64,000 bases of DNA from Mesorhizobium sp. NZP2298 (GTDB taxonomy: Bacteria > Pseudomonadota > Alphaproteobacteria > Rhizobiales > Rhizobiaceae), in contig NZ_CP033365.1 of the NCBI RefSeq assembly GCF_013170825.1, positions 5,158,001-5,222,000 of the forward strand, written 5' to 3'. Shown in pieces: positions 1 through 64,000 of this stretch. A program made the position numbers and the translations under genes. Below the pieces are notes generated by a model. The model did no database searches and was not told where the DNA came from. It saw only the letters and a list, made by a program, of their open reading frames with translations. How positions within the stretch are numbered: position 1 is the first letter of the stretch; each line of letters begins with the position of its first letter.

Positions 1-1
1 T

Positions 2-268
2 CCGCAACATTGGTTCGCCGGCGGCAAATCGCTAGCCGAGCATGGCTCCAACACGTTCTGGCTGGATATCAAGGTGGTCGACGGCACCAACACCAAGCTC
101 GAGCTGGAAGCCTATCTCAAGGCTCTCTTCGATGCCTTCGACCGTCTGCTGGGCGGCGTGCACGAGGAAAGCTATGCCTTCGTGCATGAAGTACCTGCCG
201 CCGCCTATGGCTATGGCGGCAAGACCCAGGAGTTCCGATTCATCAGCGGGCGGTTGAAGGCGGCATGA
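2..268 (+). CDS. Tautomerase family protein, 3' part only
   Basis: The reading frame is open from the left edge and stops at TGA 266-268, so the start lies outside the window. The 88 visible residues include NTFWLDIKVVDGTN and HEESYAFVHEV, followed by a Gly/Tyr-rich GYGGKTQEFR tail. This pattern fits the roughly 140-residue tautomerase-like (4-oxalocrotonate tautomerase superfamily) proteins of proteobacteria. The catalytic N-terminal proline cannot be seen because the 5' end is missing. The substrate is unknown. A strong hairpin follows the stop, so the gene is probably the end of its transcript. Confidence 0.7.
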   Translation, partial: PQHWFAGGKSLAEHGSNTFWLDIKVVDGTNTKLELEAYLKALFDAFDRLLGGVHEESYAFVHEVPAAAYGYGGKTQEFRFISGRLKAA

Positions 269-275
269 CGGCCTT

Positions 276-303
276 GGCCTTCTCCCTCCAGAGGGAGAAG
301 GCC
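276..303 (+). terminator. Perfect hairpin after the tautomerase gene
   Basis: Arms 276-288 and 291-303 are perfectly complementary over 13 bp and start 8 nt after the stop codon. No clear T-run follows on the + strand, so it may be a transcript-end stabiliser or a copy of a short palindromic repeat rather than a classical Rho-independent terminator. Confidence 0.5.
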
Positions 304-403
304 CCCTCTTCCACATTGACCTCAGGCCCACTTCCGCTACCTTCTGCCCCCGAAGCGGCCGCGGAAGAGCCGCTATGACAAAACTTGTTGGGAGAGACGC
401 GGC

Positions 404-2626
404 ATGATCCTGACACTGGCGCTGCTTGCGGGTCTTGTTGCAGCCTGGCTGCTGATCGGCGTGGTGGAAAAATTCCGCCTCGGCCTGCGCTTCACCCAGG
501 CGCTGCTCTATGTGCCGTTCAAGCTCGCCTACCGGATCAGCGACAACCGCGTCAGGATCGCCCGCAAGGCGCAGGTACCGGTCATCTACGTGATCTCGCA
601 CCAGTCGCGCTTCGAACCGGCGCTGATGCTGTCGCTGCTGCCCGACGACACGCTGCATATACTCGACGAGGTCTCGGCACGCTCGCCCTGGCTCGAACCC
701 TGGCGCGAACTTGGCCGCACCATTGCCTTCAATGCGGAACACGTCTTCGTCAGCCGCCGCCTGGTGCGTGTGCTGAAGGGCAAGGGCCGGCTCGCCGTCT
801 ATCTGCCGGATGCGGTCGAGCCCGACGTCAAGACGTTTCGCCTGTTTCGCGCCGTCACCCGCATCGCCATGCAGGCCGACGCCCGCATCGTCCCGATCTT
901 CGTCGCCGGCGCGCGCATCCTGCCTGTGTCGCTGACGCCTGCGGACAAGGCGCCGCGGCACTGGTTTCCGCGGCTGTCGATCAGCGTGCTGGAGCCGATG
1001 ACCATCGCCGAACTTGTGGCGCGCAGCCCGGACCAGGCCTCGAACACCAATGCGCTGTTCGACCGCGTCGCCGAGGCCCGGCTTTTTGGCACCGACCTCG
1101 ATCGCGGCCTGTTCCTGGCCATGCGCGATGCGGCATTCAGAGTCGGCGCCTCGCATCCGATCATCGAGGATGTCATTTCGGGCGCGCTGACCTATCGCGA
1201 GATGTTCATCGGCGCGCGCGTGCTGGGCAGGCGCTTCGAGGCGGTAACGGCACCGGGCGAGGCAGTGGGGATAATGCTGCCCAACGCCAATGGCGTCGTG
1301 CTGTCGCTGGTCGGCCTTCTCTCGGGCGGACGAGTCGCGGCTATGATCAACTACACGGCCGGGCCGGCGAGCGTCACGGCGGCCGTGCGCACGGCCGTCA
1401 TCCGCACCGTCATTTCGTCGCGCGCCTTCGTCGACAAGGCCGATCTCGCCGATATCGTGGCGGCGGCCGAAAAGGGTGGCGCCAGGCTGCTGTGGCTGGA
1501 AGATATTCGCACCAGCGTCACCCCGCTGGACAAGCTTGCCGCCGCCTTGCTGTGGCGCTGGCCGCTGCAGCGGCAGGACGCGGCCAAGCCGGGCGTGATC
1601 CTGTTCACCTCGGGTTCTGAAGGCACGCCGAAAGCGGTCGTTCTGTCGCAAAAGAACCTGCTCGCCAACGCCATGCAGGCCGAAGCGCGCATCACCATTT
1701 CGCCGGCCGATATCCTGCTCAACGTACTGCCGGTGTTCCACTCCTTCGGCCTGACGGGCGGCACCATATTGCCACTGGTTACCGGGGTAAAACTGTTCCT
1801 CTACCCCTCGCCGCTGCACTACAAGATCATCCCCGAGATCGCGCGCAAGGTGAAGCCAACGATCATGTTCGGCACCGACACATTCCTCGCCAACTATGCG
1901 CGCACCGCCAAGGACGGCGACTTCTCCAGCCTGCGCTTCGTCGTCGCCGGCGCCGAGGCGGTGAAGCCGGAAACCCGCCGCGTCTACCGCGAGCGCTTCC
2001 AGGCCGAAATCATCGAGGGCTTCGGGTTGACCGAGGCAGCACCCGTGGTTGCCGTCAACACCGCGATCCATGGCCGTGACGGTACTGTCGGGCGGCTCTT
2101 ACCGGCCATGCGCATGAGGCTGGAACCGGTCGAGGGCATTACGGACGCCGGTCAGTTGTGGCTCGACGGACCCAATCTCATGATGGGCTACATGACAGCG
2201 GACCGTCCCGGTGAGTTGCAGACTCTGACCGGCTGGCACGATACCGGCGATATCGTCGCCGTGGACCGCGAAGGCTTCATCAGCATTCGCGGTCGCGCCA
2301 AGCGCTTCGCCAAGATCGCCGGCGAGATGGTGTCGCTGGGCGCGGTCGAGATGCTGGTGCAGTCGCTATGGCCCGAAGAGCGCCACGCGGCGGTTGCGGT
2401 GCCGGACAAGAGGCGCGGCGAGCGCATCGTGCTGGTCACCACGGCCGACGATGCCAATCCCGAAGAACTGCGCCAGTTTGGCAAAAAGGCCGGGGCAGCC
2501 GAACTGATGGTGCCGAACGACATCGTCAAGGTGGAGGAAATTCCGGTGCTCGGTTCCGGCAAGACCGACTATGTCTCCACCAGGAAGCTGGCGATCGATA
2601 GGCTGGGGCTCGGCGTCGCGGCCTGA
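404..2626 (+). CDS. Acyl-ACP/acyl-CoA synthetase with N-terminal acyltransferase-like domain (Aas-like)
   Basis: A 740-residue protein built like bacterial Aas: an N-terminal hydrophobic segment (about 1-20), a PlsC/LPLAT-like region (about 55-200) and a C-terminal AMP-forming ligase domain. The ligase has the phosphate-binding loop FTSGSEGTPKAVVLS near residue 400, the motif IEGFGLTEAAPV and the motif WHDTGDIV. It should activate fatty acids with ATP for phospholipid re-acylation. The acyltransferase motifs are unusual: the HX4D motif reads HQSRFE (His66, Glu in place of Asp), and where EGTR is expected the sequence reads YLPDAVEP. The acyl-transfer half may therefore be altered or inactive. 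The phosphatidylserine pathway genes lie next door on the other strand, which fits a role in membrane lipids. Confidence 0.8.
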   Translation: MILTLALLAGLVAAWLLIGVVEKFRLGLRFTQALLYVPFKLAYRISDNRVRIARKAQVPVIYVISHQSRFEPALMLSLLPDDTLHILDEVSARSPWLEPWRELGRTIAFNAEHVFVSRRLVRVLKGKGRLAVYLPDAVEPDVKTFRLFRAVTRIAMQADARIVPIFVAGARILPVSLTPADKAPRHWFPRLSISVLEPMTIAELVARSPDQASNTNALFDRVAEARLFGTDLDRGLFLAMRDAAFRVGASHPIIEDVISGALTYREMFIGARVLGRRFEAVTAPGEAVGIMLPNANGVVLSLVGLLSGGRVAAMINYTAGPASVTAAVRTAVIRTVISSRAFVDKADLADIVAAAEKGGARLLWLEDIRTSVTPLDKLAAALLWRWPLQRQDAAKPGVILFTSGSEGTPKAVVLSQKNLLANAMQAEARITISPADILLNVLPVFHSFGLTGGTILPLVTGVKLFLYPSPLHYKIIPEIARKVKPTIMFGTDTFLANYARTAKDGDFSSLRFVVAGAEAVKPETRRVYRERFQAEIIEGFGLTEAAPVVAVNTAIHGRDGTVGRLLPAMRMRLEPVEGITDAGQLWLDGPNLMMGYMTADRPGELQTLTGWHDTGDIVAVDREGFISIRGRAKRFAKIAGEMVSLGAVEMLVQSLWPEERHAAVAVPDKRRGERIVLVTTADDANPEELRQFGKKAGAAELMVPNDIVKVEEIPVLGSGKTDYVSTRKLAIDRLGLGVAA

Positions 2627-2653
2627 GTCAGATCAAGGACTTCTGCGGACCTT

Positions 2654-3472
2654 TTAACCTATGTCCGAAGGCGGTACTTTCTCGCCCTCGAGCGAGGCGC
2701 GCTTGGAGTAAGCGCGCACGGAAAACGGCAGGAAGATCAGATAGCCCGCGACCGATGCCGTCAGCGTGTACCAGGGATAGGTCATCAGCAAGAGGACGTA
2801 GAGCACGACGGCCAGGATGACCGGCAGCACCCTGTCGCCCGGGATCTTGATGCTCTTGCCGGAATAGACCGGCAGCCGGCTGACCAGAAGAAAGGCGACC
2901 AGGATGGTGAAGCCGGTGGCGACGAAGGCCGCCGGGCGGCTGGGCTCCACCCCGAGCCGCAGGAAATAGAGATAGAGCGGCAGCATCACCAGCACCGCGC
3001 CTGCCGGCGCCGGCACACCGACGAAATATTCGGTCTGCCACAAGGGGCGTTCGGCCTTGTCATCGTCGAGCACGTTGAAGCGGGCGAGCCGCAGCCCGCA
3101 GGCAATGGCGAACAGGAGTGCCGCGATCCAGCCCGGCGAGCCGGCGCGGTCGAGCAGGAAGGCATAGAGCACCAGAGCAGGTGCCACGCCGAAATTGACG
3201 ATGTCGGCCAGCGAATCCATCTGCGCGCCGAATTTGGAGGTTGCCTTCAGCATCCGCGCCAGGCGGCCATCGATGCCGTCGAGAAAGGCGGCCAGCAGCA
3301 CCATCACCACCGCGGGTTCGAAGCGGCCTTCAAAGCCGAAGCGGATGCCGGACAGTCCGGCGCAGATGGCAAGCACGGTGACGAGGTTGGGCAGCACCAT
3401 GCGCATCGGTATCTCGCGGATGCGCGGACCGCCGCTGGCATGTGCCTCGAACTTTTTGAACGGCGCGCCCAA
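2654..3472 (-). CDS. pssA: CDP-diacylglycerol--serine O-phosphatidyltransferase
   Basis: A 272-residue integral membrane protein making phosphatidylserine from CDP-diacylglycerol and serine, the first step to phosphatidylethanolamine. The CDP-alcohol phosphotransferase signature DGx2ARx8Gx3Dx3D is complete at about residues 68-90 (DGRLAR...FGAQMDSLAD). Several hydrophobic spans follow. It begins 3 nt after psd, so the two sequential enzymes are co-transcribed. The chosen ATG starts MGAPFKKFEA; a shorter start at MRMVLPNL would also keep the whole catalytic domain. Confidence 0.93.
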   Translation of the reverse strand: MGAPFKKFEAHASGGPRIREIPMRMVLPNLVTVLAICAGLSGIRFGFEGRFEPAVVMVLLAAFLDGIDGRLARMLKATSKFGAQMDSLADIVNFGVAPALVLYAFLLDRAGSPGWIAALLFAIACGLRLARFNVLDDDKAERPLWQTEYFVGVPAPAGAVLVMLPLYLYFLRLGVEPSRPAAFVATGFTILVAFLLVSRLPVYSGKSIKIPGDRVLPVILAVVLYVLLLMTYPWYTLTASVAGYLIFLPFSVRAYSKRASLEGEKVPPSDIG

Positions 3473-3475
3473 GGC

Positions 3476-4174
3476 TCAGGAAATCCGCACAAGGGGAGTG
3501 CCGACGACACCACCGAATTCGGCAAGCACGGTTTCACCGCCGACCGCCGTCTGGCCAACGGCAACACGAGGCGTCGCGGTCAGGGGCAGGAACACGTCGA
3601 CGCGCGAGCCGAAGCGGATCAGGCCGAACCGCTCGCCTGTGCCGATCGAGCCGCCGGCCTCGGCCCAGCAGACGATGCGGCGCGCCACCAGGCCGGCGAT
3701 CTGGACGGCAGCCACCGTGCCGTTGGGGCTCTCGATGACCAGGCCGTTGCGTTCGTTCTCGGTGCTGGCCTTGTCGAGTTCGGCGTTGAGGAATTTTCCC
3801 GGCCGATGTTCGATCTTGGCGATGCGGCCGCGCACGGGCGAGCGGTTCACATGGCAGGAAAAGACGTTCATGAACACCGAAATGCGGGTCATTTCGACAT
3901 TGCCGAGGCCGAGTTCACGCGGCGGCAGGGCCGGACCAACCGCCGAGATGATGCCATCGGCCGGGCTCACCACCAGCCGATCGTCCACCGGGGTGACGCG
4001 CTCGGGATCGCGGAAGAAATAGACGCACCAGGCGGTCAGGATCAGGCCGATCCAGAACAGGATGGAGGAGAAATAGCCGAGGAAGAGCGTCGCCGCGCCA
4101 AAGGCGGCAATGAAGGGGTAGCCCTCGCGATGGATCGGTACGAACGCGTTCTTGACCGTGTCGACAAGGCTCAT
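3476..4174 (-). CDS. psd: Phosphatidylserine decarboxylase proenzyme
   Basis: A 232-residue protein, the size of the short soluble-type bacterial Psd. It decarboxylates phosphatidylserine to phosphatidylethanolamine using a pyruvoyl group made by self-cleavage. The cleavage site FGS is at residues 188-190 ([11 protein letters not shown]), so Ser190 would become the pyruvoyl residue. Two hydrophobic stretches near residues 20-55 and the FRDPER motif at 54-59 match the family. It is upstream of pssA in a two-gene unit; its promoter should lie in 4175-4300. Confidence 0.93.
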
Positions 4175-4613
4175 GGGATGGGGGCGGTCCCTGTTTCAGG
4201 TTCGGCCTCAATAGCCGAAACACCCCCTGCCCGCAACGCGACAATCCGCGGCGCGGGGCGAACGGGCACACCCACCCGGCGTCGGAACGCCAGGCGCTCC
4301 GCATTTCTGGAAGTCGCGGTCGGCTTGTGCACCCATGCCATAGCCGTCAAGATTCCGGCCTGCACGGAGCAGATCTCATGAAAAGCCGAGGATTCACGAT
4401 CCGCGTAGTTCTCCTGCGCCGCGCGACCGCTGGCAAGGACGGTGGTTTGGAGCCACCTTCATGCAGCGCAATGGCCATGCCGATGGGGCATTCGTCCTGA
4501 GCGAAAAGCAGCAACTCACTGTCGGCGAACAGCCCTCTCGTTCGTCCTTGGTGAGAAAACGCGCCATCGCACCCGCAAAGGGCCGATGACGCACGCAACG
4601 GAGACTCTCGATC
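4175..4613. other. Intergenic region between divergent psd and the SMP-30 gene
   Basis: About 440 bp without a convincing gene. Short frames on both strands lack a family match and a ribosome site. It should carry the promoters of psd (leftward) and of the SMP-30 gene (rightward). I see no clear operator, repeat or RNA gene. Confidence 0.5.
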
Positions 4614-5480
4614 ATGCAGACATCGTCCGGCACCAAAGCTCGTCTCATCACGGAAGGCCTGGCCTTCGGCGAGTCGCCGCGCTGGCATGACGGGCGGCTG
4701 TGGGTCTGCAACTGGGGCACCGGCGAGATCATAGCGGTTGATGCCGATGGCAACCGCGAAGTCATGCTCACCGTGCAGGCGGACTTGCCCTATTCCATCG
4801 ACTGGTTGCCGGATGGACGCCTGCTCATTGTCTCAGGTCGCGAGGGTTTGCTGTTGCGGCAGGAAGCCGATGGCGGGCTCGTCACCCATGCCGATCTGCG
4901 CGGCTTGTCGAAAAGTCCGTGGAACGAGATCGTCGTCGATGGGCGCGGCAATGCCTATGTCAATGGCGGCGGGCCGGCGCCGGCGCCCGGTGAGCATTTC
5001 GGTCCGGGCACCATCGCTCTGAACACACCGGACGGCGCGACCCGGCAAGTTGCAGACAATATCGCCTTTGCCAACGGCATGGCGGTGACACCGGACAACA
5101 AGACACTGATCCTTGCCGAATCCCATGGCAAACGGCTGACCGCTTTCGACATCGCCGCCGACGGCATCCTGTCCAACCGGCGCGTCTGGGCCGATCTCAA
5201 CGGCTATCCGGATGGCATCTGCCTCGATGCCGAAGACGCGGTCTGGTACGCGGATGTTCCCAACAAGCACTGCGTGCGGGTGCGCGAGGGCGGCGAGGTG
5301 CTGCAGACCGTCGCCGCCGATCGCGGCTGCTTTGCCTGCATGCTGGGCGGTGCGGACCGAAGGACATTGTTCATCGCCGCCGCCGAATGGCGCGGCTTCG
5401 AGCACATGGTCAGCGACGCCCGCACCGGCCAGGTGCTCGCCATTGAAGCACCAGCACCTGGGGTCGGCTGGCCTGGCTAG
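4614..5480 (+). CDS. SMP-30/gluconolactonase family lactonase
   Basis: A 288-residue predicted six-bladed beta-propeller. Typical SMP-30 strings are visible: ITEGLAFGESPRWHDGRLW (the Glu is a metal ligand), the NEIVVDGRGNAYVN blade, FANGMAVTPDNKTLILAESHGKRL and YPDGICLDAEDAVWYAD. Such enzymes hydrolyse sugar lactones or other lactones with a bound divalent metal; the substrate cannot be read from sequence. The ATG at 4614 is preceded by CGGAGAC at good spacing. The stop shares the palindrome CTAG with the stop of the convergent ABM gene. Confidence 0.85.
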   Translation: MQTSSGTKARLITEGLAFGESPRWHDGRLWVCNWGTGEIIAVDADGNREVMLTVQADLPYSIDWLPDGRLLIVSGREGLLLRQEADGGLVTHADLRGLSKSPWNEIVVDGRGNAYVNGGGPAPAPGEHFGPGTIALNTPDGATRQVADNIAFANGMAVTPDNKTLILAESHGKRLTAFDIAADGILSNRRVWADLNGYPDGICLDAEDAVWYADVPNKHCVRVREGGEVLQTVAADRGCFACMLGGADRRTLFIAAAEWRGFEHMVSDARTGQVLAIEAPAPGVGWPG

Positions 5481-5830
5481 AGTCCCGGTACCCGTTGATA
5501 GTTGGCGATGTCGGCCCGGACACCGAGCCGGGCGATCGTCTCCTTCGGGTCGAAGGCAACGCGCTCATGCGCGGCCTTGACGATCGGAACCACATTGTCG
5601 ACGGCAGCCTGGCTTTCCCATTCGACGATAGTGACGAGATTGAATTCGCCTGGTCCGGAGAATTGTTCGAGCAGAAAATCCTGCACGAAACCTTCCTGCA
5701 GGCGCAGCAGCTCGTGCGTCATCTTCACCTTGGCGAGGATTTCCTCGCGGGCATTGGCAGGTACGACGAACTTGTCGACCCTGAACACGCTGCTGCCGTT
5801 AACGTGGTGATTCTTAAAGCTCATATCCAC
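5477..5830 (-). CDS. ABM-domain (antibiotic biosynthesis monooxygenase-like) protein
   Basis: A 117-residue single-domain ferredoxin-like fold protein: VFRVDKFVVPANAREEILAKV, then FVQDFLLEQ and NLVTIVEWESQAAVDNV. ABM proteins include cofactor-free monooxygenases and heme-degrading enzymes. No heme-ligand Asn/His/Trp set is evident, so a quinone- or xenobiotic-directed function is as likely. A SoxR-type operator lies directly upstream, suggesting induction by redox-cycling compounds. The stop codon overlaps that of the convergent SMP-30 gene. Confidence 0.75.
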   Translation of the reverse strand: MDMSFKNHHVNGSSVFRVDKFVVPANAREEILAKVKMTHELLRLQEGFVQDFLLEQFSGPGEFNLVTIVEWESQAAVDNVVPIVKAAHERVAFDPKETIARLGVRADIANYQRVPGL

Positions 5831-5872
5831 TTTTTCCGTCCTCGATGATGCGGTTTCCGGCTCTCGGTCGAC

Positions 5873-5903
5873 GGTCTACAATCTCAACTTAAGTTGAGGT
5901 CAA
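5873..5903 (-). promoter_or_regulatory. SoxR/MerR-type promoter and operator of the ABM gene
   Basis: On the minus strand TTGACC (-35, 5898-5903) and TAGACC (weak -10, 5873-5878) are separated by 19 bp, the long spacer typical of MerR-family promoters. The spacer holds a perfect 16-bp palindrome, CTCAACTTAAGTTGAG (5883-5898). The half-sites CTCAA/TTGAG match the known soxS operator of E. coli (CCTCAAGTTAACTTGAGG) apart from the central bases. No soxR/merR gene is in the window, so a regulator acting in trans is inferred. Confidence 0.65.
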
Positions 5904-5956
5904 GCGGATTTTTTCTCCTTCTCTCCTTACGAGAGAGAAAGAAGAGCCGCCCGCAG

Positions 5957-7840
5957 CTACGACACCTCCGACGTCCGCCGGCGGACGATGACGCCGAGTT
6001 CGTCGCCCTCGCGAGCGAGACGCAGCCGCTCCTCGGCTTCGGTCGCCTCGCGCTGGCGGTCCCACATCGAGGCGTAGAGGCCGTGCTTGCGCATCAGTTC
6101 GACATGGGTGCCGCGTTCGGCGATCTGGCCATCCTTGAGCACGATGATTTCGTCGGCCGAGATCACCGTCGACAGGCGGTGGGCAATGACAATGGTGGTG
6201 CGGCCCTTGCTGACCAGATCGAGCGCGGCCTGAATCTCTTGCTCTGTGTGGCTGTCCAGCGCCGAGGTCGCTTCGTCGAGCATCAAGATCGGCGGCGCTT
6301 TCAGGATGGTGCGGGCGATCGCCACGCGTTGCTTCTCGCCACCCGAGAGTTTCAGGCCACGCTCGCCGACCATCGACTTGTAGCCGTCAGGTAGTTTTTC
6401 GATGAATGGCCCGATCTGGGCGAGTTCGGCCGCCTTGCGGACCTCCTCCTCACTCGCGCCGACGCGGCCGTAGCGGATGTTGTAGGCGATGGTGTCGTTG
6501 AACAGAACCGTGTCCTGCGGCACCATGCCGAGTACCGCGCGCAAGCTGTCCTGGGTGACATCCCTGACGTCCTGGCCGTCGATGAGAACCTGGCCGCCCT
6601 GCACGTCGTAGAAGCGGAACAGCAGCCGCGAGATGGTCGACTTCCCGGCGCCCGACGGCCCGACAATGGCAACCGTCTTGCCCGCCGGCACTTCAAAGGA
6701 GACACCTTTCAGGATCTTGCGGTTCGGATCATAGGAAAAATGCACGTCGCGAAACTCAACCTTGCCGGCGCCGACGGCCAGCGGCTTGGCGTCCGGCTTG
6801 TCGACGATCTCCTGCGGCACGTCGAGCAGGTCGAACATGTGCTCGATATCGGTGAGGCCCTGCCGGATTTCGCGGTAGATGAAGCCGATGAAGTTGAGCG
6901 GCACGGAAAGCTGCACCAGCATGGCATTGATGAAGACGAAATCGCCGACGGTCTGCGTGTGAGCCTGCACCTCCAGTGCCGACATGCACATGACGACCAC
7001 CGTGCCAATGCCGAAGATGACACCCTGGCCGAAGTTCAGCCAGCCGAGCGAGGTCCAGGTCTTGGTGGCGGCGACCTCGTAGCGGGCCATCGAGCGGTCG
7101 AAGCGCTCCGCTTCCATGCGCTCATTGGTGAAGTATTTGACCGTCTCGAAATTGAGCAGCGAATCGATCGCCTTGGTGTTGGCGTCGGTGTCGCTGTCAT
7201 TCATGTCGCGGCGGATCGAAATGCGCCAATCGCTCGCTTTGACCGTGAACCAGACATAGAGGCAGACGGTAGCCGCCACAACGGCCACGTATTTCCAGCC
7301 ATAGGTGAAACCGAATATGCCCGCGGTCAGCGCGAATTCAAGGATGGTCGGCGCGGTGTTGAGCATGATGAAGCGCACGATCGTTTCGATGCCCTTGGTG
7401 CCGCGTTCGATGATGCGCGACAGGCCGCCGGTGCGGCGCTCCAGGTGGAAGCGCAGCGACAGCTGGTGCATGTGGACGAAGGTGCGGAAAGCAAGCTGGC
7501 GCACCGCATGCTGGCCGACCCGTGCAAACAGCGCATCGCGCAACTGGTTGAAACCGAGTTGGACGAGCCTCAGGACATTGTAGGCAATAACCAGCATCAC
7601 AGGGGCAAGCAGGAAGGACGGCAATGGCGGCGGCGTTCTGGCCCCACCAGCCAGCGCATCGGTCGCCCATTTGAAGAAATAGGGACCGGCGACCAGTGTC
7701 ACCTTGGCAACGACCAGCAGCAGCGTCGCCCAGGTGACGCGCGCCCTGAGATCGGCGCGGTCGGCCGGCCACATATAGGGCCAGAGATTGCGCAATGTCG
7801 CCAGGGTAGATGTTTCGGCGGAGACGGTTTTTTCGACCAC
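5957..7840 (-). CDS. ABC exporter, Atm1/HMT-type half transporter (membrane + ATPase)
   Basis: A 627-residue half transporter with an N-terminal six-helix exporter domain and a C-terminal ATPase. Walker A GPSGAGKST lies near residue 397, signature LSGGEKQR near 500, Walker B ILMLDEAT near 523, then the H-loop AHRLSTV. The helix segment RGTKGIETIVRFIMLNTAP is typical of the Atm1 subfamily, which exports glutathione-linked compounds and in bacteria can give heavy-metal tolerance. I chose GTG at 7840 because the open frame further upstream overlaps arsR and has no domain similarity; AAGG lies upstream of it. It starts 26 nt after the arsR gene and is likely in its operon. Confidence 0.85.
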   Translation of the reverse strand: MVEKTVSAETSTLATLRNLWPYMWPADRADLRARVTWATLLLVVAKVTLVAGPYFFKWATDALAGGARTPPPLPSFLLAPVMLVIAYNVLRLVQLGFNQLRDALFARVGQHAVRQLAFRTFVHMHQLSLRFHLERRTGGLSRIIERGTKGIETIVRFIMLNTAPTILEFALTAGIFGFTYGWKYVAVVAATVCLYVWFTVKASDWRISIRRDMNDSDTDANTKAIDSLLNFETVKYFTNERMEAERFDRSMARYEVAATKTWTSLGWLNFGQGVIFGIGTVVVMCMSALEVQAHTQTVGDFVFINAMLVQLSVPLNFIGFIYREIRQGLTDIEHMFDLLDVPQEIVDKPDAKPLAVGAGKVEFRDVHFSYDPNRKILKGVSFEVPAGKTVAIVGPSGAGKSTISRLLFRFYDVQGGQVLIDGQDVRDVTQDSLRAVLGMVPQDTVLFNDTIAYNIRYGRVGASEEEVRKAAELAQIGPFIEKLPDGYKSMVGERGLKLSGGEKQRVAIARTILKAPPILMLDEATSALDSHTEQEIQAALDLVSKGRTTIVIAHRLSTVISADEIIVLKDGQIAERGTHVELMRKHGLYASMWDRQREATEAEERLRLAREGDELGVIVRRRTSEVS

Positions 7841-7866
7841 TTTTTCTTGCCTTTTGGGTGAGAGGG

Positions 7867-8214
7867 TCAGCGGCCGGAGCAGCAGGAATTGACGAGGGCG
7901 CTCAGCGATGCCGATGTCTCGGCGAGGGCCGCGCGATCGACGGCATAGCGGGAGCGCCGGCGGTCGGGCTCGAAGCGGACAAGGCCGGCCTCGACCAGTA
8001 TCTTCAGATGCTGCGAGACCGTCGACTGCGCCAGATCGAAACGATCGACGACCTCGCGGCAGCAGCACGAATTGCTGGCCGAGAGGTGCTTCAATATCTC
8101 GATACGCGCGGGATGCGACAGCGCCGCGAATCGCGCCGCGACAGCGCGACTGTCGCAGATGCGGTTGGATAGCGCGCTGCCAGCGCGGTCTGGTTCAAGG
8201 GTGGATTCTGTCAT
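7867..8214 (-). CDS. ArsR/SmtB-family metalloregulator
   Basis: A 115-residue winged-helix repressor: AALSHPARIEILKHL, recognition helix AQSTVSQHLKILVEAGLV, and a basic wing DRRRSRY. Cys50-Cys51-Cys52 sit just before the recognition helix, about where ArsR and CadC carry metal-binding cysteines, and another pair (Cys111-Cys112) ends the protein. This suggests sensing of a thiophilic metal or metalloid, not proven. It precedes the Atm1-like exporter by 26 nt on the same strand, so it probably autoregulates the pair. Confidence 0.85.
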   Translation of the reverse strand: MTESTLEPDRAGSALSNRICDSRAVAARFAALSHPARIEILKHLSASNSCCCREVVDRFDLAQSTVSQHLKILVEAGLVRFEPDRRRSRYAVDRAALAETSASLSALVNSCCSGR

Positions 8215-8280
8215 CGTTCATCGGCGATAGACGATGGATGTCACCGCCGCAAGCTGCTCTTCCGGGCAGATCGGATCGCG

Positions 8281-9213
8281 CTAATGCCCTGAGACGGATT
8301 TCTCGATCCCTGGAATGACGGCAATCTGTTCAGCCAGGAACTCGACCAGCAAGCGGACCCTTGCGACGCCCGCGCGCTCCGGGACGATCAACATGTTCAA
8401 TGGGACCGACGGCAGCGAATAATCCGTCAAAATCGTATCGAGCAGGCCCGCCGCCAGAAGATCGTCCACAAGCCATCGATGCGCCGGCGCGATGCCTCGA
8501 CCAGCGACCATGGCCTGCCGCGCGGCAAGCCCATGGTCGATCCGCAGCCGGCCCGAGAAAGGCACGGTGTGGCGTTCGCCGCCCGCGCCCTGCAAGGCAA
8601 GCGTTTCGCTGCCCGCCACGTTCGACATCCGGATGCCCTCATGCCGAGAAAGATCCGAAGGAACGGCCGGTCTTCCCCGCGCCGCCAGGTAATCCGGAGA
8701 TGCCACGAGCAGACGCCGCGACTGGCCGAGGGCCCGCAGCTTCAACGAACTGTCCGTGAGCGGCCCCAGCCGAAGCGCGATGTCGACGCCCTCGCGGACC
8801 AGATCCACCCGCTCGTCCGTGAGGCTGAGGTCAACGCCGATGTCGGGGTGACGGTCCTGAAAGGCGAAGATCAGCCGGCTGACATGCAAGACACCGAAAG
8901 CCGCCGTACAGCTTATCCGGATCGTGCCGGCGGGCGCGCCACGCGTGCCTCGGGCCTCATCGGTGGCCTGTTCTACAAGACGCAGTATCTGAACGCTGTT
9001 GGCATAATAGCGGCTGCCTTCGGCGGTCATCGTGACACGCCGGGTCGTCCTGCTGAGCAAAGGCACGCCGACAGCTTCCTCGAGCTCCCGCACATGCCGT
9101 GTGATCGTCGACTGCCCGACACCAAATTCCCGCGCGACCGCCGACAGGCTGCCACGCTCGGCCACACGAATGAAGGTGCGCATGCGCTCGAATGTAATGT
9201 CTGACTTATCCAT
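8281..9213 (-). CDS. LysR-family transcriptional regulator
   Basis: 310 residues. The N-terminal helix-turn-helix reads FERMRTFIRVAERGSLSAVAREFGVGQSTITRHVRELEEAVG, followed by an effector domain (about 90-300). Start chosen at MDKSDITFERM; a second ATG four codons upstream is possible. It is divergent from the NAD(P)H:quinone-reductase-like gene with 94 bp between them, the usual arrangement for a LysR regulator and its target. The inducer is unknown. Confidence 0.88.
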   Translation of the reverse strand: MDKSDITFERMRTFIRVAERGSLSAVAREFGVGQSTITRHVRELEEAVGVPLLSRTTRRVTMTAEGSRYYANSVQILRLVEQATDEARGTRGAPAGTIRISCTAAFGVLHVSRLIFAFQDRHPDIGVDLSLTDERVDLVREGVDIALRLGPLTDSSLKLRALGQSRRLLVASPDYLAARGRPAVPSDLSRHEGIRMSNVAGSETLALQGAGGERHTVPFSGRLRIDHGLAARQAMVAGRGIAPAHRWLVDDLLAAGLLDTILTDYSLPSVPLNMLIVPERAGVARVRLLVEFLAEQIAVIPGIEKSVSGH

Positions 9214-9307
9214 TATTCGGCACAATATTATGCATTACCGGCATATAGTGGATTGAACAGCCATTGGCTACCTTCCCGTCAGTTTCCTCAATGTTGGATC
9301 TGATCCC

Positions 9308-10105
9308 ATGAAAGTCCTGCTTGTCTTCGCTCACCCTGAATCACGCTCGCTGAGCGGCGCCCTTCGCGACGTCGCCGTCAAGGAACTCGAGGCTCAAGGG
9401 CATGAGGTGCGCGTATCGGACCTTTACGCCGATGGCTGGAAGTCCGAAGTCGATCGCGCCGACTTCCCATCACTGGAACCCGATGCACGGCTCATCCCCG
9501 TCGCGGCTTCCAAGAAGGGTTTCGAGGCCAACACGCTGACCGCAGATGTCAAGGCCGAGATCGAGAAGCTCCTGTGGGCCGACACCTTGATCCTGCAGTT
9601 CCCGCTTTGGTGGTTCGCCATGCCGGCGATCCTCAAGGGCTGGGTCGACCGTGTGTTCGCCTACGGATTCGCCTATGGCGTTGGCGAGCATAGCGATCGG
9701 CGCTGGGGAGATCGTTACGGCGAGGGTACCCTTGTCGGAAAACGCGCGATGTTGATCGTGACCGCCGGAGGCTGGGAGGAGCACTATACGCCGCGCGGGA
9801 TCAACGGATCCATCGATGACCTGCTGTTCCCGATCAATCACGGGATCCTGTACTACCCTGGATACGACGTACTTCCGCCGTTCGTGGTCTACAAGGTCGA
9901 TCGTCTCGAAGAGGCAGGCTTCGAACCCGTGGCCGAACGCCTGCGTGACAGGATGCGGACACTGGCGACGACGCCGCCCATCCCATACCGTCGGCAAAAT
10001 GGCGGAGATTATCTCATCCCGAGCATGAATCTCCGCCCTGAGCTGGGCGATCCGCATGCAACCGGCTTTGCCCTTCACTCCAACCGCGTGGGCGATCCCA
10101 GTTGA
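9308..10105 (+). CDS. Flavodoxin-fold NAD(P)H dehydrogenase (quinone)
   Basis: A 265-residue NQO1/KefF/MdaB-type flavoprotein. The FMN/FAD-binding start is MKVLLVFAHPESRSLSGAL, followed by LILQFPLWWFAMPAILKGWVDRV, a hallmark of the family, and TAGGWEEHY. It should carry out two-electron reduction of quinones or similar acceptors in the cytoplasm. The C-terminus (about 200-265) is longer than in the shortest members and contains RRQNGGDYL. It faces a LysR gene, the likely regulator. Confidence 0.85.
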   Translation: MKVLLVFAHPESRSLSGALRDVAVKELEAQGHEVRVSDLYADGWKSEVDRADFPSLEPDARLIPVAASKKGFEANTLTADVKAEIEKLLWADTLILQFPLWWFAMPAILKGWVDRVFAYGFAYGVGEHSDRRWGDRYGEGTLVGKRAMLIVTAGGWEEHYTPRGINGSIDDLLFPINHGILYYPGYDVLPPFVVYKVDRLEEAGFEPVAERLRDRMRTLATTPPIPYRRQNGGDYLIPSMNLRPELGDPHATGFALHSNRVGDPS

Positions 10106-10118
10106 TCGAAGTGGGCTT

Positions 10119-11612
10119 CTACTGCGTCTTTGCCGGAGCCGTGGTCGCCTGCTCTCCCATCGCCTTGAGGTCGGCAGCTTCGCCTTCCTTGGACTTTCCC
10201 GGGACCTTGAATACCTGTCCGGGCCAGATGCGGTCAGGATTCCTGATCTGGTCCTGGTTGGCGAGGTAGATGGTGGAATAGCGCACGCCATGGCCATAGA
10301 CGCGCCGCGAAATCCGCCACAGCGTATCGTGGCGGCGGATGACGACGGCGCCGTCGGCATGTTCGAGCTTGGGCGATACGACCTCCGGCACATCGCCTGG
10401 CGGCGTGGCTTCCGCCACGACGGCCGGAGCCTCGGTGGCGGGCGCACCTGGAGCCGGAGCGGCAGGAGCATCCGCAGCGGCCGGCTTGGTCTCAGCTGGC
10501 TTGCCATCCGCTGGCTTGGCTTCGGCGGGCGCCACGGCAGCGACCGCTTCGCCCGGCTCGCGCTCGAACGGCACGGCGGCGCGAGCCACAACCTTCACGC
10601 CATCGGCATCGAGGCCGTCGACATGAATGGTATAGCTGCCGACCGGAATGTCGCGCGTTGCCTCGACGAGGAAATGACCATCCGGCGATGTCTGCGCGTC
10701 ACCGAGCAGGATGTCGTTGGCATAGGCGCGCACCTTGCGGCCCGGATCGGCGAGGCCGGCGACAAAGATCTTGTTGCCGTCTATCTCCACCGCCTCGACG
10801 ACGATCTTGGGTTCGCCCACGGCCGCGGCGGGCGGTGTTGCCTCCGCGACGGCTGGCGCGGGTGCGGCTGGTGCCGGCGATGCAGCGGCGGGAGCAGTTG
10901 GTGCCGGAGCAGCGGGAGCGGCTGCCTGATCGCCGGCGGGCGCGGCTGGTTTGGTCTCGGGTGCCGGAACTGTCAGCAGTTCGGCCGGCTTGCCTGGCTC
11001 CTCGACCATGGCCAGCACCTGGCCGGCCGCGTTGGCCGGAACCGAGACCACGGCGGTCTGCGCCGAGGCAGTCACAACCGTGCCGACCGTCGATCGCAGG
11101 GCAATCGTATAGTCGCCGGGCTTCAGCGGATCGTCGAGCACGATGACAAAAGCGCCATCCGGACCCGCCAAGGTCGAGCCGATCACGGTCGTGCCGTTCA
11201 GGATCTCGACCTTTGAATTGGGTGCCGCATTGCCGGCAACGACGATCGAACCATTGCTCTCGACGCGCACGACATCGAAAGTCGGCGCAATCGGACCGGC
11301 CGCTACCGGCGCGACGGGCGCCGCCGGATCGGCAGCGGGCGCGGCCGGGGGCATGGCCTCTGTTGCAGGCGCGGCCGGGGCCGCTGTCTGTGGCGCCGCC
11401 GCGGGAGCAGCCGGCACCGCCGGCGCAGGCAGTCGTCCTTCCGTGCCGGGATCAGCCGGTTTCGGCGCCTCGGGCGGCGTCAAGGCCACGACCTGCGCCG
11501 GGGCGGCTGGATGAAGATACGGGTCGAGTGCGCCCGATACATAGGCGGTTCCCGCGGCCGCGACGGTCCCACCCGCCGCGAACAGGAACGCCTTCAATGG
11601 ATTAATCGCCAT
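10119..11612 (-). CDS. LysM-domain cell-envelope protein, Pro/Ala-rich
   Basis: 497 residues. A hydrophobic N-terminal anchor (about 7-27) is followed by long Ala/Pro-rich low-complexity linkers and two repeated Ig-like segments (about 105-190 and 260-345; compare FDVVRVESNGSIVVAGNAAP with IVVEAVEIDGNKIFVAGLADP). A C-terminal LysM domain (about 425-475: HDTLWRISRRVYGHG...IYLANQDQIRNPDRIWPGQVF) should bind peptidoglycan. The likely site is the periplasm, tethered to the inner membrane. The linkers are probably flexible. It is convergent with the flavoprotein gene and divergent from the LOG gene. Confidence 0.82.
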   Translation of the reverse strand: MAINPLKAFLFAAGGTVAAAGTAYVSGALDPYLHPAAPAQVVALTPPEAPKPADPGTEGRLPAPAVPAAPAAAPQTAAPAAPATEAMPPAAPAADPAAPVAPVAAGPIAPTFDVVRVESNGSIVVAGNAAPNSKVEILNGTTVIGSTLAGPDGAFVIVLDDPLKPGDYTIALRSTVGTVVTASAQTAVVSVPANAAGQVLAMVEEPGKPAELLTVPAPETKPAAPAGDQAAAPAAPAPTAPAAASPAPAAPAPAVAEATPPAAAVGEPKIVVEAVEIDGNKIFVAGLADPGRKVRAYANDILLGDAQTSPDGHFLVEATRDIPVGSYTIHVDGLDADGVKVVARAAVPFEREPGEAVAAVAPAEAKPADGKPAETKPAAADAPAAPAPGAPATEAPAVVAEATPPGDVPEVVSPKLEHADGAVVIRRHDTLWRISRRVYGHGVRYSTIYLANQDQIRNPDRIWPGQVFKVPGKSKEGEAADLKAMGEQATTAPAKTQ

Positions 11613-11755
11613 ATTTCCCTACCCCTTAGCCACCTAATGCCGGTCTAGCGTGTTTTCCCAAAGTCGACAAGAAAAACGGGCCAGCAACAAAAAGCCCGGG
11701 CTTGTCAACCCTTGGGGCTTGACCAAGCTTTCAGACCCAATCACCAATCATCCGC

Positions 11756-12367
11756 ATGAATACGATTCGATCCGTCTGCGTCTATTGCGGCTCGTCTCCG
11801 GGCCGCGATGAAGTCTATGCGAAGGCCGGACACCTGCTTGGGCGCTCAATTGCCAGAGCGGGCCTGCGGCTGATCTATGGCGGCGGCACCAAAGGCATTA
11901 TGGGCGCCGTCGCCGACGGCGCGCTCAAGGCCGGCGGCAAGGTCACGGGCATCATTCCCCGCTTCCTGATCAACAGGGAAGCAACCGAAACCGCGCTTGA
12001 CCGGCTCGACGAATTGCTGATCACCGACAACATGCACGAGCGCAAACACAAGATGTTCGAGAAATCCGACGCCTTTGTGGCGCTGCCTGGCGGCATCGGC
12101 ACAGTCGAGGAGATCGTCGAGATCATGACCTGGGCGCAACTCGGCCATCACCGCAAGCCGATCGTCTTCGGCAACGTCAACGGATTCTGGGACCCGATGA
12201 CGGCGTTGCTTGATCACATGGCGGCGGAAGGTTTTATTCACACCGCGCAACGGGTCAAGCCGCTGGTCGTCAATGATCCCGAGGCCATCGTCGCCGCCAT
12301 CATGGTGGCAGGGTCCTCCGTCGACGCCCCGACGGAAGGCGTGCAGTCGGTGATAGACAAGATGTAA
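11756..12367 (+). CDS. LOG-family protein (TIGR00730; nucleoside 5'-monophosphate phosphoribohydrolase)
   Basis: 203 residues with the Rossmann-type start SVCVYCGSSPG, the loop YGGGTKGIMGAVADGAL and the family signature PGGIGTVEE at 111-119 followed by WAQLGHHRKP. Members with this motif release free base from cytokinin riboside monophosphates or other nucleotides. In a plant-associated bacterium cytokinin activation is possible, but many such proteins are general nucleotide hydrolases. The gene runs up to a tandem repeat array. Confidence 0.88.
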   Translation: MNTIRSVCVYCGSSPGRDEVYAKAGHLLGRSIARAGLRLIYGGGTKGIMGAVADGALKAGGKVTGIIPRFLINREATETALDRLDELLITDNMHERKHKMFEKSDAFVALPGGIGTVEEIVEIMTWAQLGHHRKPIVFGNVNGFWDPMTALLDHMAAEGFIHTAQRVKPLVVNDPEAIVAAIMVAGSSVDAPTEGVQSVIDKM

Positions 12368-12380
12368 GGGAGTAAGGGAA

Positions 12381-12413
12381 TAGGGCAGTAGGAAGACAGC
12401 ACCTACTGCCCTA
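12381..12413. terminator. Hairpin formed with the first unit of the 8-bp repeat
   Basis: TAGGGCAGTAGG (12381-12392) is the exact complement of CCTACTGCCCTA (12402-12413), leaving a 9-nt loop. Because the right arm belongs to a tandem array, the left arm could pair with any later unit. It lies 13 nt after the LOG gene stop, between convergent genes. Confidence 0.55.
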
Positions 12414-12486
12414 CTGCCCTACTGCCCTACTGCCCTACTGCCCTACTGCCCTACTGCCCTACTGCCCTACTGCCCTACTGCCCTAC
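12402..12486. repeat. Tandem repeat, unit CCCTACTG (8 bp), about 10.6 copies
   Basis: 85 bp of uninterrupted identical 8-mers. On the minus strand the last units are translated: the LysR gene at 12467-13351 takes its final codons (after GDLR) and its TAG stop from the array. The period is not a multiple of three, so a change in copy number leaves the first stop in place as long as the units next to the gene stay intact. Confidence 0.95.
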
Positions 12487-13351
12487 GCAAATCCCCAATC
12501 ACCGCGCGCTTATCCTGCCGCCGCCAGGCAAGATGGATCGCCACGCTGCGCTTGAACCAGGGAAGGTCGCGGAAAACGATGCCCGGCGGCGCGACGCTTC
12601 GCAGGCTCTCCTGCACCGTCGCCAGGCCCAGTCCGGCGCTGACCAGGCCGAGCGAGGTCAAGGGATCGGCCGTCTCATAAGCGATGTCGGGCACGAAGCC
12701 AGCTTCGATGCAGGCGGCCAGGAACTGGCCGCGGTTGGTATCGGCGGGCTGACGCACCACGGTGATCCAGGTGCGTCCATCGAGATGATGCGGGCGGATG
12801 TCGGCCACAGCCGTGAGCGCATCGCCCTCGGGTATCGCCAGCACCAACGGCTCGCGACGGGCCAGCATCGAGGCAATTTCGGGATAGTCGGCCGGCGGCG
12901 GGGAATAGACCAGGCCGAGATCGAGCGTGCGCTGGCGCAGCCCCTCCAACTGCGCGGCAGAGCGCAGGCTCATCAGGCTGAGATGCAATTGCGGCCGCTC
13001 TCGTCGAAACTGCCTGAGCATGCCGGCGACCAGCCCGGCATGCACCGCGCCCTCGACATAGCCGATAGCAAGGCGGCCGGCCGCGCCGGTCGCAAGGTCA
13101 CGGCCGAACATCTCCAGCCGCTTCGCGCCGGCGAGAAGCATCTTGGCCTCGGCGAGAAAAGCGCGACCTTCTGCATTGAGATGAACCCGCTGCTTTGCCC
13201 TTTCGAACAGAGCAAAGCCCAGTTGCTCCTCGAGTTGAATGATCTGCCGGCTGAGCGGCGATTGCGAGATGTGCAGCAGTTCGGCGGCGCGGCCGACATT
13301 GCCGGTCTCGGCCACGGTGACGAAATACCGGATCTGGCGCAGGTCGAACAC
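12467..13351 (-). CDS. LysR-family transcriptional regulator whose C-terminus is encoded by the tandem repeat
   Basis: 294 residues. Helix-turn-helix: [44 protein letters not shown], of the CatR/BenM-like type. GTG at 13351 is preceded by GGAG with 5-nt spacing, and the family alignment begins there. The end RRAVGQ-stop is read from the 8-bp repeat array. It is divergent from a muconolactone isomerase-like gene, and an inverted repeat resembling a LysR operator lies between them, so a role in aromatic catabolism control is plausible. Confidence 0.85.
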
Positions 13352-13365
13352 TTTTTCTCCGAAAC

Positions 13366-13382
13366 ACCTAGTCTCAATAGGT
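13366..13382. promoter_or_regulatory. Candidate LysR operator
   Basis: Inverted repeat ACCTA-N7-TAGGT in the 111-bp gap between the divergent LysR and isomerase-like genes. It overlaps a direct repeat, GTCTCAA at 13371-13377 and 13381-13387 (10-bp period, one helical turn). Confidence 0.45.
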
Positions 13383-13462
13383 CTCAACTCTAGCCTAATC
13401 AGTCTTGGACAGTCTGACCAGCCAAAAGCGATAGTCGGCCATCCCAACCAAAGGAGACCGAC

Positions 13463-13753
13463 ATGCAGTTCTTTGCCCTTCTCACCCGCAACACCACAAA
13501 GTTCAGCGACGCCGACTTTGCACCGCTTTTGCCGGGCGAGGCCGAACAGCGGCGCACGCTCTACGCCGAAGGCGCTGTGCGCCAAGTCTGGAACCGTGGC
13601 GACATTCCCGGTAGCGGCATGATGTTCGAGGCATCCGACGATACCGAAGTGCGCGGCCATCTCGCCACTTTGCCGCTGATAAAGGCCGGCATGATGGAGA
13701 TCACCGCGATCGTGCCGCTCAATCCCTATCCTGGATTTGGGCCGAAACGGTAA
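13463..13753 (+). CDS. Muconolactone isomerase-like (dimeric alpha/beta barrel) protein
   Basis: 96 residues, typical length for muconolactone delta-isomerase and related proteins: [23 protein letters not shown], then [21 protein letters not shown] and [26 protein letters not shown]. The PLNPYPGF ending resembles the PL-xxHP ending of catC products. No other beta-ketoadipate gene is nearby, so the true substrate is uncertain. AAGGAG precedes the ATG at good spacing. It is probably controlled by the divergent LysR. Confidence 0.7.
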
Positions 13754-13802
13754 ACCGCATCGGACGGCGCGGCGGGCGGCGAGGCCGGCCGCGTGTGTAT
13801 CG

Positions 13803-14282
13803 TCATTGCCATTCCTGGTAGGACGCTTGCTGGGAGGTGGGGGCGACAGAGGCCTGCTGGGCTGTCGACACCCTGGCGAATACCGCGCTGATCGAGACGC
13901 TTCGCACGCTTGTCCCTGCCATCGGTGGGACGGTCGTTTCGATCGACGCCCCGTCCGGCCATTGTACCTTGATGGTAAATTCACCAGGCGGAAAACTTTC
14001 TCGATTGGCTTGGATCGCGCCCAGCAATGGTTCCAAGGCGCTACCATCGATGACGTTGCCATGGCGCGCGTGTTTCTGCGCGTACGCCCATTCATCACGC
14101 ACCGTCCCGAGCGCTCTGTCAAAGTCGGTAAAGCCGTTCTTGGTCACCGGCGTCATGGAGATCGTTTGCGACCGGACGCTGACACCGAGCAACTGTAGCG
14201 CAGCCGAGTTCTTCACACTGTAATCGACCGCCTTGTTCAAGCCGCGATCTGCCAGCAGGCCAATTGAAAACTGAAAATTCAT
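13803..14282 (-). CDS. Hypothetical protein, no family recognised
   Basis: 159 residues starting [21 protein letters not shown]. It has no signal peptide, no transmembrane span and no motif I know. The second half (about 125-159) is rich in Ser, Ala and Gln. Base and codon use look less GC-biased than in neighbours, and no clear Shine-Dalgarno precedes the ATG. It could be a laterally acquired orphan gene. It is convergent with the isomerase-like gene. Confidence 0.5.
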
Positions 14283-14588
14283 CGATCAAATCTGAACGTT
14301 GCCAATCATCGTACAGTATTGGAGACTGGTAAACACTGCGTTTTCGTGACCAATCGACCTTGCAGCTGCATATCTGCTCGAGCCACCTGGCTGACAATTT
14401 CTGAGCCACCGTTCGCAACGCTAGCCAAACAAGCCGACGGCAACTGTTGCGTCCAGCCCTTCCCTGCTCGACACACTGTGACCGGCTGTCAAGAAACCGT
14501 CACACGGAGCCGGGTTCGCTCGTGCTAGAAGTCGCGGTGAGGTGCCGCTAACGCGGCGCTGCGGTCGCAACCTGTATCTGGCACTGCC
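14283..14588. other. Intergenic region before the CorA/ZntB gene
   Basis: About 306 bp with moderate GC. It should carry the divergent promoters for the hypothetical gene and the transporter. I see no RNA gene, repeat or recognisable magnesium riboswitch. Confidence 0.4.
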
Positions 14589-15587
14589 ATGGATATCGCC
14601 CTCGCTCCGGAAGGCACCGACCTGTCGCCTTACCTGCCCGATGAGCACGGGCTGTTCTTCAGCTATCATTTCACGGCGGAAGGCTCCCGCACCAAGGATC
14701 CCGCGCAGGCGCGATGGACATGGCGCAGCTACCAGATCACCGATCTCCACGCTCGCCAGGAGATCGGCGCCGAGAAGGTTCTGCCGGCCCCGGCGCGCGA
14801 TGCTTTCCTCGCCCCCAGCCATGGCTGCCACATCGACTATGAGGATGGCTGGCTCTACGGCGATCTGCCGGACCTCAAGCACGATTTTTCGGAAGCGCGC
14901 GGACTCGTCCATTTCCGCTTCGCCTTCAACGACACTATTCTGATCGGCGCCCGCAAGCAGCCGCTGGAGTCGGTCGACGCCGTGCGCAAGGTAGTGGAAA
15001 GTGGATCGCGGAAATTCCGCTCGCCGTCGGACCTGATCGAGGCGGTCATGGGCCAGTCGCTTGATGGCATGGCGATAGAACTCGGCAAGCTCGGCGACAC
15101 GCTCGATGGCATCGAGGATCGCGTCGTGCGCGATGCATGGCACAATGAACGGCAAGCGCTGGTCGAGGCGCGCCGGCAGCTGGTGGTCATCCACCGGCAG
15201 ATGGCAACGCTGACCACCCTGTTCCGGCATCTCGACCATTCGCATCGCGACGAGTTGCCGGATTCGATCAACGACATGGCGGCCCGACTCTCGCACCGGG
15301 CGCAGACGCTCTACCATGACGGCGAGCAGTTGCAGGCGCGCACGCGGCTTCTGCAGGACGAGTTGATGGCCAAACTGACCATGCAGTCGAACCAGTTGCT
15401 CTATGTTCTCTCTGTCATGACGGCTGTGCTGCTGCCGATGACCATTATCTCCGGCCTGTTCGGCATGAATGTCGGCGGACTGCCGCTTGTCGACACGCCA
15501 TTGGGCTTCTGGGTGGTGACGGCGGTTTCAATGGCTATCGCTGCGGCCACCTATCTGTTCGTCAGACGGCTTGGCCGAGGCCTGTAG
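14589..15587 (+). CDS. CorA/ZntB-family divalent cation transporter
   Basis: 332 residues: an N-terminal cytoplasmic alpha/beta domain, a long helical stalk (about 150-260, many Arg/Glu) and two C-terminal transmembrane helices. The selectivity motif GMN is at about 292-294 (LFGMNVGGLP). The sequence after GMN (VGGLP) is the ZntB-like form rather than the classical CorA form, so Zn2+ transport is as likely as Mg2+/Co2+. It lies in the inner membrane as a pentamer by family knowledge. Confidence 0.85.
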   Translation: MDIALAPEGTDLSPYLPDEHGLFFSYHFTAEGSRTKDPAQARWTWRSYQITDLHARQEIGAEKVLPAPARDAFLAPSHGCHIDYEDGWLYGDLPDLKHDFSEARGLVHFRFAFNDTILIGARKQPLESVDAVRKVVESGSRKFRSPSDLIEAVMGQSLDGMAIELGKLGDTLDGIEDRVVRDAWHNERQALVEARRQLVVIHRQMATLTTLFRHLDHSHRDELPDSINDMAARLSHRAQTLYHDGEQLQARTRLLQDELMAKLTMQSNQLLYVLSVMTAVLLPMTIISGLFGMNVGGLPLVDTPLGFWVVTAVSMAIAAATYLFVRRLGRGL

Positions 15588-15616
15588 CGGCAATTGGCAA
15601 TATCTTGCGCCGAAGC

Positions 15617-16534
15617 CTATCGGGCAACAGCCCGGCGGGCCGTCATCAGCATCGACCAGGAATAGATCGCCAAGGCTGTCCAGATCAGGGCAAAGGCGGC
15701 GGCCTGGGTGGTGCCGAACGGCTCATCGAAAATCAGGACCGCGATCAGGAACACCATGGTCGGCGCGATATATTGCATGATGCCGATGGTGGAGAGGCGC
15801 AAAAGCTTGGCGCCGAACGCAAACAGAAGCAGCGGCACCGATGTGACCGGACCGCAGCCAATCAGCAATGCGGTATCGGTGCCGTTGCTGGACACGATGT
15901 GATCCTGTCCGGTCGCGATCAGGTAGACGATATAGAAGAGAGCGGGCACGGACAGCAAAAGCACTTCGAGCAGAAAGCCCTGGCTTGGCCCGATCGGCAG
16001 CGTCTTGCGAAAAAAGCCGTAGGCGGCGAAGGAAAAGGCCAGCGCCAGCGATACCCATGGAAGCTTGCCGCCCTCGATCGTCAGCACCGCCACGGCGACC
16101 GTCGCCAGCACCACCGCCGCGATCTGCAATTTGTCGAGTCGTTCGCCAAGCAGCAGTGCACCGACGACGACGCTGACCAGCGGGTTGATGTAATAGCCAA
16201 GCGCGGTCTCGACGGTGCGATCGACGGCGATCGCCCAGACATAGATGCCCCAGTTGACCGAAATCAGCGCCGCCGTCAGGCCCGCCATGGCGATGGTGCG
16301 GGGTGAGCGAATTGCCGCCTTGAAGTCCGCGGTGCGGCCGGCCCAGACCAGAACCGCGGCGGCGATCGGCACGGACCAGACGATGCGGTGGGCGATCACC
16401 TCGGCAAGCGGCAGATGCGCCACCGCCTTCATGTAGAAAGGCAGCAACCCCCACAGGAGATAGGCGCCCAACGCCAGCAGGAAACCGCGGCGGGCCTTTG
16501 AATCCGCGTCCAGGGCAATTGATTCAGTGGCCAT
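15617..16534 (-). CDS. rarD: RarD protein, EamA/DMT-superfamily transporter
   Basis: 305 residues, about ten transmembrane helices in two EamA repeats. RarD hallmarks: GAYLLWGLLPFYMKAVAHLPLAEVIAHRIVWS near the N-terminus, LISVNWGIYVWAI, and GYYINPLVSVVVGALLLGERL. Function is unproven; family members export metabolites and related proteins have been linked to chloramphenicol sensitivity. It is convergent with the CorA/ZntB gene. Confidence 0.88.
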   Translation of the reverse strand: MATESIALDADSKARRGFLLALGAYLLWGLLPFYMKAVAHLPLAEVIAHRIVWSVPIAAAVLVWAGRTADFKAAIRSPRTIAMAGLTAALISVNWGIYVWAIAVDRTVETALGYYINPLVSVVVGALLLGERLDKLQIAAVVLATVAVAVLTIEGGKLPWVSLALAFSFAAYGFFRKTLPIGPSQGFLLEVLLLSVPALFYIVYLIATGQDHIVSSNGTDTALLIGCGPVTSVPLLLFAFGAKLLRLSTIGIMQYIAPTMVFLIAVLIFDEPFGTTQAAAFALIWTALAIYSWSMLMTARRAVAR

Positions 16535-16617
16535 GGGCCAACGCTATGGCCCAGTAATCTTGGCAAGACCATCACAAAGTTCTGATGGATCAATGGACTT
16601 TCGCTGATGGGTCAACC

Positions 16618-19656
<3,039 letters not shown>

Positions 19657-19660
<4 letters not shown>

Positions 19661-20148
19661 GGTCTTTCCTCCGGCGGCCATTGTTCGGTGTCGTGATCGG
19701 GATGCTGGTAGGAAACAAGCTCGGCGAGATAGGGAGCCGAACCCATGTCCGCCATCGTATCTTCGCCCGGCAATTGCGGAATGGTGTCGACATAAGGCAG
19801 TTTTGCTTCGGTGCCCCACTGTACAGTCGGTGCGATGCCTGCCGGATCGTCGAAGGCGGCGATCGCCAACGCAAGGCCATCGGGCGCCTCGAAGGTCAGC
19901 GGCGTGCCGCATTCGGCGCAGAAGCCGCGCCAGGCGGCATTGGAGGAGCGGAAACGCTTGGGCTCGCCGCGCGTCCAGTCGAGCTTGGCGCCACGCACCG
20001 AGACTAGCGGCATGTAGAAATTGCCGCTCGCCTTCTGGCACATGCGGCAGTGGCAGATCGAGGCGTCGCCAAGCGCGCCTTCGACGCGGAAGCGCACCGC
20101 GCCGCATTGGCAGCCGCCTGTGTAGACCGGCCGGTTGTCGAGGCTCAT
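19657..20148 (-). CDS. GFA-family zinc protein, copy B
   Basis: 163 residues, paralogous to the next gene downstream: it shares the order GGCQCGAVRFRV, ICHCRMCQKASG, FCAECGTPLTF and YQHPDHDTEQWPPEE. It carries an extra segment near 125-140. A tandem duplication is the simplest explanation. It begins 6 nt after the VOC gene and its stop overlaps the start of copy A. Confidence 0.85.
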
Positions 20149-20154
20149 CGCGTC

Positions 20155-20541
20155 TCACTCCGGATCATGGCAGACCGCCTCGACATTGTTGCCGTCGGGA
20201 TCAAAGACGAAGGCACCGTAGTAATTCGGGTGATAGTGTGGGCGCAGCCCCGGCTCGCCATTGTCCTTGCCGCCGGCGGCAAGCGCTGCCGCATGAAAGG
20301 CGTTGACTTCGGCGCGGTTGCGCGCGGTGAAGGCAACGTGCTGACGGGCCTTGGGCTTGTCCTTGGCGGCCTGCAGCCAGAACACCGGGCGGTCGCGGCC
20401 GTAGCCGCCGATCCTGGCGCCGCCTGTGTACTCCAGCGGCACCATGTAGATCAGCGAAGCGCCAAGCGGTGCCATCGCCTTGTCGTAGAACGCCTTCGAA
20501 GTGTCGAAATCGGCAACGTTGATGCCAAGATGGTCGATCAT
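20155..20541 (-). CDS. VOC/glyoxalase-fold protein
   Basis: 128 residues. Starts [27 protein letters not shown] and ends [19 protein letters not shown], with candidate metal ligands His4, HVAF (His in the third strand) and the C-terminal Glu. It resembles lactoylglutathione lyase-like proteins of unknown substrate. Next to two GFA genes it may belong to a glutathione-linked aldehyde-handling set (inference). Its ATG overlaps the cysS stop. Confidence 0.83.
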
Positions 20542-21971
20542 CTTTTTACCTCCCAGGTCGTGATGCGTTCGCCGGTCGCCGGATCCTTGCCGTCCTTCAA
20601 CTGCACGCCTTGCACCAAAAGGTCATCGCGGATGCGGTCGGCCTCTGCCCAGTTCTTCGCCGCGATGAGAGCGAGGCGATTGGCGATTGCCTTGGCGATC
20701 TTGTCCTCATCCACCTCTTCGGAGCCGACATCGAAGCCAAGAAACAGCAGCGACGCCTTCAGTGCGGCAGCGGCTTCGTTGCCGTCGGCTGCCTCACCGG
20801 CCAACTGCGTCAAAACCTGGAAGGCGGCATAGGTGGCCAGGTCATCGGAGAGTGCCTCCACGACCTTTGCCGGCAGTTGCCCGACGGTCGGCGCAAGGTC
20901 CGCCGCGCGTTTCCACTTGCGCAGCGTGTTCTCCGCCTCCTCCAGCTTGCGCACGGAAAAGTCGATCGGCTCGCGGTAGTGCGTCATCAGCATCGCCAGC
21001 CGCAGTACCTCGCCCGGCCAGCTGCGGCCGCCGAAGGTCTCGGTCTCCAGCAGTTCATGGATCGAGTAGAAATTGCCGAGGCTCTTCGACATCTTCTGCC
21101 CCTCGACCTGCAGGAAGCCATTGTGCATCCAGACATTGGCCATGACCGACGTGCCGTGGGCGCAGCGCGACTGGGCGATCTCGTTCTCATGATGCGGGAA
21201 GATCAGGTCGAGGCCGCCGCCATGGATGTCGAAAACCTCGCCGAGATAGGCCGCGGACATGGCGGAGCATTCGATATGCCAGCCCGGCCGGCCCCTGCCC
21301 CATGGGCTCTCCCAGCCCGGCTCTGCCGGCGATGACAGCTTCCACAGCACGAAATCTTGCGGGTTCTTCTTGTGCGCGTCGACGGCGACGCGAGCGCCGG
21401 CCTGCTGCTCGTCGAGATGGCGCCTCGACAATTGCCCATAGTCCGGCATCGACGCCGTGTCGAAGAGAACTTCGCCAGCGGCGACATAGGCATGGCCGCG
21501 TTGGATCAGGTTTTGAATCAAGGTGATCATGTCGGCCTTGCCGTCGGCGCGCGGCTCGACGAATTCGGTGGCGCGCGGTTCGACCGTCGGCTCGAGGCAG
21601 CCGAGCGTGGCGACATCCCTGTGGAACTGGTCGGCGGTCTTTTCCGTCACCCGCCGGATCGCTTCGTTGAGCGACAGCTTTCCGGTGGATATCTCGCCGC
21701 CGAAATCGCGCAACGCACGCGCGTTGATCTTGTCGTCGACGTCGGTGATGTTGCGCACATAGGTGACGTGGGCTTGTCCATAGAGATAGCGCAACAGACG
21801 GAACAGCACGTCGAAGACGATGACCGGCCTGGCATTTCCGATATGGGCGAAGTCGTAGACGGTGGGGCCGCAGACATACATGCGCACATTCAGCGCATCG
21901 ATCGGAACGAAATCCGTCTTCGAACGCGTCAGCGTGTTGTAGAGGCGCAGGCCCTTCGATGCGTCAGACAT
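20538..21971 (-). CDS. cysS: Cysteinyl-tRNA synthetase
   Basis: 477 residues, class I. Signature sequences: [19 protein letters not shown] (HIGH motif, zinc Cys), [12 protein letters not shown], the zinc-binding segment [14 protein letters not shown], and KMSKSLGN. Start chosen at MSDASKGL, with GGGAAGG upstream. First gene of a leftward run whose members mostly overlap by 4 nt: cysS, VOC, two GFA genes, pip, cimA. Confidence 0.95.
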
Positions 21972-22387
21972 TCCATGCCTTCCCGGTTCAGAACTTCTTG
22001 TTTGCATGGAGCCAGTCTCGCGCCGAGGCGCAAATCAGGCTCCAGCCTGCTGGCCGGGGCGTTTGTCCAATCTGGGGAAAGATGAGGCGAAAACGTCCGG
22101 ACCAGCGCGAGGCTAGCCAATAATGCAAATGCCACAGATGGCGAAAGACGTTTTCATGGGCGGCTTTATCGCCTTGACCAGTGTTGCCGTCAAGTCGCTG
22201 ATCCCGGGAAAAACGTCGCCAAGACAGGTAAACCCGTCGCTCGATCACGCGGAATCAGCCAGTGAAACATTTTATTAAACATGTCGGCACAGTCATGAAA
22301 CATTCGCCGGCTAGTTCACCAAGCGTCACGATTTGGTCGGAATCAGCCATCAAACGCAGACACGAAAACGTTACCAGGGAAGAGAAC
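21972..22387. other. Intergenic region upstream of cysS
   Basis: About 416 bp without a convincing gene. The right part (22260-22390) is AT-richer than its surroundings and should hold the promoter of the small basic gene that follows; the left part should hold the cysS promoter. No tRNA or repeat seen. Confidence 0.4.
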
Positions 22388-22543
22388 ATGCCTCGAAGCA
22401 AGCAGGAAGCCAACCGCGCCAAGCAACCGGCGTTGGCCAGCCACTATCGCGCAATCGGCCCGGCCGCGATCGTCGCCGCACTTCTTCATACCGCGAAGAA
22501 GAAGAAGCCGGCGCAGAAGATCGTATCGCCGCGCGCCGCCTGA
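22388..22543 (+). CDS. Small basic hypothetical protein
   Basis: 51 residues starting MPRSKQEANRAKQPALASHYRAIGPAAIVAALLHTAKKKK. The ATG at 22388 follows GGGAAGAG at good spacing; the open frame extends further upstream but without a better start. It has a short hydrophobic stretch and a Lys-rich tail. Function unknown. Confidence 0.6.
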   Translation: MPRSKQEANRAKQPALASHYRAIGPAAIVAALLHTAKKKKPAQKIVSPRAA

Positions 22544-22553
22544 GATGATGTTC

Positions 22554-22596
22554 CGCCGGCGCGATCGCCGGCGATGAGGGTGCGAACAGGGCACCC
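22554..22596. terminator. Two consecutive hairpins between convergent genes
   Basis: First hairpin: arms 22554-22560 and 22565-22571 (GCCGGCG/CGCCGGC, loop CGAT). Second: arms 22576-22582 and 22590-22596 (AGGGTGC/GCACCCT). They lie between the small basic gene and the SRAP gene and probably end both transcripts. No strong T-run. Confidence 0.5.
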
Positions 22597-22622
22597 TGGA
22601 ATAAGGCCCTCGACAGGCTTCG

Positions 22623-23384
22623 CTAGAACAGCGTCATCTGACTGTCGTCGGTGCCAGGCTTCTGGCGTCTGACCTTCTCGGGCTCCGCGCCGATCTCCCC
22701 TCTTACTTGAATCTCCGGTCCGGTGTTGGCGACCTTGTTGACGAGGTCGGAGACTGGAATCGCCTCGAAGAAATCGAGTTGCGCCGGTCGCAGCAGGTCG
22801 GTGACATCACGCGGCTCCTGCGTGCGGCAATCCAGCCAGCGAGCGAAGTCCCTGGGATCGATGACCACCGGCATCCGATCATGGATATGGGCGATGTCGG
22901 CATTGGCGTTGACCGTCAGGATTGCGCCAGTATCCATTTCCGAGCCGCCCGGCTCCGCATAGGTCTCGATCAGGCCGGCAAAGGCGACCAGCCCGCCATG
23001 CCTGGGCCGGATCCAATAGGGCTGCCCCTTCTTGCCCCCGGTCTGCCGCCATTCGTAGAAGCCCGACGCCGGCACCAGTGCGCGGCGATGACGCATGGCA
23101 GCCTTGAACGAGGCCTTTTCGATCGCGCCTTCCGAGCGCGCGTTGAACAGCAGCGGAAACTCCCTGGTGTCCTTCACCCAGGCCGGGATGAGCCCCCAGC
23201 GCACCAGCATCGGTTGCCGGTCCGGCAAGTTGGAACCCGGTGAGCGCGGCTCACCAGCAGTCGCCATCAGCACCGGCTGGGTTGGCGCGATGTTGTAGCG
23301 CGCCGGGAAATCTTCCAGTTCGACCAAGCCCAGAAAGGCAGCGGTTTGATCCGGCGTGGCCGTCAAGGCAAAACGTCCGCACAT
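22623..23384 (-). CDS. SOS-response-associated peptidase/DNA-abasic-site shield (SRAP, YedK/HMCES)
   Basis: 253 residues. After Met removal the N-terminus is Cys (MCGRFALT), the residue that forms the thiazolidine link to abasic sites. Other family residues are visible: FNARSEGAIEKASF, RRALVPASGFYEWR (catalytic Glu) and IHDRMPVVI (His). The start is fixed by the need for Cys2. It protects abasic sites in single-stranded DNA. Confidence 0.92.
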   Translation of the reverse strand: MCGRFALTATPDQTAAFLGLVELEDFPARYNIAPTQPVLMATAGEPRSPGSNLPDRQPMLVRWGLIPAWVKDTREFPLLFNARSEGAIEKASFKAAMRHRRALVPASGFYEWRQTGGKKGQPYWIRPRHGGLVAFAGLIETYAEPGGSEMDTGAILTVNANADIAHIHDRMPVVIDPRDFARWLDCRTQEPRDVTDLLRPAQLDFFEAIPVSDLVNKVANTGPEIQVRGEIGAEPEKVRRQKPGTDDSQMTLF

Positions 23385-23510
23385 GATCGATTGCTCCTGC
23401 CCTCGAATGGTTGCCAAGAAAGTGGCGATGGAACAGCCGCACTGCAACCGCTAAAGCTGTCTGACGCCAACCGTCCACAGCGGGCTGCGGCGGTCGAACG
23501 GTTGAGAACC

Positions 23511-23945
23511 ATGAACGATACACGAAAGATACTGCCGGCCGTCTCGGTAGCCGTGGTGCGTGGCGACACCGTGCTGCTGGTCAAGCGAGCCCGGCAGCCC
23601 TCACAGGGGCTCTATGCCTTTCCAGGCGGCAAGGTCGAGACCGGCGAGATGCTGGAGGATGCCGCTAAGCGCGAGCTGCTGGAAGAGACCGGTCTGCGTG
23701 CCACCGGTTTCCGCCCGCTTCGGGAAATCCATATCGACGGCAGGGGTGATTCCCACCCTGTCGATTACCGCCTCACGGTCTTCGGCGCCGCCTATGCCGG
23801 CGGGGAGGCCGTGGCCAGCGACGATGCCGAGACAGCCGCCTTCTACACACTCCGCGAGATGGCGGCGCTGCCGCTTGCCGGTTCGGTGTTCGCGGTGGCG
23901 GAAGATCTGCTTGGCCGACCTGCTGGTTCCCCTGAAAGCCGCTGA
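23511..23945 (+). CDS. Nudix hydrolase
   Basis: 144 residues with a complete Nudix box Gx5Ex7RELxEExGL (GKVETGEMLEDAAKRELL, then EETGL). The protein begins MNDTRKILPAVSVAVVRGDTVLLVKRA. MutT-like or ADP-ribose-type substrates are possible; the sequence does not decide. The longer frame upstream overlaps the SRAP start region and is not conserved-looking, so ATG 23511 was chosen. It is divergent from the SRAP gene. Confidence 0.88.
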   Translation: MNDTRKILPAVSVAVVRGDTVLLVKRARQPSQGLYAFPGGKVETGEMLEDAAKRELLEETGLRATGFRPLREIHIDGRGDSHPVDYRLTVFGAAYAGGEAVASDDAETAAFYTLREMAALPLAGSVFAVAEDLLGRPAGSPESR

Positions 23946-24007
23946 ATTCCTCAACGGTCGCGCCGGAAACGCCTTGCAGGCGACAAATTGTTTGGCCACA
24001 TAGACCT

Positions 24008-24385
24008 ATGAGCCGCGCTCCTTTTCTTGTTGCTTTATGCCTTGCCGTCAGTACGGCCGTGGCCGTGCGGCCGGCGCTTAGCGCCGAGTCGCCGTTCGAG
24101 CCGGGGCTGATGCGGCTGGCAGAGGTCCTGGGGTCGCTGCATTTCCTGCGCAATCTGTGCGGGGAGAAGGGCGACCAGTGGCGTGGCCAGATGGAGAAAC
24201 TGCTCGATTCGGAAAATCCCGACCCGGAGCGCCGCGCCCGCCTCATCGCCAGCTTCAATCGCGGCTATCGTTCCTTCGGCGGCACCTATACCCAGTGCAC
24301 CGCTTCAGCCACCGAAGCCATCAGCCGCTATATGAAGGAAGGCGAGACGCTGTCGCGCGACATCGCCTCGCGCTATGGAAACTAA
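24008..24385 (+). CDS. TIGR02301-family exported protein
   Basis: 125 residues. A signal peptide (about 1-25, ending RPALSA) precedes a mature part with the pattern LGSLHFLRNLC, W..QMEKLL, ARLIASFNRGYRSFGGTYTQCT, matching a family I know from Rhizobiales with unknown function. The two cysteines could form a periplasmic disulfide. A palindromic repeat begins at its stop codon. Confidence 0.78.
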   Translation: MSRAPFLVALCLAVSTAVAVRPALSAESPFEPGLMRLAEVLGSLHFLRNLCGEKGDQWRGQMEKLLDSENPDPERRARLIASFNRGYRSFGGTYTQCTASATEAISRYMKEGETLSRDIASRYGN

Positions 24386-24430
24386 TGCATGTCGCCCAAA
24401 GTGCCCCGGCCTTGGGGACGCGACATGCGT
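24385..24430. repeat. Degenerate copy of a rhizobial palindromic intergenic repeat
   Basis: ATGCATGTCGCCCAAA (24385-24400) is inverted as TTGGGGACGCGACATGCGT (24412-24430). The arms ATGCATGTCG/CGACATGC and the CCCAAA/TTGGGG core are shared with two better copies at 49042-49092 and 49100-49148. It sits directly after the stop codon and may serve as the transcript end. Confidence 0.7.
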
Positions 24431-24838
24431 GAGAACAATGACCTAATGCGCGTTGCATGACTCTGTTTCGACGCCACGCGCTTTAGGCAATCCATCAACA
24501 GATATCGGGGGCATCATCGGACATGTTGGAGAAATCCGGCTTGTACCGGTCTGTGTCTTGGTGCAATCCTGATGTTGCACTTCTGCAACAGCGTTAATCA
24601 AACGTTACCGCACGAATGCGAAATTAACTCAAACTGAAGGTTTTCGACCCGCAGGCCGGCCTAATCGGCTAAGTTTGATCCGGATTGAAACGCAGCTTCG
24701 CCAGACACAGCCGCTCCCTGTAAAAGACGATCAAAAAAATGTCGTATTTACAGATACTTACTTAGGCTGCGTGTAAACGGAACAAATCAAGCATGACCCC
24801 CATTGACGGGTCGCCGCTTGAAAGGGTGGACATCGCTT
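24431..24838. other. Intergenic region with several small inverted repeats
   Basis: About 400 bp, AT-richer than average, no convincing gene. GTGCAA (24561-24566) pairs with TTGCAC (24575-24580), while GTTGCA (24574-24579) pairs with TGCAAC (24584-24589); these two hairpins exclude each other. TTAA-N7-TTAC starts at 24594, one base from the CtrA consensus. An imperfect palindrome CTGTAAA...TTTACAG spans 24718-24753 ahead of the next gene. Confidence 0.45.
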
Positions 24839-25096
24839 ATGGAACATGGTGTCAACGACATCGACGCGCTGGTCAGGGAAGAAAAACGCCTGACGGCGGT
24901 GGAGAGCCACAGCGAAGCTTGGGCTGAAGGCCTTTCGGCCGGCATCGAGCCCGAGATCATTGCCGAGGCGGCGCTAGAGACCGCGTTCGGTGAAATGCTG
25001 CGCGCCAACGGCGAGACATCGGCCCTTGCCCTGCTCGACCGCATGCGTGAAAAGGTTATTGCTGGCGCCTTCGAACCCGAGCGGCTGCGGCACTGA
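24839..25096 (+). CDS. Small acidic helical hypothetical protein
   Basis: 85 residues starting MEHGVNDIDALVREEKRLTAVES, predicted to be almost all helix and rich in Glu/Ala, no signal peptide. A start 12 codons upstream is possible. It ends FEPERLRH. No family recognised; it reads like a genuine protein because charge and hydrophobic spacing are helical throughout. Confidence 0.6.
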   Translation: MEHGVNDIDALVREEKRLTAVESHSEAWAEGLSAGIEPEIIAEAALETAFGEMLRANGETSALALLDRMREKVIAGAFEPERLRH

Positions 25097-25167
25097 ACCG
25101 ACATCCGGTTCTTTGACGATCGAGTGCCGTTTGGGCATCATGCCCGGGAGCCAAGGAGATACGGGCA

Positions 25168-25959
25168 GTGAATTTTCCGATGTCAGGCCGGTCGAAGGGC
25201 CTGGTGCTCTACATCCGCCTCGCCGCTTGTTGTGCCGCGATTGCGTTTGTGACGTGCCTGGCCAGCAGCCCGGCCTATGCGCTGAGCGAAATCCAGCGCG
25301 AAGAGCTTCCCTCACCCGTCACACCGTCAGCGGATGACGACGCTTCGTCGCCCGGCGGCGCGATTCCCATGCCTGACCCGATGGGAACGCCGCCTTCGAC
25401 CGGCCAGCAGCCGGCCGCTCCGGACGCGGCGGAGCCCGACAGTCCAGCGGATAGCGGCAGCAACAGGCCGCGTGTCGATCCCGAAGCACCCTTGCCGGAA
25501 GTCGTCTACGACCTCGGCAAGCTGCCGGAGCCCGTGCGGCGCATGCACGACCTCATCATCGAAGCCTGCAAGAGCGGCGACATCGAGAAGCTCAGGCCCC
25601 TGATCGGCAAGGGCGACAGCATGACCCAACTGTCGCTGGCCGACATCGACGGCGACGCCATCGCCTTCCTCAAAGGCCTGTCGGGAGACCCAGACGGCCA
25701 GGAGATCCTGGCCATCCTGGAGGAAGTGCTGAATGCCGGCTATGTCCATGTCGACGCCGGAACACCGCAGGAACTGTATGTCTGGCCGTATTTCTTCGCG
25801 CTGCCGCTGGACAAGCTCGACGCCAAGCAGCGGGTCGAACTGTTCAAGATCGTCACCGCCGGTGATTTCGACGACATGAAGCAGTTCGGCGCCTATATCT
25901 TCTATCGCGTCGGCATCACGCCCGCCGGGGAGTGGACGTTCTTCGTCGCTGGCGACTGA
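25168..25959 (+). CDS. Exported hypothetical protein
   Basis: 263 residues. A hydrophobic signal segment (about 14-38, ending SSPAYA) is followed by a Pro/Ser/Asp-rich linker (45-110) and a compact domain (about 110-263) with VYDLGKLPEPVRRMHDLIIEACKSGDIEKLRPLIG and YVWPYFFALPLDKL. GTG start at 25168 is supported by AAGGAG at 25153-25158. Probably periplasmic; function unknown. The domain looks like the conserved part of a Rhizobiales hypothetical family. Confidence 0.72.
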   Translation: MNFPMSGRSKGLVLYIRLAACCAAIAFVTCLASSPAYALSEIQREELPSPVTPSADDDASSPGGAIPMPDPMGTPPSTGQQPAAPDAAEPDSPADSGSNRPRVDPEAPLPEVVYDLGKLPEPVRRMHDLIIEACKSGDIEKLRPLIGKGDSMTQLSLADIDGDAIAFLKGLSGDPDGQEILAILEEVLNAGYVHVDAGTPQELYVWPYFFALPLDKLDAKQRVELFKIVTAGDFDDMKQFGAYIFYRVGITPAGEWTFFVAGD

Positions 25960-25989
25960 GCGACCCTCGACAAGAGAGGTTGAGGAAGC

Positions 25990-27321
25990 CTATCCCGGCA
26001 GCGCCTCGGAAAACTCCACCGCCCTACCTTGCCCAGGCGTCACGATCTCGCCTTCCCACATGACGCGGCGGCCGCGAATGACCGTGCCGACCGGCCAGCC
26101 GGTCACTTCCTTGCCGTCATAGGGCGTCCAGCCGGCCTTCGAGCCGGCCTGGGCATTGGTGATGGTCTCGCGCCGCTTCATGTCGACCACAGTGAAGTCG
26201 GCGTCGTAGCCTGCGGCGATGCGGCCTTTTCTGGCCAAGCCGAAGATACGCTGTGGACCGTGGCTGGAGAGATCGACAAAGCGCTGCAGGGTCAGCCGGC
26301 CGGCGTTGACGTGGTCGAGCATGATCGGCACCAGCGTCTGCACACCGGTCATGCCCGAGGGCGAGGCCGGATAGGGTTTTGCCTTTTCGGCCAGCGTGTG
26401 CGGCGCGTGGTCTGAACCGAGCACATCGACAATGCCTTGTGCGATGCCATGCCAGACGCCGTCGCGGTGGTGGGAGGCGCGTACCGGCGGGTTCATCTGG
26501 ATCAGCGTACCGAGCCGGGCATAATCGTCGGCACTCAGCGTCAGATGGTGCGGCGTCGCCTCGCAGGTCGCGACGTCCTTGTGCTGTTCAAGGAACAGAA
26601 TCTCCTCGGCGGTCGAGATGTGCAGGACGTGGATGCGGGCGCGAGCTTCGCGCGCGATGCGCACCAGCCGTTCGGTGCAGCGCAAGGCGGCGATCTCGTC
26701 GCGCCAGACCGGATGCGATGACGGATCGCCCTCGATGCGTTCGCCCAGACGTTCGCGCAACCTGAATTCGTCCTCGGAATGGAACGCGGCACGACGGCGG
26801 GTGTTCCTCAGGATCGAAGCGACACCTTCGTCGTCCTCGACCAGCAGATCGCCGGTGGACGATCCCATGAAAACCTTTATACCCGCCGCCCCCGGCAGCC
26901 GCTCGAGTTCACCGACATCCCTGGCGTTATCGCGGGTACCGCCGACCCAGAACGCGAAGTCGCAATGCATGCGGCCGCTGCCGCGCCGGACCTTGTCGGC
27001 AAGTGTTGCCTCGCTGGTGGTCAGCGGGTTGGTGTTCGGCATCTCGAACACCGCGGTGACGCCGCCGAGCACCGCCGCCCTCGATCCCGTTTCCAGATCT
27101 TCCTTGTGCTCCAGTCCAGGCTCGCGAAAATGTACCTGGCTGTCGACGACACCGGGCAGGACGTGCAAGCCGCGGCAGTCGATTGTCTCACCGGCCGAGG
27201 CCTGGCGAAGATCGCCGATGACCGCAATGCGCCCGTCCTTCACGCCGATATCGCGTTGCCCCTCGCCGTCATGGTTGACCACCGTGCCGCCTGTCAGGAT
27301 GAGGTCGTAGGTCATGGGCAT
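25990..27321 (-). CDS. Dihydroorotase-like cyclic amidohydrolase, missing one metal histidine
   Basis: 443 residues of the dihydroorotase/allantoinase family. It has VVDSQVHFREPGLEHKEDL, the GIKVFMGSSTGDLLV loop with the lysine normally carboxylated, IHVLHIST, EATPHHLTL, and DVLGSDHAPHT. In classical enzymes the first metal site is HxH (HVHLREPG); here it is Gln-Val-His. The same QVHFREPG form occurs, as I recall, in many alphaproteobacterial homologues, so it is a subfamily trait rather than an error. It may be a second dihydroorotase or act on another cyclic amide. No other pyr gene is adjacent. Confidence 0.78.
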   Translation of the reverse strand: MPMTYDLILTGGTVVNHDGEGQRDIGVKDGRIAVIGDLRQASAGETIDCRGLHVLPGVVDSQVHFREPGLEHKEDLETGSRAAVLGGVTAVFEMPNTNPLTTSEATLADKVRRGSGRMHCDFAFWVGGTRDNARDVGELERLPGAAGIKVFMGSSTGDLLVEDDEGVASILRNTRRRAAFHSEDEFRLRERLGERIEGDPSSHPVWRDEIAALRCTERLVRIAREARARIHVLHISTAEEILFLEQHKDVATCEATPHHLTLSADDYARLGTLIQMNPPVRASHHRDGVWHGIAQGIVDVLGSDHAPHTLAEKAKPYPASPSGMTGVQTLVPIMLDHVNAGRLTLQRFVDLSSHGPQRIFGLARKGRIAAGYDADFTVVDMKRRETITNAQAGSKAGWTPYDGKEVTGWPVGTVIRGRRVMWEGEIVTPGQGRAVEFSEALPG

Positions 27322-27396
27322 GCTCTCTTGCGGGGGGAGTGTCAGCGGCTTACGTAATGGCCAACCGTTTTGCAAGATCAGGCTTTTATCCTCCCC

Positions 27397-28257
27397 ATGC
27401 CCTTTGCCCTGCTGAAAGACCGCGCGCTCATCTCCGTTTCCGGCCCGGAGGCCGAGCACTTTCTGCAAAACATCCTGACCACCGACCTCGATGCACTCGG
27501 CGAAGGCGAAGCAAAGCCCGGCGCGCTTTTGACGCCGCAAGGCAAGATCCTGTTCGATTTCCTGATCTCGCGTGCCGGTGAAAACGCCTTCCGACTGGAA
27601 TGCCGTGCCGATATTTCAGATGAATTCATTCGCCGGCTGATGCTCTACAGGCTTCGTGCCAAGGTCGAGATTGCCAAATCGGAACAAGCGCTTGTCACTG
27701 TTGCGTGGGGAAAAGAGTCAATCGCGTCGGAAAATGATTCAACCGTGTTTGCCGACACGCGCTTTCCCAATGAAAGCGTCGCGCGCTCGTATGCCGGCCC
27801 CCAAGACGCCGGCGACGACGACGCCTGGCAAGCCTTCCGCATCGCCCACGGCATTGCCGAGAGCGGCGCCGATTATGCGTTGGGCGACGCCTTTCCGCAT
27901 GACGTCCTGCTCGACGAGACGGGTGGCGTCGGCTTCAGGAAGGGCTGCTATGTCGGCCAGGAAGTCGTCTCGCGCATGCAGCATCGCGGCACGGCGAGGC
28001 GTCGCGTACTGATTGTCCAGGCAAGTCCTCTCCTGCCCGCCGCAGGCACCGACCTCACCGTCGAGGGACGCCCGGTCGGTACGCTCGGCTCGAGTGCCGG
28101 CGGCACGGGACTTGCCATTGCCCGCATAGACAGGGTCAAGGCAGCGTTGGACGCCGGCCAGCCGATCCTGGCGGGTGATGTCCCGGTGACGGTGACCATT
28201 CCCCCATGGGCCAAATTCCGTTTTCCTCAGGAAACCGTCAGCGCGGAGGAAGCCTGA
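27397..28257 (+). CDS. ygfZ: YgfZ/GcvT-type folate-binding protein
   Basis: 286 residues. The YgfZ signature KGCYVGQEVVSRMQHRG lies near residue 181 with the conserved Cys. The N-terminus FALLKDRALISVSGPEAEHFLQNILTTDL matches the family. It helps Fe-S cluster enzyme maturation or repair in a folate-dependent way. Its TGA stop overlaps the ATG of the HD hydrolase by one base, so the two are co-translated. Confidence 0.88.
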   Translation: MPFALLKDRALISVSGPEAEHFLQNILTTDLDALGEGEAKPGALLTPQGKILFDFLISRAGENAFRLECRADISDEFIRRLMLYRLRAKVEIAKSEQALVTVAWGKESIASENDSTVFADTRFPNESVARSYAGPQDAGDDDAWQAFRIAHGIAESGADYALGDAFPHDVLLDETGGVGFRKGCYVGQEVVSRMQHRGTARRRVLIVQASPLLPAAGTDLTVEGRPVGTLGSSAGGTGLAIARIDRVKAALDAGQPILAGDVPVTVTIPPWAKFRFPQETVSAEEA

Positions 28258-28892
28258 TGGCGGCGGACCGCGCCGGTGCGCCGCCACGTGCCTGGCAGCG
28301 CATGCTGTCCGGCCGTAGGCTCGACCTGCTCGACCCCTCCCCACTCGACATCGAGATTTCGGACATAGCCCATGGGCTTGCCCGGGTCGCCCGCTGGAAC
28401 GGCCAGACCAGCGGCGAGCATGCGTTTTCGGTCGCCCAGCATTCGCTGCTGGTCGAGGCCCTGTTCAACGAACTGGCGCCACAAGCTTCGGCCGATGACC
28501 AGTTGGCCGCGCTGCTGCACGATGCGCCCGAATATGTCATCGGCGACATGATCTCGCCGTTCAAGTCGGTGATGGGCGGCAGCTACAAGGACTGCGAGTT
28601 GCGCCTGCAGCGCGCCATCCATCTGCGCTTTTCCCTGCCGCCCGAACCGGCCGCGGCACTGCGCAGGGAGATCAAGCGTGCCGACCAGATCGCCGCCTAT
28701 TTCGAGGCAACGCTACTCGCCGGTTTCTCCACCGCCGAAGCGACCGAATTCTTCGGCCGTCCGCGCGGTTTCTCCGCCGAGCGCTTCGATTTCACACCGC
28801 GCTCGGTGACCTCGGCGCAGAATGCCTTCCTGAAGCGGTTTTCAGGGATCGAGAAGTCGCGGCACCCAGTTGCGACGTCGGCGGTAGGGTAG
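28257..28892 (+). CDS. HD-domain phosphohydrolase (YfbR-like)
   Basis: 211 residues. Metal-binding residues of the HD fold are visible: HAFSVAQHSLLV (His55, His62) and LLHDAPEYVIGDM (His88-Asp89), with a later Asp in IKRADQIA. The order fits 5'-deoxynucleotidase-like HD proteins. It starts at the stop of ygfZ. The substrate is inferred from family only. Confidence 0.82.
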   Translation: MAADRAGAPPRAWQRMLSGRRLDLLDPSPLDIEISDIAHGLARVARWNGQTSGEHAFSVAQHSLLVEALFNELAPQASADDQLAALLHDAPEYVIGDMISPFKSVMGGSYKDCELRLQRAIHLRFSLPPEPAAALRREIKRADQIAAYFEATLLAGFSTAEATEFFGRPRGFSAERFDFTPRSVTSAQNAFLKRFSGIEKSRHPVATSAVG

Positions 28893-28927
28893 AAAACGCT
28901 AAATTAACCGGAACGGATAACAGTGCG

Positions 28928-31099
28928 GTGTTCGATCACGCACCGCAGGCGCGCCTCATGCCCGTCGTGGATGTCAAGAATGGTTCGGTCGTCCCGGAGC
29001 GGGTGGCCGAAGGCATGGAGCACTCGCGCCGCATGGAAGACGAGCTGCGCGAACAGAACGAACGCTTTTCAGCCGCCGTCGAGAACATGTCGCACGGCCT
29101 GTGCATGTTCGACGCCGACGAACGCATGATCATCTGCAACGGCAACTACCTCAATATCTTTCGCCTCGACGCCAAGCTGATACGTCCTGGCATCCGCTTC
29201 ATCGACATCCTGCGGCACAGCGTCGACATCGGCATCGCCTCGCAAACCGCGGACGAGCTTTATGCCATCCGCAAACCCTATATCGACCAGGCGAAACCCT
29301 CGACCTATGAGGAGACGCTGTCGGATGACCGCATCGTCAGCATCTCGCACCGCCCGCTGGCCTTGGGCGGCTGGGTTTCGATCTACGAGGACATCACCGA
29401 ACAGCGGCGCGCCGAGCAGGAGCTGAAGGAGCAGCACCGCCGCTTCGACGCCGCGCTCGCCAACATGTCGCAAGGCCTGCTGATGTATGACGGCAACGGC
29501 AAGATGATCGTGCGCAACCGGCGCTTTCTGGAACTCTACAACGTCACAGCGGCGGACTTCCCGCTTGGGACAACGCACCGCGACGCGCTGGAACGGTTGC
29601 TGGAACTCGGCATCTATACGAAGATCGATGTCGACAGCGAAGTCGCCAAAACCGAAGCCTGCCTGGCGGCGGCAAAGATGCATTCGGCCTATCGGTATCT
29701 AACCGACGGCAGGACGGTTCTGGTCACGCACCAGCCGATGAGCGGCGGCGGCTGGGTGGTGACCTTCGACGACGTCACCGAACGCCGCCGCACCGAAGAG
29801 CGCATGACCCATCTTGCGCATCACGACACGCTGACCGGACTGCCCAACCGCTCGATGTTTCGCGAGCGGCTCGACCTAGCGCTGGACGATGACGCGGCTA
29901 CGCCGTTGGCGATCTTCTCGCTCGATCTCGACCGCTTCAAGGCGGTCAACGACACCTGGGGACATCCTGCCGGCGACTGGCTCCTGAAAAGCGTGGCCGA
30001 GAGGCTGCAGCGCTGCCTGCACAATGAAACAGACATCGTCGCCCGTTTCGGCGGGGACGAGTTCGTCATCATGCAGTTCAATTCCAGGGGCATCGCCGAG
30101 GCGGAAAAACTGGCGAAGCGCATCGTCGAGGCAATCGCAAGACCGTTTCGCGACAAGAGCCGGGAGATGCATGTCGGTATCAGCCTGGGCATTGCCGTTT
30201 TCCCCAACGATGGCAGGGACGCCGATACGCTGCTGAAAAACGCGGATACGGCGCTCTATCGGGCGAAGAGCGAAGGGAGAAACCTGTATCGCTTCTTCGA
30301 GCCCGAAATGGACGCCGTGGTGCAGGCCCGCCGGGCGATCGAGGTCGACCTCGAGGCTGCGCTGCCGCGCCAGGAATTCGATCTCGACTTCCAACCCATC
30401 ATGAACATCGCCTCCGGCGAGATCATCGGCGCGGAGGCCTTGATGCGCTGGCATTCCCCGGCGCGCGGCACCGTCGCGCCAGACGAATTCATTCCGGTCG
30501 CCGAAGAAACCGGACTGATCGTGCCGCTTGGCGAGTGGGCGCTGAGGACAGCCTGCACGGCGGCGGCAAGCTGGCCTCCCGGCTTGCGCATCGCGGTCAA
30601 TGTCTCGGCCGTGCAGCTTAGAAGCGGCGGCTTTGCCCGCAGCGTCATCTCGGCGCTGGCCTTTTCTGGCGTGCCGGCCGCACAGCTGGAGCTGGAAATC
30701 ACCGAAACCGTGCTGATGGACGAGAGCGAAGCCGTGCTCAAGACGCTGCGACAGTTGCGTGAACTCGGCATCCGTATCGCGCTGGATGATTTCGGCACTG
30801 GCTATTCCTCGCTCGGCTACCTCAGGCGTTTCCCGGTCGACAAGATCAAGATCGATCGCTCGTTCATTGGCGATATGGCCAATCACGACACCGCGGCGAT
30901 CGTCCGCACCGTCATCGGGCTCGGCACCGAGCTTGGCATCGTTGTCACGGCCGAGGGCGTCGAGACCGAGGAGCAGCTCGACATGCTGCGCAAAAATGGC
31001 TGTGTCGAGGCTCAGGGGTACCTGATCGGCGTACCGTCAAAGGCATCGGATATTCAGCGTCTGTTGAAGTCGCGTGAACTGCACAGCCAGATCGGCTGA
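28928..31099 (+). CDS. PAS-PAS-GGDEF-EAL cyclic-di-GMP signalling protein
   Basis: 723 residues, no transmembrane segment. Two PAS-like repeats (about 40-160 and 165-285; each has ..NMS.GL.M[FY]D), then a GGDEF domain (about 290-450, motif RFGGDEFVIMQ intact) and an EAL domain (about 460-715, with GAEALMRWHSP and DDFGTGYSSLGYL). Both a cyclase and a phosphodiesterase could be active. The inhibitory site RxxD before GGDEF reads NETD, so product feedback is probably lost. GTG at 28928 is used; ATG at 28958 is an alternative. Cytoplasmic signal sensing through the PAS domains is likely. Confidence 0.9.
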   Translation: MFDHAPQARLMPVVDVKNGSVVPERVAEGMEHSRRMEDELREQNERFSAAVENMSHGLCMFDADERMIICNGNYLNIFRLDAKLIRPGIRFIDILRHSVDIGIASQTADELYAIRKPYIDQAKPSTYEETLSDDRIVSISHRPLALGGWVSIYEDITEQRRAEQELKEQHRRFDAALANMSQGLLMYDGNGKMIVRNRRFLELYNVTAADFPLGTTHRDALERLLELGIYTKIDVDSEVAKTEACLAAAKMHSAYRYLTDGRTVLVTHQPMSGGGWVVTFDDVTERRRTEERMTHLAHHDTLTGLPNRSMFRERLDLALDDDAATPLAIFSLDLDRFKAVNDTWGHPAGDWLLKSVAERLQRCLHNETDIVARFGGDEFVIMQFNSRGIAEAEKLAKRIVEAIARPFRDKSREMHVGISLGIAVFPNDGRDADTLLKNADTALYRAKSEGRNLYRFFEPEMDAVVQARRAIEVDLEAALPRQEFDLDFQPIMNIASGEIIGAEALMRWHSPARGTVAPDEFIPVAEETGLIVPLGEWALRTACTAAASWPPGLRIAVNVSAVQLRSGGFARSVISALAFSGVPAAQLELEITETVLMDESEAVLKTLRQLRELGIRIALDDFGTGYSSLGYLRRFPVDKIKIDRSFIGDMANHDTAAIVRTVIGLGTELGIVVTAEGVETEEQLDMLRKNGCVEAQGYLIGVPSKASDIQRLLKSRELHSQIG

Positions 31100-31189
31100 C
31101 CTCAGGCCAAGGCGTCTTGTCACACCGTCCCGAACCGAGCTGTTCGAGAGTATGCCGTCGGGCCTCTATTGTTCCGCCGCGCCATCTAT

Positions 31190-31758
31190 TTGGAGATCAG
31201 TTCCCAGCTTGGTCTCGACAGGCGCGCCGCCATAAACGCAAAGCGGCCGCATCGATGTACTCTCGATGCCGGCGGCGGTTCCATGCTGCCGCTCGGCCAG
31301 ATAACCGAACAGCATTTTGACGAAACCTTCGACCGTAACGTCAAGGCGGTGCTGTTCACGGTGCAGAAGGCGCTCGCACTGCTGACCGATGAGGCCTCGG
31401 TGATCCTGACCGGTTCGACAGCCGGCTCGACCGGCGCGGCCGCGTTCAGCGTCTACGGCGCGTCCAAGGCGGCGCTGCGTAACTTTGCCCGCAGCTGGAT
31501 TCTCGACCTGAAGGAGCGGCAGATCCGCGTCAACATCCTCAGTCCTGGCCCGACCCGTACGACAGGCCCCGCCGAGCTTGCCGGACCTGAAGCCCAAAGC
31601 CAGAAGGGCTTGCTAGACTTCCTTGCTGCCCAGGTGCCGATGGCCGGCTTGGCGATCCTGATGAGATCGGCAAGGCGGCGGTGTTCCTGGCCTCGGACGA
31701 TTCCAGCTTTGTCACCGGTGCCGAACTGTTCGTCGATGGCGGCATGGCCCAGGTCTAA
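31190..31758 (+). pseudogene. Decayed short-chain dehydrogenase/reductase gene
   Basis: The central SDR part is clear: [36 protein letters not shown], the catalytic region [12 protein letters not shown] (YxxxK) and [12 protein letters not shown]. The cofactor-binding N-terminus (TGxxxGIG) is absent. Around 31262 about 4 nt are missing between RIDVL and NAGGG. Near 31642 one G is lost from an expected [11 protein letters not shown] stretch, shifting the true end [17 protein letters not shown]...VDGGMAQV into another frame, with stop TAA 31756-31758. At least two frameshifts plus 5' loss make it a pseudogene. Confidence 0.85.
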
Positions 31759-31818
31759 CCGCTCATGCCGAAAGGTCGCGCCCTCGACCGGACGCGACCG
31801 ATTGCCGGCTGCCCGGCA

Positions 31819-32709
31819 TCAGCGCAATGTCTCTATGTATTTTTCATGGAAGCTGACATAGCCCGGCTCGATCACCTTGAGATGCTGCTCGATCAGTGCG
31901 TGAAACTGCGGCAATTGGTGAAACGGCACACCAGGATAGGCATGATGCTCGGCGTGGAACGGCATGTTCCAGGCAAGCTTGCGCACCACCCAATTGGTCA
32001 GCGTGGTTCTGGTGTTCTCCAGCATGTTGGCGACGAACGGACAGCGGCCGTGCTCGGCCAGGAGATAGAGGCGCAGAAACGGCTGACCGAGCAGAGCCGG
32101 AATGATCCAGACATAAAGGAGCGCAGAGAGCTGGAAATGGACTGCGAGCAGAATGAGCACGGCGTAGAAGACAATCATGGCGCGCGCCTCGGCGCTAACC
32201 TTGGGTCGACCTTTCGGCGGCACATAGCTTTCCTGGCTGCCGCCGGCCGCATTGGCGTAGAGCGTCTTGATATGGCCCCACCACAGCGGAATGCCGGAGA
32301 CATACACGAGATACTGCCGCAGCGTTTCCGGCTTGGGAAAGGCCAGTTCCGGGTCGCTCTCGGGATCCTGGGTGAAGCGGTGATGGGCGAAATGGAAATA
32401 GCGGAACCAGTCGGCCGGCAATGCAAGCGCCACGCTGCACACCCGCGCCACTGCATCGTTCAGCCACTGCGTCTCGAAGGCGGTGCGATGAACCGTCTCG
32501 TGCAGCAGCGTGAACAGGAACACGATCAGGATGCCTTGCGGCAGCATCAGCAGCGGCCAGAATGGCACCTTCGCGGCAATCAGCGATCCAATGATCACAA
32601 TCGCACCCCAGTGGGCGCCGAGTTGAACGAGACCCGCGGCGTCGGACTTGGCGGTCAGACGGCTGCGTTCTTCCGGGGTTAGTGACGCGATTATGTCGCG
32701 ATGGTCCAT
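31819..32709 (-). CDS. Membrane fatty acid desaturase
   Basis: 296 residues with three histidine boxes for the di-iron centre: HETVH (70-74), HFAHH (106-110) and HAEHH (about 246-250), separated by hydrophobic spans. Family members insert double bonds in fatty acids or hydroxylate lipids/carotenoids at the inner membrane. It is divergent from a GcvA-type LysR gene 103 bp away, the likely regulator. Confidence 0.85.
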
Positions 32710-32792
32710 CGGCTGGATCCAGGCTGGCGATTTGACGACGCTTACCCTAGCCGCTGAAAAAGCTTTCCAAAAGCCACGATTCCTGCGATTTG

Positions 32793-32804
32793 GATAAGCT
32801 TATC
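32793..32804. promoter_or_regulatory. Perfect palindrome upstream of the LysR gene, candidate operator
   Basis: GATAAGCTTATC is a perfect 12-bp palindrome 8 bp before the LysR start and within the 103-bp gap to the divergent desaturase gene. It would suit autoregulation and control of the desaturase. Confidence 0.4.
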
Positions 32805-32812
32805 TTATCTAT

Positions 32813-33739
32813 ATGGCGATCATGGTCACATCTCCGTCGCTTAAAGGGCTTCAGGCTTTCGAGGCCGCGGCACGCACGGGCAGCTTTGCCGCGGCGGCGG
32901 AGGAGCTTTCGGTTTCGGCCGCCGCCGTCAGCCAGCTTATCCGCACCGTCGAGGAACAGATGGGCCGCAGGCTGTTTCATCGGGTCAACCGCAAAGTGGC
33001 CCTCACCGAGGCCGGCGTGGAGATGCTGCCACGGCTGACCATGGCCTTCCAGGAAATCGGCAGTGTCTCGCGCGAACTGGGCGGCGACGCATTTCGCCCG
33101 CGCCTGGTGGTCTCGGTGCCGCCGTCCATGGCCATGGGCTGGCTTTCGCAGCGTCTGTCCGGTTTTGTCGCAAGCCATGGCGCCGCCGATATATCGCTGC
33201 GCGGTGACGACGACCCCGTACCGTTCGACCGCGAGTTGATCGACATCAGGCTCTCTTACGGTCCGCACTATCGCGAGCACCCGACCGAGGATATCACCCG
33301 GGACGCTGTCTATCCGGTCTGCGCACCATCGCTTTCCAGCGCAATCAACGCAGGCGACGGTCCGCTCGCAGGGCTGCCGCTGATCCACACCGACTGGGGT
33401 CCGACCGGCGCATCGTTTCCGTCCTGGCGCAACTGGTTCGAGGCGGCCGGTGTCCAACCTGGCCGGGCAGCGCAGCGCGGCCTGTCGGCCAACTCGTCGC
33501 GTGCGGCGCTCGACCTCGCCATTTCGGGGCTGGGCGTGGCGCTGGCACAAGGGGTCTATTGTGCCGAAGCAGTGGAGGACGGCAGGCTGATAAGGCCGGC
33601 AGCCGGGGCAATTGCGCTACGCCAGCCCTATTGCCTGACGATTCCGGAGCGCAGCGCCAGACGCGATGTCGTGGCGGCGTTCCGTGACTGGCTGATCAAG
33701 GAATGCCAGCGCATGGTGGGCTCACCGGCGTTGCGTTGA
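32813..33739 (+). CDS. LysR-family regulator, GcvA-like subgroup
   Basis: 308 residues. Helix-turn-helix: LKGLQAFEAAARTGSFAAAAEELSVSAAAVSQLIRTVEEQMGRRLFHR; effector domain (about 95-300) with SVPPSMAMGWLSQRL, typical of the GcvA/AmpR subgroup. ATG at 32813 or 32825 may be used; no strong ribosome site precedes either. Faces the desaturase gene. Confidence 0.87.
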   Translation: MAIMVTSPSLKGLQAFEAAARTGSFAAAAEELSVSAAAVSQLIRTVEEQMGRRLFHRVNRKVALTEAGVEMLPRLTMAFQEIGSVSRELGGDAFRPRLVVSVPPSMAMGWLSQRLSGFVASHGAADISLRGDDDPVPFDRELIDIRLSYGPHYREHPTEDITRDAVYPVCAPSLSSAINAGDGPLAGLPLIHTDWGPTGASFPSWRNWFEAAGVQPGRAAQRGLSANSSRAALDLAISGLGVALAQGVYCAEAVEDGRLIRPAAGAIALRQPYCLTIPERSARRDVVAAFRDWLIKECQRMVGSPALR

Positions 33740-33754
33740 ACCGATACGCGATGG

Positions 33755-34027
33755 TCACAGGTGTCCGCTCAAGGCCACCACCATGTCCTTGCTGGTGGCC
33801 ACGGGAACGATCTCGAATTCGACCAGATCAGCCCATTCGATGACCCAGCGCTGCAGAAGCGTGACGTCATCGGCCTCGACGAGCAGGAAGCAGCGGCTCA
33901 TATCCGCCGCGATCCAGCTGTGGTGCACGACAAGTTCCTCCGGCTTCAGACGGCCCCGGTCGCGAAAGCGGCGGTAAATGTCCTTGCGATCGCAGCCGGT
34001 GAAATCCTCGATCACGATGAACTGCAT
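33755..34027 (-). CDS. DUF3303-like small protein
   Basis: 90 residues starting MQFIVIEDFTGCDRKDIYRRFRDRGRLKPEELVVHHSWI, ending in a ferredoxin-like strand with EFEIVPVATSKD. Matches small dimeric alpha/beta barrel proteins of unknown function (DUF3303 as I recall). The longer open frame upstream runs through a repeat element and is not coding. Convergent with the LysR gene, 15 bp apart. Confidence 0.7.
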   Translation of the reverse strand: MQFIVIEDFTGCDRKDIYRRFRDRGRLKPEELVVHHSWIAADMSRCFLLVEADDVTLLQRWVIEWADLVEFEIVPVATSKDMVVALSGHL

Positions 34028-34035
34028 GTTTCGCC

Positions 34036-34138
34036 CCTGGAGCATTTCAGGAAAAGTGTGAAGCGGTTTTCCGTCCGGAATTGCTTCAAAACAAAGAGAT
34101 AGAGCAGCTCGCCGTTTCCGTGAAACGGCGAGCTGCTC
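34036..34138. repeat. Rhizobial intergenic mosaic-type repeat element
   Basis: The segment from CTGGAGCATTTCAGGAAAAG through GAAGCGGTTTTCCGTCCGG to the hairpin at 34102-34138 resembles a repeat that I recall as abundant between genes in Mesorhizobium and related genera (RIME-like). It fills the gap between the DUF3303 and ATP-grasp genes. Only one copy is in this window, so the repeat status rests on memory. Confidence 0.5.
34102..34138 (-). terminator. Terminator hairpin after the ATP-grasp gene
   Basis: Two perfect 17-bp arms (34102-34118 and 34122-34138) with a CGT loop lie 8 nt after the stop at 34147. On the minus strand the hairpin is followed by a T-rich run (TATCTCTTTGTTTT). Confidence 0.7.
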
Positions 34139-34146
34139 GGGTCGAA

Positions 34147-35613
34147 CTATTGCCGCCCCGGCCGGTCGAGCCGTTCCAGAAACCACTGCGTCAGCCGGAT
34201 CCAGACCTCGTCCTTTTCGCCGGAATCCTCCCAGCCATGGTCGAGATTGGGATTATCGTTGACCTCGATGACGAAGACGCCGTCCTTGGTCTCCTTGAGG
34301 TCGACGCCGTAGAGGCCGTCACCGATGCAGCGTGCCGCCTTCACCGCCGTCTCGACGACATGGGTGGGCGTCTCCTTCAGCGTGAAGGTCTTGATGCCGC
34401 CCTGGTCGGGCTTGCCACTGGCCTTGTGGTTGACGATCTGCCAGTGCTTCTTGGCCATCAGATAGTGCACGGCAAACAGCGGCTGGCCGCCGAGCACGCC
34501 GACGCGCCAGTCATATTCGGTGGGAATGAATTTCTGCGCGATGAGGAGATCGGAATCCTCCAGCCATTCCGTGGCGAGCGTCTTCAGTTCCTCGAAGTTG
34601 GCGCATTTCTTGACGCCACGCGAGAAGGATGAATCCGGGATCTTCAGCACCAGCGGGAAGCCCAGCGTCTGCGCCGCGAGTTCAAGATCCGAGGTGCCGG
34701 CGATCATCACCGTCGGCGGCACCGGAACCTTGTTGTAGGACATCAGCTCGTTGAGATAGACCTTGTTGGTGCAACGGATCATCGACAGCGGATCGTCGAT
34801 GACGGGCATGCCTTCCTGCTGGGCGCGGCGGGCGAAGCGATAGGTGTGGTTGGAGATCGACGTGGTCTCGCGGATGAACAGCGCATCGTAGTTCGCCAGC
34901 TTGGCGAGATCCTTCCTGGTGATGGGTTCGATCTCGACACCCATCTTTTCGGCGATCTTGGCCCAGTAGCGCAGCGACGAAATTTCCGATGGCGGCAATT
35001 CCTCATGCGGATCGACCAACGTGGCGAAGGTGTAGCGCGCCGGCGTGCGCCCCTTGGTGTCGCGCCATTCGCGGTTGGTGTAGGTCTCCAGGCACTGGAT
35101 GAAGCTCTTTTCCTCGTCCTCGGTCATGCGCGCCAGCGGATGAAAGCCGATCTTGCGGATCGAGGCCCATTCGGCGCTGTCCTTGATGTGCACCTCGAGC
35201 GCCGGCGCCCGGAACCAGTCGAACAGGAGCTTGGCGAAGCGGTCCCAGACCTTTGACGGGCCGATGCCGAAGAAGATGCAGACCTTGGGGGGAAAGGAGC
35301 CGCCGAGATCCTTGCGGCATTTGTTGAGCGCCAGTTCCAGTTCGGGCAGCGCATGTTCGTAGAGTTTGCGCTCCGACAGGTCGATCATCGTCTCGACGGT
35401 CGGGATAACCTTGTGGCCGCGCGAGCTCGCCAGCAGCGAGGCATAGTAGCCGCGGCTCTGGTAGCCGTAATTGTTCGACAGGTTTATGACCTTCGGCCGC
35501 TGGCCCCGAAACAGCGAGGGATGCGCGAGGTAATCGCGGTTGGTGATGATCTTGTGCGGTGTCGCCACCTGGTCGAGATCGCTCTGCCGGCCGGTAAGAA
35601 TGACCCAGGTCAT
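34147..35613 (-). CDS. RimK-like ATP-grasp amino-acid/peptide ligase with N-terminal RLAN-type domain
   Basis: 488 residues. An N-terminal alpha/beta domain (about 1-230: VINLSNNYGYQSRGYYASLLASSRGHKVIPTVETM) of the kind found in front of RimK-like ligases, then an ATP-grasp domain (about 270-480) with LGFPLVLKIPDSSFSRGVKK (ATP binding), LIAQKFIPTEYDWRVGVLGG and the Mg-binding FVIEVNDNPNLD. Such enzymes join an amino acid or peptide to a carboxylate. Its ATG overlaps the stop of the GNAT-C39 gene (ATGA), so the two are made together. Substrate unknown. A strong terminator follows. Confidence 0.85.
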   Translation of the reverse strand: MTWVILTGRQSDLDQVATPHKIITNRDYLAHPSLFRGQRPKVINLSNNYGYQSRGYYASLLASSRGHKVIPTVETMIDLSERKLYEHALPELELALNKCRKDLGGSFPPKVCIFFGIGPSKVWDRFAKLLFDWFRAPALEVHIKDSAEWASIRKIGFHPLARMTEDEEKSFIQCLETYTNREWRDTKGRTPARYTFATLVDPHEELPPSEISSLRYWAKIAEKMGVEIEPITRKDLAKLANYDALFIRETTSISNHTYRFARRAQQEGMPVIDDPLSMIRCTNKVYLNELMSYNKVPVPPTVMIAGTSDLELAAQTLGFPLVLKIPDSSFSRGVKKCANFEELKTLATEWLEDSDLLIAQKFIPTEYDWRVGVLGGQPLFAVHYLMAKKHWQIVNHKASGKPDQGGIKTFTLKETPTHVVETAVKAARCIGDGLYGVDLKETKDGVFVIEVNDNPNLDHGWEDSGEKDEVWIRLTQWFLERLDRPGRQ

Positions 35614-36716
35614 TGTGTGTCGCGCTTCCCCAGAGTGATGGCGGCACGCAGTCCGTCGCGGCCGAACTGCGCCATGTTCATGAAGATGCCGTAGGGCACT
35701 GGAATGTTGGCGGCATCAAGGATGGTTTCCTGCCTTTCGTCCTCGACCCAGGGATCGTGGATCAGAATATGATCGCCGTCATCGCCGATGGCCAGCACCC
35801 AGTGCGGCACCTTCTTGCCGAACATCAGGAAGCCGCTGATCAGCACCAGCACCAGTTTTCCCGCGGCGATCGCGGTGCGGATATCATCGATGGCGAACGA
35901 ACGGTAATTCACCGGGATGCCGTAAAGTTCCGCGCGGCGGCGAAAGTCGACCTGGGCCAGTTCCATCACCCGGCGCTTCTCCTCGCTGCGCACCGACTGC
36001 AGGAACAGCGCACCGTAGAAGGAAACAAATATCTCCGCCGCGAGCCCGCTCTCGTACCCCGACACAGCCAGGCCGAACGGCTCGCAGCCGCCCGGTCCGG
36101 ACATCATGAAGACGGTGGTCGCCTCACGCCAAAGGCGGATTTCCATCACCGGATCGGGCACGAAGTCGCGGTCGAAATTGGCCATCGCCATCATCAGGCA
36201 GCATGGGCCGCAGGTGAACTCGCAGGTCTGCTGATAGAATGGCACCCTGGTGGCGACAGGAAGGTCGCCGCGCAATGTCTTTTCATAACGAAGCGCCGTC
36301 GCGCCGTCCTCGTAGTAGCCGGGCTCGCGGCCAATCTTGCGGTAGCCGGCCTGCTCATAGATGCGGATGGCCCGGTCGTTGTCCTCGCGCACTTCGAGAC
36401 GCAGCATCATACGGTCGTGCTCGAAGGCTGCCTCCTCCGCCGCCGACAGCAGCCGGCGCCCGATGCCGAGCGCGCCGAAAAACGGTCCGACGGCTATGGA
36501 GTACAGCCGTGCCACCCCACTGCCCTTGCGAAACAGCACGATCGCATAGCCGGCGAGGCGGCCATCGACTTCGGCGACCAACGTCTCGGCGGTCTCGCGC
36601 TCGATGAACAGGCGAAAAGAGCGGCGGGAAATGCGATCGCTCGAAAAAACGGCTTTCTCGATGGCGGCGAGATCATCGACGTCAGAGGCGCGGGCCGTGC
36701 GGATCTCGGCAGGCAT
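35610..36716 (-). CDS. GNAT acetyltransferase fused to a C39-like cysteine peptidase
   Basis: 368 residues. Residues 1-148: RimI-like N-acetyltransferase (IRTARASDVDDLAAIEKAVF, LYSIAVGPFFGALGIGRRLL, RLEVREDNDRAIRIYEQAGY). Residues about 155-360: C39-like papain-fold peptidase with oxyanion Gln163, nucleophile Cys169 (TCGPCC), His305 (PHWVLAIG) and Asp321 (HDPW); the triad looks complete. No transmembrane span, unlike C39 peptidases fused to bacteriocin exporters. Start MPAEI was chosen from the GNAT alignment; ATG at 36800, with AAGGAG further upstream, would add 28 residues. Coupled to the ATP-grasp ligase. Confidence 0.85.
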   Translation of the reverse strand: MPAEIRTARASDVDDLAAIEKAVFSSDRISRRSFRLFIERETAETLVAEVDGRLAGYAIVLFRKGSGVARLYSIAVGPFFGALGIGRRLLSAAEEAAFEHDRMMLRLEVREDNDRAIRIYEQAGYRKIGREPGYYEDGATALRYEKTLRGDLPVATRVPFYQQTCEFTCGPCCLMMAMANFDRDFVPDPVMEIRLWREATTVFMMSGPGGCEPFGLAVSGYESGLAAEIFVSFYGALFLQSVRSEEKRRVMELAQVDFRRRAELYGIPVNYRSFAIDDIRTAIAAGKLVLVLISGFLMFGKKVPHWVLAIGDDGDHILIHDPWVEDERQETILDAANIPVPYGIFMNMAQFGRDGLRAAITLGKRDTQ

Positions 36717-36924
36717 GCGACTTGAGAAAACCTCGATTGCGTTGCGGGAACGGCCCCGGTCAAAAGCGTCGCAAACACCGGCCGAAGCGCCGATATTCAT
36801 CAAGCGCTATCGCTCCTTGATTAGGGCCGAATTGTGACAGGTTCCGTGGCGGCAAGGAAGCCCGCGGGCTTTGAACAGGATCGCTGTTTCGACAGGTCAC
36901 CGGCGGCGGATGATTGCGGTCAAC

Positions 36925-37716
36925 TCAGCTTGCCAAGCCTGCCAGAAGCTGGCCGTAGGCACTCTTGGCCACGACCGCCAATTGCTCGCGCGGCAGCGAG
37001 CCGACGACGGCGCAGCCATAGCCCTTGTCCAGCCAGTAGACGGCCTGCGGGCCATCCTGCGCCGAAGCGTAGGTGCCCTTGGCATTCTCCGTCGATTCAG
37101 CGGTGACGAAGAGGGATATGCGCTCGCCCTTGTCGTCCTCATAGAGCAGCATCGCGGCCTTGGCTTCGCCGGCCGGCAGCAACCGGCCGCCGATCAGTTG
37201 AAAGCCATTCGCGCTCAAGTCCGGCGCCACCAGCTTCAGTCCGACCCGGTTGGACAGCCAGGTCTGCAAATGATCCTTGTCGCTGGCCAGCACCTCCACC
37301 GCATGCCGCTTCTCGGCAGCATAAATGACATGGGCGGCGATCGCCTGTTCGGCGAGCCGATCCTCGGCAGGATCCTCCTGTCCGATGCCGTCAATGCCGG
37401 CAAAATAGCCGCCAAATCCGCCCGTGGCCAGAAGCACGGCCGCCGCCGCGGCCAGCCACCAGCGCGAGCGGGGCACCGCAGTCCTAACAGGCGCTTCGCC
37501 GAGCACCATCTTGCGCAAGCGCGCGGGAACAGGCTCGTCCAGCACACCGGCAAAGGCGGAGCGCAATGCCTCCCGGTCGGCTGTGAAGCGGGCGCTTCTG
37601 GCCTTCATCTCGGGATTGGCATCGAGCCAGGCATCGTAAGCGGTGCGTTCGTCAGCCGGCAACTCGCCATCGAGCGCCATATGGATATCACGTTCGGAAA
37701 AATCGCGGCGGATCAT
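36925..37716 (-). CDS. Anti-sigma factor, membrane-anchored
   Basis: 263 residues. The N-terminal cytoplasmic part (SERDIHMALDGELPADERTAYDAWLDANP) matches anti-sigma domains of the RskA/ChrR-like zinc-free type. One transmembrane helix (about 87-107) is followed by a periplasmic domain. Its ATG overlaps the stop of the ECF sigma gene, the usual coupling for such pairs. It should hold the sigma factor inactive until an envelope signal. Confidence 0.82.
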   Translation of the reverse strand: MIRRDFSERDIHMALDGELPADERTAYDAWLDANPEMKARSARFTADREALRSAFAGVLDEPVPARLRKMVLGEAPVRTAVPRSRWWLAAAAAVLLATGGFGGYFAGIDGIGQEDPAEDRLAEQAIAAHVIYAAEKRHAVEVLASDKDHLQTWLSNRVGLKLVAPDLSANGFQLIGGRLLPAGEAKAAMLLYEDDKGERISLFVTAESTENAKGTYASAQDGPQAVYWLDKGYGCAVVGSLPREQLAVVAKSAYGQLLAGLAS

Positions 37717-38231
37717 TTCTCGACGATCCTTATCGCGCGGCGGCGTGCCGTGTCATCCAGCAACCCGCGCAATTCCTCACGCCCGCGTGCAATGCGCGAC
37801 ATCAGCGTGCCGGCGGGCACGCCCAGAATATTGGCGGCCTCGGCATAGGAAAAGCCTTCGATGGCAACCATGACAAGGGCCGCGCGGCGATCGGGGCTGA
37901 TCGCCTGCAGCGCGTCGATGATCTCGCGCGAGGCGATGCCCTCCAACTGTTCGGCCGGCTGGGCAACCGCCTCGCCCGCTTCCAGTGGCAGCATCGCCGC
38001 TTCGCCGCGACGGTTCACCTTGCGCATCTGGTCGATGAACAAATGATGCATGATCGTAAACAGCCACCTCCTGGGGCTTTCTCCCGTCTGCCAATTGTCG
38101 AGCCGCATGAGTGCGCGCTCGAGGCAGTCCTGAACGAGATCGTCGGCAGAATCGCGGTCGCGCAAAAGCGAGCGTGCGTAGCGGCGCAGGCGCGGTATTT
38201 CGCCAAGGATTGCTGCCTTCTTTTCGTCCAT
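37713..38231 (-). CDS. ECF-family RNA polymerase sigma factor
   Basis: 172 residues. Region 2: RLRRYARSLLRDRDSADDLVQDCLERAL, then PRRWLFTIMHHLFIDQMRK. Region 4: LPLE-type linker, ISPDRRAALVMVAIEGFSYAEAANILGVPAGTLMSRIARGREEL. ATG at 38231 chosen, as the frame further up lacks sigma similarity. Paired with the membrane anti-sigma factor downstream. I could not confidently place an autoregulated -35/-10 pair. Confidence 0.9.
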   Translation of the reverse strand: MDEKKAAILGEIPRLRRYARSLLRDRDSADDLVQDCLERALMRLDNWQTGESPRRWLFTIMHHLFIDQMRKVNRRGEAAMLPLEAGEAVAQPAEQLEGIASREIIDALQAISPDRRAALVMVAIEGFSYAEAANILGVPAGTLMSRIARGREELRGLLDDTARRRAIRIVEK

Positions 38232-38392
38232 GACCGCTGGTTCTGAGGTCGCCCTTGTTAATCCCGATTGAACGCGCCTTCCCGGCGTGGCGCAAGCGGC
38301 CAGCGCGAAGCGGTCCGCCGCCCTGGTCACCCAAGCAATGAGACAACGCTGGCGAGTGCCGGTTTATTCCCGGCTGATTGAGCCCCCTAACG

Positions 38393-41155
38393 TCATTGCT
38401 CCGCGACCGGTGTCGTCTCCTTCGCAGCCTGAGTCAGCAGCCGCTGGTAGAACAGGCCGATGCCGATCAACACGGCGCCAAGGCCGATGAAGGACAGCGC
38501 CCTGAGCACGCCCTCCAACTCCGACATGTCGAAGAGGAAGACCTTCAGCACCGCAGCCGCGATCAGCACGGCGGAGGCAATACGAAGCACCTGCGACTTC
38601 AGCCAGACGCCGGCTGTCAGCAATGCCACGCCGATCACCAGCCAGAGCGCCGAATAGGAGTAGGTTTCCAGCTGGCCGAGCCCGCTCCACAGGCCGATGA
38701 ACTCGCCCTTGAACAGGCGCCTTACCGAGAGCGTAGCGTAAGTGAGGGCAAGTGCTGCCGCCACCAGCGCCAGCATCTGCGCATACCATTTCGGCCGCTT
38801 GTCCCTGATGTAGAGCGCCAGCCCGCCGGCAGCGACCGCCGGCAGGAGATAGGCCAGGAACAACAGGTTGAACACCGGGATCCGGCCCGTCGATTCGTCA
38901 GTGAATAATGGGTTCAGTACCACGAAATGCCGGATGACGATGAGGGCGACCGAAATCACGCCGGCAGCCATCGAACCATAGCGCAGCACCGAACTTGGCG
39001 AGCGCATGTCGATGGCGACCAGGATGGCGCCGGCGCCGATGGCGATCAGCGTGTAGATCGCCTGTTCGGCGAGCGTCATCGCGCCCGTGTCGATGACGCC
39101 ACCATGCATGGCGTGACGCACCAGCATGGCGACGGTCAGCAGCGCAAACAGCGCCGCCGCCGCCTCCATGGCGAGGCGCGGCCGGCCATTGGTGGTGCGG
39201 GCGAGTTGCCAAGCGGCGAAGCCAAAGGCGAGCGCCGGTACGCCATATCCCGGCAGCAGCCAGTTGAACACCGGTGTCGTCGACAGGAATTCGGATCCGA
39301 CGATCGTCGGATCGAAGGCGACACGGCCAAGCACCGCGATCACGGCGCCAACCGAAATCCAGCCGAGCACGGGATAAGAACGCCAGCGCGTTGCCAGCGC
39401 AGGCACGATGGCCGCGGCACCGAGCAGAATGGTGGTCCAGCCGGAATCGAAAGCCATGTGCAGCGTCAAGAGGCCGGCGATCGCCGCGCCGCCCAAGGCG
39501 AACGACACCGCCATGCCGCCCTTGAGTGGCGGCTCCTCGGCGCGAGCGATCCACTCGCCACCGGCGGCGAAGACCATGACCAGCAGGGCTGCAACGGCGG
39601 CATAGAGATAGTCACGGTCGAGGTTGCCGAAGGTGAACCAAAGCGCCAGCAGGATGACCAGCGGCACGATGACACCCGATGCCGACCAGGAGGCCGACCG
39701 CAACCAGGACGATGCCGCGAACTTGCGGGCGGCCCACAAGCCCGCGCCGATGAAGACAAGGCCCAGTGCAATGCCAATGCGCAAGGTCAGACCATTGGAC
39801 ATGGCCAAGGGCAAGCCATCGACCCCGAGAGCGCCTGTCGAAAGGTCGGACACGATCGAGGTTGGCGGGATGATGCCGAGATAGATCAGTACCGTCGCCA
39901 GCCCTGCGGTGTAAAGCAGCGGCAGCGCCAGTGGACGATAGAGCGCAACGACCACCATCGCCGCGAGGATCGCGGCGCCCGGCAAGGCATAGCCTGCGGC
40001 GGCGAAAGCCGGGTCGACCGACAGGCCCAGTGCCGAGAAGGCAACGAAAAGGCCAGGCACGATGGACGGCCAGTCAAAGGCCCTTGCGGTTCCGTCGCGA
40101 TGGCCGCCGAGCCAGACAAAAGCGAGGATGGCCAGCGTGACGGCGTCGATGAACAGGATTGCGGACAGGTTCACGCCCGAGGCATCGGTCATGTAGAGGA
40201 TGGTCCAGATGCCGGTGCCGAAAAAGGCGGCCGCCATCAGCGCTTTCCAGTCGCGCATGCGAGCGATGACGCCGGTGGCGGCGAGCACTATGGCGAGATA
40301 GCCGAACAGCGCCCAGGGATTGGGCGCCTGCGAGGCGATCAGCACCGGCGTCACCATGGCGCCGACAAGGCCGATGCCGGCCAGAGCCTGGCCATGGACG
40401 AGAGCCGCCGCGATGGTGGCAACGCCGATGGCACCGAGCAGCGTAAAGGCGAGCGCCGGGCCGATGAAGCCGTAAATGCCGTGGGCGGCATAGACGGTGC
40501 CGAACAGGATGAAGGCACCGGCCGCCGTCAGGATCGCCGGAATATAGGCGCCCGCAACACCTTGCACCGGCACCTTGAAGCCGGTACGGCGAATGAACTC
40601 GCCGCCGGCGACCAGCACCAAACCGAGCACCGCTGCCATGGTGAGCCGCACACCAGGGCCGAAAATGCCGGCCTCGATCGTGTAGCGGATCAGGAACAGG
40701 CCACCCAGTGCCAGGGCGATGCCGCCGACCCAGACGGCCCAGCGGGTGCCGAGCGCCGTCTCGATATCCGGCTTGCCGGGTGCCCTTGCCGCTGCGGCCG
40801 GCTCGACGGCTGCCTTCGGAACCTCGCCCGCTGACCAGGGGCCGGACACGATCTCGCCTGGCGGAGATTCGGTCTCCGTGGTCGGTGTCTCCGCAGTCGG
40901 CGACTCCGCTATCGCCGGCTCGCTTACCGCTGACGAGGCGACATCGGCCACTGCTGCAGCCACCGGCACGGCGTCCGCCTTGCCATCGGTCGCGGCCTGC
41001 TCGGACGGCTTGGCCACCGGCGGCACGACGCCTGAAAGGACAAGGCTGCGCAGCGCGCCAAGCTCGCGCTCGATCAGACCGATGCGGTTCTGCTGGCGCG
41101 AAATGATGACGAACAAGGCGATGATGGCGACAAGGCCGATCAGGCTCTCAAACAT
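38393..41155 (-). CDS. DUF2339 large polytopic membrane protein
   Basis: 920 residues. An N-terminal helix, a short coiled coil (about 20-45: SRQQNRIGLIERELGALRSL), an Ala/Pro/Thr-rich linker (50-125), and then some 20 or more hydrophobic helices to the end, starting ALGTRWAVWVGGIALALGGLFLIRY, the hallmark of DUF2339. Function unknown; location is the inner membrane. The gene stands alone and its antisense strand has a long open frame that I regard as an artefact. Confidence 0.85.
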   Translation of the reverse strand: MFESLIGLVAIIALFVIISRQQNRIGLIERELGALRSLVLSGVVPPVAKPSEQAATDGKADAVPVAAAVADVASSAVSEPAIAESPTAETPTTETESPPGEIVSGPWSAGEVPKAAVEPAAAARAPGKPDIETALGTRWAVWVGGIALALGGLFLIRYTIEAGIFGPGVRLTMAAVLGLVLVAGGEFIRRTGFKVPVQGVAGAYIPAILTAAGAFILFGTVYAAHGIYGFIGPALAFTLLGAIGVATIAAALVHGQALAGIGLVGAMVTPVLIASQAPNPWALFGYLAIVLAATGVIARMRDWKALMAAAFFGTGIWTILYMTDASGVNLSAILFIDAVTLAILAFVWLGGHRDGTARAFDWPSIVPGLFVAFSALGLSVDPAFAAAGYALPGAAILAAMVVVALYRPLALPLLYTAGLATVLIYLGIIPPTSIVSDLSTGALGVDGLPLAMSNGLTLRIGIALGLVFIGAGLWAARKFAASSWLRSASWSASGVIVPLVILLALWFTFGNLDRDYLYAAVAALLVMVFAAGGEWIARAEEPPLKGGMAVSFALGGAAIAGLLTLHMAFDSGWTTILLGAAAIVPALATRWRSYPVLGWISVGAVIAVLGRVAFDPTIVGSEFLSTTPVFNWLLPGYGVPALAFGFAAWQLARTTNGRPRLAMEAAAALFALLTVAMLVRHAMHGGVIDTGAMTLAEQAIYTLIAIGAGAILVAIDMRSPSSVLRYGSMAAGVISVALIVIRHFVVLNPLFTDESTGRIPVFNLLFLAYLLPAVAAGGLALYIRDKRPKWYAQMLALVAAALALTYATLSVRRLFKGEFIGLWSGLGQLETYSYSALWLVIGVALLTAGVWLKSQVLRIASAVLIAAAVLKVFLFDMSELEGVLRALSFIGLGAVLIGIGLFYQRLLTQAAKETTPVAEQ

Positions 41156-41238
41156 GGCGGTTCCCCCAAACCAGGCCAGTTTTCACTGACGTTTCATCTC
41201 ACTGACATTCAAATACGGCGGCTAAACGGCTGGAAAAC

Positions 41239-41757
41239 TCAACGTGCCGCCAGATTGGCGGCTGGAAATATCGAACATGTCTCCGTGCCGAAAGCCAGCA
41301 GCTTGCCGCCGGCATCCTTCAGCGTCGCTTCCGACACGGCAAGCGTGCGGCCCTTGTGGACCACCTTGCCTTCGCAGACCACCTCGCCGGTCCTGGGCGT
41401 GATCGGCCGCGTGAGATTCACCTTGAATTCCGCCGTCGAATAGGCCTCGCCTTTTTCAAGCAACGTCTGCACGGCGCAGCCCAATGCCGAATCGAGCAGC
41501 GTCGCCGCCCAGCCGCCATGCACGCTGCCCAGCGGGTTGAGATGGCGCTCGCCCGGCATACCGCGAAAAACCGCCCGCCCCTCCGACACTTCGGTAAGGG
41601 TGAAATTCAACTGAAAGGAAATTGGCGGCGCCGGATATCCGCCGTCGATGATTTGCTGCAGCAGTTCCAGGCCTGTATATTTCAGGATGTCGGCGTGCGG
41701 AATAGTGCCGAGGCCGAGCGGCGAGACCCGGCCCGGATACAGTTCGACTTCGGTCAT
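41239..41757 (-). CDS. PaaI-like hotdog thioesterase
   Basis: 172 residues. Hotdog-fold motif [29 protein letters not shown] (family pattern HGG, catalytic Asp in LLDSALG) and [23 protein letters not shown]. It would hydrolyse an acyl-CoA, perhaps an aromatic one. ATG 41757 overlaps the stop of recO, so it is the last gene of that unit. Confidence 0.85.
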
Positions 41758-42515
41758 GCTGCGTTGTCTCCTGCAACGATCTTGCGCGTCGCATGGTGCT
41801 TGCGCAAGGCGGCGAGAAAGCCCGCGCGGGCATCGGGCTGTTCGATGGCACGCGGCTCGTAGACGTGGCGCGTGAAGAAAAACCCGGTCAGCCGGAAGGC
41901 ATCCTCGACCGCCGCCGGATCCGCGCGCAGGCCGGAGCCGCGCTGCAGAAACGCCGGCAGCACCAGCATCTTGTCGCGCCAGGGCGCGCCGGCGTCGCGC
42001 GACACCGCGCGGCCCGACTTCGGCGAGACATAGGCAAGGTCCTGCCGCGTGCCGGTGGCGGCGCATTGGCTGAGATCGAGGCCGAAGCCGAGTTCATCAA
42101 GGATCAGAAGCTCGAAACGCGCTACCAATTCTCCGGCGGCATCGGCATCGTCGAGATGGGCGATCATGACGGCGAGCGCTTCGTAAAGGCCGCCATGGGC
42201 GTCACGCTCGGGCAACAGGCGCAGATGCGTGGCCATGGTCTGCAGTCCGTAGACAGCGACGGCGCTGTCCATCAGCCGGGCGGCGTTCATTTCGATCGCC
42301 TCGACCTGGAACGTACCGAGATGTTCGTCAAGGCGCGCGCGCCATAAGAGATCGACGCGATTGCCGGGTTGGAGAACAGGTTGCTGCTTTCGCGAACGGC
42401 CGCCGCGAACGAGGCCGAGATAACGGCCATGCGCACGCGTCATCACCTCGAGAATGGCGCTGGTTTCGCCATGCTTGCGGGTGCCGAGAATGATTCCCTC
42501 GTCGCGCCATTCCAT
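41754..42515 (-). CDS. recO: DNA repair protein RecO
   Basis: 253 residues. N-terminal OB fold [39 protein letters not shown] and the later [23 protein letters not shown], typical RecO. It loads RecA with RecF/RecR and anneals DNA. In many rhizobia it follows era directly; here a porin gene and a broken gene stand between them, so recO must have its own promoter or rely on read-through. Confidence 0.92.
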
Positions 42516-42593
42516 GCCCAGAGCTTTTCACCCGTTGAGTGGCGAAATCAAGATAGGGCTTTGTGCCCAGCAGACTGGCATCGGAATGCGCGC

Positions 42594-42625
42594 AAAAAAA
42601 CGCCCGCAGCGATGCGCTGCGGGCG
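42594..42625 (-). terminator. Rho-independent terminator of the first porin gene
   Basis: Arms 42601-42610 and 42616-42625 (CGCCCGCAGC/GCTGCGGGCG) with a 5-nt loop, followed on the minus strand by seven Ts (42594-42600). It lies 24 nt after the porin stop and in front of recO. Confidence 0.9.
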
Positions 42626-42648
42626 GTCTGGTAAGGTCAGTCGATCGA

Positions 42649-43818
42649 TTAGAAGTTGCGCTGGAAGCGGACGATGCCGCCGATGCCGTCCTTCTTGTCG
42701 GCCTTGGACCAGTTGCCGTAGACGGAGGGGTTGCCGTAATTGCCGTAGTGATCCCAGTCGACTTCGGTCGTGATCGTGAAGCCCGGAACGATGGTGTAGG
42801 CGACGTTCGCCGCAAGAGCGATGTTCTTGTCGTCGTCAGCCGAAGCCTGGACGTTGAACGAGGTCTTGTCGTTGAACTTGTAGGTGCCGCCGCCCCAGAC
42901 GGCCCAGTTGCCGCCCCAGGGCTTGTACTGAGTGCGGCCATGGATTTTGATGAAGTTGGCGGCGTCGTCCTTGGAATTGTCGTCTGTGCCGTAGCCGCCC
43001 ATGACGAAGAGCGACAGTTCCTTGGTGACGTTGATATCCAGGCGAACCTTGCCGGACACTTCTTCATAGTTGCTGTCATAAGCGACGACGCCGGTGATCG
43101 CACCCCAATCGCCCTTGTACTTCAAGCCGCCGACGACATGCGGGACATAGCTGTCGATCGTGTTCACGCCAGTGCCTTCTTCGAGCGAGACCACGCCCGT
43201 GAAGCCGCTGCCAGCGTCGAAGTAGTACTGGACGACGTTGGTGTCCTTGATGCCATACGGGATGATCGTGTCCTGGATGACGTTGCCGGCGTAACCGATG
43301 AATGCATCGTATGCTGTTTCATCCTTACCGACGCGCAGGCCGCCGAGCTGGATCCAGGCGAAGTTCAGCGTTACCGCCTTGCTGACAGCCTGCCAGTCAT
43401 CGGCGCTGCTAGCGTTTTGATTGGTATAGTCGCCGGACTTGTTGCCGAATTGAAAGCGGGTCTCGGTGAAGGTCTTCAACGTGCCGAGCTCGGTTTCCTG
43501 GCCGGTATAGGTCCGAAGCGCGAAACGCATGTTCTTGTAGTAGGTGTCGTGTCTATCGCCGTTCATGTGGTCCGGAACGTTGTTGACACCATCCAGCGTG
43601 CCGGAATCGCCGACGCCGATGTCATAGCGGAGATAACCGCCGATGCGCAGGCAGGTCTCGGTGCCCGGGATGTAGAAGTAGCCGGCGCCGTAGACGTCGC
43701 AGATCTTGACGTATTCGGCCGGCTCCGGTTCGGCGACGACAACCGCGTCCGCGGCGCGAGCGCCGGAAACCGCGATCAGGGCCGCGGCTGAGCCGAGAAG
43801 GAGGCTCTTGATGTTCAT
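42649..43818 (-). CDS. Outer membrane porin (Rhizobiales Omp2-type), copy 1
   Basis: 389 residues. Signal peptide 1-22 (MNIKSLLLGSAAALIAVSGA, then RA), then the porin_2 family start DAVVVAEPEPAEYVKICDVYGAGYFYIPGTETCLRIGGYLRYD with its two cysteines, alternating beta-strand patterns, and the C-terminal Phe of RFQRNF needed for outer membrane assembly. The start follows GGAGAGG. It lies between era and recO with its own terminator and a long AT-rich upstream region. A paralogue is at 62867-64000. Confidence 0.92.
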   Translation of the reverse strand: MNIKSLLLGSAAALIAVSGARAADAVVVAEPEPAEYVKICDVYGAGYFYIPGTETCLRIGGYLRYDIGVGDSGTLDGVNNVPDHMNGDRHDTYYKNMRFALRTYTGQETELGTLKTFTETRFQFGNKSGDYTNQNASSADDWQAVSKAVTLNFAWIQLGGLRVGKDETAYDAFIGYAGNVIQDTIIPYGIKDTNVVQYYFDAGSGFTGVVSLEEGTGVNTIDSYVPHVVGGLKYKGDWGAITGVVAYDSNYEEVSGKVRLDINVTKELSLFVMGGYGTDDNSKDDAANFIKIHGRTQYKPWGGNWAVWGGGTYKFNDKTSFNVQASADDDKNIALAANVAYTIVPGFTITTEVDWDHYGNYGNPSVYGNWSKADKKDGIGGIVRFQRNF

Positions 43819-44416
43819 TTTCTGACCTCTCCAGTCATAGTTTAAATGGCTTCGGATTTGTGGCTGGCGGATATGTTTTCCCGCCTCACCCCAACAACGA
43901 AAAAGGCGCGCACCGCGTCCCCTTTTCGCGGCGAACATACCCATCAATCCTCCGCCTTCAATGACGGTTTTGGAAATAAAGGCGATTCCTTGAACAGATT
44001 AATGCTGTGTTGCACAAATAACACTGGTATATATAACGATTGGCACAAATGGCACAACGTCATATATTCAATATATATTTGTATAGTTTCGCGGCTAACT
44101 ATGCATTCAATACGAGATGTTTCCAATTAATGGCCTCAAAATGGCATTTTTTGGCTACTTGTCCTCAGAAATGACCATTGCGTTGCGCTCAGAAGATGAC
44201 AGGCTGGTGTCCTCCACCTCGCGATGACGCAGGGGAACTCCAACGCCGCCTGCAAGGTCGGCCAAATTTCGCGAAGACCGTCGAGACAGGCCGGCGCACG
44301 CTCCGGCGCTATCGATTGTGACAGCCACCCCTCACCGTGAGCCTCTGCGGGACCACTTTTCAAACCCAATGCGACAGATGCAGGCGGCAAGAAACAAGAG
44401 CGATGGCGGAATCAGA
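43819..44416. other. AT-rich region upstream of porin copy 1
   Basis: About 600 bp. 43970-44150 is strikingly AT-rich for this genome, including TATATATAACG and ATATTCAATATATATTTG. It should carry the porin promoter. An imperfect hairpin at about 43898-43926 lies in the expected leader. A frame at 44136-44390 has no recognisable product. This may be remnant sequence linked to the broken gene that follows. Confidence 0.45.
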
Positions 44417-44905
44417 TCAAGCCGAATTCCTGTAGTCGGCCAGCACTTCGCCGATCACGTGTCCGGATTTTTCGACTTCTGCCTGGTTGTTCGTATGGCC
44501 AGCGACCGTGATCAGCGCCTTCCATAGCGCCCAGCCACGCCCGCGTGCCCAGATCACCTCATCAACGGCAAGACCGGTGCGGAAAACCTCCCTGCTCTCG
44601 CCCTCAAACAAGGTCCAGGCGATCGCCAGGTCGCAGGACGGATCGCCGACACCCGATCACCGCGCTCAAACGATCCTTTTCGACAAGCAGGTCGCCCCAG
44701 CTGACATCGCCATGGAACCAGACCGGTGCCCCGTGCCAGGTGGCGGCAAGGGCAGCCGCACGGTCATCTCGTCGCCAAGTTGAAAGGTCCTGTTGCCCCA
44801 TCCGCCAAGCTCAACCGGCCTGACCGCAAGGTCCTTCCACTGGGGGAATTGCGTGGCGACCAACCGGCGGACGAGAGCCGTGTCGATGATGGGCCTGCTA
44901 TCCAT
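44417..44905 (-). pseudogene. Broken aminoglycoside/choline-type phosphotransferase gene
   Basis: Three pieces in alternating frames. The first is the N-terminus MDSRPIIDTALVRRLVATQF...GGWGNRTFQLGDEMTVRLP. The second is the catalytic loop WFHGDVSWGDLLVEKDRLSAVI (the HGD-x4-N motif has D instead of N). The third is the C-terminal part GDPSCDLAIAWTLFEG...VIGEVLADYRNSA. Roughly 100 or more residues are missing between the first two, and small indels shift the frame around 44640 and 44750. It begins 6 nt after era, so it was once an operon member. Confidence 0.85.
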
Positions 44906-44911
44906 GGGCCG

Positions 44912-45832
44912 CTAGTGCGGGAATTCGAGACCCATCTCGCGATAGCGCTCGGGATCGTCGCCCCAGTTCTCGCGCACCTTCACGAACAGGAACAGATGCA
45001 CCTTCTGTTCAAGAATGCCTGCAATCTCCATGCGTGCCGCCTGGCCGATGGCGCGGATGGTTTCGCCCTTGTGGCCAAGCACGATCTTCTTCTGGCTGTC
45101 GCGCTCGACATAGATGGTCTGGTCGATCCGCACCGAGCCGTCCGGCTTCTCTTCCCATTTCTCGGTCTCGATATGCGAGGAATAGGGCAGTTCCTGATGC
45201 AGCCTGAGATAGAGTTTTTCGCGGGTGATCTCGGCTGCCAGCTGGCGCATCGGCAGATCGGAGATCTGGTCTTCCGGATAATACCAGGGGCCGGCCGGCA
45301 GCGCCTGCGCCAGATAGTCGAGCAGATCCTTGCAGCCGGAGCCGGTCAGTGCGGAGACCATGAAGGTGCGCTTGAAAGGCACTTTCTCGTTCGCGGCCGC
45401 GGACAGGGCCAAGAGCGTCTCATGCTTGACCCGGTCGACCTTGTTGAGGATCAGCGCCATCGGCTGGCGTACGTCCTTCAGCCGTTCGAGGATGGCGTCG
45501 GCATCGCCCCTGATGCCGCGCTCGGCGTCGATCAGCAGCAAAACGATATCGGCATCCTTGGCGCCGCCCCACGCGGTGGTCACCATCGCCGTGTCGAGAC
45601 GCCGCTTGGGCTTGAAGATGCCGGGTGTGTCGACGAAGACGATCTGCGCATTGTCATGCGTGGCGATGCCGCGCACGATGGCGCGAGTGGTCTGCACCTT
45701 GTGGGTGACGATCGACACTTTGGCGCCGACCAACTGGTTGACCAGGGTCGACTTGCCCGCATTCGGCGCACCGATCAGCGCGACAAAGCCGGAATGCGTG
45801 GCCGGGGCTTGAGCAGTTTCAATATCGGTCAT
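44912..45832 (-). CDS. era: GTPase Era
   Basis: 306 residues. GTPase motifs: G1 GAPNAGKST (21-29), G3 DTPG, G4 NKVD; C-terminal KH domain with IVLGHKGETIRAIGQAARMEI. It binds 16S rRNA and acts in 30S assembly. The ATG at 45832 overlaps the rnc stop. Confidence 0.95.
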   Translation of the reverse strand: MTDIETAQAPATHSGFVALIGAPNAGKSTLVNQLVGAKVSIVTHKVQTTRAIVRGIATHDNAQIVFVDTPGIFKPKRRLDTAMVTTAWGGAKDADIVLLLIDAERGIRGDADAILERLKDVRQPMALILNKVDRVKHETLLALSAAANEKVPFKRTFMVSALTGSGCKDLLDYLAQALPAGPWYYPEDQISDLPMRQLAAEITREKLYLRLHQELPYSSHIETEKWEEKPDGSVRIDQTIYVERDSQKKIVLGHKGETIRAIGQAARMEIAGILEQKVHLFLFVKVRENWGDDPERYREMGLEFPH

Positions 45833-46542
45833 GCTGCGTTCCATACACCTTCGCGCAGCAGAAGGGCAGCCGCGGCTGCCTGCTCCGCTTCACGCTTGGA
45901 ACGGCCGCTGCCTGTCGCCGGCTGAAATGCACCAACCCTGACGCTGACGGTGAACAACGGATCGTGGTCCGGCCCCTCGCGGCTGTCGATGTTGTAAGCC
46001 GGGACGGCACTCGCCGCCTGATGCGCCCATTCCTGCAATTCGGTCTTGGCGTCGCGGCGTGCGGCCCCCGAAGCCTGCGAACGCGGCTGCCAGTATTTGT
46101 GGATGAAAGCGCGCGCGGCCTCCAGGCCGCCGTCGAGATAGAGCACGGCGATCAGCGATTCCAATGCGTCGGCGCGCAGATTGACGCGCTTGCGGCCCTC
46201 GAGCCCGCGCACATCGGATCCAGCACGGATGAGGTCCGGCAACCCGATATGCTCGGCGATCTCGGAAAGTGCCTCGGCGTTGACCAGCGCATTGAGCCGC
46301 AGCGACAATTCACCTTCGGCCGCATCGGGGAACGCCGCCAGCAGCATGTCGGCGACGACCAGGCCGAGAACCCGATCGCCGAGAAATTCGAAACGCTCAT
46401 AGTCGGTGCCGGCATTGGCGCCGCGGGCACTGGCATGGGTGAGCGCCCGCTGCAGGCGCTGGCGGTCGGCAAAGGCATGGCCCGTGCGTTCCACAAGCGC
46501 TTCGGCGAGCGCATCGGCGGTCAGGCGTTTGGCCGCTGCCAT
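45829..46542 (-). CDS. rnc: Ribonuclease III
   Basis: 237 residues. Catalytic signature ERFEFLGDRVLGLVVADML and the second acidic cluster RADALESLIAVLYLDGG, then a double-stranded RNA-binding domain (about 165-235: TELQEWAHQ...GSGRSKREAEQAAAAALL). ATG at 46542 is 2 nt after the lepB stop. Processes rRNA and structured mRNAs. Confidence 0.94.
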   Translation of the reverse strand: MAAAKRLTADALAEALVERTGHAFADRQRLQRALTHASARGANAGTDYERFEFLGDRVLGLVVADMLLAAFPDAAEGELSLRLNALVNAEALSEIAEHIGLPDLIRAGSDVRGLEGRKRVNLRADALESLIAVLYLDGGLEAARAFIHKYWQPRSQASGAARRDAKTELQEWAHQAASAVPAYNIDSREGPDHDPLFTVSVRVGAFQPATGSGRSKREAEQAAAAALLLREGVWNAA

Positions 46543-46544
46543 CC

Positions 46545-47294
46545 CTAATTGACGAAGTGGAACAGGCGCGACGCACGCATCAGCGACGGCCATTTCCAGA
46601 TTTCGAGCGGGCTTGCCTTGCCGGCGATCGAGAAGAAAACAAGATTGGCGCGGCCAACCAGGTTCTCGGCAGGAACGTAACCGACGGTGAACCGGCTGTC
46701 GGCGGAGTTGTCCCGGTTGTCGCCCATCATGAAATAGTGGCCGGGCGGCACGTCGAATTCACGCGTGTTGTCGCCGATCGAATTCGGATTGAGGTCAAGC
46801 GTGTCGTAGCTGACGCCGTTGGGCAGGGTTTCCCGATAGACATCGATCGGCTGAGGCATTTCGGTGATGTCGGGATTGTCGATCTGGCCGGTCTTCACGC
46901 GCGGCACGCCGACGCCGTTGATGAACAGCTGGCCATTCTTCATCTGGATCTTGTCGCCGGGCAGGCCGACCACGCGCTTGATGTAATCGACGGACGGATC
47001 CGGCGGGAACTTGAACACCACCACATCGCCGCGCTTGGGCTCGGAGCCCCAGATGCGACCCGAGAAAATATCAGGTCCGAAAGGCAGCGAATAGCGGGAG
47101 TAGCCGTAGGACCACTTGGTGACGAACAGATAGTCGCCTTCCAGAAGCGTCGGCCGCATCGATCCCGACGGGATCGAAAAGGGCTGGAACAACAGCGTGC
47201 GGATAACCAGGGCGAGCAAAAGCGCCTGGACGATGACGCTGACGGTTTCGCCAAGCCCGCCGGATTTCTTCTGGGATTTTTCAGCCACGCTCAT
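46545..47294 (-). CDS. lepB: Signal peptidase I
   Basis: 249 residues. One N-terminal transmembrane helix (about 17-36), then the catalytic Ser45 (PSGSMRPTL) and Lys106 (DYIKRVVGLPGD), and the C-terminal box GHYFMMGDNRDNSADSRF. It removes signal peptides at the periplasmic face. Start ATG 47294. Between acpS and rnc. Confidence 0.95.
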   Translation of the reverse strand: MSVAEKSQKKSGGLGETVSVIVQALLLALVIRTLLFQPFSIPSGSMRPTLLEGDYLFVTKWSYGYSRYSLPFGPDIFSGRIWGSEPKRGDVVVFKFPPDPSVDYIKRVVGLPGDKIQMKNGQLFINGVGVPRVKTGQIDNPDITEMPQPIDVYRETLPNGVSYDTLDLNPNSIGDNTREFDVPPGHYFMMGDNRDNSADSRFTVGYVPAENLVGRANLVFFSIAGKASPLEIWKWPSLMRASRLFHFVN

Positions 47295-47372
47295 GTCGTC
47301 CTCGATTGTGCGTTGGATGGTATAGAGTCTCGGCGCGCGCTGGGCAACGTCAATGCCGGTCGTCAGATGCAA

Positions 47373-47786
47373 TCAATGTGGCGCTTCTTCGACGGGCAAC
47401 GCCTCGATGATCACAAAGGCTTGAGCGAGCGGAAAATCATCCGTGATGGTGAGGTGGATCGCCGCCCGATGGCCTTTCGGCAGGATTTTTTGCAGTCGCG
47501 CCAACGCGCCGCCGGTCAGCGCCATGGTCGGCGCGCCGCTGGGCAGGTTGACGACGCCCATATCGCGCCAGAACACACCTTGCGCCAGACCCGTACCCAG
47601 CGCCTTGGCGCAGGCCTCCTTGGCGGCAAAGCGCTTAGCGTAGGAGGCAGCGCGGGCACGGCGGTTCTCCGAACGCGCCTGTTCGACCTCGGTGTAGATC
47701 CTCTGGACGAAGCGCTGACCGTGACGCTCCAGCGATTTCTCGATGCGCCTGATGTCGATCAGATCGCTGCCGATGCCGATGATCAT
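47373..47786 (-). CDS. acpS: Holo-[acyl-carrier-protein] synthase
   Basis: 137 residues. Family start [23 protein letters not shown] (Mg-binding Asp8) and the [15 protein letters not shown] motif (Glu). Transfers 4'-phosphopantetheine to ACP. ATG 47786 overlaps the DUF2062 gene stop; placed directly upstream of lepB as in other rhizobia. Confidence 0.94.
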
Positions 47787-48382
47787 TGTGCGGCGGAACC
47801 GACGCTTCCGCCAGGATGAGACGATTGCGCGTGGCGATGCGCGCGCTCTGCCAGCCGCTTGCGCCTTTGCTCGCGAAAGACATTCATGCCCCAGCGCGTG
47901 GCACCGTAGAACAGGAGGCCGAACACCAGCCCGAGCGGCACCGCGCCGATCAGCATGGGTTCCAGCACGGGATGCCACAATTTCGCGAAGGAAAGCGTGT
48001 GCAGCATCTCGCCCAGATGCGCCGGCGGACCATGCGCCGGCAGGCGATCGTGCAGGATGAGCTTGCCGGTTTCCCAGGATGCGCCCCACAGAATGGGAAA
48101 AGTCAGCGGGTTGCCAAAGAAGACAGCGCCGAGCGCCGCCGCCACCAGATTGCCGGCGATAACCCAACACAGAACGGCGGCAATGATGAAATGGAAGCCC
48201 ACGGGAAAGAATGAAGCGAAGACACCAGCCGCCACCCCGGCGGCCACCGCATGCGGCGTCGCCTTCAGGCGCAGGATGCGCTTGGAAAAATACTGCAGCG
48301 AGCGCGAGAACGAACGGCGCGGCCACAGATAGGTGCGCACCCGCTCCAGGAGACCATCAGGCTTGCGGCGACGAAAAAGCAC
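47783..48382 (-). CDS. DUF2062 membrane protein
   Basis: 199 residues with an Arg-rich cytoplasmic start ([10 protein letters not shown]...WPRRSF), then [33 protein letters not shown] and a second membrane part around 140-170, ending in a basic tail. The pattern is that of DUF2062. Function unknown. Its stop overlaps the acpS start. Confidence 0.82.
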
Positions 48383-48523
48383 TCTGTTCCTATTCCCGAT
48401 ACTTTACAGCTTACATGCCGGCTGTCTCCAGCCGGGCTTCAACCGCCACATCTTGCGCTTTGCGGCCACTGAAAGGCAATCGCGACTTTGATATAGCGAT
48501 ACGCACCCCCGACAACAACCGAA

Positions 48524-48542
48524 GGCCGCCTGCAGGGCGGCC
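48524..48542 (-). terminator. Hairpin after the VOC gene
   Basis: GGCCGCC (48524-48530) and GGCGGCC (48536-48542) pair around TGCAG in the 264-bp gap between the VOC stop and the DUF2062 start. The following minus-strand sequence is only moderately T-rich. Confidence 0.45.
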
Positions 48543-48646
48543 GCACCGCCATAATTCTTGGTAAGGTTCGCCCTTCCAACACCGGACAATCACGGCGAAT
48601 TTGAGAAGCGCCTTCGGCTTTTTGTCGCAGTCGAATGCTTGAGATA

Positions 48647-49027
48647 CTACCGCAGGTACCGGCTGACCTCGACAAGATTGCCGTCCGGGTCGCGGAAATA
48701 GACGGACATCATCGGCCCCCGTGCCCCGACGCGTTCGACCGGTCCCAGTTCGAGCGCAACGCCATTGGCTTCGAGACGGGCACGGATTTCGTCGAGCGGC
48801 TGTTCGGTGATCAGGCAGAAATCGCCAGAGCCCGGAGTCGGAGCCTTCGCCTTGGGCTCGAAAGTGCGGCTGATCTCATGGACATTGATCTTCTGGCCGC
48901 CAAAAGCCAGTGCCGTCGGCCGGCCCGGCGCATCGATGCGCTCAAAGCCCAGCACGCGCTGGTAAAAGGCGCAGGTCGCCTCGAGCGAGGCCACGGTCAA
49001 CACGAAATGATCGATACCGACGATCAT
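48647..49027 (-). CDS. VOC-family protein (glyoxalase/fosfomycin-resistance fold)
   Basis: 126 residues starting MIVGIDHFVLTVASLEATCAFYQRVLGFE, with KINVHEIS, DFCLITEQPLDEI and SVYFRDPDGNLVEVSRY. Candidate metal ligands are His7, His54-like (VHE) and the C-terminal Glu. ATG 49048 would add seven residues. Upstream are two palindromic repeats separating it from pyrE. Substrate unknown. Confidence 0.84.
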   Translation of the reverse strand: MIVGIDHFVLTVASLEATCAFYQRVLGFERIDAPGRPTALAFGGQKINVHEISRTFEPKAKAPTPGSGDFCLITEQPLDEIRARLEANGVALELGPVERVGARGPMMSVYFRDPDGNLVEVSRYLR

Positions 49028-49041
49028 CGCCAATTTGCCTT

Positions 49042-49092
49042 CATGCATGTCATCCACTTCCAAAACCGCTGCACTTTTGGGCGACATGCATG
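49042..49092. repeat. Palindromic intergenic repeat, copy 1 of a pair
   Basis: CATGCATGTC...CCAAAA CCGCTGCAC TTTTGGGCGACATGCATG: long inverted arms around a CCGCTGCAC core. It is nearly identical to the copy at 49100-49148 and a degenerate copy at 24385-24430. The arm next to the VOC gene has mismatches and overlaps its possible start. Confidence 0.85.
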
Positions 49093-49099
49093 TTTGTTT

Positions 49100-49148
49100 C
49101 ATGCATGTCGTTGTCCCAAAACCGCTGCACACTTTTGGGCGACATGCA
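49100..49148. repeat. Palindromic intergenic repeat, copy 2 of a pair
   Basis: ATGCATGTCG-TTGT-CCCAAAA pairs with TTTTGGG-CGACATGCA around CCGCTGCACAC; the TTGT is bulged. It ends 3 nt before the pyrE stop, so it can serve as the pyrE transcript end. The spacing to copy 1 is about 58 bp. Confidence 0.88.
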
Positions 49149-49151
49149 CAG

Positions 49152-49730
49152 TCAAATGTTGCGGCTGCCGGGCTTGACCGCAGGTATCGCGGCAAGCTCC
49201 GGCGGCAGCCGGTCCGGCGGATAGGCTGGAACCTCATATTCGGCGAGCGCGATCAGCGGCACCCCGACATGGGTCTTCCCAGCCGAACGGTCGATGATGC
49301 AGGCCGCGGCCACCACCTCGGCGCCAAGTTCGCGCAGGCACTCGATGGTTTCGCGGATCGACAGGCCGGTGGTGACAATGTCCTCGACGATGACGACGCG
49401 CGCGCCCCGAGCGATCTCGAAGCGGCGCAGGCGGAACTCGCCCCCTTCCCGCTCGACCCAGATCGCCGGCACGCCGAGATGACGTGAGGTCTCGTAAGCC
49501 GGGATCAGGCCGCCAATCGCCGGGCCGACAATATAGTCTATCGTGCCCGGCACCGCGGCGCGGATCTTCTCGGCCAGCGCCTTGCACAACCGCTCGGTCT
49601 TGTCGGCATGCATGAACACTCGTGCCTTCTGCAGGAAGACCGGGCTGCGCAAGCCCGACGTCAGGATGAAATGCCCCTCCAGGACAGCGCCCGCCTCACG
49701 GAAAATGCCTAGCACTTCATCGGTGTTCAT
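49152..49730 (-). CDS. pyrE: Orotate phosphoribosyltransferase
   Basis: 192 residues. Core motifs [22 protein letters not shown] and the PRPP loop [18 protein letters not shown], with [17 protein letters not shown] before. Makes OMP in pyrimidine synthesis. It follows rsh by 24 nt, as in other Rhizobiales. Confidence 0.94.
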
Positions 49731-49754
49731 CAGGTCCCCCAGTTGCCAATTGTT

Positions 49755-51983
49755 TTAACCGTTCACGCGCCGTGCATCGCTGACGCTGGAATTGTCCTTG
49801 AGTTGAGACAGCAGCCGGTTGAGATGCTTCAGATCCCAGACTTCGAGATCGATCAGCATTTCGGTGAAGTCGGGCGCGGTGCGCACCATCGACAGCGTAT
49901 GGATGTTGGCGTCGTTGGACGCGACGACCTGGGCAATATCAGCGAGCGACCCTGGCGCATTGATGGCGGTGACCGAGACACGCGCTGGGAACCGTTCCTT
50001 GGTGCGCTCGTCGATGTCCCAGCGCACGTCGATCCAACGCTCGGGCTGGTCGTCGAAGGCCTGCAGCGCCGGCGACTGGATCGGATAGATGGTGATGCCG
50101 GTGCCCGGCTGGACGATGCCAACGATGCGGTCGCCCGGCACCGCGCCTTCCGGCGCGAAGCGCACCGGCAGGTCGCCGCGCACGCCTCGGATCGGCACGG
50201 CGCCGTCGCGTGGCTGGTCCTTGTCCTTGCGCGCCGCGCGGCCTGGAATCTGGAATAGCATGCCGGCGGCGTTGCGGATCTTCGACCAGCCCTCCTCGCG
50301 CTGCTTGGGGGCCGCGGGCGTAACACGCTCGTCCTTGTAGTCGGGGAAGACCGCCTTCATGACGTCGGCGGAGGCCAGTTCGCCACGGCCGACGGAGGCC
50401 AGCACATCCTCGATGTCCTTGCGCGCCAGCCGGTGCAGAACCGGCTTCAGGCTTTCCTTGGTGAAATTCTTGCCAGCCCGCTCGAAGGCGCGCTCCAGAA
50501 TGCGCGCGCCGAGGCCGGAATACTGCTTGCGGATGGCGTTCTTGGTGGCACGACGGATGGCGGCGCGCGCCTTGCCGGTGACGACGACCGATTCCCACGC
50601 GGCCGGCGGCACCTGCGCCTTGGAGCGGATGATCTCGACCTCGTCGCCGTTCTTCAGTTCCGTCATCAGCGGCATGATGCGGCCATTGACCTTGGCGCCG
50701 ACGCAGGTGTCGCCGACATCAGTGTGCACGGCGTAGGCGAAGTCGATGGGTGTAGCGCCGCGCGGCAAGGCGATCAGCATACCCTTCGGCGTGAAGCAGA
50801 ACACCTGGTCCTGGAAAAGCTCCAGCTTGGTGTTTTCGAGAAAGTCCTCTGGATTGTCGCCCTCGGCGAGTTGCTCGATGGTGCGCCGCAGCCAGGCATA
50901 GGCGTTGGTCTCCTTCGAGATCGCATGGCCGGCGCCGTTCGTCTTGCCGCCGGTGTCCTTGTATATCGAATGCGCCGCGACGCCGTATTCGGCAATCTTG
51001 TTCATCTCGCGGGTGCGGATCTGCAGTTCGACGCGCTGGCGCGACGGCCCGACGATGGTGGTGTGGATCGAACGGTAGTCGTTCTGCTTCGGCGTCGAGA
51101 TGTAGTCCTTGAAGCGGCCCGGCACCATCGACCATGTGGTGTGGATGGCGCCGAGCGCCCGGTAACAATCCTCGACCGTATCGACGACGACGCGGAAGCC
51201 GAAAATATCGGACAGCTGCTCGAAGGACAGCGCCTTGGCCTCCATCTTGCGGAACACCGACCAGGGCTTCTTCTGCCGGCTCTTCACGCTGGCGTTGATG
51301 GCATGCTTTTCAAACAACGCCGACAGCGCCTTTTCAATGTCGGTCAGCACGCCCTTGTTGCGCTCGAATATCTCGGCAAGCCGCGCGGTGACGGCACGGT
51401 AGGCTTCCGGATTGATGAAGCGGAAGGCGATCTCTTCCAGCTCTTCGCGCATGCCTTGCATGCCCATGCGCCCGGCCAGCGGCGCGTAGATGTCCATCGT
51501 CTCCTCGGCGATGCGCAGGCGTTTGGCCTCGGGCATATGGTCGAGGGTGCGCATGTTGTGCAGCCGGTCGGCAAGCTTGACCAGCAGCACGCGGACATCT
51601 TCCGAAATCGCCAGCAGAAGCTTGCGCAGGTTTTCCGCCTGCTCCGCCTTCTTCGACACGAGATCAAGCTTCTTAAGCTTGGTCAGGCCCTCGACCAGCT
51701 TGCCCATTTCGGGACCGAACAGATCGTCGATCTCGGCCCGCGTCGCCGTGGTATCCTCGATGGTGTCGTGCAGCAGGGCGACGGCGATCGTCGCCTCGTC
51801 CATGTGCATTTCAGTGAGGATCGCGGCGACTTCGAGCGGATGCGAGAAATAAGGGTCGCCGGAAGCGCGCTTCTGGTGGCCATGCTTCTGCATGGCATAG
51901 ACATAGGCCTTGTTGAGCAATGCCTCGTTGACGTCAGGCTTGTAGCGCTGGACGCGCTCGACAAGCTCATACTGACGCATCAT
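49755..51983 (-). CDS. rsh: Bifunctional (p)ppGpp synthetase/hydrolase
   Basis: 742 residues. HD hydrolase domain (GDPYFSHPLEVAAILTEMHMDEATIAVALLHDTIEDT), synthetase domain (FGFRVVVDTVEDCYRALGAIH, DYISTPKQNDYRSIHT, VELQIRT), TGS domain (FCFTPKGMLIALPRGATPIDFAYAVH) and a C-terminal ACT domain. Both hydrolase and synthetase motifs look intact. It controls the stringent response, which in rhizobia matters for symbiosis. A strong leader hairpin lies 30 nt before the ATG. Confidence 0.95.
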   Translation of the reverse strand: MMRQYELVERVQRYKPDVNEALLNKAYVYAMQKHGHQKRASGDPYFSHPLEVAAILTEMHMDEATIAVALLHDTIEDTTATRAEIDDLFGPEMGKLVEGLTKLKKLDLVSKKAEQAENLRKLLLAISEDVRVLLVKLADRLHNMRTLDHMPEAKRLRIAEETMDIYAPLAGRMGMQGMREELEEIAFRFINPEAYRAVTARLAEIFERNKGVLTDIEKALSALFEKHAINASVKSRQKKPWSVFRKMEAKALSFEQLSDIFGFRVVVDTVEDCYRALGAIHTTWSMVPGRFKDYISTPKQNDYRSIHTTIVGPSRQRVELQIRTREMNKIAEYGVAAHSIYKDTGGKTNGAGHAISKETNAYAWLRRTIEQLAEGDNPEDFLENTKLELFQDQVFCFTPKGMLIALPRGATPIDFAYAVHTDVGDTCVGAKVNGRIMPLMTELKNGDEVEIIRSKAQVPPAAWESVVVTGKARAAIRRATKNAIRKQYSGLGARILERAFERAGKNFTKESLKPVLHRLARKDIEDVLASVGRGELASADVMKAVFPDYKDERVTPAAPKQREEGWSKIRNAAGMLFQIPGRAARKDKDQPRDGAVPIRGVRGDLPVRFAPEGAVPGDRIVGIVQPGTGITIYPIQSPALQAFDDQPERWIDVRWDIDERTKERFPARVSVTAINAPGSLADIAQVVASNDANIHTLSMVRTAPDFTEMLIDLEVWDLKHLNRLLSQLKDNSSVSDARRVNG

Positions 51984-52012
51984 GGGCGGAATCTCTCGGA
52001 GATGACATGAAT

Positions 52013-52040
52013 CATGCGCCGCACTGCTGTACGGCGCATG
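52013..52040 (-). promoter_or_regulatory. Stable hairpin in the rsh leader
   Basis: CATGCGCCG (52013-52021) pairs perfectly with CGGCGCATG (52032-52040) around a 10-nt loop; TGA/TCA flanks extend the symmetry. It lies about 30 nt upstream of the rsh ATG, and could affect translation or mark rpoZ read-through. Confidence 0.45.
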
Positions 52041-52073
52041 TCATAGATAGCCACGAAACTGCCGAGACGGAAG

Positions 52074-52095
52074 TGCCGGAAACGTGTTCCGGGCA
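52074..52095 (-). terminator. Hairpin after rpoZ
   Basis: CCGGAA (52076-52081) and TTCCGG (52087-52092) pair around ACGTG, extended by TGCC/GGCA with one bulge. Located 17 nt after the rpoZ stop; weak, likely partial termination. Confidence 0.4.
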
Positions 52096-52111
52096 GGTCC
52101 AGAAAACTCTC

Positions 52112-52513
52112 TTAGTAATCGTCGCTCTTCTCAGGCGGCACAAGGCCTTCGATGCCGGCCAACAGATCTTCCTCGGTCATGCGATCGAAGGTGATGTTGT
52201 CCTCGGCATCGTCGGTTTCGGCGGCAGCGACGGCGCCGCCGGTCTGATCGGCGATCACCTCGCCATCGGCTTCGGGCTCGTCGACCTCGACGTGCTTCTG
52301 CAGCGAATGGATCAGGTCTTCCTTGAGATCGTCGGGCGACAGCGTCTCGTCGGCGATCTCGCGCAAGGCGATGACGGGGTTCTTGTCGTTGTCACGAGGA
52401 ACGGTGATCTGCGCGCCCTGGCTGATCTGGCGAGCACGGTGGCCGGCCAAAAGCACCAGCTCGAAGCGGTTGTCGACCTTGTCGATGCAATCTTCAACGG
52501 TTACGCGGGCCAT
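52112..52513 (-). CDS. rpoZ: RNA polymerase omega subunit
   Basis: 133 residues. [58 protein letters not shown] is the standard alphaproteobacterial omega. An acidic C-terminal extension (75-133) is usual in Rhizobiales. It is upstream of rsh. Confidence 0.95.
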
Positions 52514-52836
52514 GGACTGCCCCTTTCATGCCTGGATTTAATGGAAAACAGGCGCGGTCCATAACCCGAACGTCGCCAAAATACAAGCATCATGGCATTG
52601 ACGGGAGCATTGAGCACCCAATCTCCCGTTCAGACACCTGATTTGGCAAAACCGGGCCGCATCCTTGATTCGCCGCCGCGATCACAATTGCTTGCATTGT
52701 CCCATCACGCCTTGGATTGCCCCCAAACTGGCGTTATCTCGGATGGATAGGGTCGGCCGGTTTATTATGAGCCTGACCAATAGTCGCTACCGCATCTCGT
52801 TTAGACGGCCGCATTTTCGAAAAAGGACTATTTTCC
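52514..52836. other. Divergent promoter region of rpoZ and the NYN gene
   Basis: About 323 bp without a gene; the part near 52740-52836 is AT-richer. It should contain leftward promoters for rpoZ and rightward ones for the NYN gene. No repeat or RNA gene seen. Confidence 0.45.
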
Positions 52837-53418
52837 ATGTTCGACCCACGTGAAAAAATCGCCCTCTTCATCGACGGTGCCAATCTCTACGCCACATCGC
52901 GGGCGCTCGGCTTCGACATCGACTATCGCAAGCTGCTGTCCAGCTTCCAGAAGCGCGGCTATCTCTTGCGCGCCTATTATTATACGGCGCTGGTCGAGGA
53001 TCAGGAATACTCCTCGATCCGCCCGCTGATCGACTGGCTCGACTATAATGGCTTCAAGGTGGTGACGAAGCCAGCCAAGGAATTCACCGACTCGACCGGT
53101 CGCCGCAAGATCAAAGGCAATATGGACATCGAGCTCACCGTCGATGCGCTGGAACTCGCCGACGTCGTCGACCACTATGTCATCTTTTCCGGCGATGGCG
53201 ACTTCCGCACGCTCGTCGAGGCGCTGCAGCGGCGCGGCCGCAAGGTATCGATCGTCTCGACCATGGCCTCGCAGCCGCCGATGATCTCGGACGATCTGCG
53301 CCGCCAGGCCGACCACTTCATCGACCTGACGACACTCAAGAACGAAGTTGGCCGTGATCCCTCCGAACGGCCGGTGCGCCGGCCCGAACCGGCTGAAGTC
53401 GAAGAGGACGACTACTGA
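52837..53418 (+). CDS. NYN-domain (LabA/DUF88-like) putative RNase
   Basis: 193 residues. PIN-like NYN fold with acidic residues in IALFIDGANLYATSRALGFDIDYRKLL (Asp13, Asn16), GNMDIELTVDALELAD and YVIFSGDGDFRTLVEALQRRGRKVSIVS. The family is predicted to cleave RNA. It is widely conserved in alphaproteobacteria. A UDG gene follows 11 nt later, probably co-transcribed. Confidence 0.87.
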   Translation: MFDPREKIALFIDGANLYATSRALGFDIDYRKLLSSFQKRGYLLRAYYYTALVEDQEYSSIRPLIDWLDYNGFKVVTKPAKEFTDSTGRRKIKGNMDIELTVDALELADVVDHYVIFSGDGDFRTLVEALQRRGRKVSIVSTMASQPPMISDDLRRQADHFIDLTTLKNEVGRDPSERPVRRPEPAEVEEDDY

Positions 53419-53429
53419 GGCCGGTCGCC

Positions 53430-54086
53430 TTGACCGCCCTCTCCCATGCCGAACCCGATCGCGACTGCCCGCTGTGCCCGCGGCTGCATGACTTCATTGC
53501 CGAATGGCGGCAGCGCGAGCCGTCCTGGTTCAACGCACCGGTGCCAACCTTCCTGCCACTGGGCGGCGAGGATACCGTCCAGCTTCTGATCGTCGGGCTG
53601 GCGCCCGGCCTGCGCGGCGCCAACCGCACCGGACGCCCCTTCACCGGCGACTATGCCGGCGACCTGCTCTACTCGACATTGATCGCGCACGGTTTTGCAC
53701 GCGGTGAATTCAAGGCACGGCCCGATGACGGGCTGGAGCTTGTCGGCACCGCGATCACCAATGCGGTGCGCTGCGTGCCACCAGAGAACAAGCCGGTCGG
53801 CGCCGAGATTTCGACGTGCAGAACATTCCTGGTGCCGACCATCGCCCGCTTTCCCAACCTGCGCGCCGTTCTGGCGCTGGGATCGATCGCGCACCAATCG
53901 ACCGTGCGCGCGCTGGGCGGGCGCGCCGCAGACTATCCGTTCAAACATGGCGGGCAGATGGAGGCGGGCGATATCACGCTGTTTTCGAGCTATCATTGCT
54001 CGCGCTACAACACCAATACAGGCGTTTTGACGGAAGCCATGTTCGTCAATGTATTCAGCCAGATCGCGACGTTCCTGCGGAAATGA
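53430..54086 (+). CDS. Uracil-DNA glycosylase, family 4/5-like (Fe-S type)
   Basis: 218 residues. CPLC (Cys13, Cys16) with Cys115 and Cys130 give a pattern expected for a 4Fe-4S cluster. Motif A is GLAPGLRGANRTGRPFTGD (57-74) and motif B is SYHCSRYNTNTG; the lack of a catalytic Asp/Asn in the GLAPG motif fits the family-5 (UDGb) type acting on uracil and other deaminated bases. TTG start at 53430 is supported by GAGG at 53417-53420. The upstream NYN gene is on the same transcript. Confidence 0.82.
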   Translation: MTALSHAEPDRDCPLCPRLHDFIAEWRQREPSWFNAPVPTFLPLGGEDTVQLLIVGLAPGLRGANRTGRPFTGDYAGDLLYSTLIAHGFARGEFKARPDDGLELVGTAITNAVRCVPPENKPVGAEISTCRTFLVPTIARFPNLRAVLALGSIAHQSTVRALGGRAADYPFKHGGQMEAGDITLFSSYHCSRYNTNTGVLTEAMFVNVFSQIATFLRK

Positions 54087-54104
54087 CGCCGTACTATTCC
54101 TGAC

Positions 54105-54125
54105 GCGCTTCCCAAGGGAAAGCGC
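54105..54125. terminator. Hairpin between convergent UDG and oxidoreductase genes
   Basis: GCGCTTCCC and GGGAAAGCGC pair (one bulged base) around AA. It lies between two convergent stop codons and may end both transcripts. No strong T-run on either side. Confidence 0.45.
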
Positions 54126-54148
54126 TACGCGCCTTTCCCGGAATTGCT

Positions 54149-55162
54149 CTAGAACCCCTCCAGCACGATCTTGCCCTTGGCGGTGCCGGTCTCGATCAGC
54201 GCATGGGCGCGCTTCAGATTGGCGGCGTTGATACGGCCGAATGTTTCGCCCAGCGTGGTGCGGATGGTGCCGGCGTCGACAAGGCGTGACAGTTCGTTGA
54301 GGTGCTCGCCTTGCACGGCCATGTCCTGCGTCTCGAACAGCGAGCGCGTGAACATCAGCTCCCAATGGACCGAAACGCTCTTGCGCTTGAACGGATTGAT
54401 ATCGAGTGTCTGGGGATCGTCGATCAACCCGAACCGGCCCTGCGGAGCGATCAATTCGGCAATCTCGGCCAGGTGCCGGTCGGTATTGGTTGTCGAGAAC
54501 ACAAAGGCTGGTGCGCCGATGCCCAGCGCGGCGACTTCGGCGGCCAGCGGCCTGGAATGGTCGACGACATGATGGGCGCCAAGCCCAAGCACCCAGTCGC
54601 GTGTCTCTGGCCTCGATGCGGTGGCCACCACTGTCAGACCGGTCAGTTGGCGTGCAAGCTGGACCGCAATCGAGCCGACGCCGCCAGCGCCGCCGATGAT
54701 GACGATGGCATTCGCGGCGCCCATGACAGGCTTCTTCACGTCAAGACGGTCGAACAGCGCCTCGAAGGCGGTGATCGCCGTCAGCGGCAGCGCGGCAGCC
54801 TGCGCATAGTCGAGCGAGCCAGGCTTGCGACCGACAAGGCGCTCATCGACAAGGTGGAATTCGGCATTGGTGCCTTGCGGCGCGAGCGCACCGGAATAGA
54901 AGACGTCGTCACCGAGCTTGAACAGGCTGGCGTCCGGACCCGTTTCAACGACCCGACCGGCGGCATCCCAACCAAGCACCCGCCAGGTTCCGGCTTCGGG
55001 CCAGGCACTTCGGCGTATCTTGGTGTCGACCGGATTGACCGAGATCGCCTTCACCTCGACCAGCAGTTGACGGCCTGTCGGCTCTGGCTTGGGCAGGTCG
55101 ATATCGACGAGGGAGGCCTCATCAGTGATGGGAGCTGGGATCTGATAGCCGACGGCGCGCAT
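54149..55162 (-). CDS. Zinc-free NADPH:quinone oxidoreductase-like MDR protein
   Basis: 337 residues, medium-chain dehydrogenase fold. It starts MRAVGYQIPAPITDEASLVDIDLP, has VKAISVNPVDTKIR and the nucleotide-binding IVIIGGAGGVGSIAVQLARQL, and ends ALIETGTAKGKIVLEGF, as in zinc-binding-type quinone oxidoreductases that lack structural zinc cysteines. ATG 55162 chosen from the family alignment. It is divergent from a HxlR regulator 110 bp away, which probably controls it in response to electrophiles or quinones. Confidence 0.86.
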   Translation of the reverse strand: MRAVGYQIPAPITDEASLVDIDLPKPEPTGRQLLVEVKAISVNPVDTKIRRSAWPEAGTWRVLGWDAAGRVVETGPDASLFKLGDDVFYSGALAPQGTNAEFHLVDERLVGRKPGSLDYAQAAALPLTAITAFEALFDRLDVKKPVMGAANAIVIIGGAGGVGSIAVQLARQLTGLTVVATASRPETRDWVLGLGAHHVVDHSRPLAAEVAALGIGAPAFVFSTTNTDRHLAEIAELIAPQGRFGLIDDPQTLDINPFKRKSVSVHWELMFTRSLFETQDMAVQGEHLNELSRLVDAGTIRTTLGETFGRINAANLKRAHALIETGTAKGKIVLEGF

Positions 55163-55272
55163 TTTTGTCTCCGCGATTGCTGTTGAGCTTTGTCTGGGGC
55201 AGAGATGCGGACTATGCGCGCCAAGCGCAAGAATGCACATATAGAGCACATAGTGTCGAAAAGGATACCGTC

Positions 55273-55635
55273 ATGCCGCGCATTCGCCATGAGCGATTCG
55301 ATTGCAGCCCCGGCTGCACCGTGGAGGGAACGCTCCGCTATATCGACGGAAAGTGGAAGGGCGTCGTGCTCTACCATCTGTTCGAGGGGACGCTGCGCTT
55401 CAACGAGATACGCCGGCGCATTCCCAACTGCACGCAGCGCATGCTGACCAATCAGCTCCGCGAACTGGAAGCCGATGGGCTGATTGCCCGCAAGATCTAT
55501 CCGGAAGTACCGCCGAAGGTGGAATACAGCCTGACCCCGCGCGGCAGAAGCCTGGAGCCGGTCATAACAGCCTTGAAAGTTTGGGGCGATGCGAATGTGA
55601 CGTTGGCGCCGGAGGCATCGCAGGCGGCGGCTTGA
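55273..55635 (+). CDS. HxlR-family transcriptional regulator
   Basis: 120 residues, winged helix: DCSPGCTVEGTLRYIDGKWKGVVLYHLFEGTLRFNEIRRRIPNCTQRMLTNQLRELEADGLIARKIYPEVPPKVEYSLTP. Cys11 and Cys15 near the N-terminus are positioned like the redox/electrophile-sensing cysteine of this family. Divergent from the MDR oxidoreductase gene. Confidence 0.88.
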   Translation: MPRIRHERFDCSPGCTVEGTLRYIDGKWKGVVLYHLFEGTLRFNEIRRRIPNCTQRMLTNQLRELEADGLIARKIYPEVPPKVEYSLTPRGRSLEPVITALKVWGDANVTLAPEASQAAA

Positions 55636-55786
55636 AGCGGCCGCTGCTCAGCAATGGCAAGACGTGCAACCAAGGTAGCTTGGCGATGCCGGCGGCAACA
55701 GGATCGTCAATATTTGCAACGGCATAGCCCGGTTTGTGAAGAAACCGATTCGGACGCGCAATCCCGATCGCTTCGGCCGGACGGCC

Positions 55787-56497
55787 TCAATGCGCTGGTG
55801 CAAGCAGCGCCGTCAATTTCTCCGACCCGCCCTGCAAGACATTCAGGTCGACGTCACCCTGGATGCCATCCACGCGCCCCCTGTTGTGATACTGCCAATA
55901 GATCCAGTCGTGGCGATCCGGTTCCACCAGCAGAGAGCGAAGCCATAGCGGGCGCGCGGCGATCTGCCCGGCATACGCGACCTCGGCCTCATCGGTCAGA
56001 TAGACGATCGCCGTCTTGCCGAACGCTTCCTCGACAGGTCCGAGAAAAGCCTGGAGTTCGGTATTCAATTGTTCGGGCGATGGACGCTGCGGACAGTTGC
56101 CGCCGAACTCGATATCGACGACCGGAGGCAGCAAGGGCTGATCCTGCGGCACGACCGAGATGAAATTCTTCGCCTGGTCGGCGCCGGGCCGGCAGAAGGT
56201 GAAGAAATGATAGGCGCCGACGGCGAGGCCAGCCGCGCGAGCCTCACGCAGATTGGTGGCAAAGGCACGATCGACGTGATCGCCGCCCTCGGTCGCCTTG
56301 ATGATGGCGAAGGCGACATCGGCGGCGGCAACGCGCCGCCAGTCGATTTCGCCCTGATGGTGGGAAACGTCGATGCCTCTGACCGGATATTTGCCACGGT
56401 CCGGGGAGTATGTGTGGAAGTAGACGAAGCCACCGGCTGCGACCAGGGCTGCAAAGACCAGGCTGACCGATCCCCAGAGGATTATCCGGCTCTTCAA
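55787..56497 (-). CDS. GH25 family lysozyme (1,4-beta-N-acetylmuramidase)
   Basis: 236 residues. An N-terminal membrane anchor or uncleaved signal (about 5-27), then GIDVSHHQGEIDW (Asp43), IIKATEGGDHVD (Glu70), GAYHFFTFC and PPVVDIEFGG (Asp128, Glu130), the GH25 active-site set. It cleaves peptidoglycan, probably in the periplasm. Downstream of smpB but with an own gap of about 170 bp. Confidence 0.88.
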   Translation of the reverse strand: MKSRIILWGSVSLVFAALVAAGGFVYFHTYSPDRGKYPVRGIDVSHHQGEIDWRRVAAADVAFAIIKATEGGDHVDRAFATNLREARAAGLAVGAYHFFTFCRPGADQAKNFISVVPQDQPLLPPVVDIEFGGNCPQRPSPEQLNTELQAFLGPVEEAFGKTAIVYLTDEAEVAYAGQIAARPLWLRSLLVEPDRHDWIYWQYHNRGRVDGIQGDVDLNVLQGGSEKLTALLAPAH

Positions 56498-56543
56498 GAC
56501 GACCCTCTCTCAGGTATTTTCTGGCTCCATACGTTCGAAACTT

Positions 56544-56565
56544 GAAAGCCAAACGGTTGGCTTTC
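56544..56565 (-). terminator. Hairpin downstream of smpB
   Basis: GAAAGCCAA (56544-56552) and TTGGCTTTC (56557-56565) pair perfectly around ACGG. A similar but decayed motif (AACGCCAAATCGTTGGCTTT) lies at 56620-56643, so a short duplication is likely. Confidence 0.5.
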
Positions 56566-56665
56566 TTGGGCTACCGCCCGATACCCCGCCCTTCGCTATG
56601 GCTCCGGGCGTTCGTCGCTCGAAACGCCAAATCGTTGGCTTTTCGCCCGCTTCGCGGACCGCTCC

Positions 56666-57145
56666 TCACCCACGCTCCTTCAAGAGCCGGCCCTTCTCGC
56701 GCGACCAGTCGCGCTGCTTTTCGGTCTCACGCTTGTCGTGCAGTTTCTTGCCGCGACCGACGGCGAGCAGCAGCTTGGCGCGGCCCTGATCGTTGAAATA
56801 GATCTTTAGCGGCACCAGGGTCATCCCTTCGCGGTCGACGCTCTGCGACAGCTTTGCCATCTCACGCTTGTTGAGCAGGAGTTTGCGGCGCCTCCGGGGC
56901 TCGTGATTGAAGCGGTTGGCCTGCAGATATTCCGGCAGATAGGAATTGATCAGCCAGATCTCGCCGCCTTCGACCGAGGCGTAGCTGTCCTGGATGTTCG
57001 CCTGGCCCTGGCGCAGCGACTTGACCTCGGTGCCGGTCAGCACCAAGCCGGCCTCGATCGTGTCGAGCACCTCATAGGAAAACCGCGCCTTGCGGTTCTC
57101 CGCAACGGTCTTGTTGTTGGGATCGGCTTTTCTGACTTGATTCAT
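56666..57145 (-). CDS. smpB: SsrA-binding protein
   Basis: 159 residues. Typical Smp[44 protein letters not shown] and the basic C-terminal tail [22 protein letters not shown] that enters the decoding site. Needed for trans-translation. The tmRNA gene is not in the window. Follows dapA by 25 nt. Confidence 0.95.
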
Positions 57146-57170
57146 GATGTGGAGAGGTGGCGCCTCATCC

Positions 57171-58052
57171 TTAATTTATCAAGCCGGCGTGCTTCATGGC
57201 CGCGTCGATCTTTGCAGCGGTCGACTCCTCGACCGTGACCAGCGGTGAACGCAGCACGTTCTCGACCTTGCCGAGCTTCGACAGCGCGTATTTGGCGCCG
57301 GATACGCCGGGCTCCAGGAAGATCGCCTTGTGCAGCGGCAAGAGACGATCCTGCAACTCAAGCGCTTTTGCACTGTCGCCGGACAGCGTTGCTTCCTGGA
57401 ATTCGGCGCACAGCCGCGGCGCGACATTCGACGTCACCGAGATGCAGCCGACACCGCCATGGGCGTTGAACCCGAGCGCCGAGGCATCCTCGCCGGAAAG
57501 CTGGATGAAATCCTTGCCGCAGGTCATGCGCTGCTCGGACACACGCTCAACCTTGCCGGTCGCATCCTTGACGCCGACGATATTCTTGAAGTCGTGCGCC
57601 AGCCGGCCCATCGTCTCCGGCATCATGTCGATCACCGAACGCGGCGGGATGTTGTAGATGATGATAGGCAGCTTCGTCGCCCTGGCGACGGCGGCGAAAT
57701 GCTCGTAGAGGCCGCGTTGCGTCGGCTTGTTGTAATAGGGCGTGACGACCAGGGCGGCATCGGCGCCGGCCTTTTCGGCATATTGCACGAGCCCGACGGC
57801 TTCCGCGGTGTTGTTGGAACCGGCGCCGGCGACGACCGGAGCGCGGCCATTGGCGACCTCGATGCAGACCTTGACGACATGGCGATGCTCATCATGCGAC
57901 AGGGTCGGCGACTCGCCGGTCGTGCCCACCGGAACCAGGCCAGTCGTGCCTTCAGCGAGCTGCCATTCGACAAATGCGCGAAAGGCTTTCTCGTCGAAAC
58001 GCCCGCTCTTTTCGAACGGTGTCACGAGCGCAGTAAGCGAGCCTCTCAGCAT
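57171..58052 (-). CDS. dapA: 4-hydroxy-tetrahydrodipicolinate synthase
   Basis: 293 residues. GTTGESPTL (pyruvate site), Tyr133 ([11 protein letters not shown]) and Schiff-base Lys162 (GVKDATGK) are present. First enzyme of the lysine/diaminopimelate branch. ATG 58052 starts [16 protein letters not shown] 58061 is three codons upstream. Divergent from slt. Confidence 0.94.
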
Positions 58053-58298
58053 GTCGTCCAACTCCTTGGGACTTCTTGGGTTTTATCAGTCGGTTTGTCG
58101 TGCGCGCCTTCTAGCCGAAAGCGAAGCGGCGCACCATAGTCTCGACATGGTTGCGCGGCAAGCATTGCCATGGTGCCAGCAAGCGCAATTCGGACGGCCT
58201 CGATAACTCTTTGTTTACGAGCCCTTCACGACCTAAGTTTAGGCTTCGAGGCTTCTTCGCCTTCTGGTAAAATGCTGGATTAGGAAAGACACGAGATC

Positions 58299-60329
58299 AT
58301 GCCGGCCAGTCGGCCCCACCTCTTCGCGCTGCTTGGCGCCATCGCGGTGCTGATGCCCGGTGTGGCGATCGGCGGCAGCGTCGATGTGCAGGTCACCTCG
58401 GCGATCCCGATGCCCAGCCCGCAGGACGGGGCGCAGCAGGCGCCCTCACCCAGCGTCGCGATGCTGAAGAGCGGGTTGGACGCACTGGCGGCCGGCGATA
58501 TTCCAGGCGCCCGCGGTGTGCGCGACGCGCTTCCGGCTCAATCGCTCGACCAGCATATACTGGCTTGGGCGATCGCCCTCTATGGCGGCGACAAGGTTCC
58601 GAGCGGCGATATCGCCGCGGCCGCGAGGATGCTGCCCAACTGGCCGGGCACCGTCGCCTTGCGCAAGAACAGCGAGCGCGCGCTCTATCGGGAAAACCCC
58701 GCCCCCGGCATCGTCATTGCGGCATTCGGCGGCAGCCAGCCGCAAACATTCGAAGGCGTCATGGTTCTCGCTCGCGCCTATGTGGCGACGGGCAACGTCA
58801 AGGCGGCACGCTCGGTGCTGTCGCCGTTCTGGCGCACCACGGTCCTGGAAGCCAAGGACGAGACGGCGTTGATCAAGGAATTCGGCGGTCTGATCCCTGC
58901 CGCCGACCACCGTTTTCGCATGGATCGTATGTTCTATGCCGATCGGGTGAACTCCGCCCTGCGGATTGCCGGCCTTGCCGGCGCCCAGCAGTTCGCCGAT
59001 GCCTGGGCTGCAACCGACAGAGGCGACAAGAACGCGCTGAAACTGCTGAAGGCAGTGCCGGCATCCCAGCGTTCGGCCGGCTATTTCTTCGCGCAGGCCG
59101 AATATCTTCGCAAGCAGGAAGATTTTGCTGGCGCCGCCGCCGTTGTGATGAAGGCGCCGACGGACCGCGAGGCTTTGGTCGATCCGGACGCCTGGTGGGT
59201 CGAACGCCGGGTGCTGTCGCGCGAACTGGTCGACCAGGGCGACATGAAGACGGCTTACCGGATCGTCGCCACGCATGCCGCCGAAAGCGCGGCCAATGCG
59301 GCGGAGGCCGAGTTCCACGCCGGTTGGTATGCGCTGCGCGGCCTCAACGATCCCAAGCTTGCCGCGACGCATTTTTCACGTATCGCCAAGTTGGCGCAGG
59401 GGCCGATGACATTGTCGCGCGCCTATTACTGGCTCGGTCGTGCGGCGGAAGTCGGCGGGCCGGGCAATGCCAAGGACTATTTTGGGCGTGCGGCGGCCTT
59501 TGGCACGACCTTTTACGGCCAGCTTGCCGCCGAACGCGTCGGCCGCCAGGCACTCAATATCGTCTATCCCCAGCCGAGCGCTGCCGACCGGCAGAATTTT
59601 GCCAGCCGGGAGGCCGTCAGCGCCATCAAACGCCTGCAGGAGGCAGGCTACGACCGCTATGCCGAAACGCTCTACCGCGACCTTGCCGGACAGTTGACCA
59701 GCCCGGGCGAATTGGCGCTGCTCGCTGTCCTTGCCGAGAAACAAGGCAACCATTTCATGGCGCTGAAGGTCGGCAAGATCGCCGGCGCGCGCGGTATCGA
59801 TGTCGGTGCGCTGTCGCATCCGCTCGGCGTCATCCCTGATTCGGCCAATATTTCCGGCTCGGGCAAGGCGCTGGCCTATGCGATCGCTCGCCAGGAAAGC
59901 GAATTCAACATCGGCGCCGTATCCAGCGCTGGCGCACGCGGGCTGCTGCAGCTGATGCCGGGAACCGCCAAGCAACTGGCGAAGAAGGCCGGATTGCAGT
60001 TTTCGCAGGCACGGCTGACCACCGACGCCGGCTACAATGCCACACTCGGTTCAGCCTTCCTTGGCGAACAGCTCGATCGCTTCAACGGCTCCTATGTGCT
60101 GACCTTCGCCGGCTACAATGCCGGCCCCAACCGGGCCAGCCAGTGGGTGGCGAAATACGGCGACCCGCGCGGCAAGGACATCGATGCGGTGGTGGACTGG
60201 ATCGAGCGGATTCCCTACACGGAAACAAGAAGTTACGTACAGCGCGTGATGGAGAATTACGAAGTCTACAAGATGCGTATTTCCGGCAAATACGACATCG
60301 TCGGCGACCTCGTGAACGGGCGCAGCTGA
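58299..60329 (+). CDS. slt: Soluble lytic murein transglycosylase
   Basis: 676 residues. Signal peptide (about 1-25), a long alpha-helical superhelical (TPR-like) region (about 60-500) and a C-terminal SLT domain with catalytic Glu533 (ARQESEFN), GARGLLQLMPGTAKQLA, and FAGYNAGPNRASQW. Periplasmic; cleaves glycan strands to 1,6-anhydro products. In the slt/dapA/smpB cluster typical of Rhizobiales. Confidence 0.93.
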   Translation: MPASRPHLFALLGAIAVLMPGVAIGGSVDVQVTSAIPMPSPQDGAQQAPSPSVAMLKSGLDALAAGDIPGARGVRDALPAQSLDQHILAWAIALYGGDKVPSGDIAAAARMLPNWPGTVALRKNSERALYRENPAPGIVIAAFGGSQPQTFEGVMVLARAYVATGNVKAARSVLSPFWRTTVLEAKDETALIKEFGGLIPAADHRFRMDRMFYADRVNSALRIAGLAGAQQFADAWAATDRGDKNALKLLKAVPASQRSAGYFFAQAEYLRKQEDFAGAAAVVMKAPTDREALVDPDAWWVERRVLSRELVDQGDMKTAYRIVATHAAESAANAAEAEFHAGWYALRGLNDPKLAATHFSRIAKLAQGPMTLSRAYYWLGRAAEVGGPGNAKDYFGRAAAFGTTFYGQLAAERVGRQALNIVYPQPSAADRQNFASREAVSAIKRLQEAGYDRYAETLYRDLAGQLTSPGELALLAVLAEKQGNHFMALKVGKIAGARGIDVGALSHPLGVIPDSANISGSGKALAYAIARQESEFNIGAVSSAGARGLLQLMPGTAKQLAKKAGLQFSQARLTTDAGYNATLGSAFLGEQLDRFNGSYVLTFAGYNAGPNRASQWVAKYGDPRGKDIDAVVDWIERIPYTETRSYVQRVMENYEVYKMRISGKYDIVGDLVNGRS

Positions 60330-60592
60330 GGGCTCGACAGGCCCTTTCGCCAACGCTGCCGATCTCGCTCGATGGCCGGCAGGCCAGAGGGAGTGGGAAG
60401 GATCTCCAGTCCTTTGAATGGTCCTGTCCCGGGGAATGAGCTTGCAGGTCAACGGGACGGCCGCTCTCCCCTGCCAGGCATCTCTGCCGCAGGACGAGGT
60501 CGGGAACTTCGGTCTCGCCTTCTATTTGACCGCTCCCGCTCTCACCTGTAGCAGTCAGGGATGATCCCGCAGCAAGAAGGTGGCATGTCCGG

Positions 60593-61480
60593 ATGCCTGG
60601 TACCGAAGGCTTTTGCGACTTGTTCTACGCCGCGCCAGATGGGCTGAGACTTCATGCGCTCGTCTATGGCGAAGCGAATTCCGGACATTGGCCGGTCGTC
60701 TGCCTGCCTGGCCTGACCCGCAACGCACGAGATTTTCATGAGCTGGCGCTGCGCCTTTCAACGGGCTCCGATCCGCGCAAGGTGGTTGCCTTCGACTATC
60801 GCGGGCGCGGGCAATCGGCCTATGACCCCGATGTCAGCCATTATAATGTCGGCGTCGAGGCCGGCGACATCCTTGCCGGTCTGGCAGCACTGGGCATCGA
60901 GGAGGCGGCTTTCATCGGCACCTCACGCGGTGGGCTGATCATCCATGTGCTCGGCGCCCTGCGACCGGCAGTGCTGAAAGCCATTGTTCTGAATGATATC
61001 GGGCCGGAGATCGAGCCGGCCGGCCTCGCCCATATCCGGTCCTATCTTGAACGCGCGCCGAAGCCGAAGACCTTCACTGAAGTGGTGAATGTCCAACGCC
61101 ATGTTCATGGCCAGGACTTTCCCGCACTCACCGACGCCGACTGGACGCGAATGGTGGGGGCGCTCTACCGTGAGACGGATCAAGGGCTGTTGCCGGATTT
61201 TGACCCGAAGCTGGTCGACACCATTGCGAGTCTCGACCTGTCGCAACCATTGCCCGCGCTCTGGCCGCAGTTCGACGCGTTGGCGGCCATTCCCTTGCTC
61301 ACTGTCCGCGGCGCCAATTCGAGATTGCTGTCGACCCAAACGCTGGATGAGATGCGAAAGCGCCATCCTGGCACCGAGACGATCACCGTCACGGGTCAGG
61401 GGCACGCACCATTCCTCGAAACCGGCAGTCTGCCTGGCGATATAGCGGCCTTTCTTGATCGGGCTGAGCGCCAAGACTGA
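60593..61480 (+). CDS. Alpha/beta hydrolase
   Basis: 295 residues. Nucleophile elbow GTSRGG and base His in GQGHAPFLE; oxyanion/HG region VVCLPGLTRNARDF, and AFDYRGRGQSAYDP. The substrate cannot be told; related proteins include esterases and haloperoxidase-like hydrolases. ATG 60593 preceded by AGAAGG 12 nt upstream; ATG 60585 is out of frame. Confidence 0.85.
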   Translation: MPGTEGFCDLFYAAPDGLRLHALVYGEANSGHWPVVCLPGLTRNARDFHELALRLSTGSDPRKVVAFDYRGRGQSAYDPDVSHYNVGVEAGDILAGLAALGIEEAAFIGTSRGGLIIHVLGALRPAVLKAIVLNDIGPEIEPAGLAHIRSYLERAPKPKTFTEVVNVQRHVHGQDFPALTDADWTRMVGALYRETDQGLLPDFDPKLVDTIASLDLSQPLPALWPQFDALAAIPLLTVRGANSRLLSTQTLDEMRKRHPGTETITVTGQGHAPFLETGSLPGDIAAFLDRAERQD

Positions 61481-61489
61481 ATAAAGTAA

Positions 61490-61517
61490 ACCCCAAGACC
61501 AGATCTGGTCCAGGGGT
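61490..61517. terminator. Long imperfect palindrome between convergent hydrolase and recombinase genes
   Basis: ACCCCAAGACCAGA is inverted as TCTGGTCCAGGGGT, with one A/C mismatch; the inner GACCAGATCTGGTC is a perfect 14-bp palindrome. It may end both transcripts or mark an integration remnant. Confidence 0.5.
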
Positions 61518-61548
61518 CACAGCAACAGTATAGCCGCGCCTGTCGGAA

Positions 61549-62625
61549 TTATTTGGCCTTCGAGCTTTTCCCCAAGGCTTTTGCCGGCTTCGCCGCAGCC
61601 GCCTTGGTCGTTTGGCCCCGCTTTGGCGCCGAAGGCGCGGTCAGCGGGGACGAGAAGGCCGAGCTTTCATCACCACGCGAGGCATCCTCGCTTCGCGGCG
61701 TTTCCAGCACGACGACACAGCCGTCGAGATCGTTGGTGGCCAGATGCGCGTAGCGCATGGTCATCGAAAGAGTCTGATGGCCAAGCCACATCTGCACGCG
61801 CCTGATGTCGATGCCGCCCTGGACAAGGCGCGAGGCGCAGGTGTGACGCAAGATGTGCGGCACGACCTGATCGTCGGCGCCAAGACCGACTTCGGCCTTC
61901 GCGTCATTCCAGATGGCACGGAACTGTGCCTGGCTGAGCTTGGTGAACGGGCCTTTGGGCCGGCGCCCTTCGGCGGGAGGCAGCTTGATGACCTCCTTGA
62001 CACGCTCGGTCATCGGGATGGTACGGCTGCGGCCGGATTTGGTGATCCAGAAACTGACGCGATGTTCCTGGATGTCGTTCCAGATCAGCCCGAGCGCCTC
62101 GCCGAGACGGCATCCGGTGTCGACGAGGAAGACGGAAAGCCTGTAGGCATCCTCACTGCGGCTTCTGATGGCGGCGAACAGCCTTGCCTCTTCGTCCCTC
62201 TCGAGGAACCGAATCCGTCCCGCCCGCTCTTTCTGGCGGCGGAACTCGGGCAGGCTGTGGATATCTCCCATCTTGTAGGCCTTGCGCAGCAGTTTGCTGA
62301 GGGCAGCCATCTTTCGATTGATGGTTGCGTTGCTGTTGCCGCGCTGGCGCAAGGTGCCGATAAGGTTATCAAGGGTACTCTGGTCAAAGGCGCTGAAACG
62401 TTCTCCAAGGAGAATTTCATCTATTTCGCCGATGAAAGAGCTGACATTGTATTTATGCCGGCCATCATCCCACAGTATGTCCCGATAGGCTGAAAAAAGC
62501 TCTCCGACTCGGTACGACTTTACTTCTCTTATCTTGTTGTACGTGTACTTGATCTTCGAATTCTGAGAAGAAAACATCGAAAACGGATCTGAGGGGCTAG
62601 CCTCCTGGATCGCTTCGTTGGTCAT
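61549..62625 (-). CDS. Tyrosine recombinase/phage-type integrase
   Basis: 358 residues. N-terminal SAM-like domain (about 40-120) and a catalytic domain with Arg in DTGCRLGEALGL, Lys in ITKSGRSRTIPM, HILRHTCASRL (H-x-x-R), His in WLGHQTLS and the nucleophile Tyr in MTMRYAHL, so the RKHRHY set looks complete. The C-terminal 35 residues are Ala/Lys/Ser-rich and histone-H1-like. No partner excisionase or other mobile genes were found nearby. Start chosen at MTNEAIQEASP. Confidence 0.9.
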   Translation of the reverse strand: MTNEAIQEASPSDPFSMFSSQNSKIKYTYNKIREVKSYRVGELFSAYRDILWDDGRHKYNVSSFIGEIDEILLGERFSAFDQSTLDNLIGTLRQRGNSNATINRKMAALSKLLRKAYKMGDIHSLPEFRRQKERAGRIRFLERDEEARLFAAIRSRSEDAYRLSVFLVDTGCRLGEALGLIWNDIQEHRVSFWITKSGRSRTIPMTERVKEVIKLPPAEGRRPKGPFTKLSQAQFRAIWNDAKAEVGLGADDQVVPHILRHTCASRLVQGGIDIRRVQMWLGHQTLSMTMRYAHLATNDLDGCVVVLETPRSEDASRGDESSAFSSPLTAPSAPKRGQTTKAAAAKPAKALGKSSKAK

Positions 62626-62805
62626 AATTCGTCGCGCCCCCCGAGTGGATAGATCAGCCCTATCCGCTTGGAAGCGTCCTTTCAAGAGTTTTAATCACGC
62701 GGTTGTGATCTCATCCGCCCATCAGCGAATCCCACGAAATCACTCTGCGGACTTGTTCAGCTACCGATTCCCCCTCTTCCTTCGTTTGCGTTGACCCAGT
62801 CACGA

Positions 62806-62841
62806 AACAAAAACAGCCCGGGCGTTTGTGCGCCCGGGCTG
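62806..62841 (-). terminator. Rho-independent terminator of porin copy 2
   Basis: CAGCCCGGGCG (62814-62824) and CGCCCGGGCTG (62831-62841) pair perfectly around TTTGTG, followed on the minus strand by TTTTTGTTT. It lies 25 nt after the porin stop. Confidence 0.92.
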
Positions 62842-62866
62842 GATTTCACCTGTAAGGAACCAGCCC

Positions 62867-64000
62867 TTAGAAGGAGCGCTGGAAGCGGAGGATACCGCCG
62901 AGGTTGCTCTTCTTTTCGGCGGAGGTCCAGTTGGACGCAGGGTAGCTTCCGGCGTTCAGATAGTCGACTTCGGCCGTGACCGTGAAGCCGGGAACCACGT
63001 CGTAAGCGATGTTGGCTGCAATGCCGAGGTTCTCGTCCTCGTCATACGACACCTGGGCGTTGAACGAGGTTTTCTCGTTGAACTTGTAGGTGCCACCGCC
63101 CCACACAGCCCAGTTTCCGCCCCAAAGCTTGTACATGCCGCGACCACCGGCCGGGATAGCGTAGCTGAGGTCATTGTAGTTGCTGTCGGAGCCGTAACCG
63201 CCCATGATCCACAGCGACAGTTCGTTGGAGACGTTGACGTCCAAGCGGACCTTGCCGGCAACTTCTTCGTAGTTGCTGTCATAAGCCACGACGCCCGTGA
63301 TGGCACCCCAGCCCTGCGTCCACTTCACGCCACCGACGACATGCGGAACGTAGCTGTCGATCGTGAAGGGGCCATAGCCTTCTTCGAGCGAAACCACCGC
63401 CGAGAAGCCGTTGCCGGCATCGAAGTAGTACTGCACGACGTTGGTGTCGAAGCCGCCGTACGGAACCAGCGTATCCTGAATGACATTGCCGGCGTAGCCG
63501 ATGAACGTATCGAAAGCCGATTCGTCCTTACCGACGCGGAGGCCACCGAGCTGAATCCAGGCGAAGTTCAGCGAAATGCCCGAATTCGTGGCGCCAACAG
63601 TACCGTATTCGCCCGTGGCAAAATTATAGGCGTAGCGACCGCTGGTTGCGGTGTTGCCGAAGTTGAAGCGGGTTTCGGTGTAGGTCTTCAACGTGCCGAG
63701 CTCGGTTTCCTGGCCGGTCCAGGTCTTCAGCGTGAAGCGGGCATTCTTCTTCCAGGTGCTCTGATCCGAGCCGTCCTTGACGTCGGTTGCACGTGCACCG
63801 TCGAACGAGCCGATATCGCCAGCGCCGATGTCGTAACGGACGTAGCCGCCGATGCGCAGGCAGGTCTCGGTGCCCGGGATGTAGAAGTAGCCAGCGCCGT
63901 AGACGTCGCAGATCTTGACGTATTCAGCGGGTTCCGGCTCGGCGACGACGACGGCGTCGGCGGCGCGCGCACCGGAAACTGCGATCAGGGCCGCAGCGGA
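62867..64000 (-). CDS. Outer membrane porin (Rhizobiales Omp2-type), copy 2, 5' end cut by window
   Basis: 378 codons are visible, starting inside the signal peptide (SAAALIAVSGARA) and ending RFQRSF. The opening DAVVVAEPEPAEYVKICDVYGAGYFYIPGTETCLRIGGY is identical to copy 1; long stretches such as LNFAWIQLGGLRVGKDE and TGVVAYDSNYEEV also match. Differences cluster around residues 60-80 and 140-160 and in other loop regions, as expected for surface-exposed segments. The start codon lies beyond 64000. Confidence 0.93.
   Translation of the reverse strand, partial: SAAALIAVSGARAADAVVVAEPEPAEYVKICDVYGAGYFYIPGTETCLRIGGYVRYDIGAGDIGSFDGARATDVKDGSDQSTWKKNARFTLKTWTGQETELGTLKTYTETRFNFGNTATSGRYAYNFATGEYGTVGATNSGISLNFAWIQLGGLRVGKDESAFDTFIGYAGNVIQDTLVPYGGFDTNVVQYYFDAGNGFSAVVSLEEGYGPFTIDSYVPHVVGGVKWTQGWGAITGVVAYDSNYEEVAGKVRLDVNVSNELSLWIMGGYGSDSNYNDLSYAIPAGGRGMYKLWGGNWAVWGGGTYKFNEKTSFNAQVSYDEDENLGIAANIAYDVVPGFTVTAEVDYLNAGSYPASNWTSAEKKSNLGGILRFQRSF

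Follow-up and report, generated by a model that had tools for sequence, protein, structure and literature searches.

By sequence comparison of 144 loci, 136 of them with an RLAN domain, the constant partner of the RLAN-bearing ATP-grasp ligase is a GNAT acetyltransferase, and the C39-like peptidase domain that is fused to this acetyltransferase at many loci is a dispensable add-on. The pair of genes from which we started lies in Mesorhizobium sp. NZP2298, in a genome of 7,336,816 bases on one contig, at positions 34147-36716 of the window (the whole 64,000-nucleotide stretch of DNA that was analysed), on the minus strand.

A conserved pair of genes with intact active-site residues

Along the minus strand, a gene for a GNAT domain joined to a C39-like DUF3335 (PF11814) domain is followed by one for an RLAN (PF14401) domain joined to a RimK-like ATP-grasp ligase. 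The two overlap by ATGA at 35610-35613, an arrangement already described in a first-pass annotation of this DNA and borne out here. The features, in window coordinates, are:

34147..35613, minus strand: RLAN + RimK-like ATP-grasp ligase gene, 488 aa (open reading frame, Pfam, conserved residues)
34174..35046, minus strand: ArgX/LysX/RimK-type ligase unit, about residues 190-480 (family matches at 223-459, AlphaFold2 model, Foldseek)
35098..35538, minus strand: RLAN domain (PF14401), residues 26-172 (Pfam)
35610..36716, minus strand: GNAT + DUF3335 (C39-like) fusion gene, ATG start, 368 aa (open reading frame, Pfam, kept start codon)
35631..36245, minus strand: C39-like DUF3335 domain with Q163, C169, H305 and D321 (Pfam, residue alignment)
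36273..36710, minus strand: RimI-like GNAT domain (Pfam, family matches, conserved E108)
36826..36838, minus strand: GTCACAATTCGGC, core of an upstream element (alignment of Mesorhizobium relatives, genome copy count)

The longest open reading frame of the fusion gene extends to a TTG at 36803, and the ATG at 36716 is kept in 17/17 aligned sequences (the window and 16 near relatives); the Pfam search used the TTG-start version, and residues are numbered on the ATG-start protein. All four Pfam domains score above their curated cut-offs, at 128.3 bits for PF14401 RLAN (cut-off 25), 39.7 for PF08443 RimK, 253.0 for PF11814 DUF3335 and 61.8 for PF00583 GNAT.

The C39-like domain has the Gln-Cys-His-Asp residue set of a cysteine peptidase and is a predicted active thiol hydrolase. 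Alignment places Q163, C169, H305 and D321 where the first-pass annotation had put them, and they do not vary away across homologues, a prospect it had raised: the first three are invariant in 83/83 RLAN-linked C39 domains, and the fourth is Asp in 79 and Glu in 4. RLAN loci thus have a C39 domain either with its residues or not at all. The label of C39 peptidase given earlier holds as far as C39-like, but the family is DUF3335/PF11814 and not the exporter-type peptidase PF03412, which scores 17.2 bits, below its 22-bit cut-off; Pfam finds no fused ABC domain in the protein. A sequence search with DUF3335 returned no significant solved relative (best E 0.073).

In the GNAT domain, E108 and Y135 are kept in 134/134 relatives from RLAN loci and Y120 in 126/134 (F in 7, V in 1); we take E108 and Y120 to be the counterparts of the RimI catalytic pair. 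Five DUF3335 rows lacking a GNAT domain were left out of the GNAT model. Of the genome's 28 RimI matches the domain ranks second and falls just short of the RimI cut-off (82.2 against 86.4 bits); another locus of the same genome reaches the cut-off with 86.4 bits.

The ligase keeps K284, K324, Q360, D368, W369 and R370 in 136/136 relatives and D438, K440, E450, N452 and N454 in 135/136 (one gap). An AlphaFold2 model from 52 sequences (mean pLDDT 89.8, pTM 0.61) has a weak linker at 183-189 that separates RLAN from the ligase half. Its top Foldseek match is the ArgX-LysW complex 3vpb (E 2.1e-17, target TM 0.77), and the best 50 of 1,356 matches (E up to 10) are ArgX, LysX, RimK and D-Ala-D-Ala ligases; the alignments run to about 300 columns, fitting the ligase half, in a table that gives no query range. 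By sequence search, RLAN alone has no significant solved relative (best E 0.59). An ATP-grasp ligase with an uncharacterised N-terminal domain had been annotated, and the first half of that description stands, but the N-terminal domain belongs to a named Pfam family, RLAN.

Ligase relatives of at least 94% identity all carry the name Mesorhizobium (11/11 fetched). Within a genus sample that includes the window's own genome, RLAN is present in 35/37 genomes and a DUF3335 match adjoins it in all 35; the exceptions are a genome without both and an 86% complete one that has DUF3335 without RLAN nearby. Across a phylum sample of 398 genomes, RLAN was found in 72, DUF3335 in 58 and both in 57 (Fisher p 1e-53), and counting by genus gives 40, 31 and 30 shared of 212 (p 9e-27), so the pairing is not due to chance. 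The two lie within 5 kb of each other in 55 of the 57 genomes having both, far apart in one and on different contigs in the other; the coupling, which the earlier annotation had made depend on linkage across genomes, is therefore upheld. On this sequence evidence the pair is genuine: it is conserved, and its active-site residues are intact.

Phage and plasmid carriage were also considered and set aside: 0/21 phage records with a match cover 80% of the ligase and 11/44 plasmid records do, 7 of these being Azospirillum replicons. A part in anti-phage defence was likewise dropped, with 0 PADLOC families matching either protein.

The acetyltransferase is constant and the peptidase optional

A GNAT gene lies within 5 kb of RLAN in 134/136 loci, an arrangement that we estimate would arise by chance at about 4% of loci (28 GNAT-like genes in 7.34 Mb). 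Among these 134, the nearest GNAT is a C39 fusion in 81 and stands alone in 51; the other two (L090 and L101) have a GNAT that is alone or ligase-fused, with a GNAT-C39 gene nearby. L101 encodes a single GNAT-RLAN-ATP-grasp polypeptide with the GNAT in front, and a separate convergent GNAT-C39 gene adjoins it. Relative to RLAN, the GNAT is upstream on the same strand in 103 loci, upstream on the opposite strand in 25 and downstream on the same strand in 6. The two RLAN loci without a GNAT are L084, with a GNAT-C39 gene on another contig (L085), and L203, from a Sulfuricurvum metagenome bin, which is also without DUF3335.

Because L066-L125 were hand-picked (15 RLAN-only phylum-sample genomes, 3 from the genus sample, and a sample of others plus solo DUF3335) and L126-L205 are the top 80 of 583 loci from a similarity search, the split of 81 to 51 is not a population frequency. 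A less biased C39 frequency comes from the phylum sample, where DUF3335 is present in 57/72 RLAN genomes; the remaining 15 all carry a lone GNAT, at one locus (L078) some 1.5 kb off. A genome-wide search gave no DUF3335 in 9/9 tested genomes that lack C39, one of them a metagenome bin of unstated completeness, and matched in 4/4 C39-bearing controls. Three lone-GNAT loci (L087, L096, L123) belong to genomes with a DUF3335 copy at another place.

We mapped the presence of C39 on a tree of 108 ligases, obtained by collapsing near-copies from 135 and leaving out the short L205. The state changes 17 times (12 changes forced by starred branches) on this tree, which is of a quick kind with long rows L101 and L110 and on which parsimony cannot separate loss from gain; shuffled states need a mean of 33.9 changes, with 0/500 as low as the observed 17. 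Chelativorans and Nitratireductor aquimarinus sit in a 17-row ligase clade in which 13 rows have C39, and the gene order of L079 matches that of L098 and L104, which share its genus code and both have C39. When 12 lone GNATs were looked up, the best hit was a fused GNAT in 6, and in the other 6 a fused one came directly after lone relatives. For the nested cases, C39 loss is the simpler reading.

No other neighbour recurs widely

The GNAT cluster occurs within four genes of RLAN in 106/108 loci (49 groups), and the next clusters reach 9 loci. Codon-scored gene calls missed the window's small DUF3303 gene, and small neighbours were therefore sought again without a gene caller; among 5,449 ORFs of 25-160 aa within 4 kb, leaving out those over GNAT, C39 and RLAN matches, the widest cluster spans 8/108 loci. 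By both searches, no neighbour besides GNAT recurs widely around the 108 loci, and no conserved precursor gene of at least 25 aa lies nearby. Neither is there a recurrent exporter beside the pair, an ABC-ATPase-like cluster being found in 7/108 loci at varying positions. Given the lack of another widely conserved neighbour cluster, a conserved precursor or carrier protein encoded beside the pair is unlikely. The first-pass annotation had seen no obvious precursor or transporter here, had called for a survey of co-occurring small genes and knew of no demonstrated substrate; the survey across genomes agrees with it, and no substrate turned up in the literature searched.

Three neighbours were rejected as regular partners: DUF155 (5/144 loci), DUF2817, presumably an M14-like hydrolase (6/144, all GNAT-C39 loci), and an ECF sigma factor, whose cluster occupies 9/108 collapsed loci. 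The sigma factor gene lies upstream in 20 loci of or near the window's family and directly downstream in 3 Azospirillum loci.

Some DUF3335 copies are solo, without a recognisable GNAT or RLAN. One such copy in the window's own genome (L031) has a short aminotransferase class III frame upstream, absent from view in L032, and RidA and an amidohydrolase downstream; the copies in L032 and L116 stand before the same RidA and amidohydrolase clusters. In L115 the solo gene is preceded by genes for an oligopeptide ABC transporter and an AstE/AspA-like deacylase, and in L033 neither RidA nor amidohydrolase adjoins, the neighbour being ApbE. These catabolic neighbours, which come from few loci on a diverged branch, suggest that solo DUF3335 may in some loci hydrolyse small compounds. 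Three further copies of one genus code (L114, L221, L222) lie between sucB (E2) and lpd (dihydrolipoamide-dehydrogenase-type) of the 2-oxoglutarate dehydrogenase operon, a placement that fits no peptide role.

Relation to known systems

Iyer et al. reportedly predicted an RLAN (PF14401) / GNAT-papain (PF11814) gene neighbourhood in 2009, and are said to have described it as a GNAT fused to a papain-like peptidase. The NZP2298 pair has the same domains and the same linkage: RLAN above its cut-off, a RimK-like ATP-grasp after RLAN, and an adjoining GNAT-papain fusion (PF11814, 253 bits). It belongs to this already predicted neighbourhood, and what is new here, set against that description, is that C39 is optional and GNAT the constant partner; neither point was found in the literature searched, a search that did not reach Iyer 2009. 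The available part of a JBC 2023 review (PMC10318531), citing Iyer 2009, has DUF3335 as often fused to GNAT.

RimK proper, RimI proper, exporter-type C39 and N-acetylglutaminylglutamine synthetase were each rejected as identities, with family scores below the cut-offs. Going by the accessible portions of PMC11957791 and PMC12239564, RimK with RimB is, among tested systems, the closest analogue of a ligase that has its own trimming protease. In RpsF polyglutamylation, according to the former, RimB trims what RimK adds and also stimulates RimK, so that the RimK fold and a peptidase paired with the ligase are shared. The present pair differs in its RimK scores (TIGR00768 84.7 against 143.4, PRK10446 24.3 against 331), its extra RLAN domain, a papain-like rather than retropepsin protease and its constant GNAT partner. 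ArgX/LysX with the LysW carrier are the closest in fold to the ligase model among the matches listed (3vpb, 5k2m), but the LysX family score is 89.0 against a cut-off of 275.6 and no carrier gene recurs nearby. N-acetylglutaminylglutamine synthetase presumably follows the same GNAT and ATP-grasp domain logic as the single polypeptide of L101, but the ligase reaches only 23.0 bits against 569 for TIGR03103. Actin maturation by NAA80 and ACTMAP, as far as the source text available goes, combines an N-terminal acetyltransferase with a protease dedicated to the same substrate; it differs in being eukaryotic and without a ligase, and the likeness drawn here is one of logic.

An acetylate-and-ligate module as the proposed function

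We propose that the pair is an acetylate-and-ligate module that makes an N-acetyl-capped small peptide, with C39 as an optional trimming arm, and give this reading about an even chance of being right. The RimI-like GNAT would acetylate an alpha-amino group, and the ArgX/LysX/RimK-type ligase would activate a carboxylate with ATP and link that same molecule, at its carboxyl end, to a further amino acid. The product would most likely be a small N-acetyl-capped peptide metabolite, like N-acetylglutaminylglutamine or N-acetylaspartylglutamate; where present, the C39-like domain may trim or turn over this product, as RimB does for RimK, and the pathway would run without it in many lineages. From the domains, the kept active-site residues, the GNAT-ligase linkage, the one fusion, the repeated absence of C39 and the lack of another widely conserved neighbour, all read from sequence, we infer what the enzymes do, that acetylation and ligation happen on a single molecule, that the product is a small peptide and that C39 trims it. 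Two things make us lean to a small peptide: the pair is not accompanied by any target or carrier gene, and genes for peptide uptake and deacylation lie near some of the solo DUF3335 copies. More broadly, and tentatively, RLAN and a RimI-like GNAT might mark a widespread undescribed pathway to an N-acetyl-capped peptide (or a capped, extended tag), with a papain-like 'eraser' in the acetyltransferase of some lineages. If so, one polypeptide, GNAT-C39, would both help to make and unmake the product.

A protein target, rather than a small peptide, is favoured by what the nearest characterised relatives of the two enzymes do: RimI, RimK and ArgX/LysX work on the ends of proteins or on a carrier protein. 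By analogy to RimI/RimK/RimB or LysW-ArgX, the GNAT could acetylate one abundant host protein, the ligase extend its terminus or a side chain, and C39 remove the tag. RMND1, of the DUF155 family found near 5 loci, has a role in mitochondrial translation, and the rank of the GNAT as a RimI match and the closeness of the ligase model to ArgX-LysW, LysX and RimK, all protein-directed, also point this way. (In the part of its source available, RMND1 is a mitochondrial disease gene.) However, around RLAN in 108 loci we found no recurring candidate gene for a target or carrier, and DUF155 is confined to those 5 of the 144 searched, and we regard protein modification as a credible but doubtful account.

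The first-pass annotation had suggested that all three activities could act together, and a sequence of this kind, in which C39 cleaves a peptide or protein and ligation and acetylation follow on the new ends, all three being needed, would suit the GNAT-C39 fusion and the catalytic residues kept in every RLAN-linked C39 domain. Against it, 51/136 RLAN loci have GNAT and ligase without an adjoining C39, and DUF3335 is missing altogether from the nine C39-less genomes tested and from 15/72 RLAN genomes, all with a lone GNAT. We consider this order of events improbable and give up cleavage as an integral step, keeping from the annotation the conserved pair, its intact residues and the want of a precursor or transporter. 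Maturation of a small RiPP or graspetide precursor, which an ATP-grasp ligase plus a C39-like peptidase might call to mind, is very hard to credit when the one widely conserved neighbour is GNAT, the widest small-ORF cluster spans 8/108 loci and PF03412 stays below its cut-off.

Seeing GNAT and ligase as the core of the system, with the peptidase optional, shows which knock-outs to compare, and C39-less Chelativorans beside Mesorhizobium is an example of natural-control species. The reach of the system is wide, with RLAN in 72/398 genomes, both domains in 57/398 and the residues kept, and the literature search gave no product for it.

An element upstream of the pair

The start of GNAT-C39 is preceded, about 110 bases upstream, by an element with the core GTCACAATTCGGC, present in most aligned Mesorhizobium relatives and weaker in three of them (L137, L148, L150). 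Control by ChvI/BvrR through this element was considered and dropped: the ChvI sites given in the available part of PMC9731502, TTGC-N3-GCAA and N-GCC-N8-GCC, differ from it, and PMC9491525, in the part available, gave no motif letters for comparison. The element is probably regulatory, and its core has one exact copy genome-wide.

Genes and sequence elements flanking the pair

The GNAT-C39 gene and the RimK-like ATP-grasp ligase gene, which carries the RLAN N-terminal domain, have the following features on their two sides.

Window 36925-38330, same strand as the pair, upstream: ECF-type sigma factor gene and anti-sigma-like gene
Window 36800-36845, upstream of GNAT-C39: element TGTCACAATTCGGCCC...GCGATAGCGC
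Window 33755-34030, same strand as the ligase, downstream: small DUF3303 gene (Pfam match)

ECF-type sigma factor and anti-sigma-like genes are found upstream of the pair recurrently within the window's family, and at three Azospirillum loci (L188, L191 and L192; L-numbers denote compared loci with RLAN and/or DUF3335, each in its own coordinates) the gene immediately after the ligase encodes a sigma factor from the same cluster. The sigma factor and anti-sigma-like genes may regulate the pair. The TGTCACAATTCGGCCC...GCGATAGCGC element is present in most aligned Mesorhizobium relatives, and its 13-base core has one exact copy in the whole genome. At four loci of the window's genus (L117, L118, L119 and L125), the ligase is followed on the same strand by a small gene, probably the same DUF3303 gene.

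DUF155 (RMND1 family) is close to GNAT-C39 or RLAN at 5 loci and DUF2817 at 6, both names being Pfam matches at L121 that were applied to the genes of the other loci.

L121:6326-8311, also L090, L093, L095, L097, L113, L122 and L200: DUF155 and/or DUF2817 neighbors

Two loci (L186 and L202) come from metagenome bins whose titles name Acidobacteria or Candidatus Sulfopaludibacter, and they encode a ligase at 47% identity together with a GNAT lacking a fused C39. In this they resemble the Hyphomonadaceae loci, and they may have been misbinned.

DUF3335 in other genes

The C39-like domain, DUF3335, is also encoded by other genes.

L031:7289-8377 (C1:991288-992376): the second DUF3335 protein that the window's genome encodes
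L115:5133-15397: two diverged DUF3335 genes
L225:5728-7725: single 665-aa frame with two DUF3335 matches
L114:9620-10321, L221:6314-7009 and L222:6342-7088: stand-alone DUF3335 gene in a 2-oxoglutarate dehydrogenase operon

The operon arrangement occurs in 3/3 DUF3335-positive genomes of one alphaproteobacterial genus code, with the stand-alone gene flanked by the E2 gene on one side and the dihydrolipoamide-dehydrogenase-type gene on the other. No recognizable GNAT was found in the second protein of the window's genome, whose gene directly follows a short aminotransferase class III frame and precedes RidA and amidohydrolase genes. At L115, one gene is preceded by genes for an oligopeptide ABC transporter and for an AstE/AspA-like deacylase, and the other adjoins a solute-binding protein gene.
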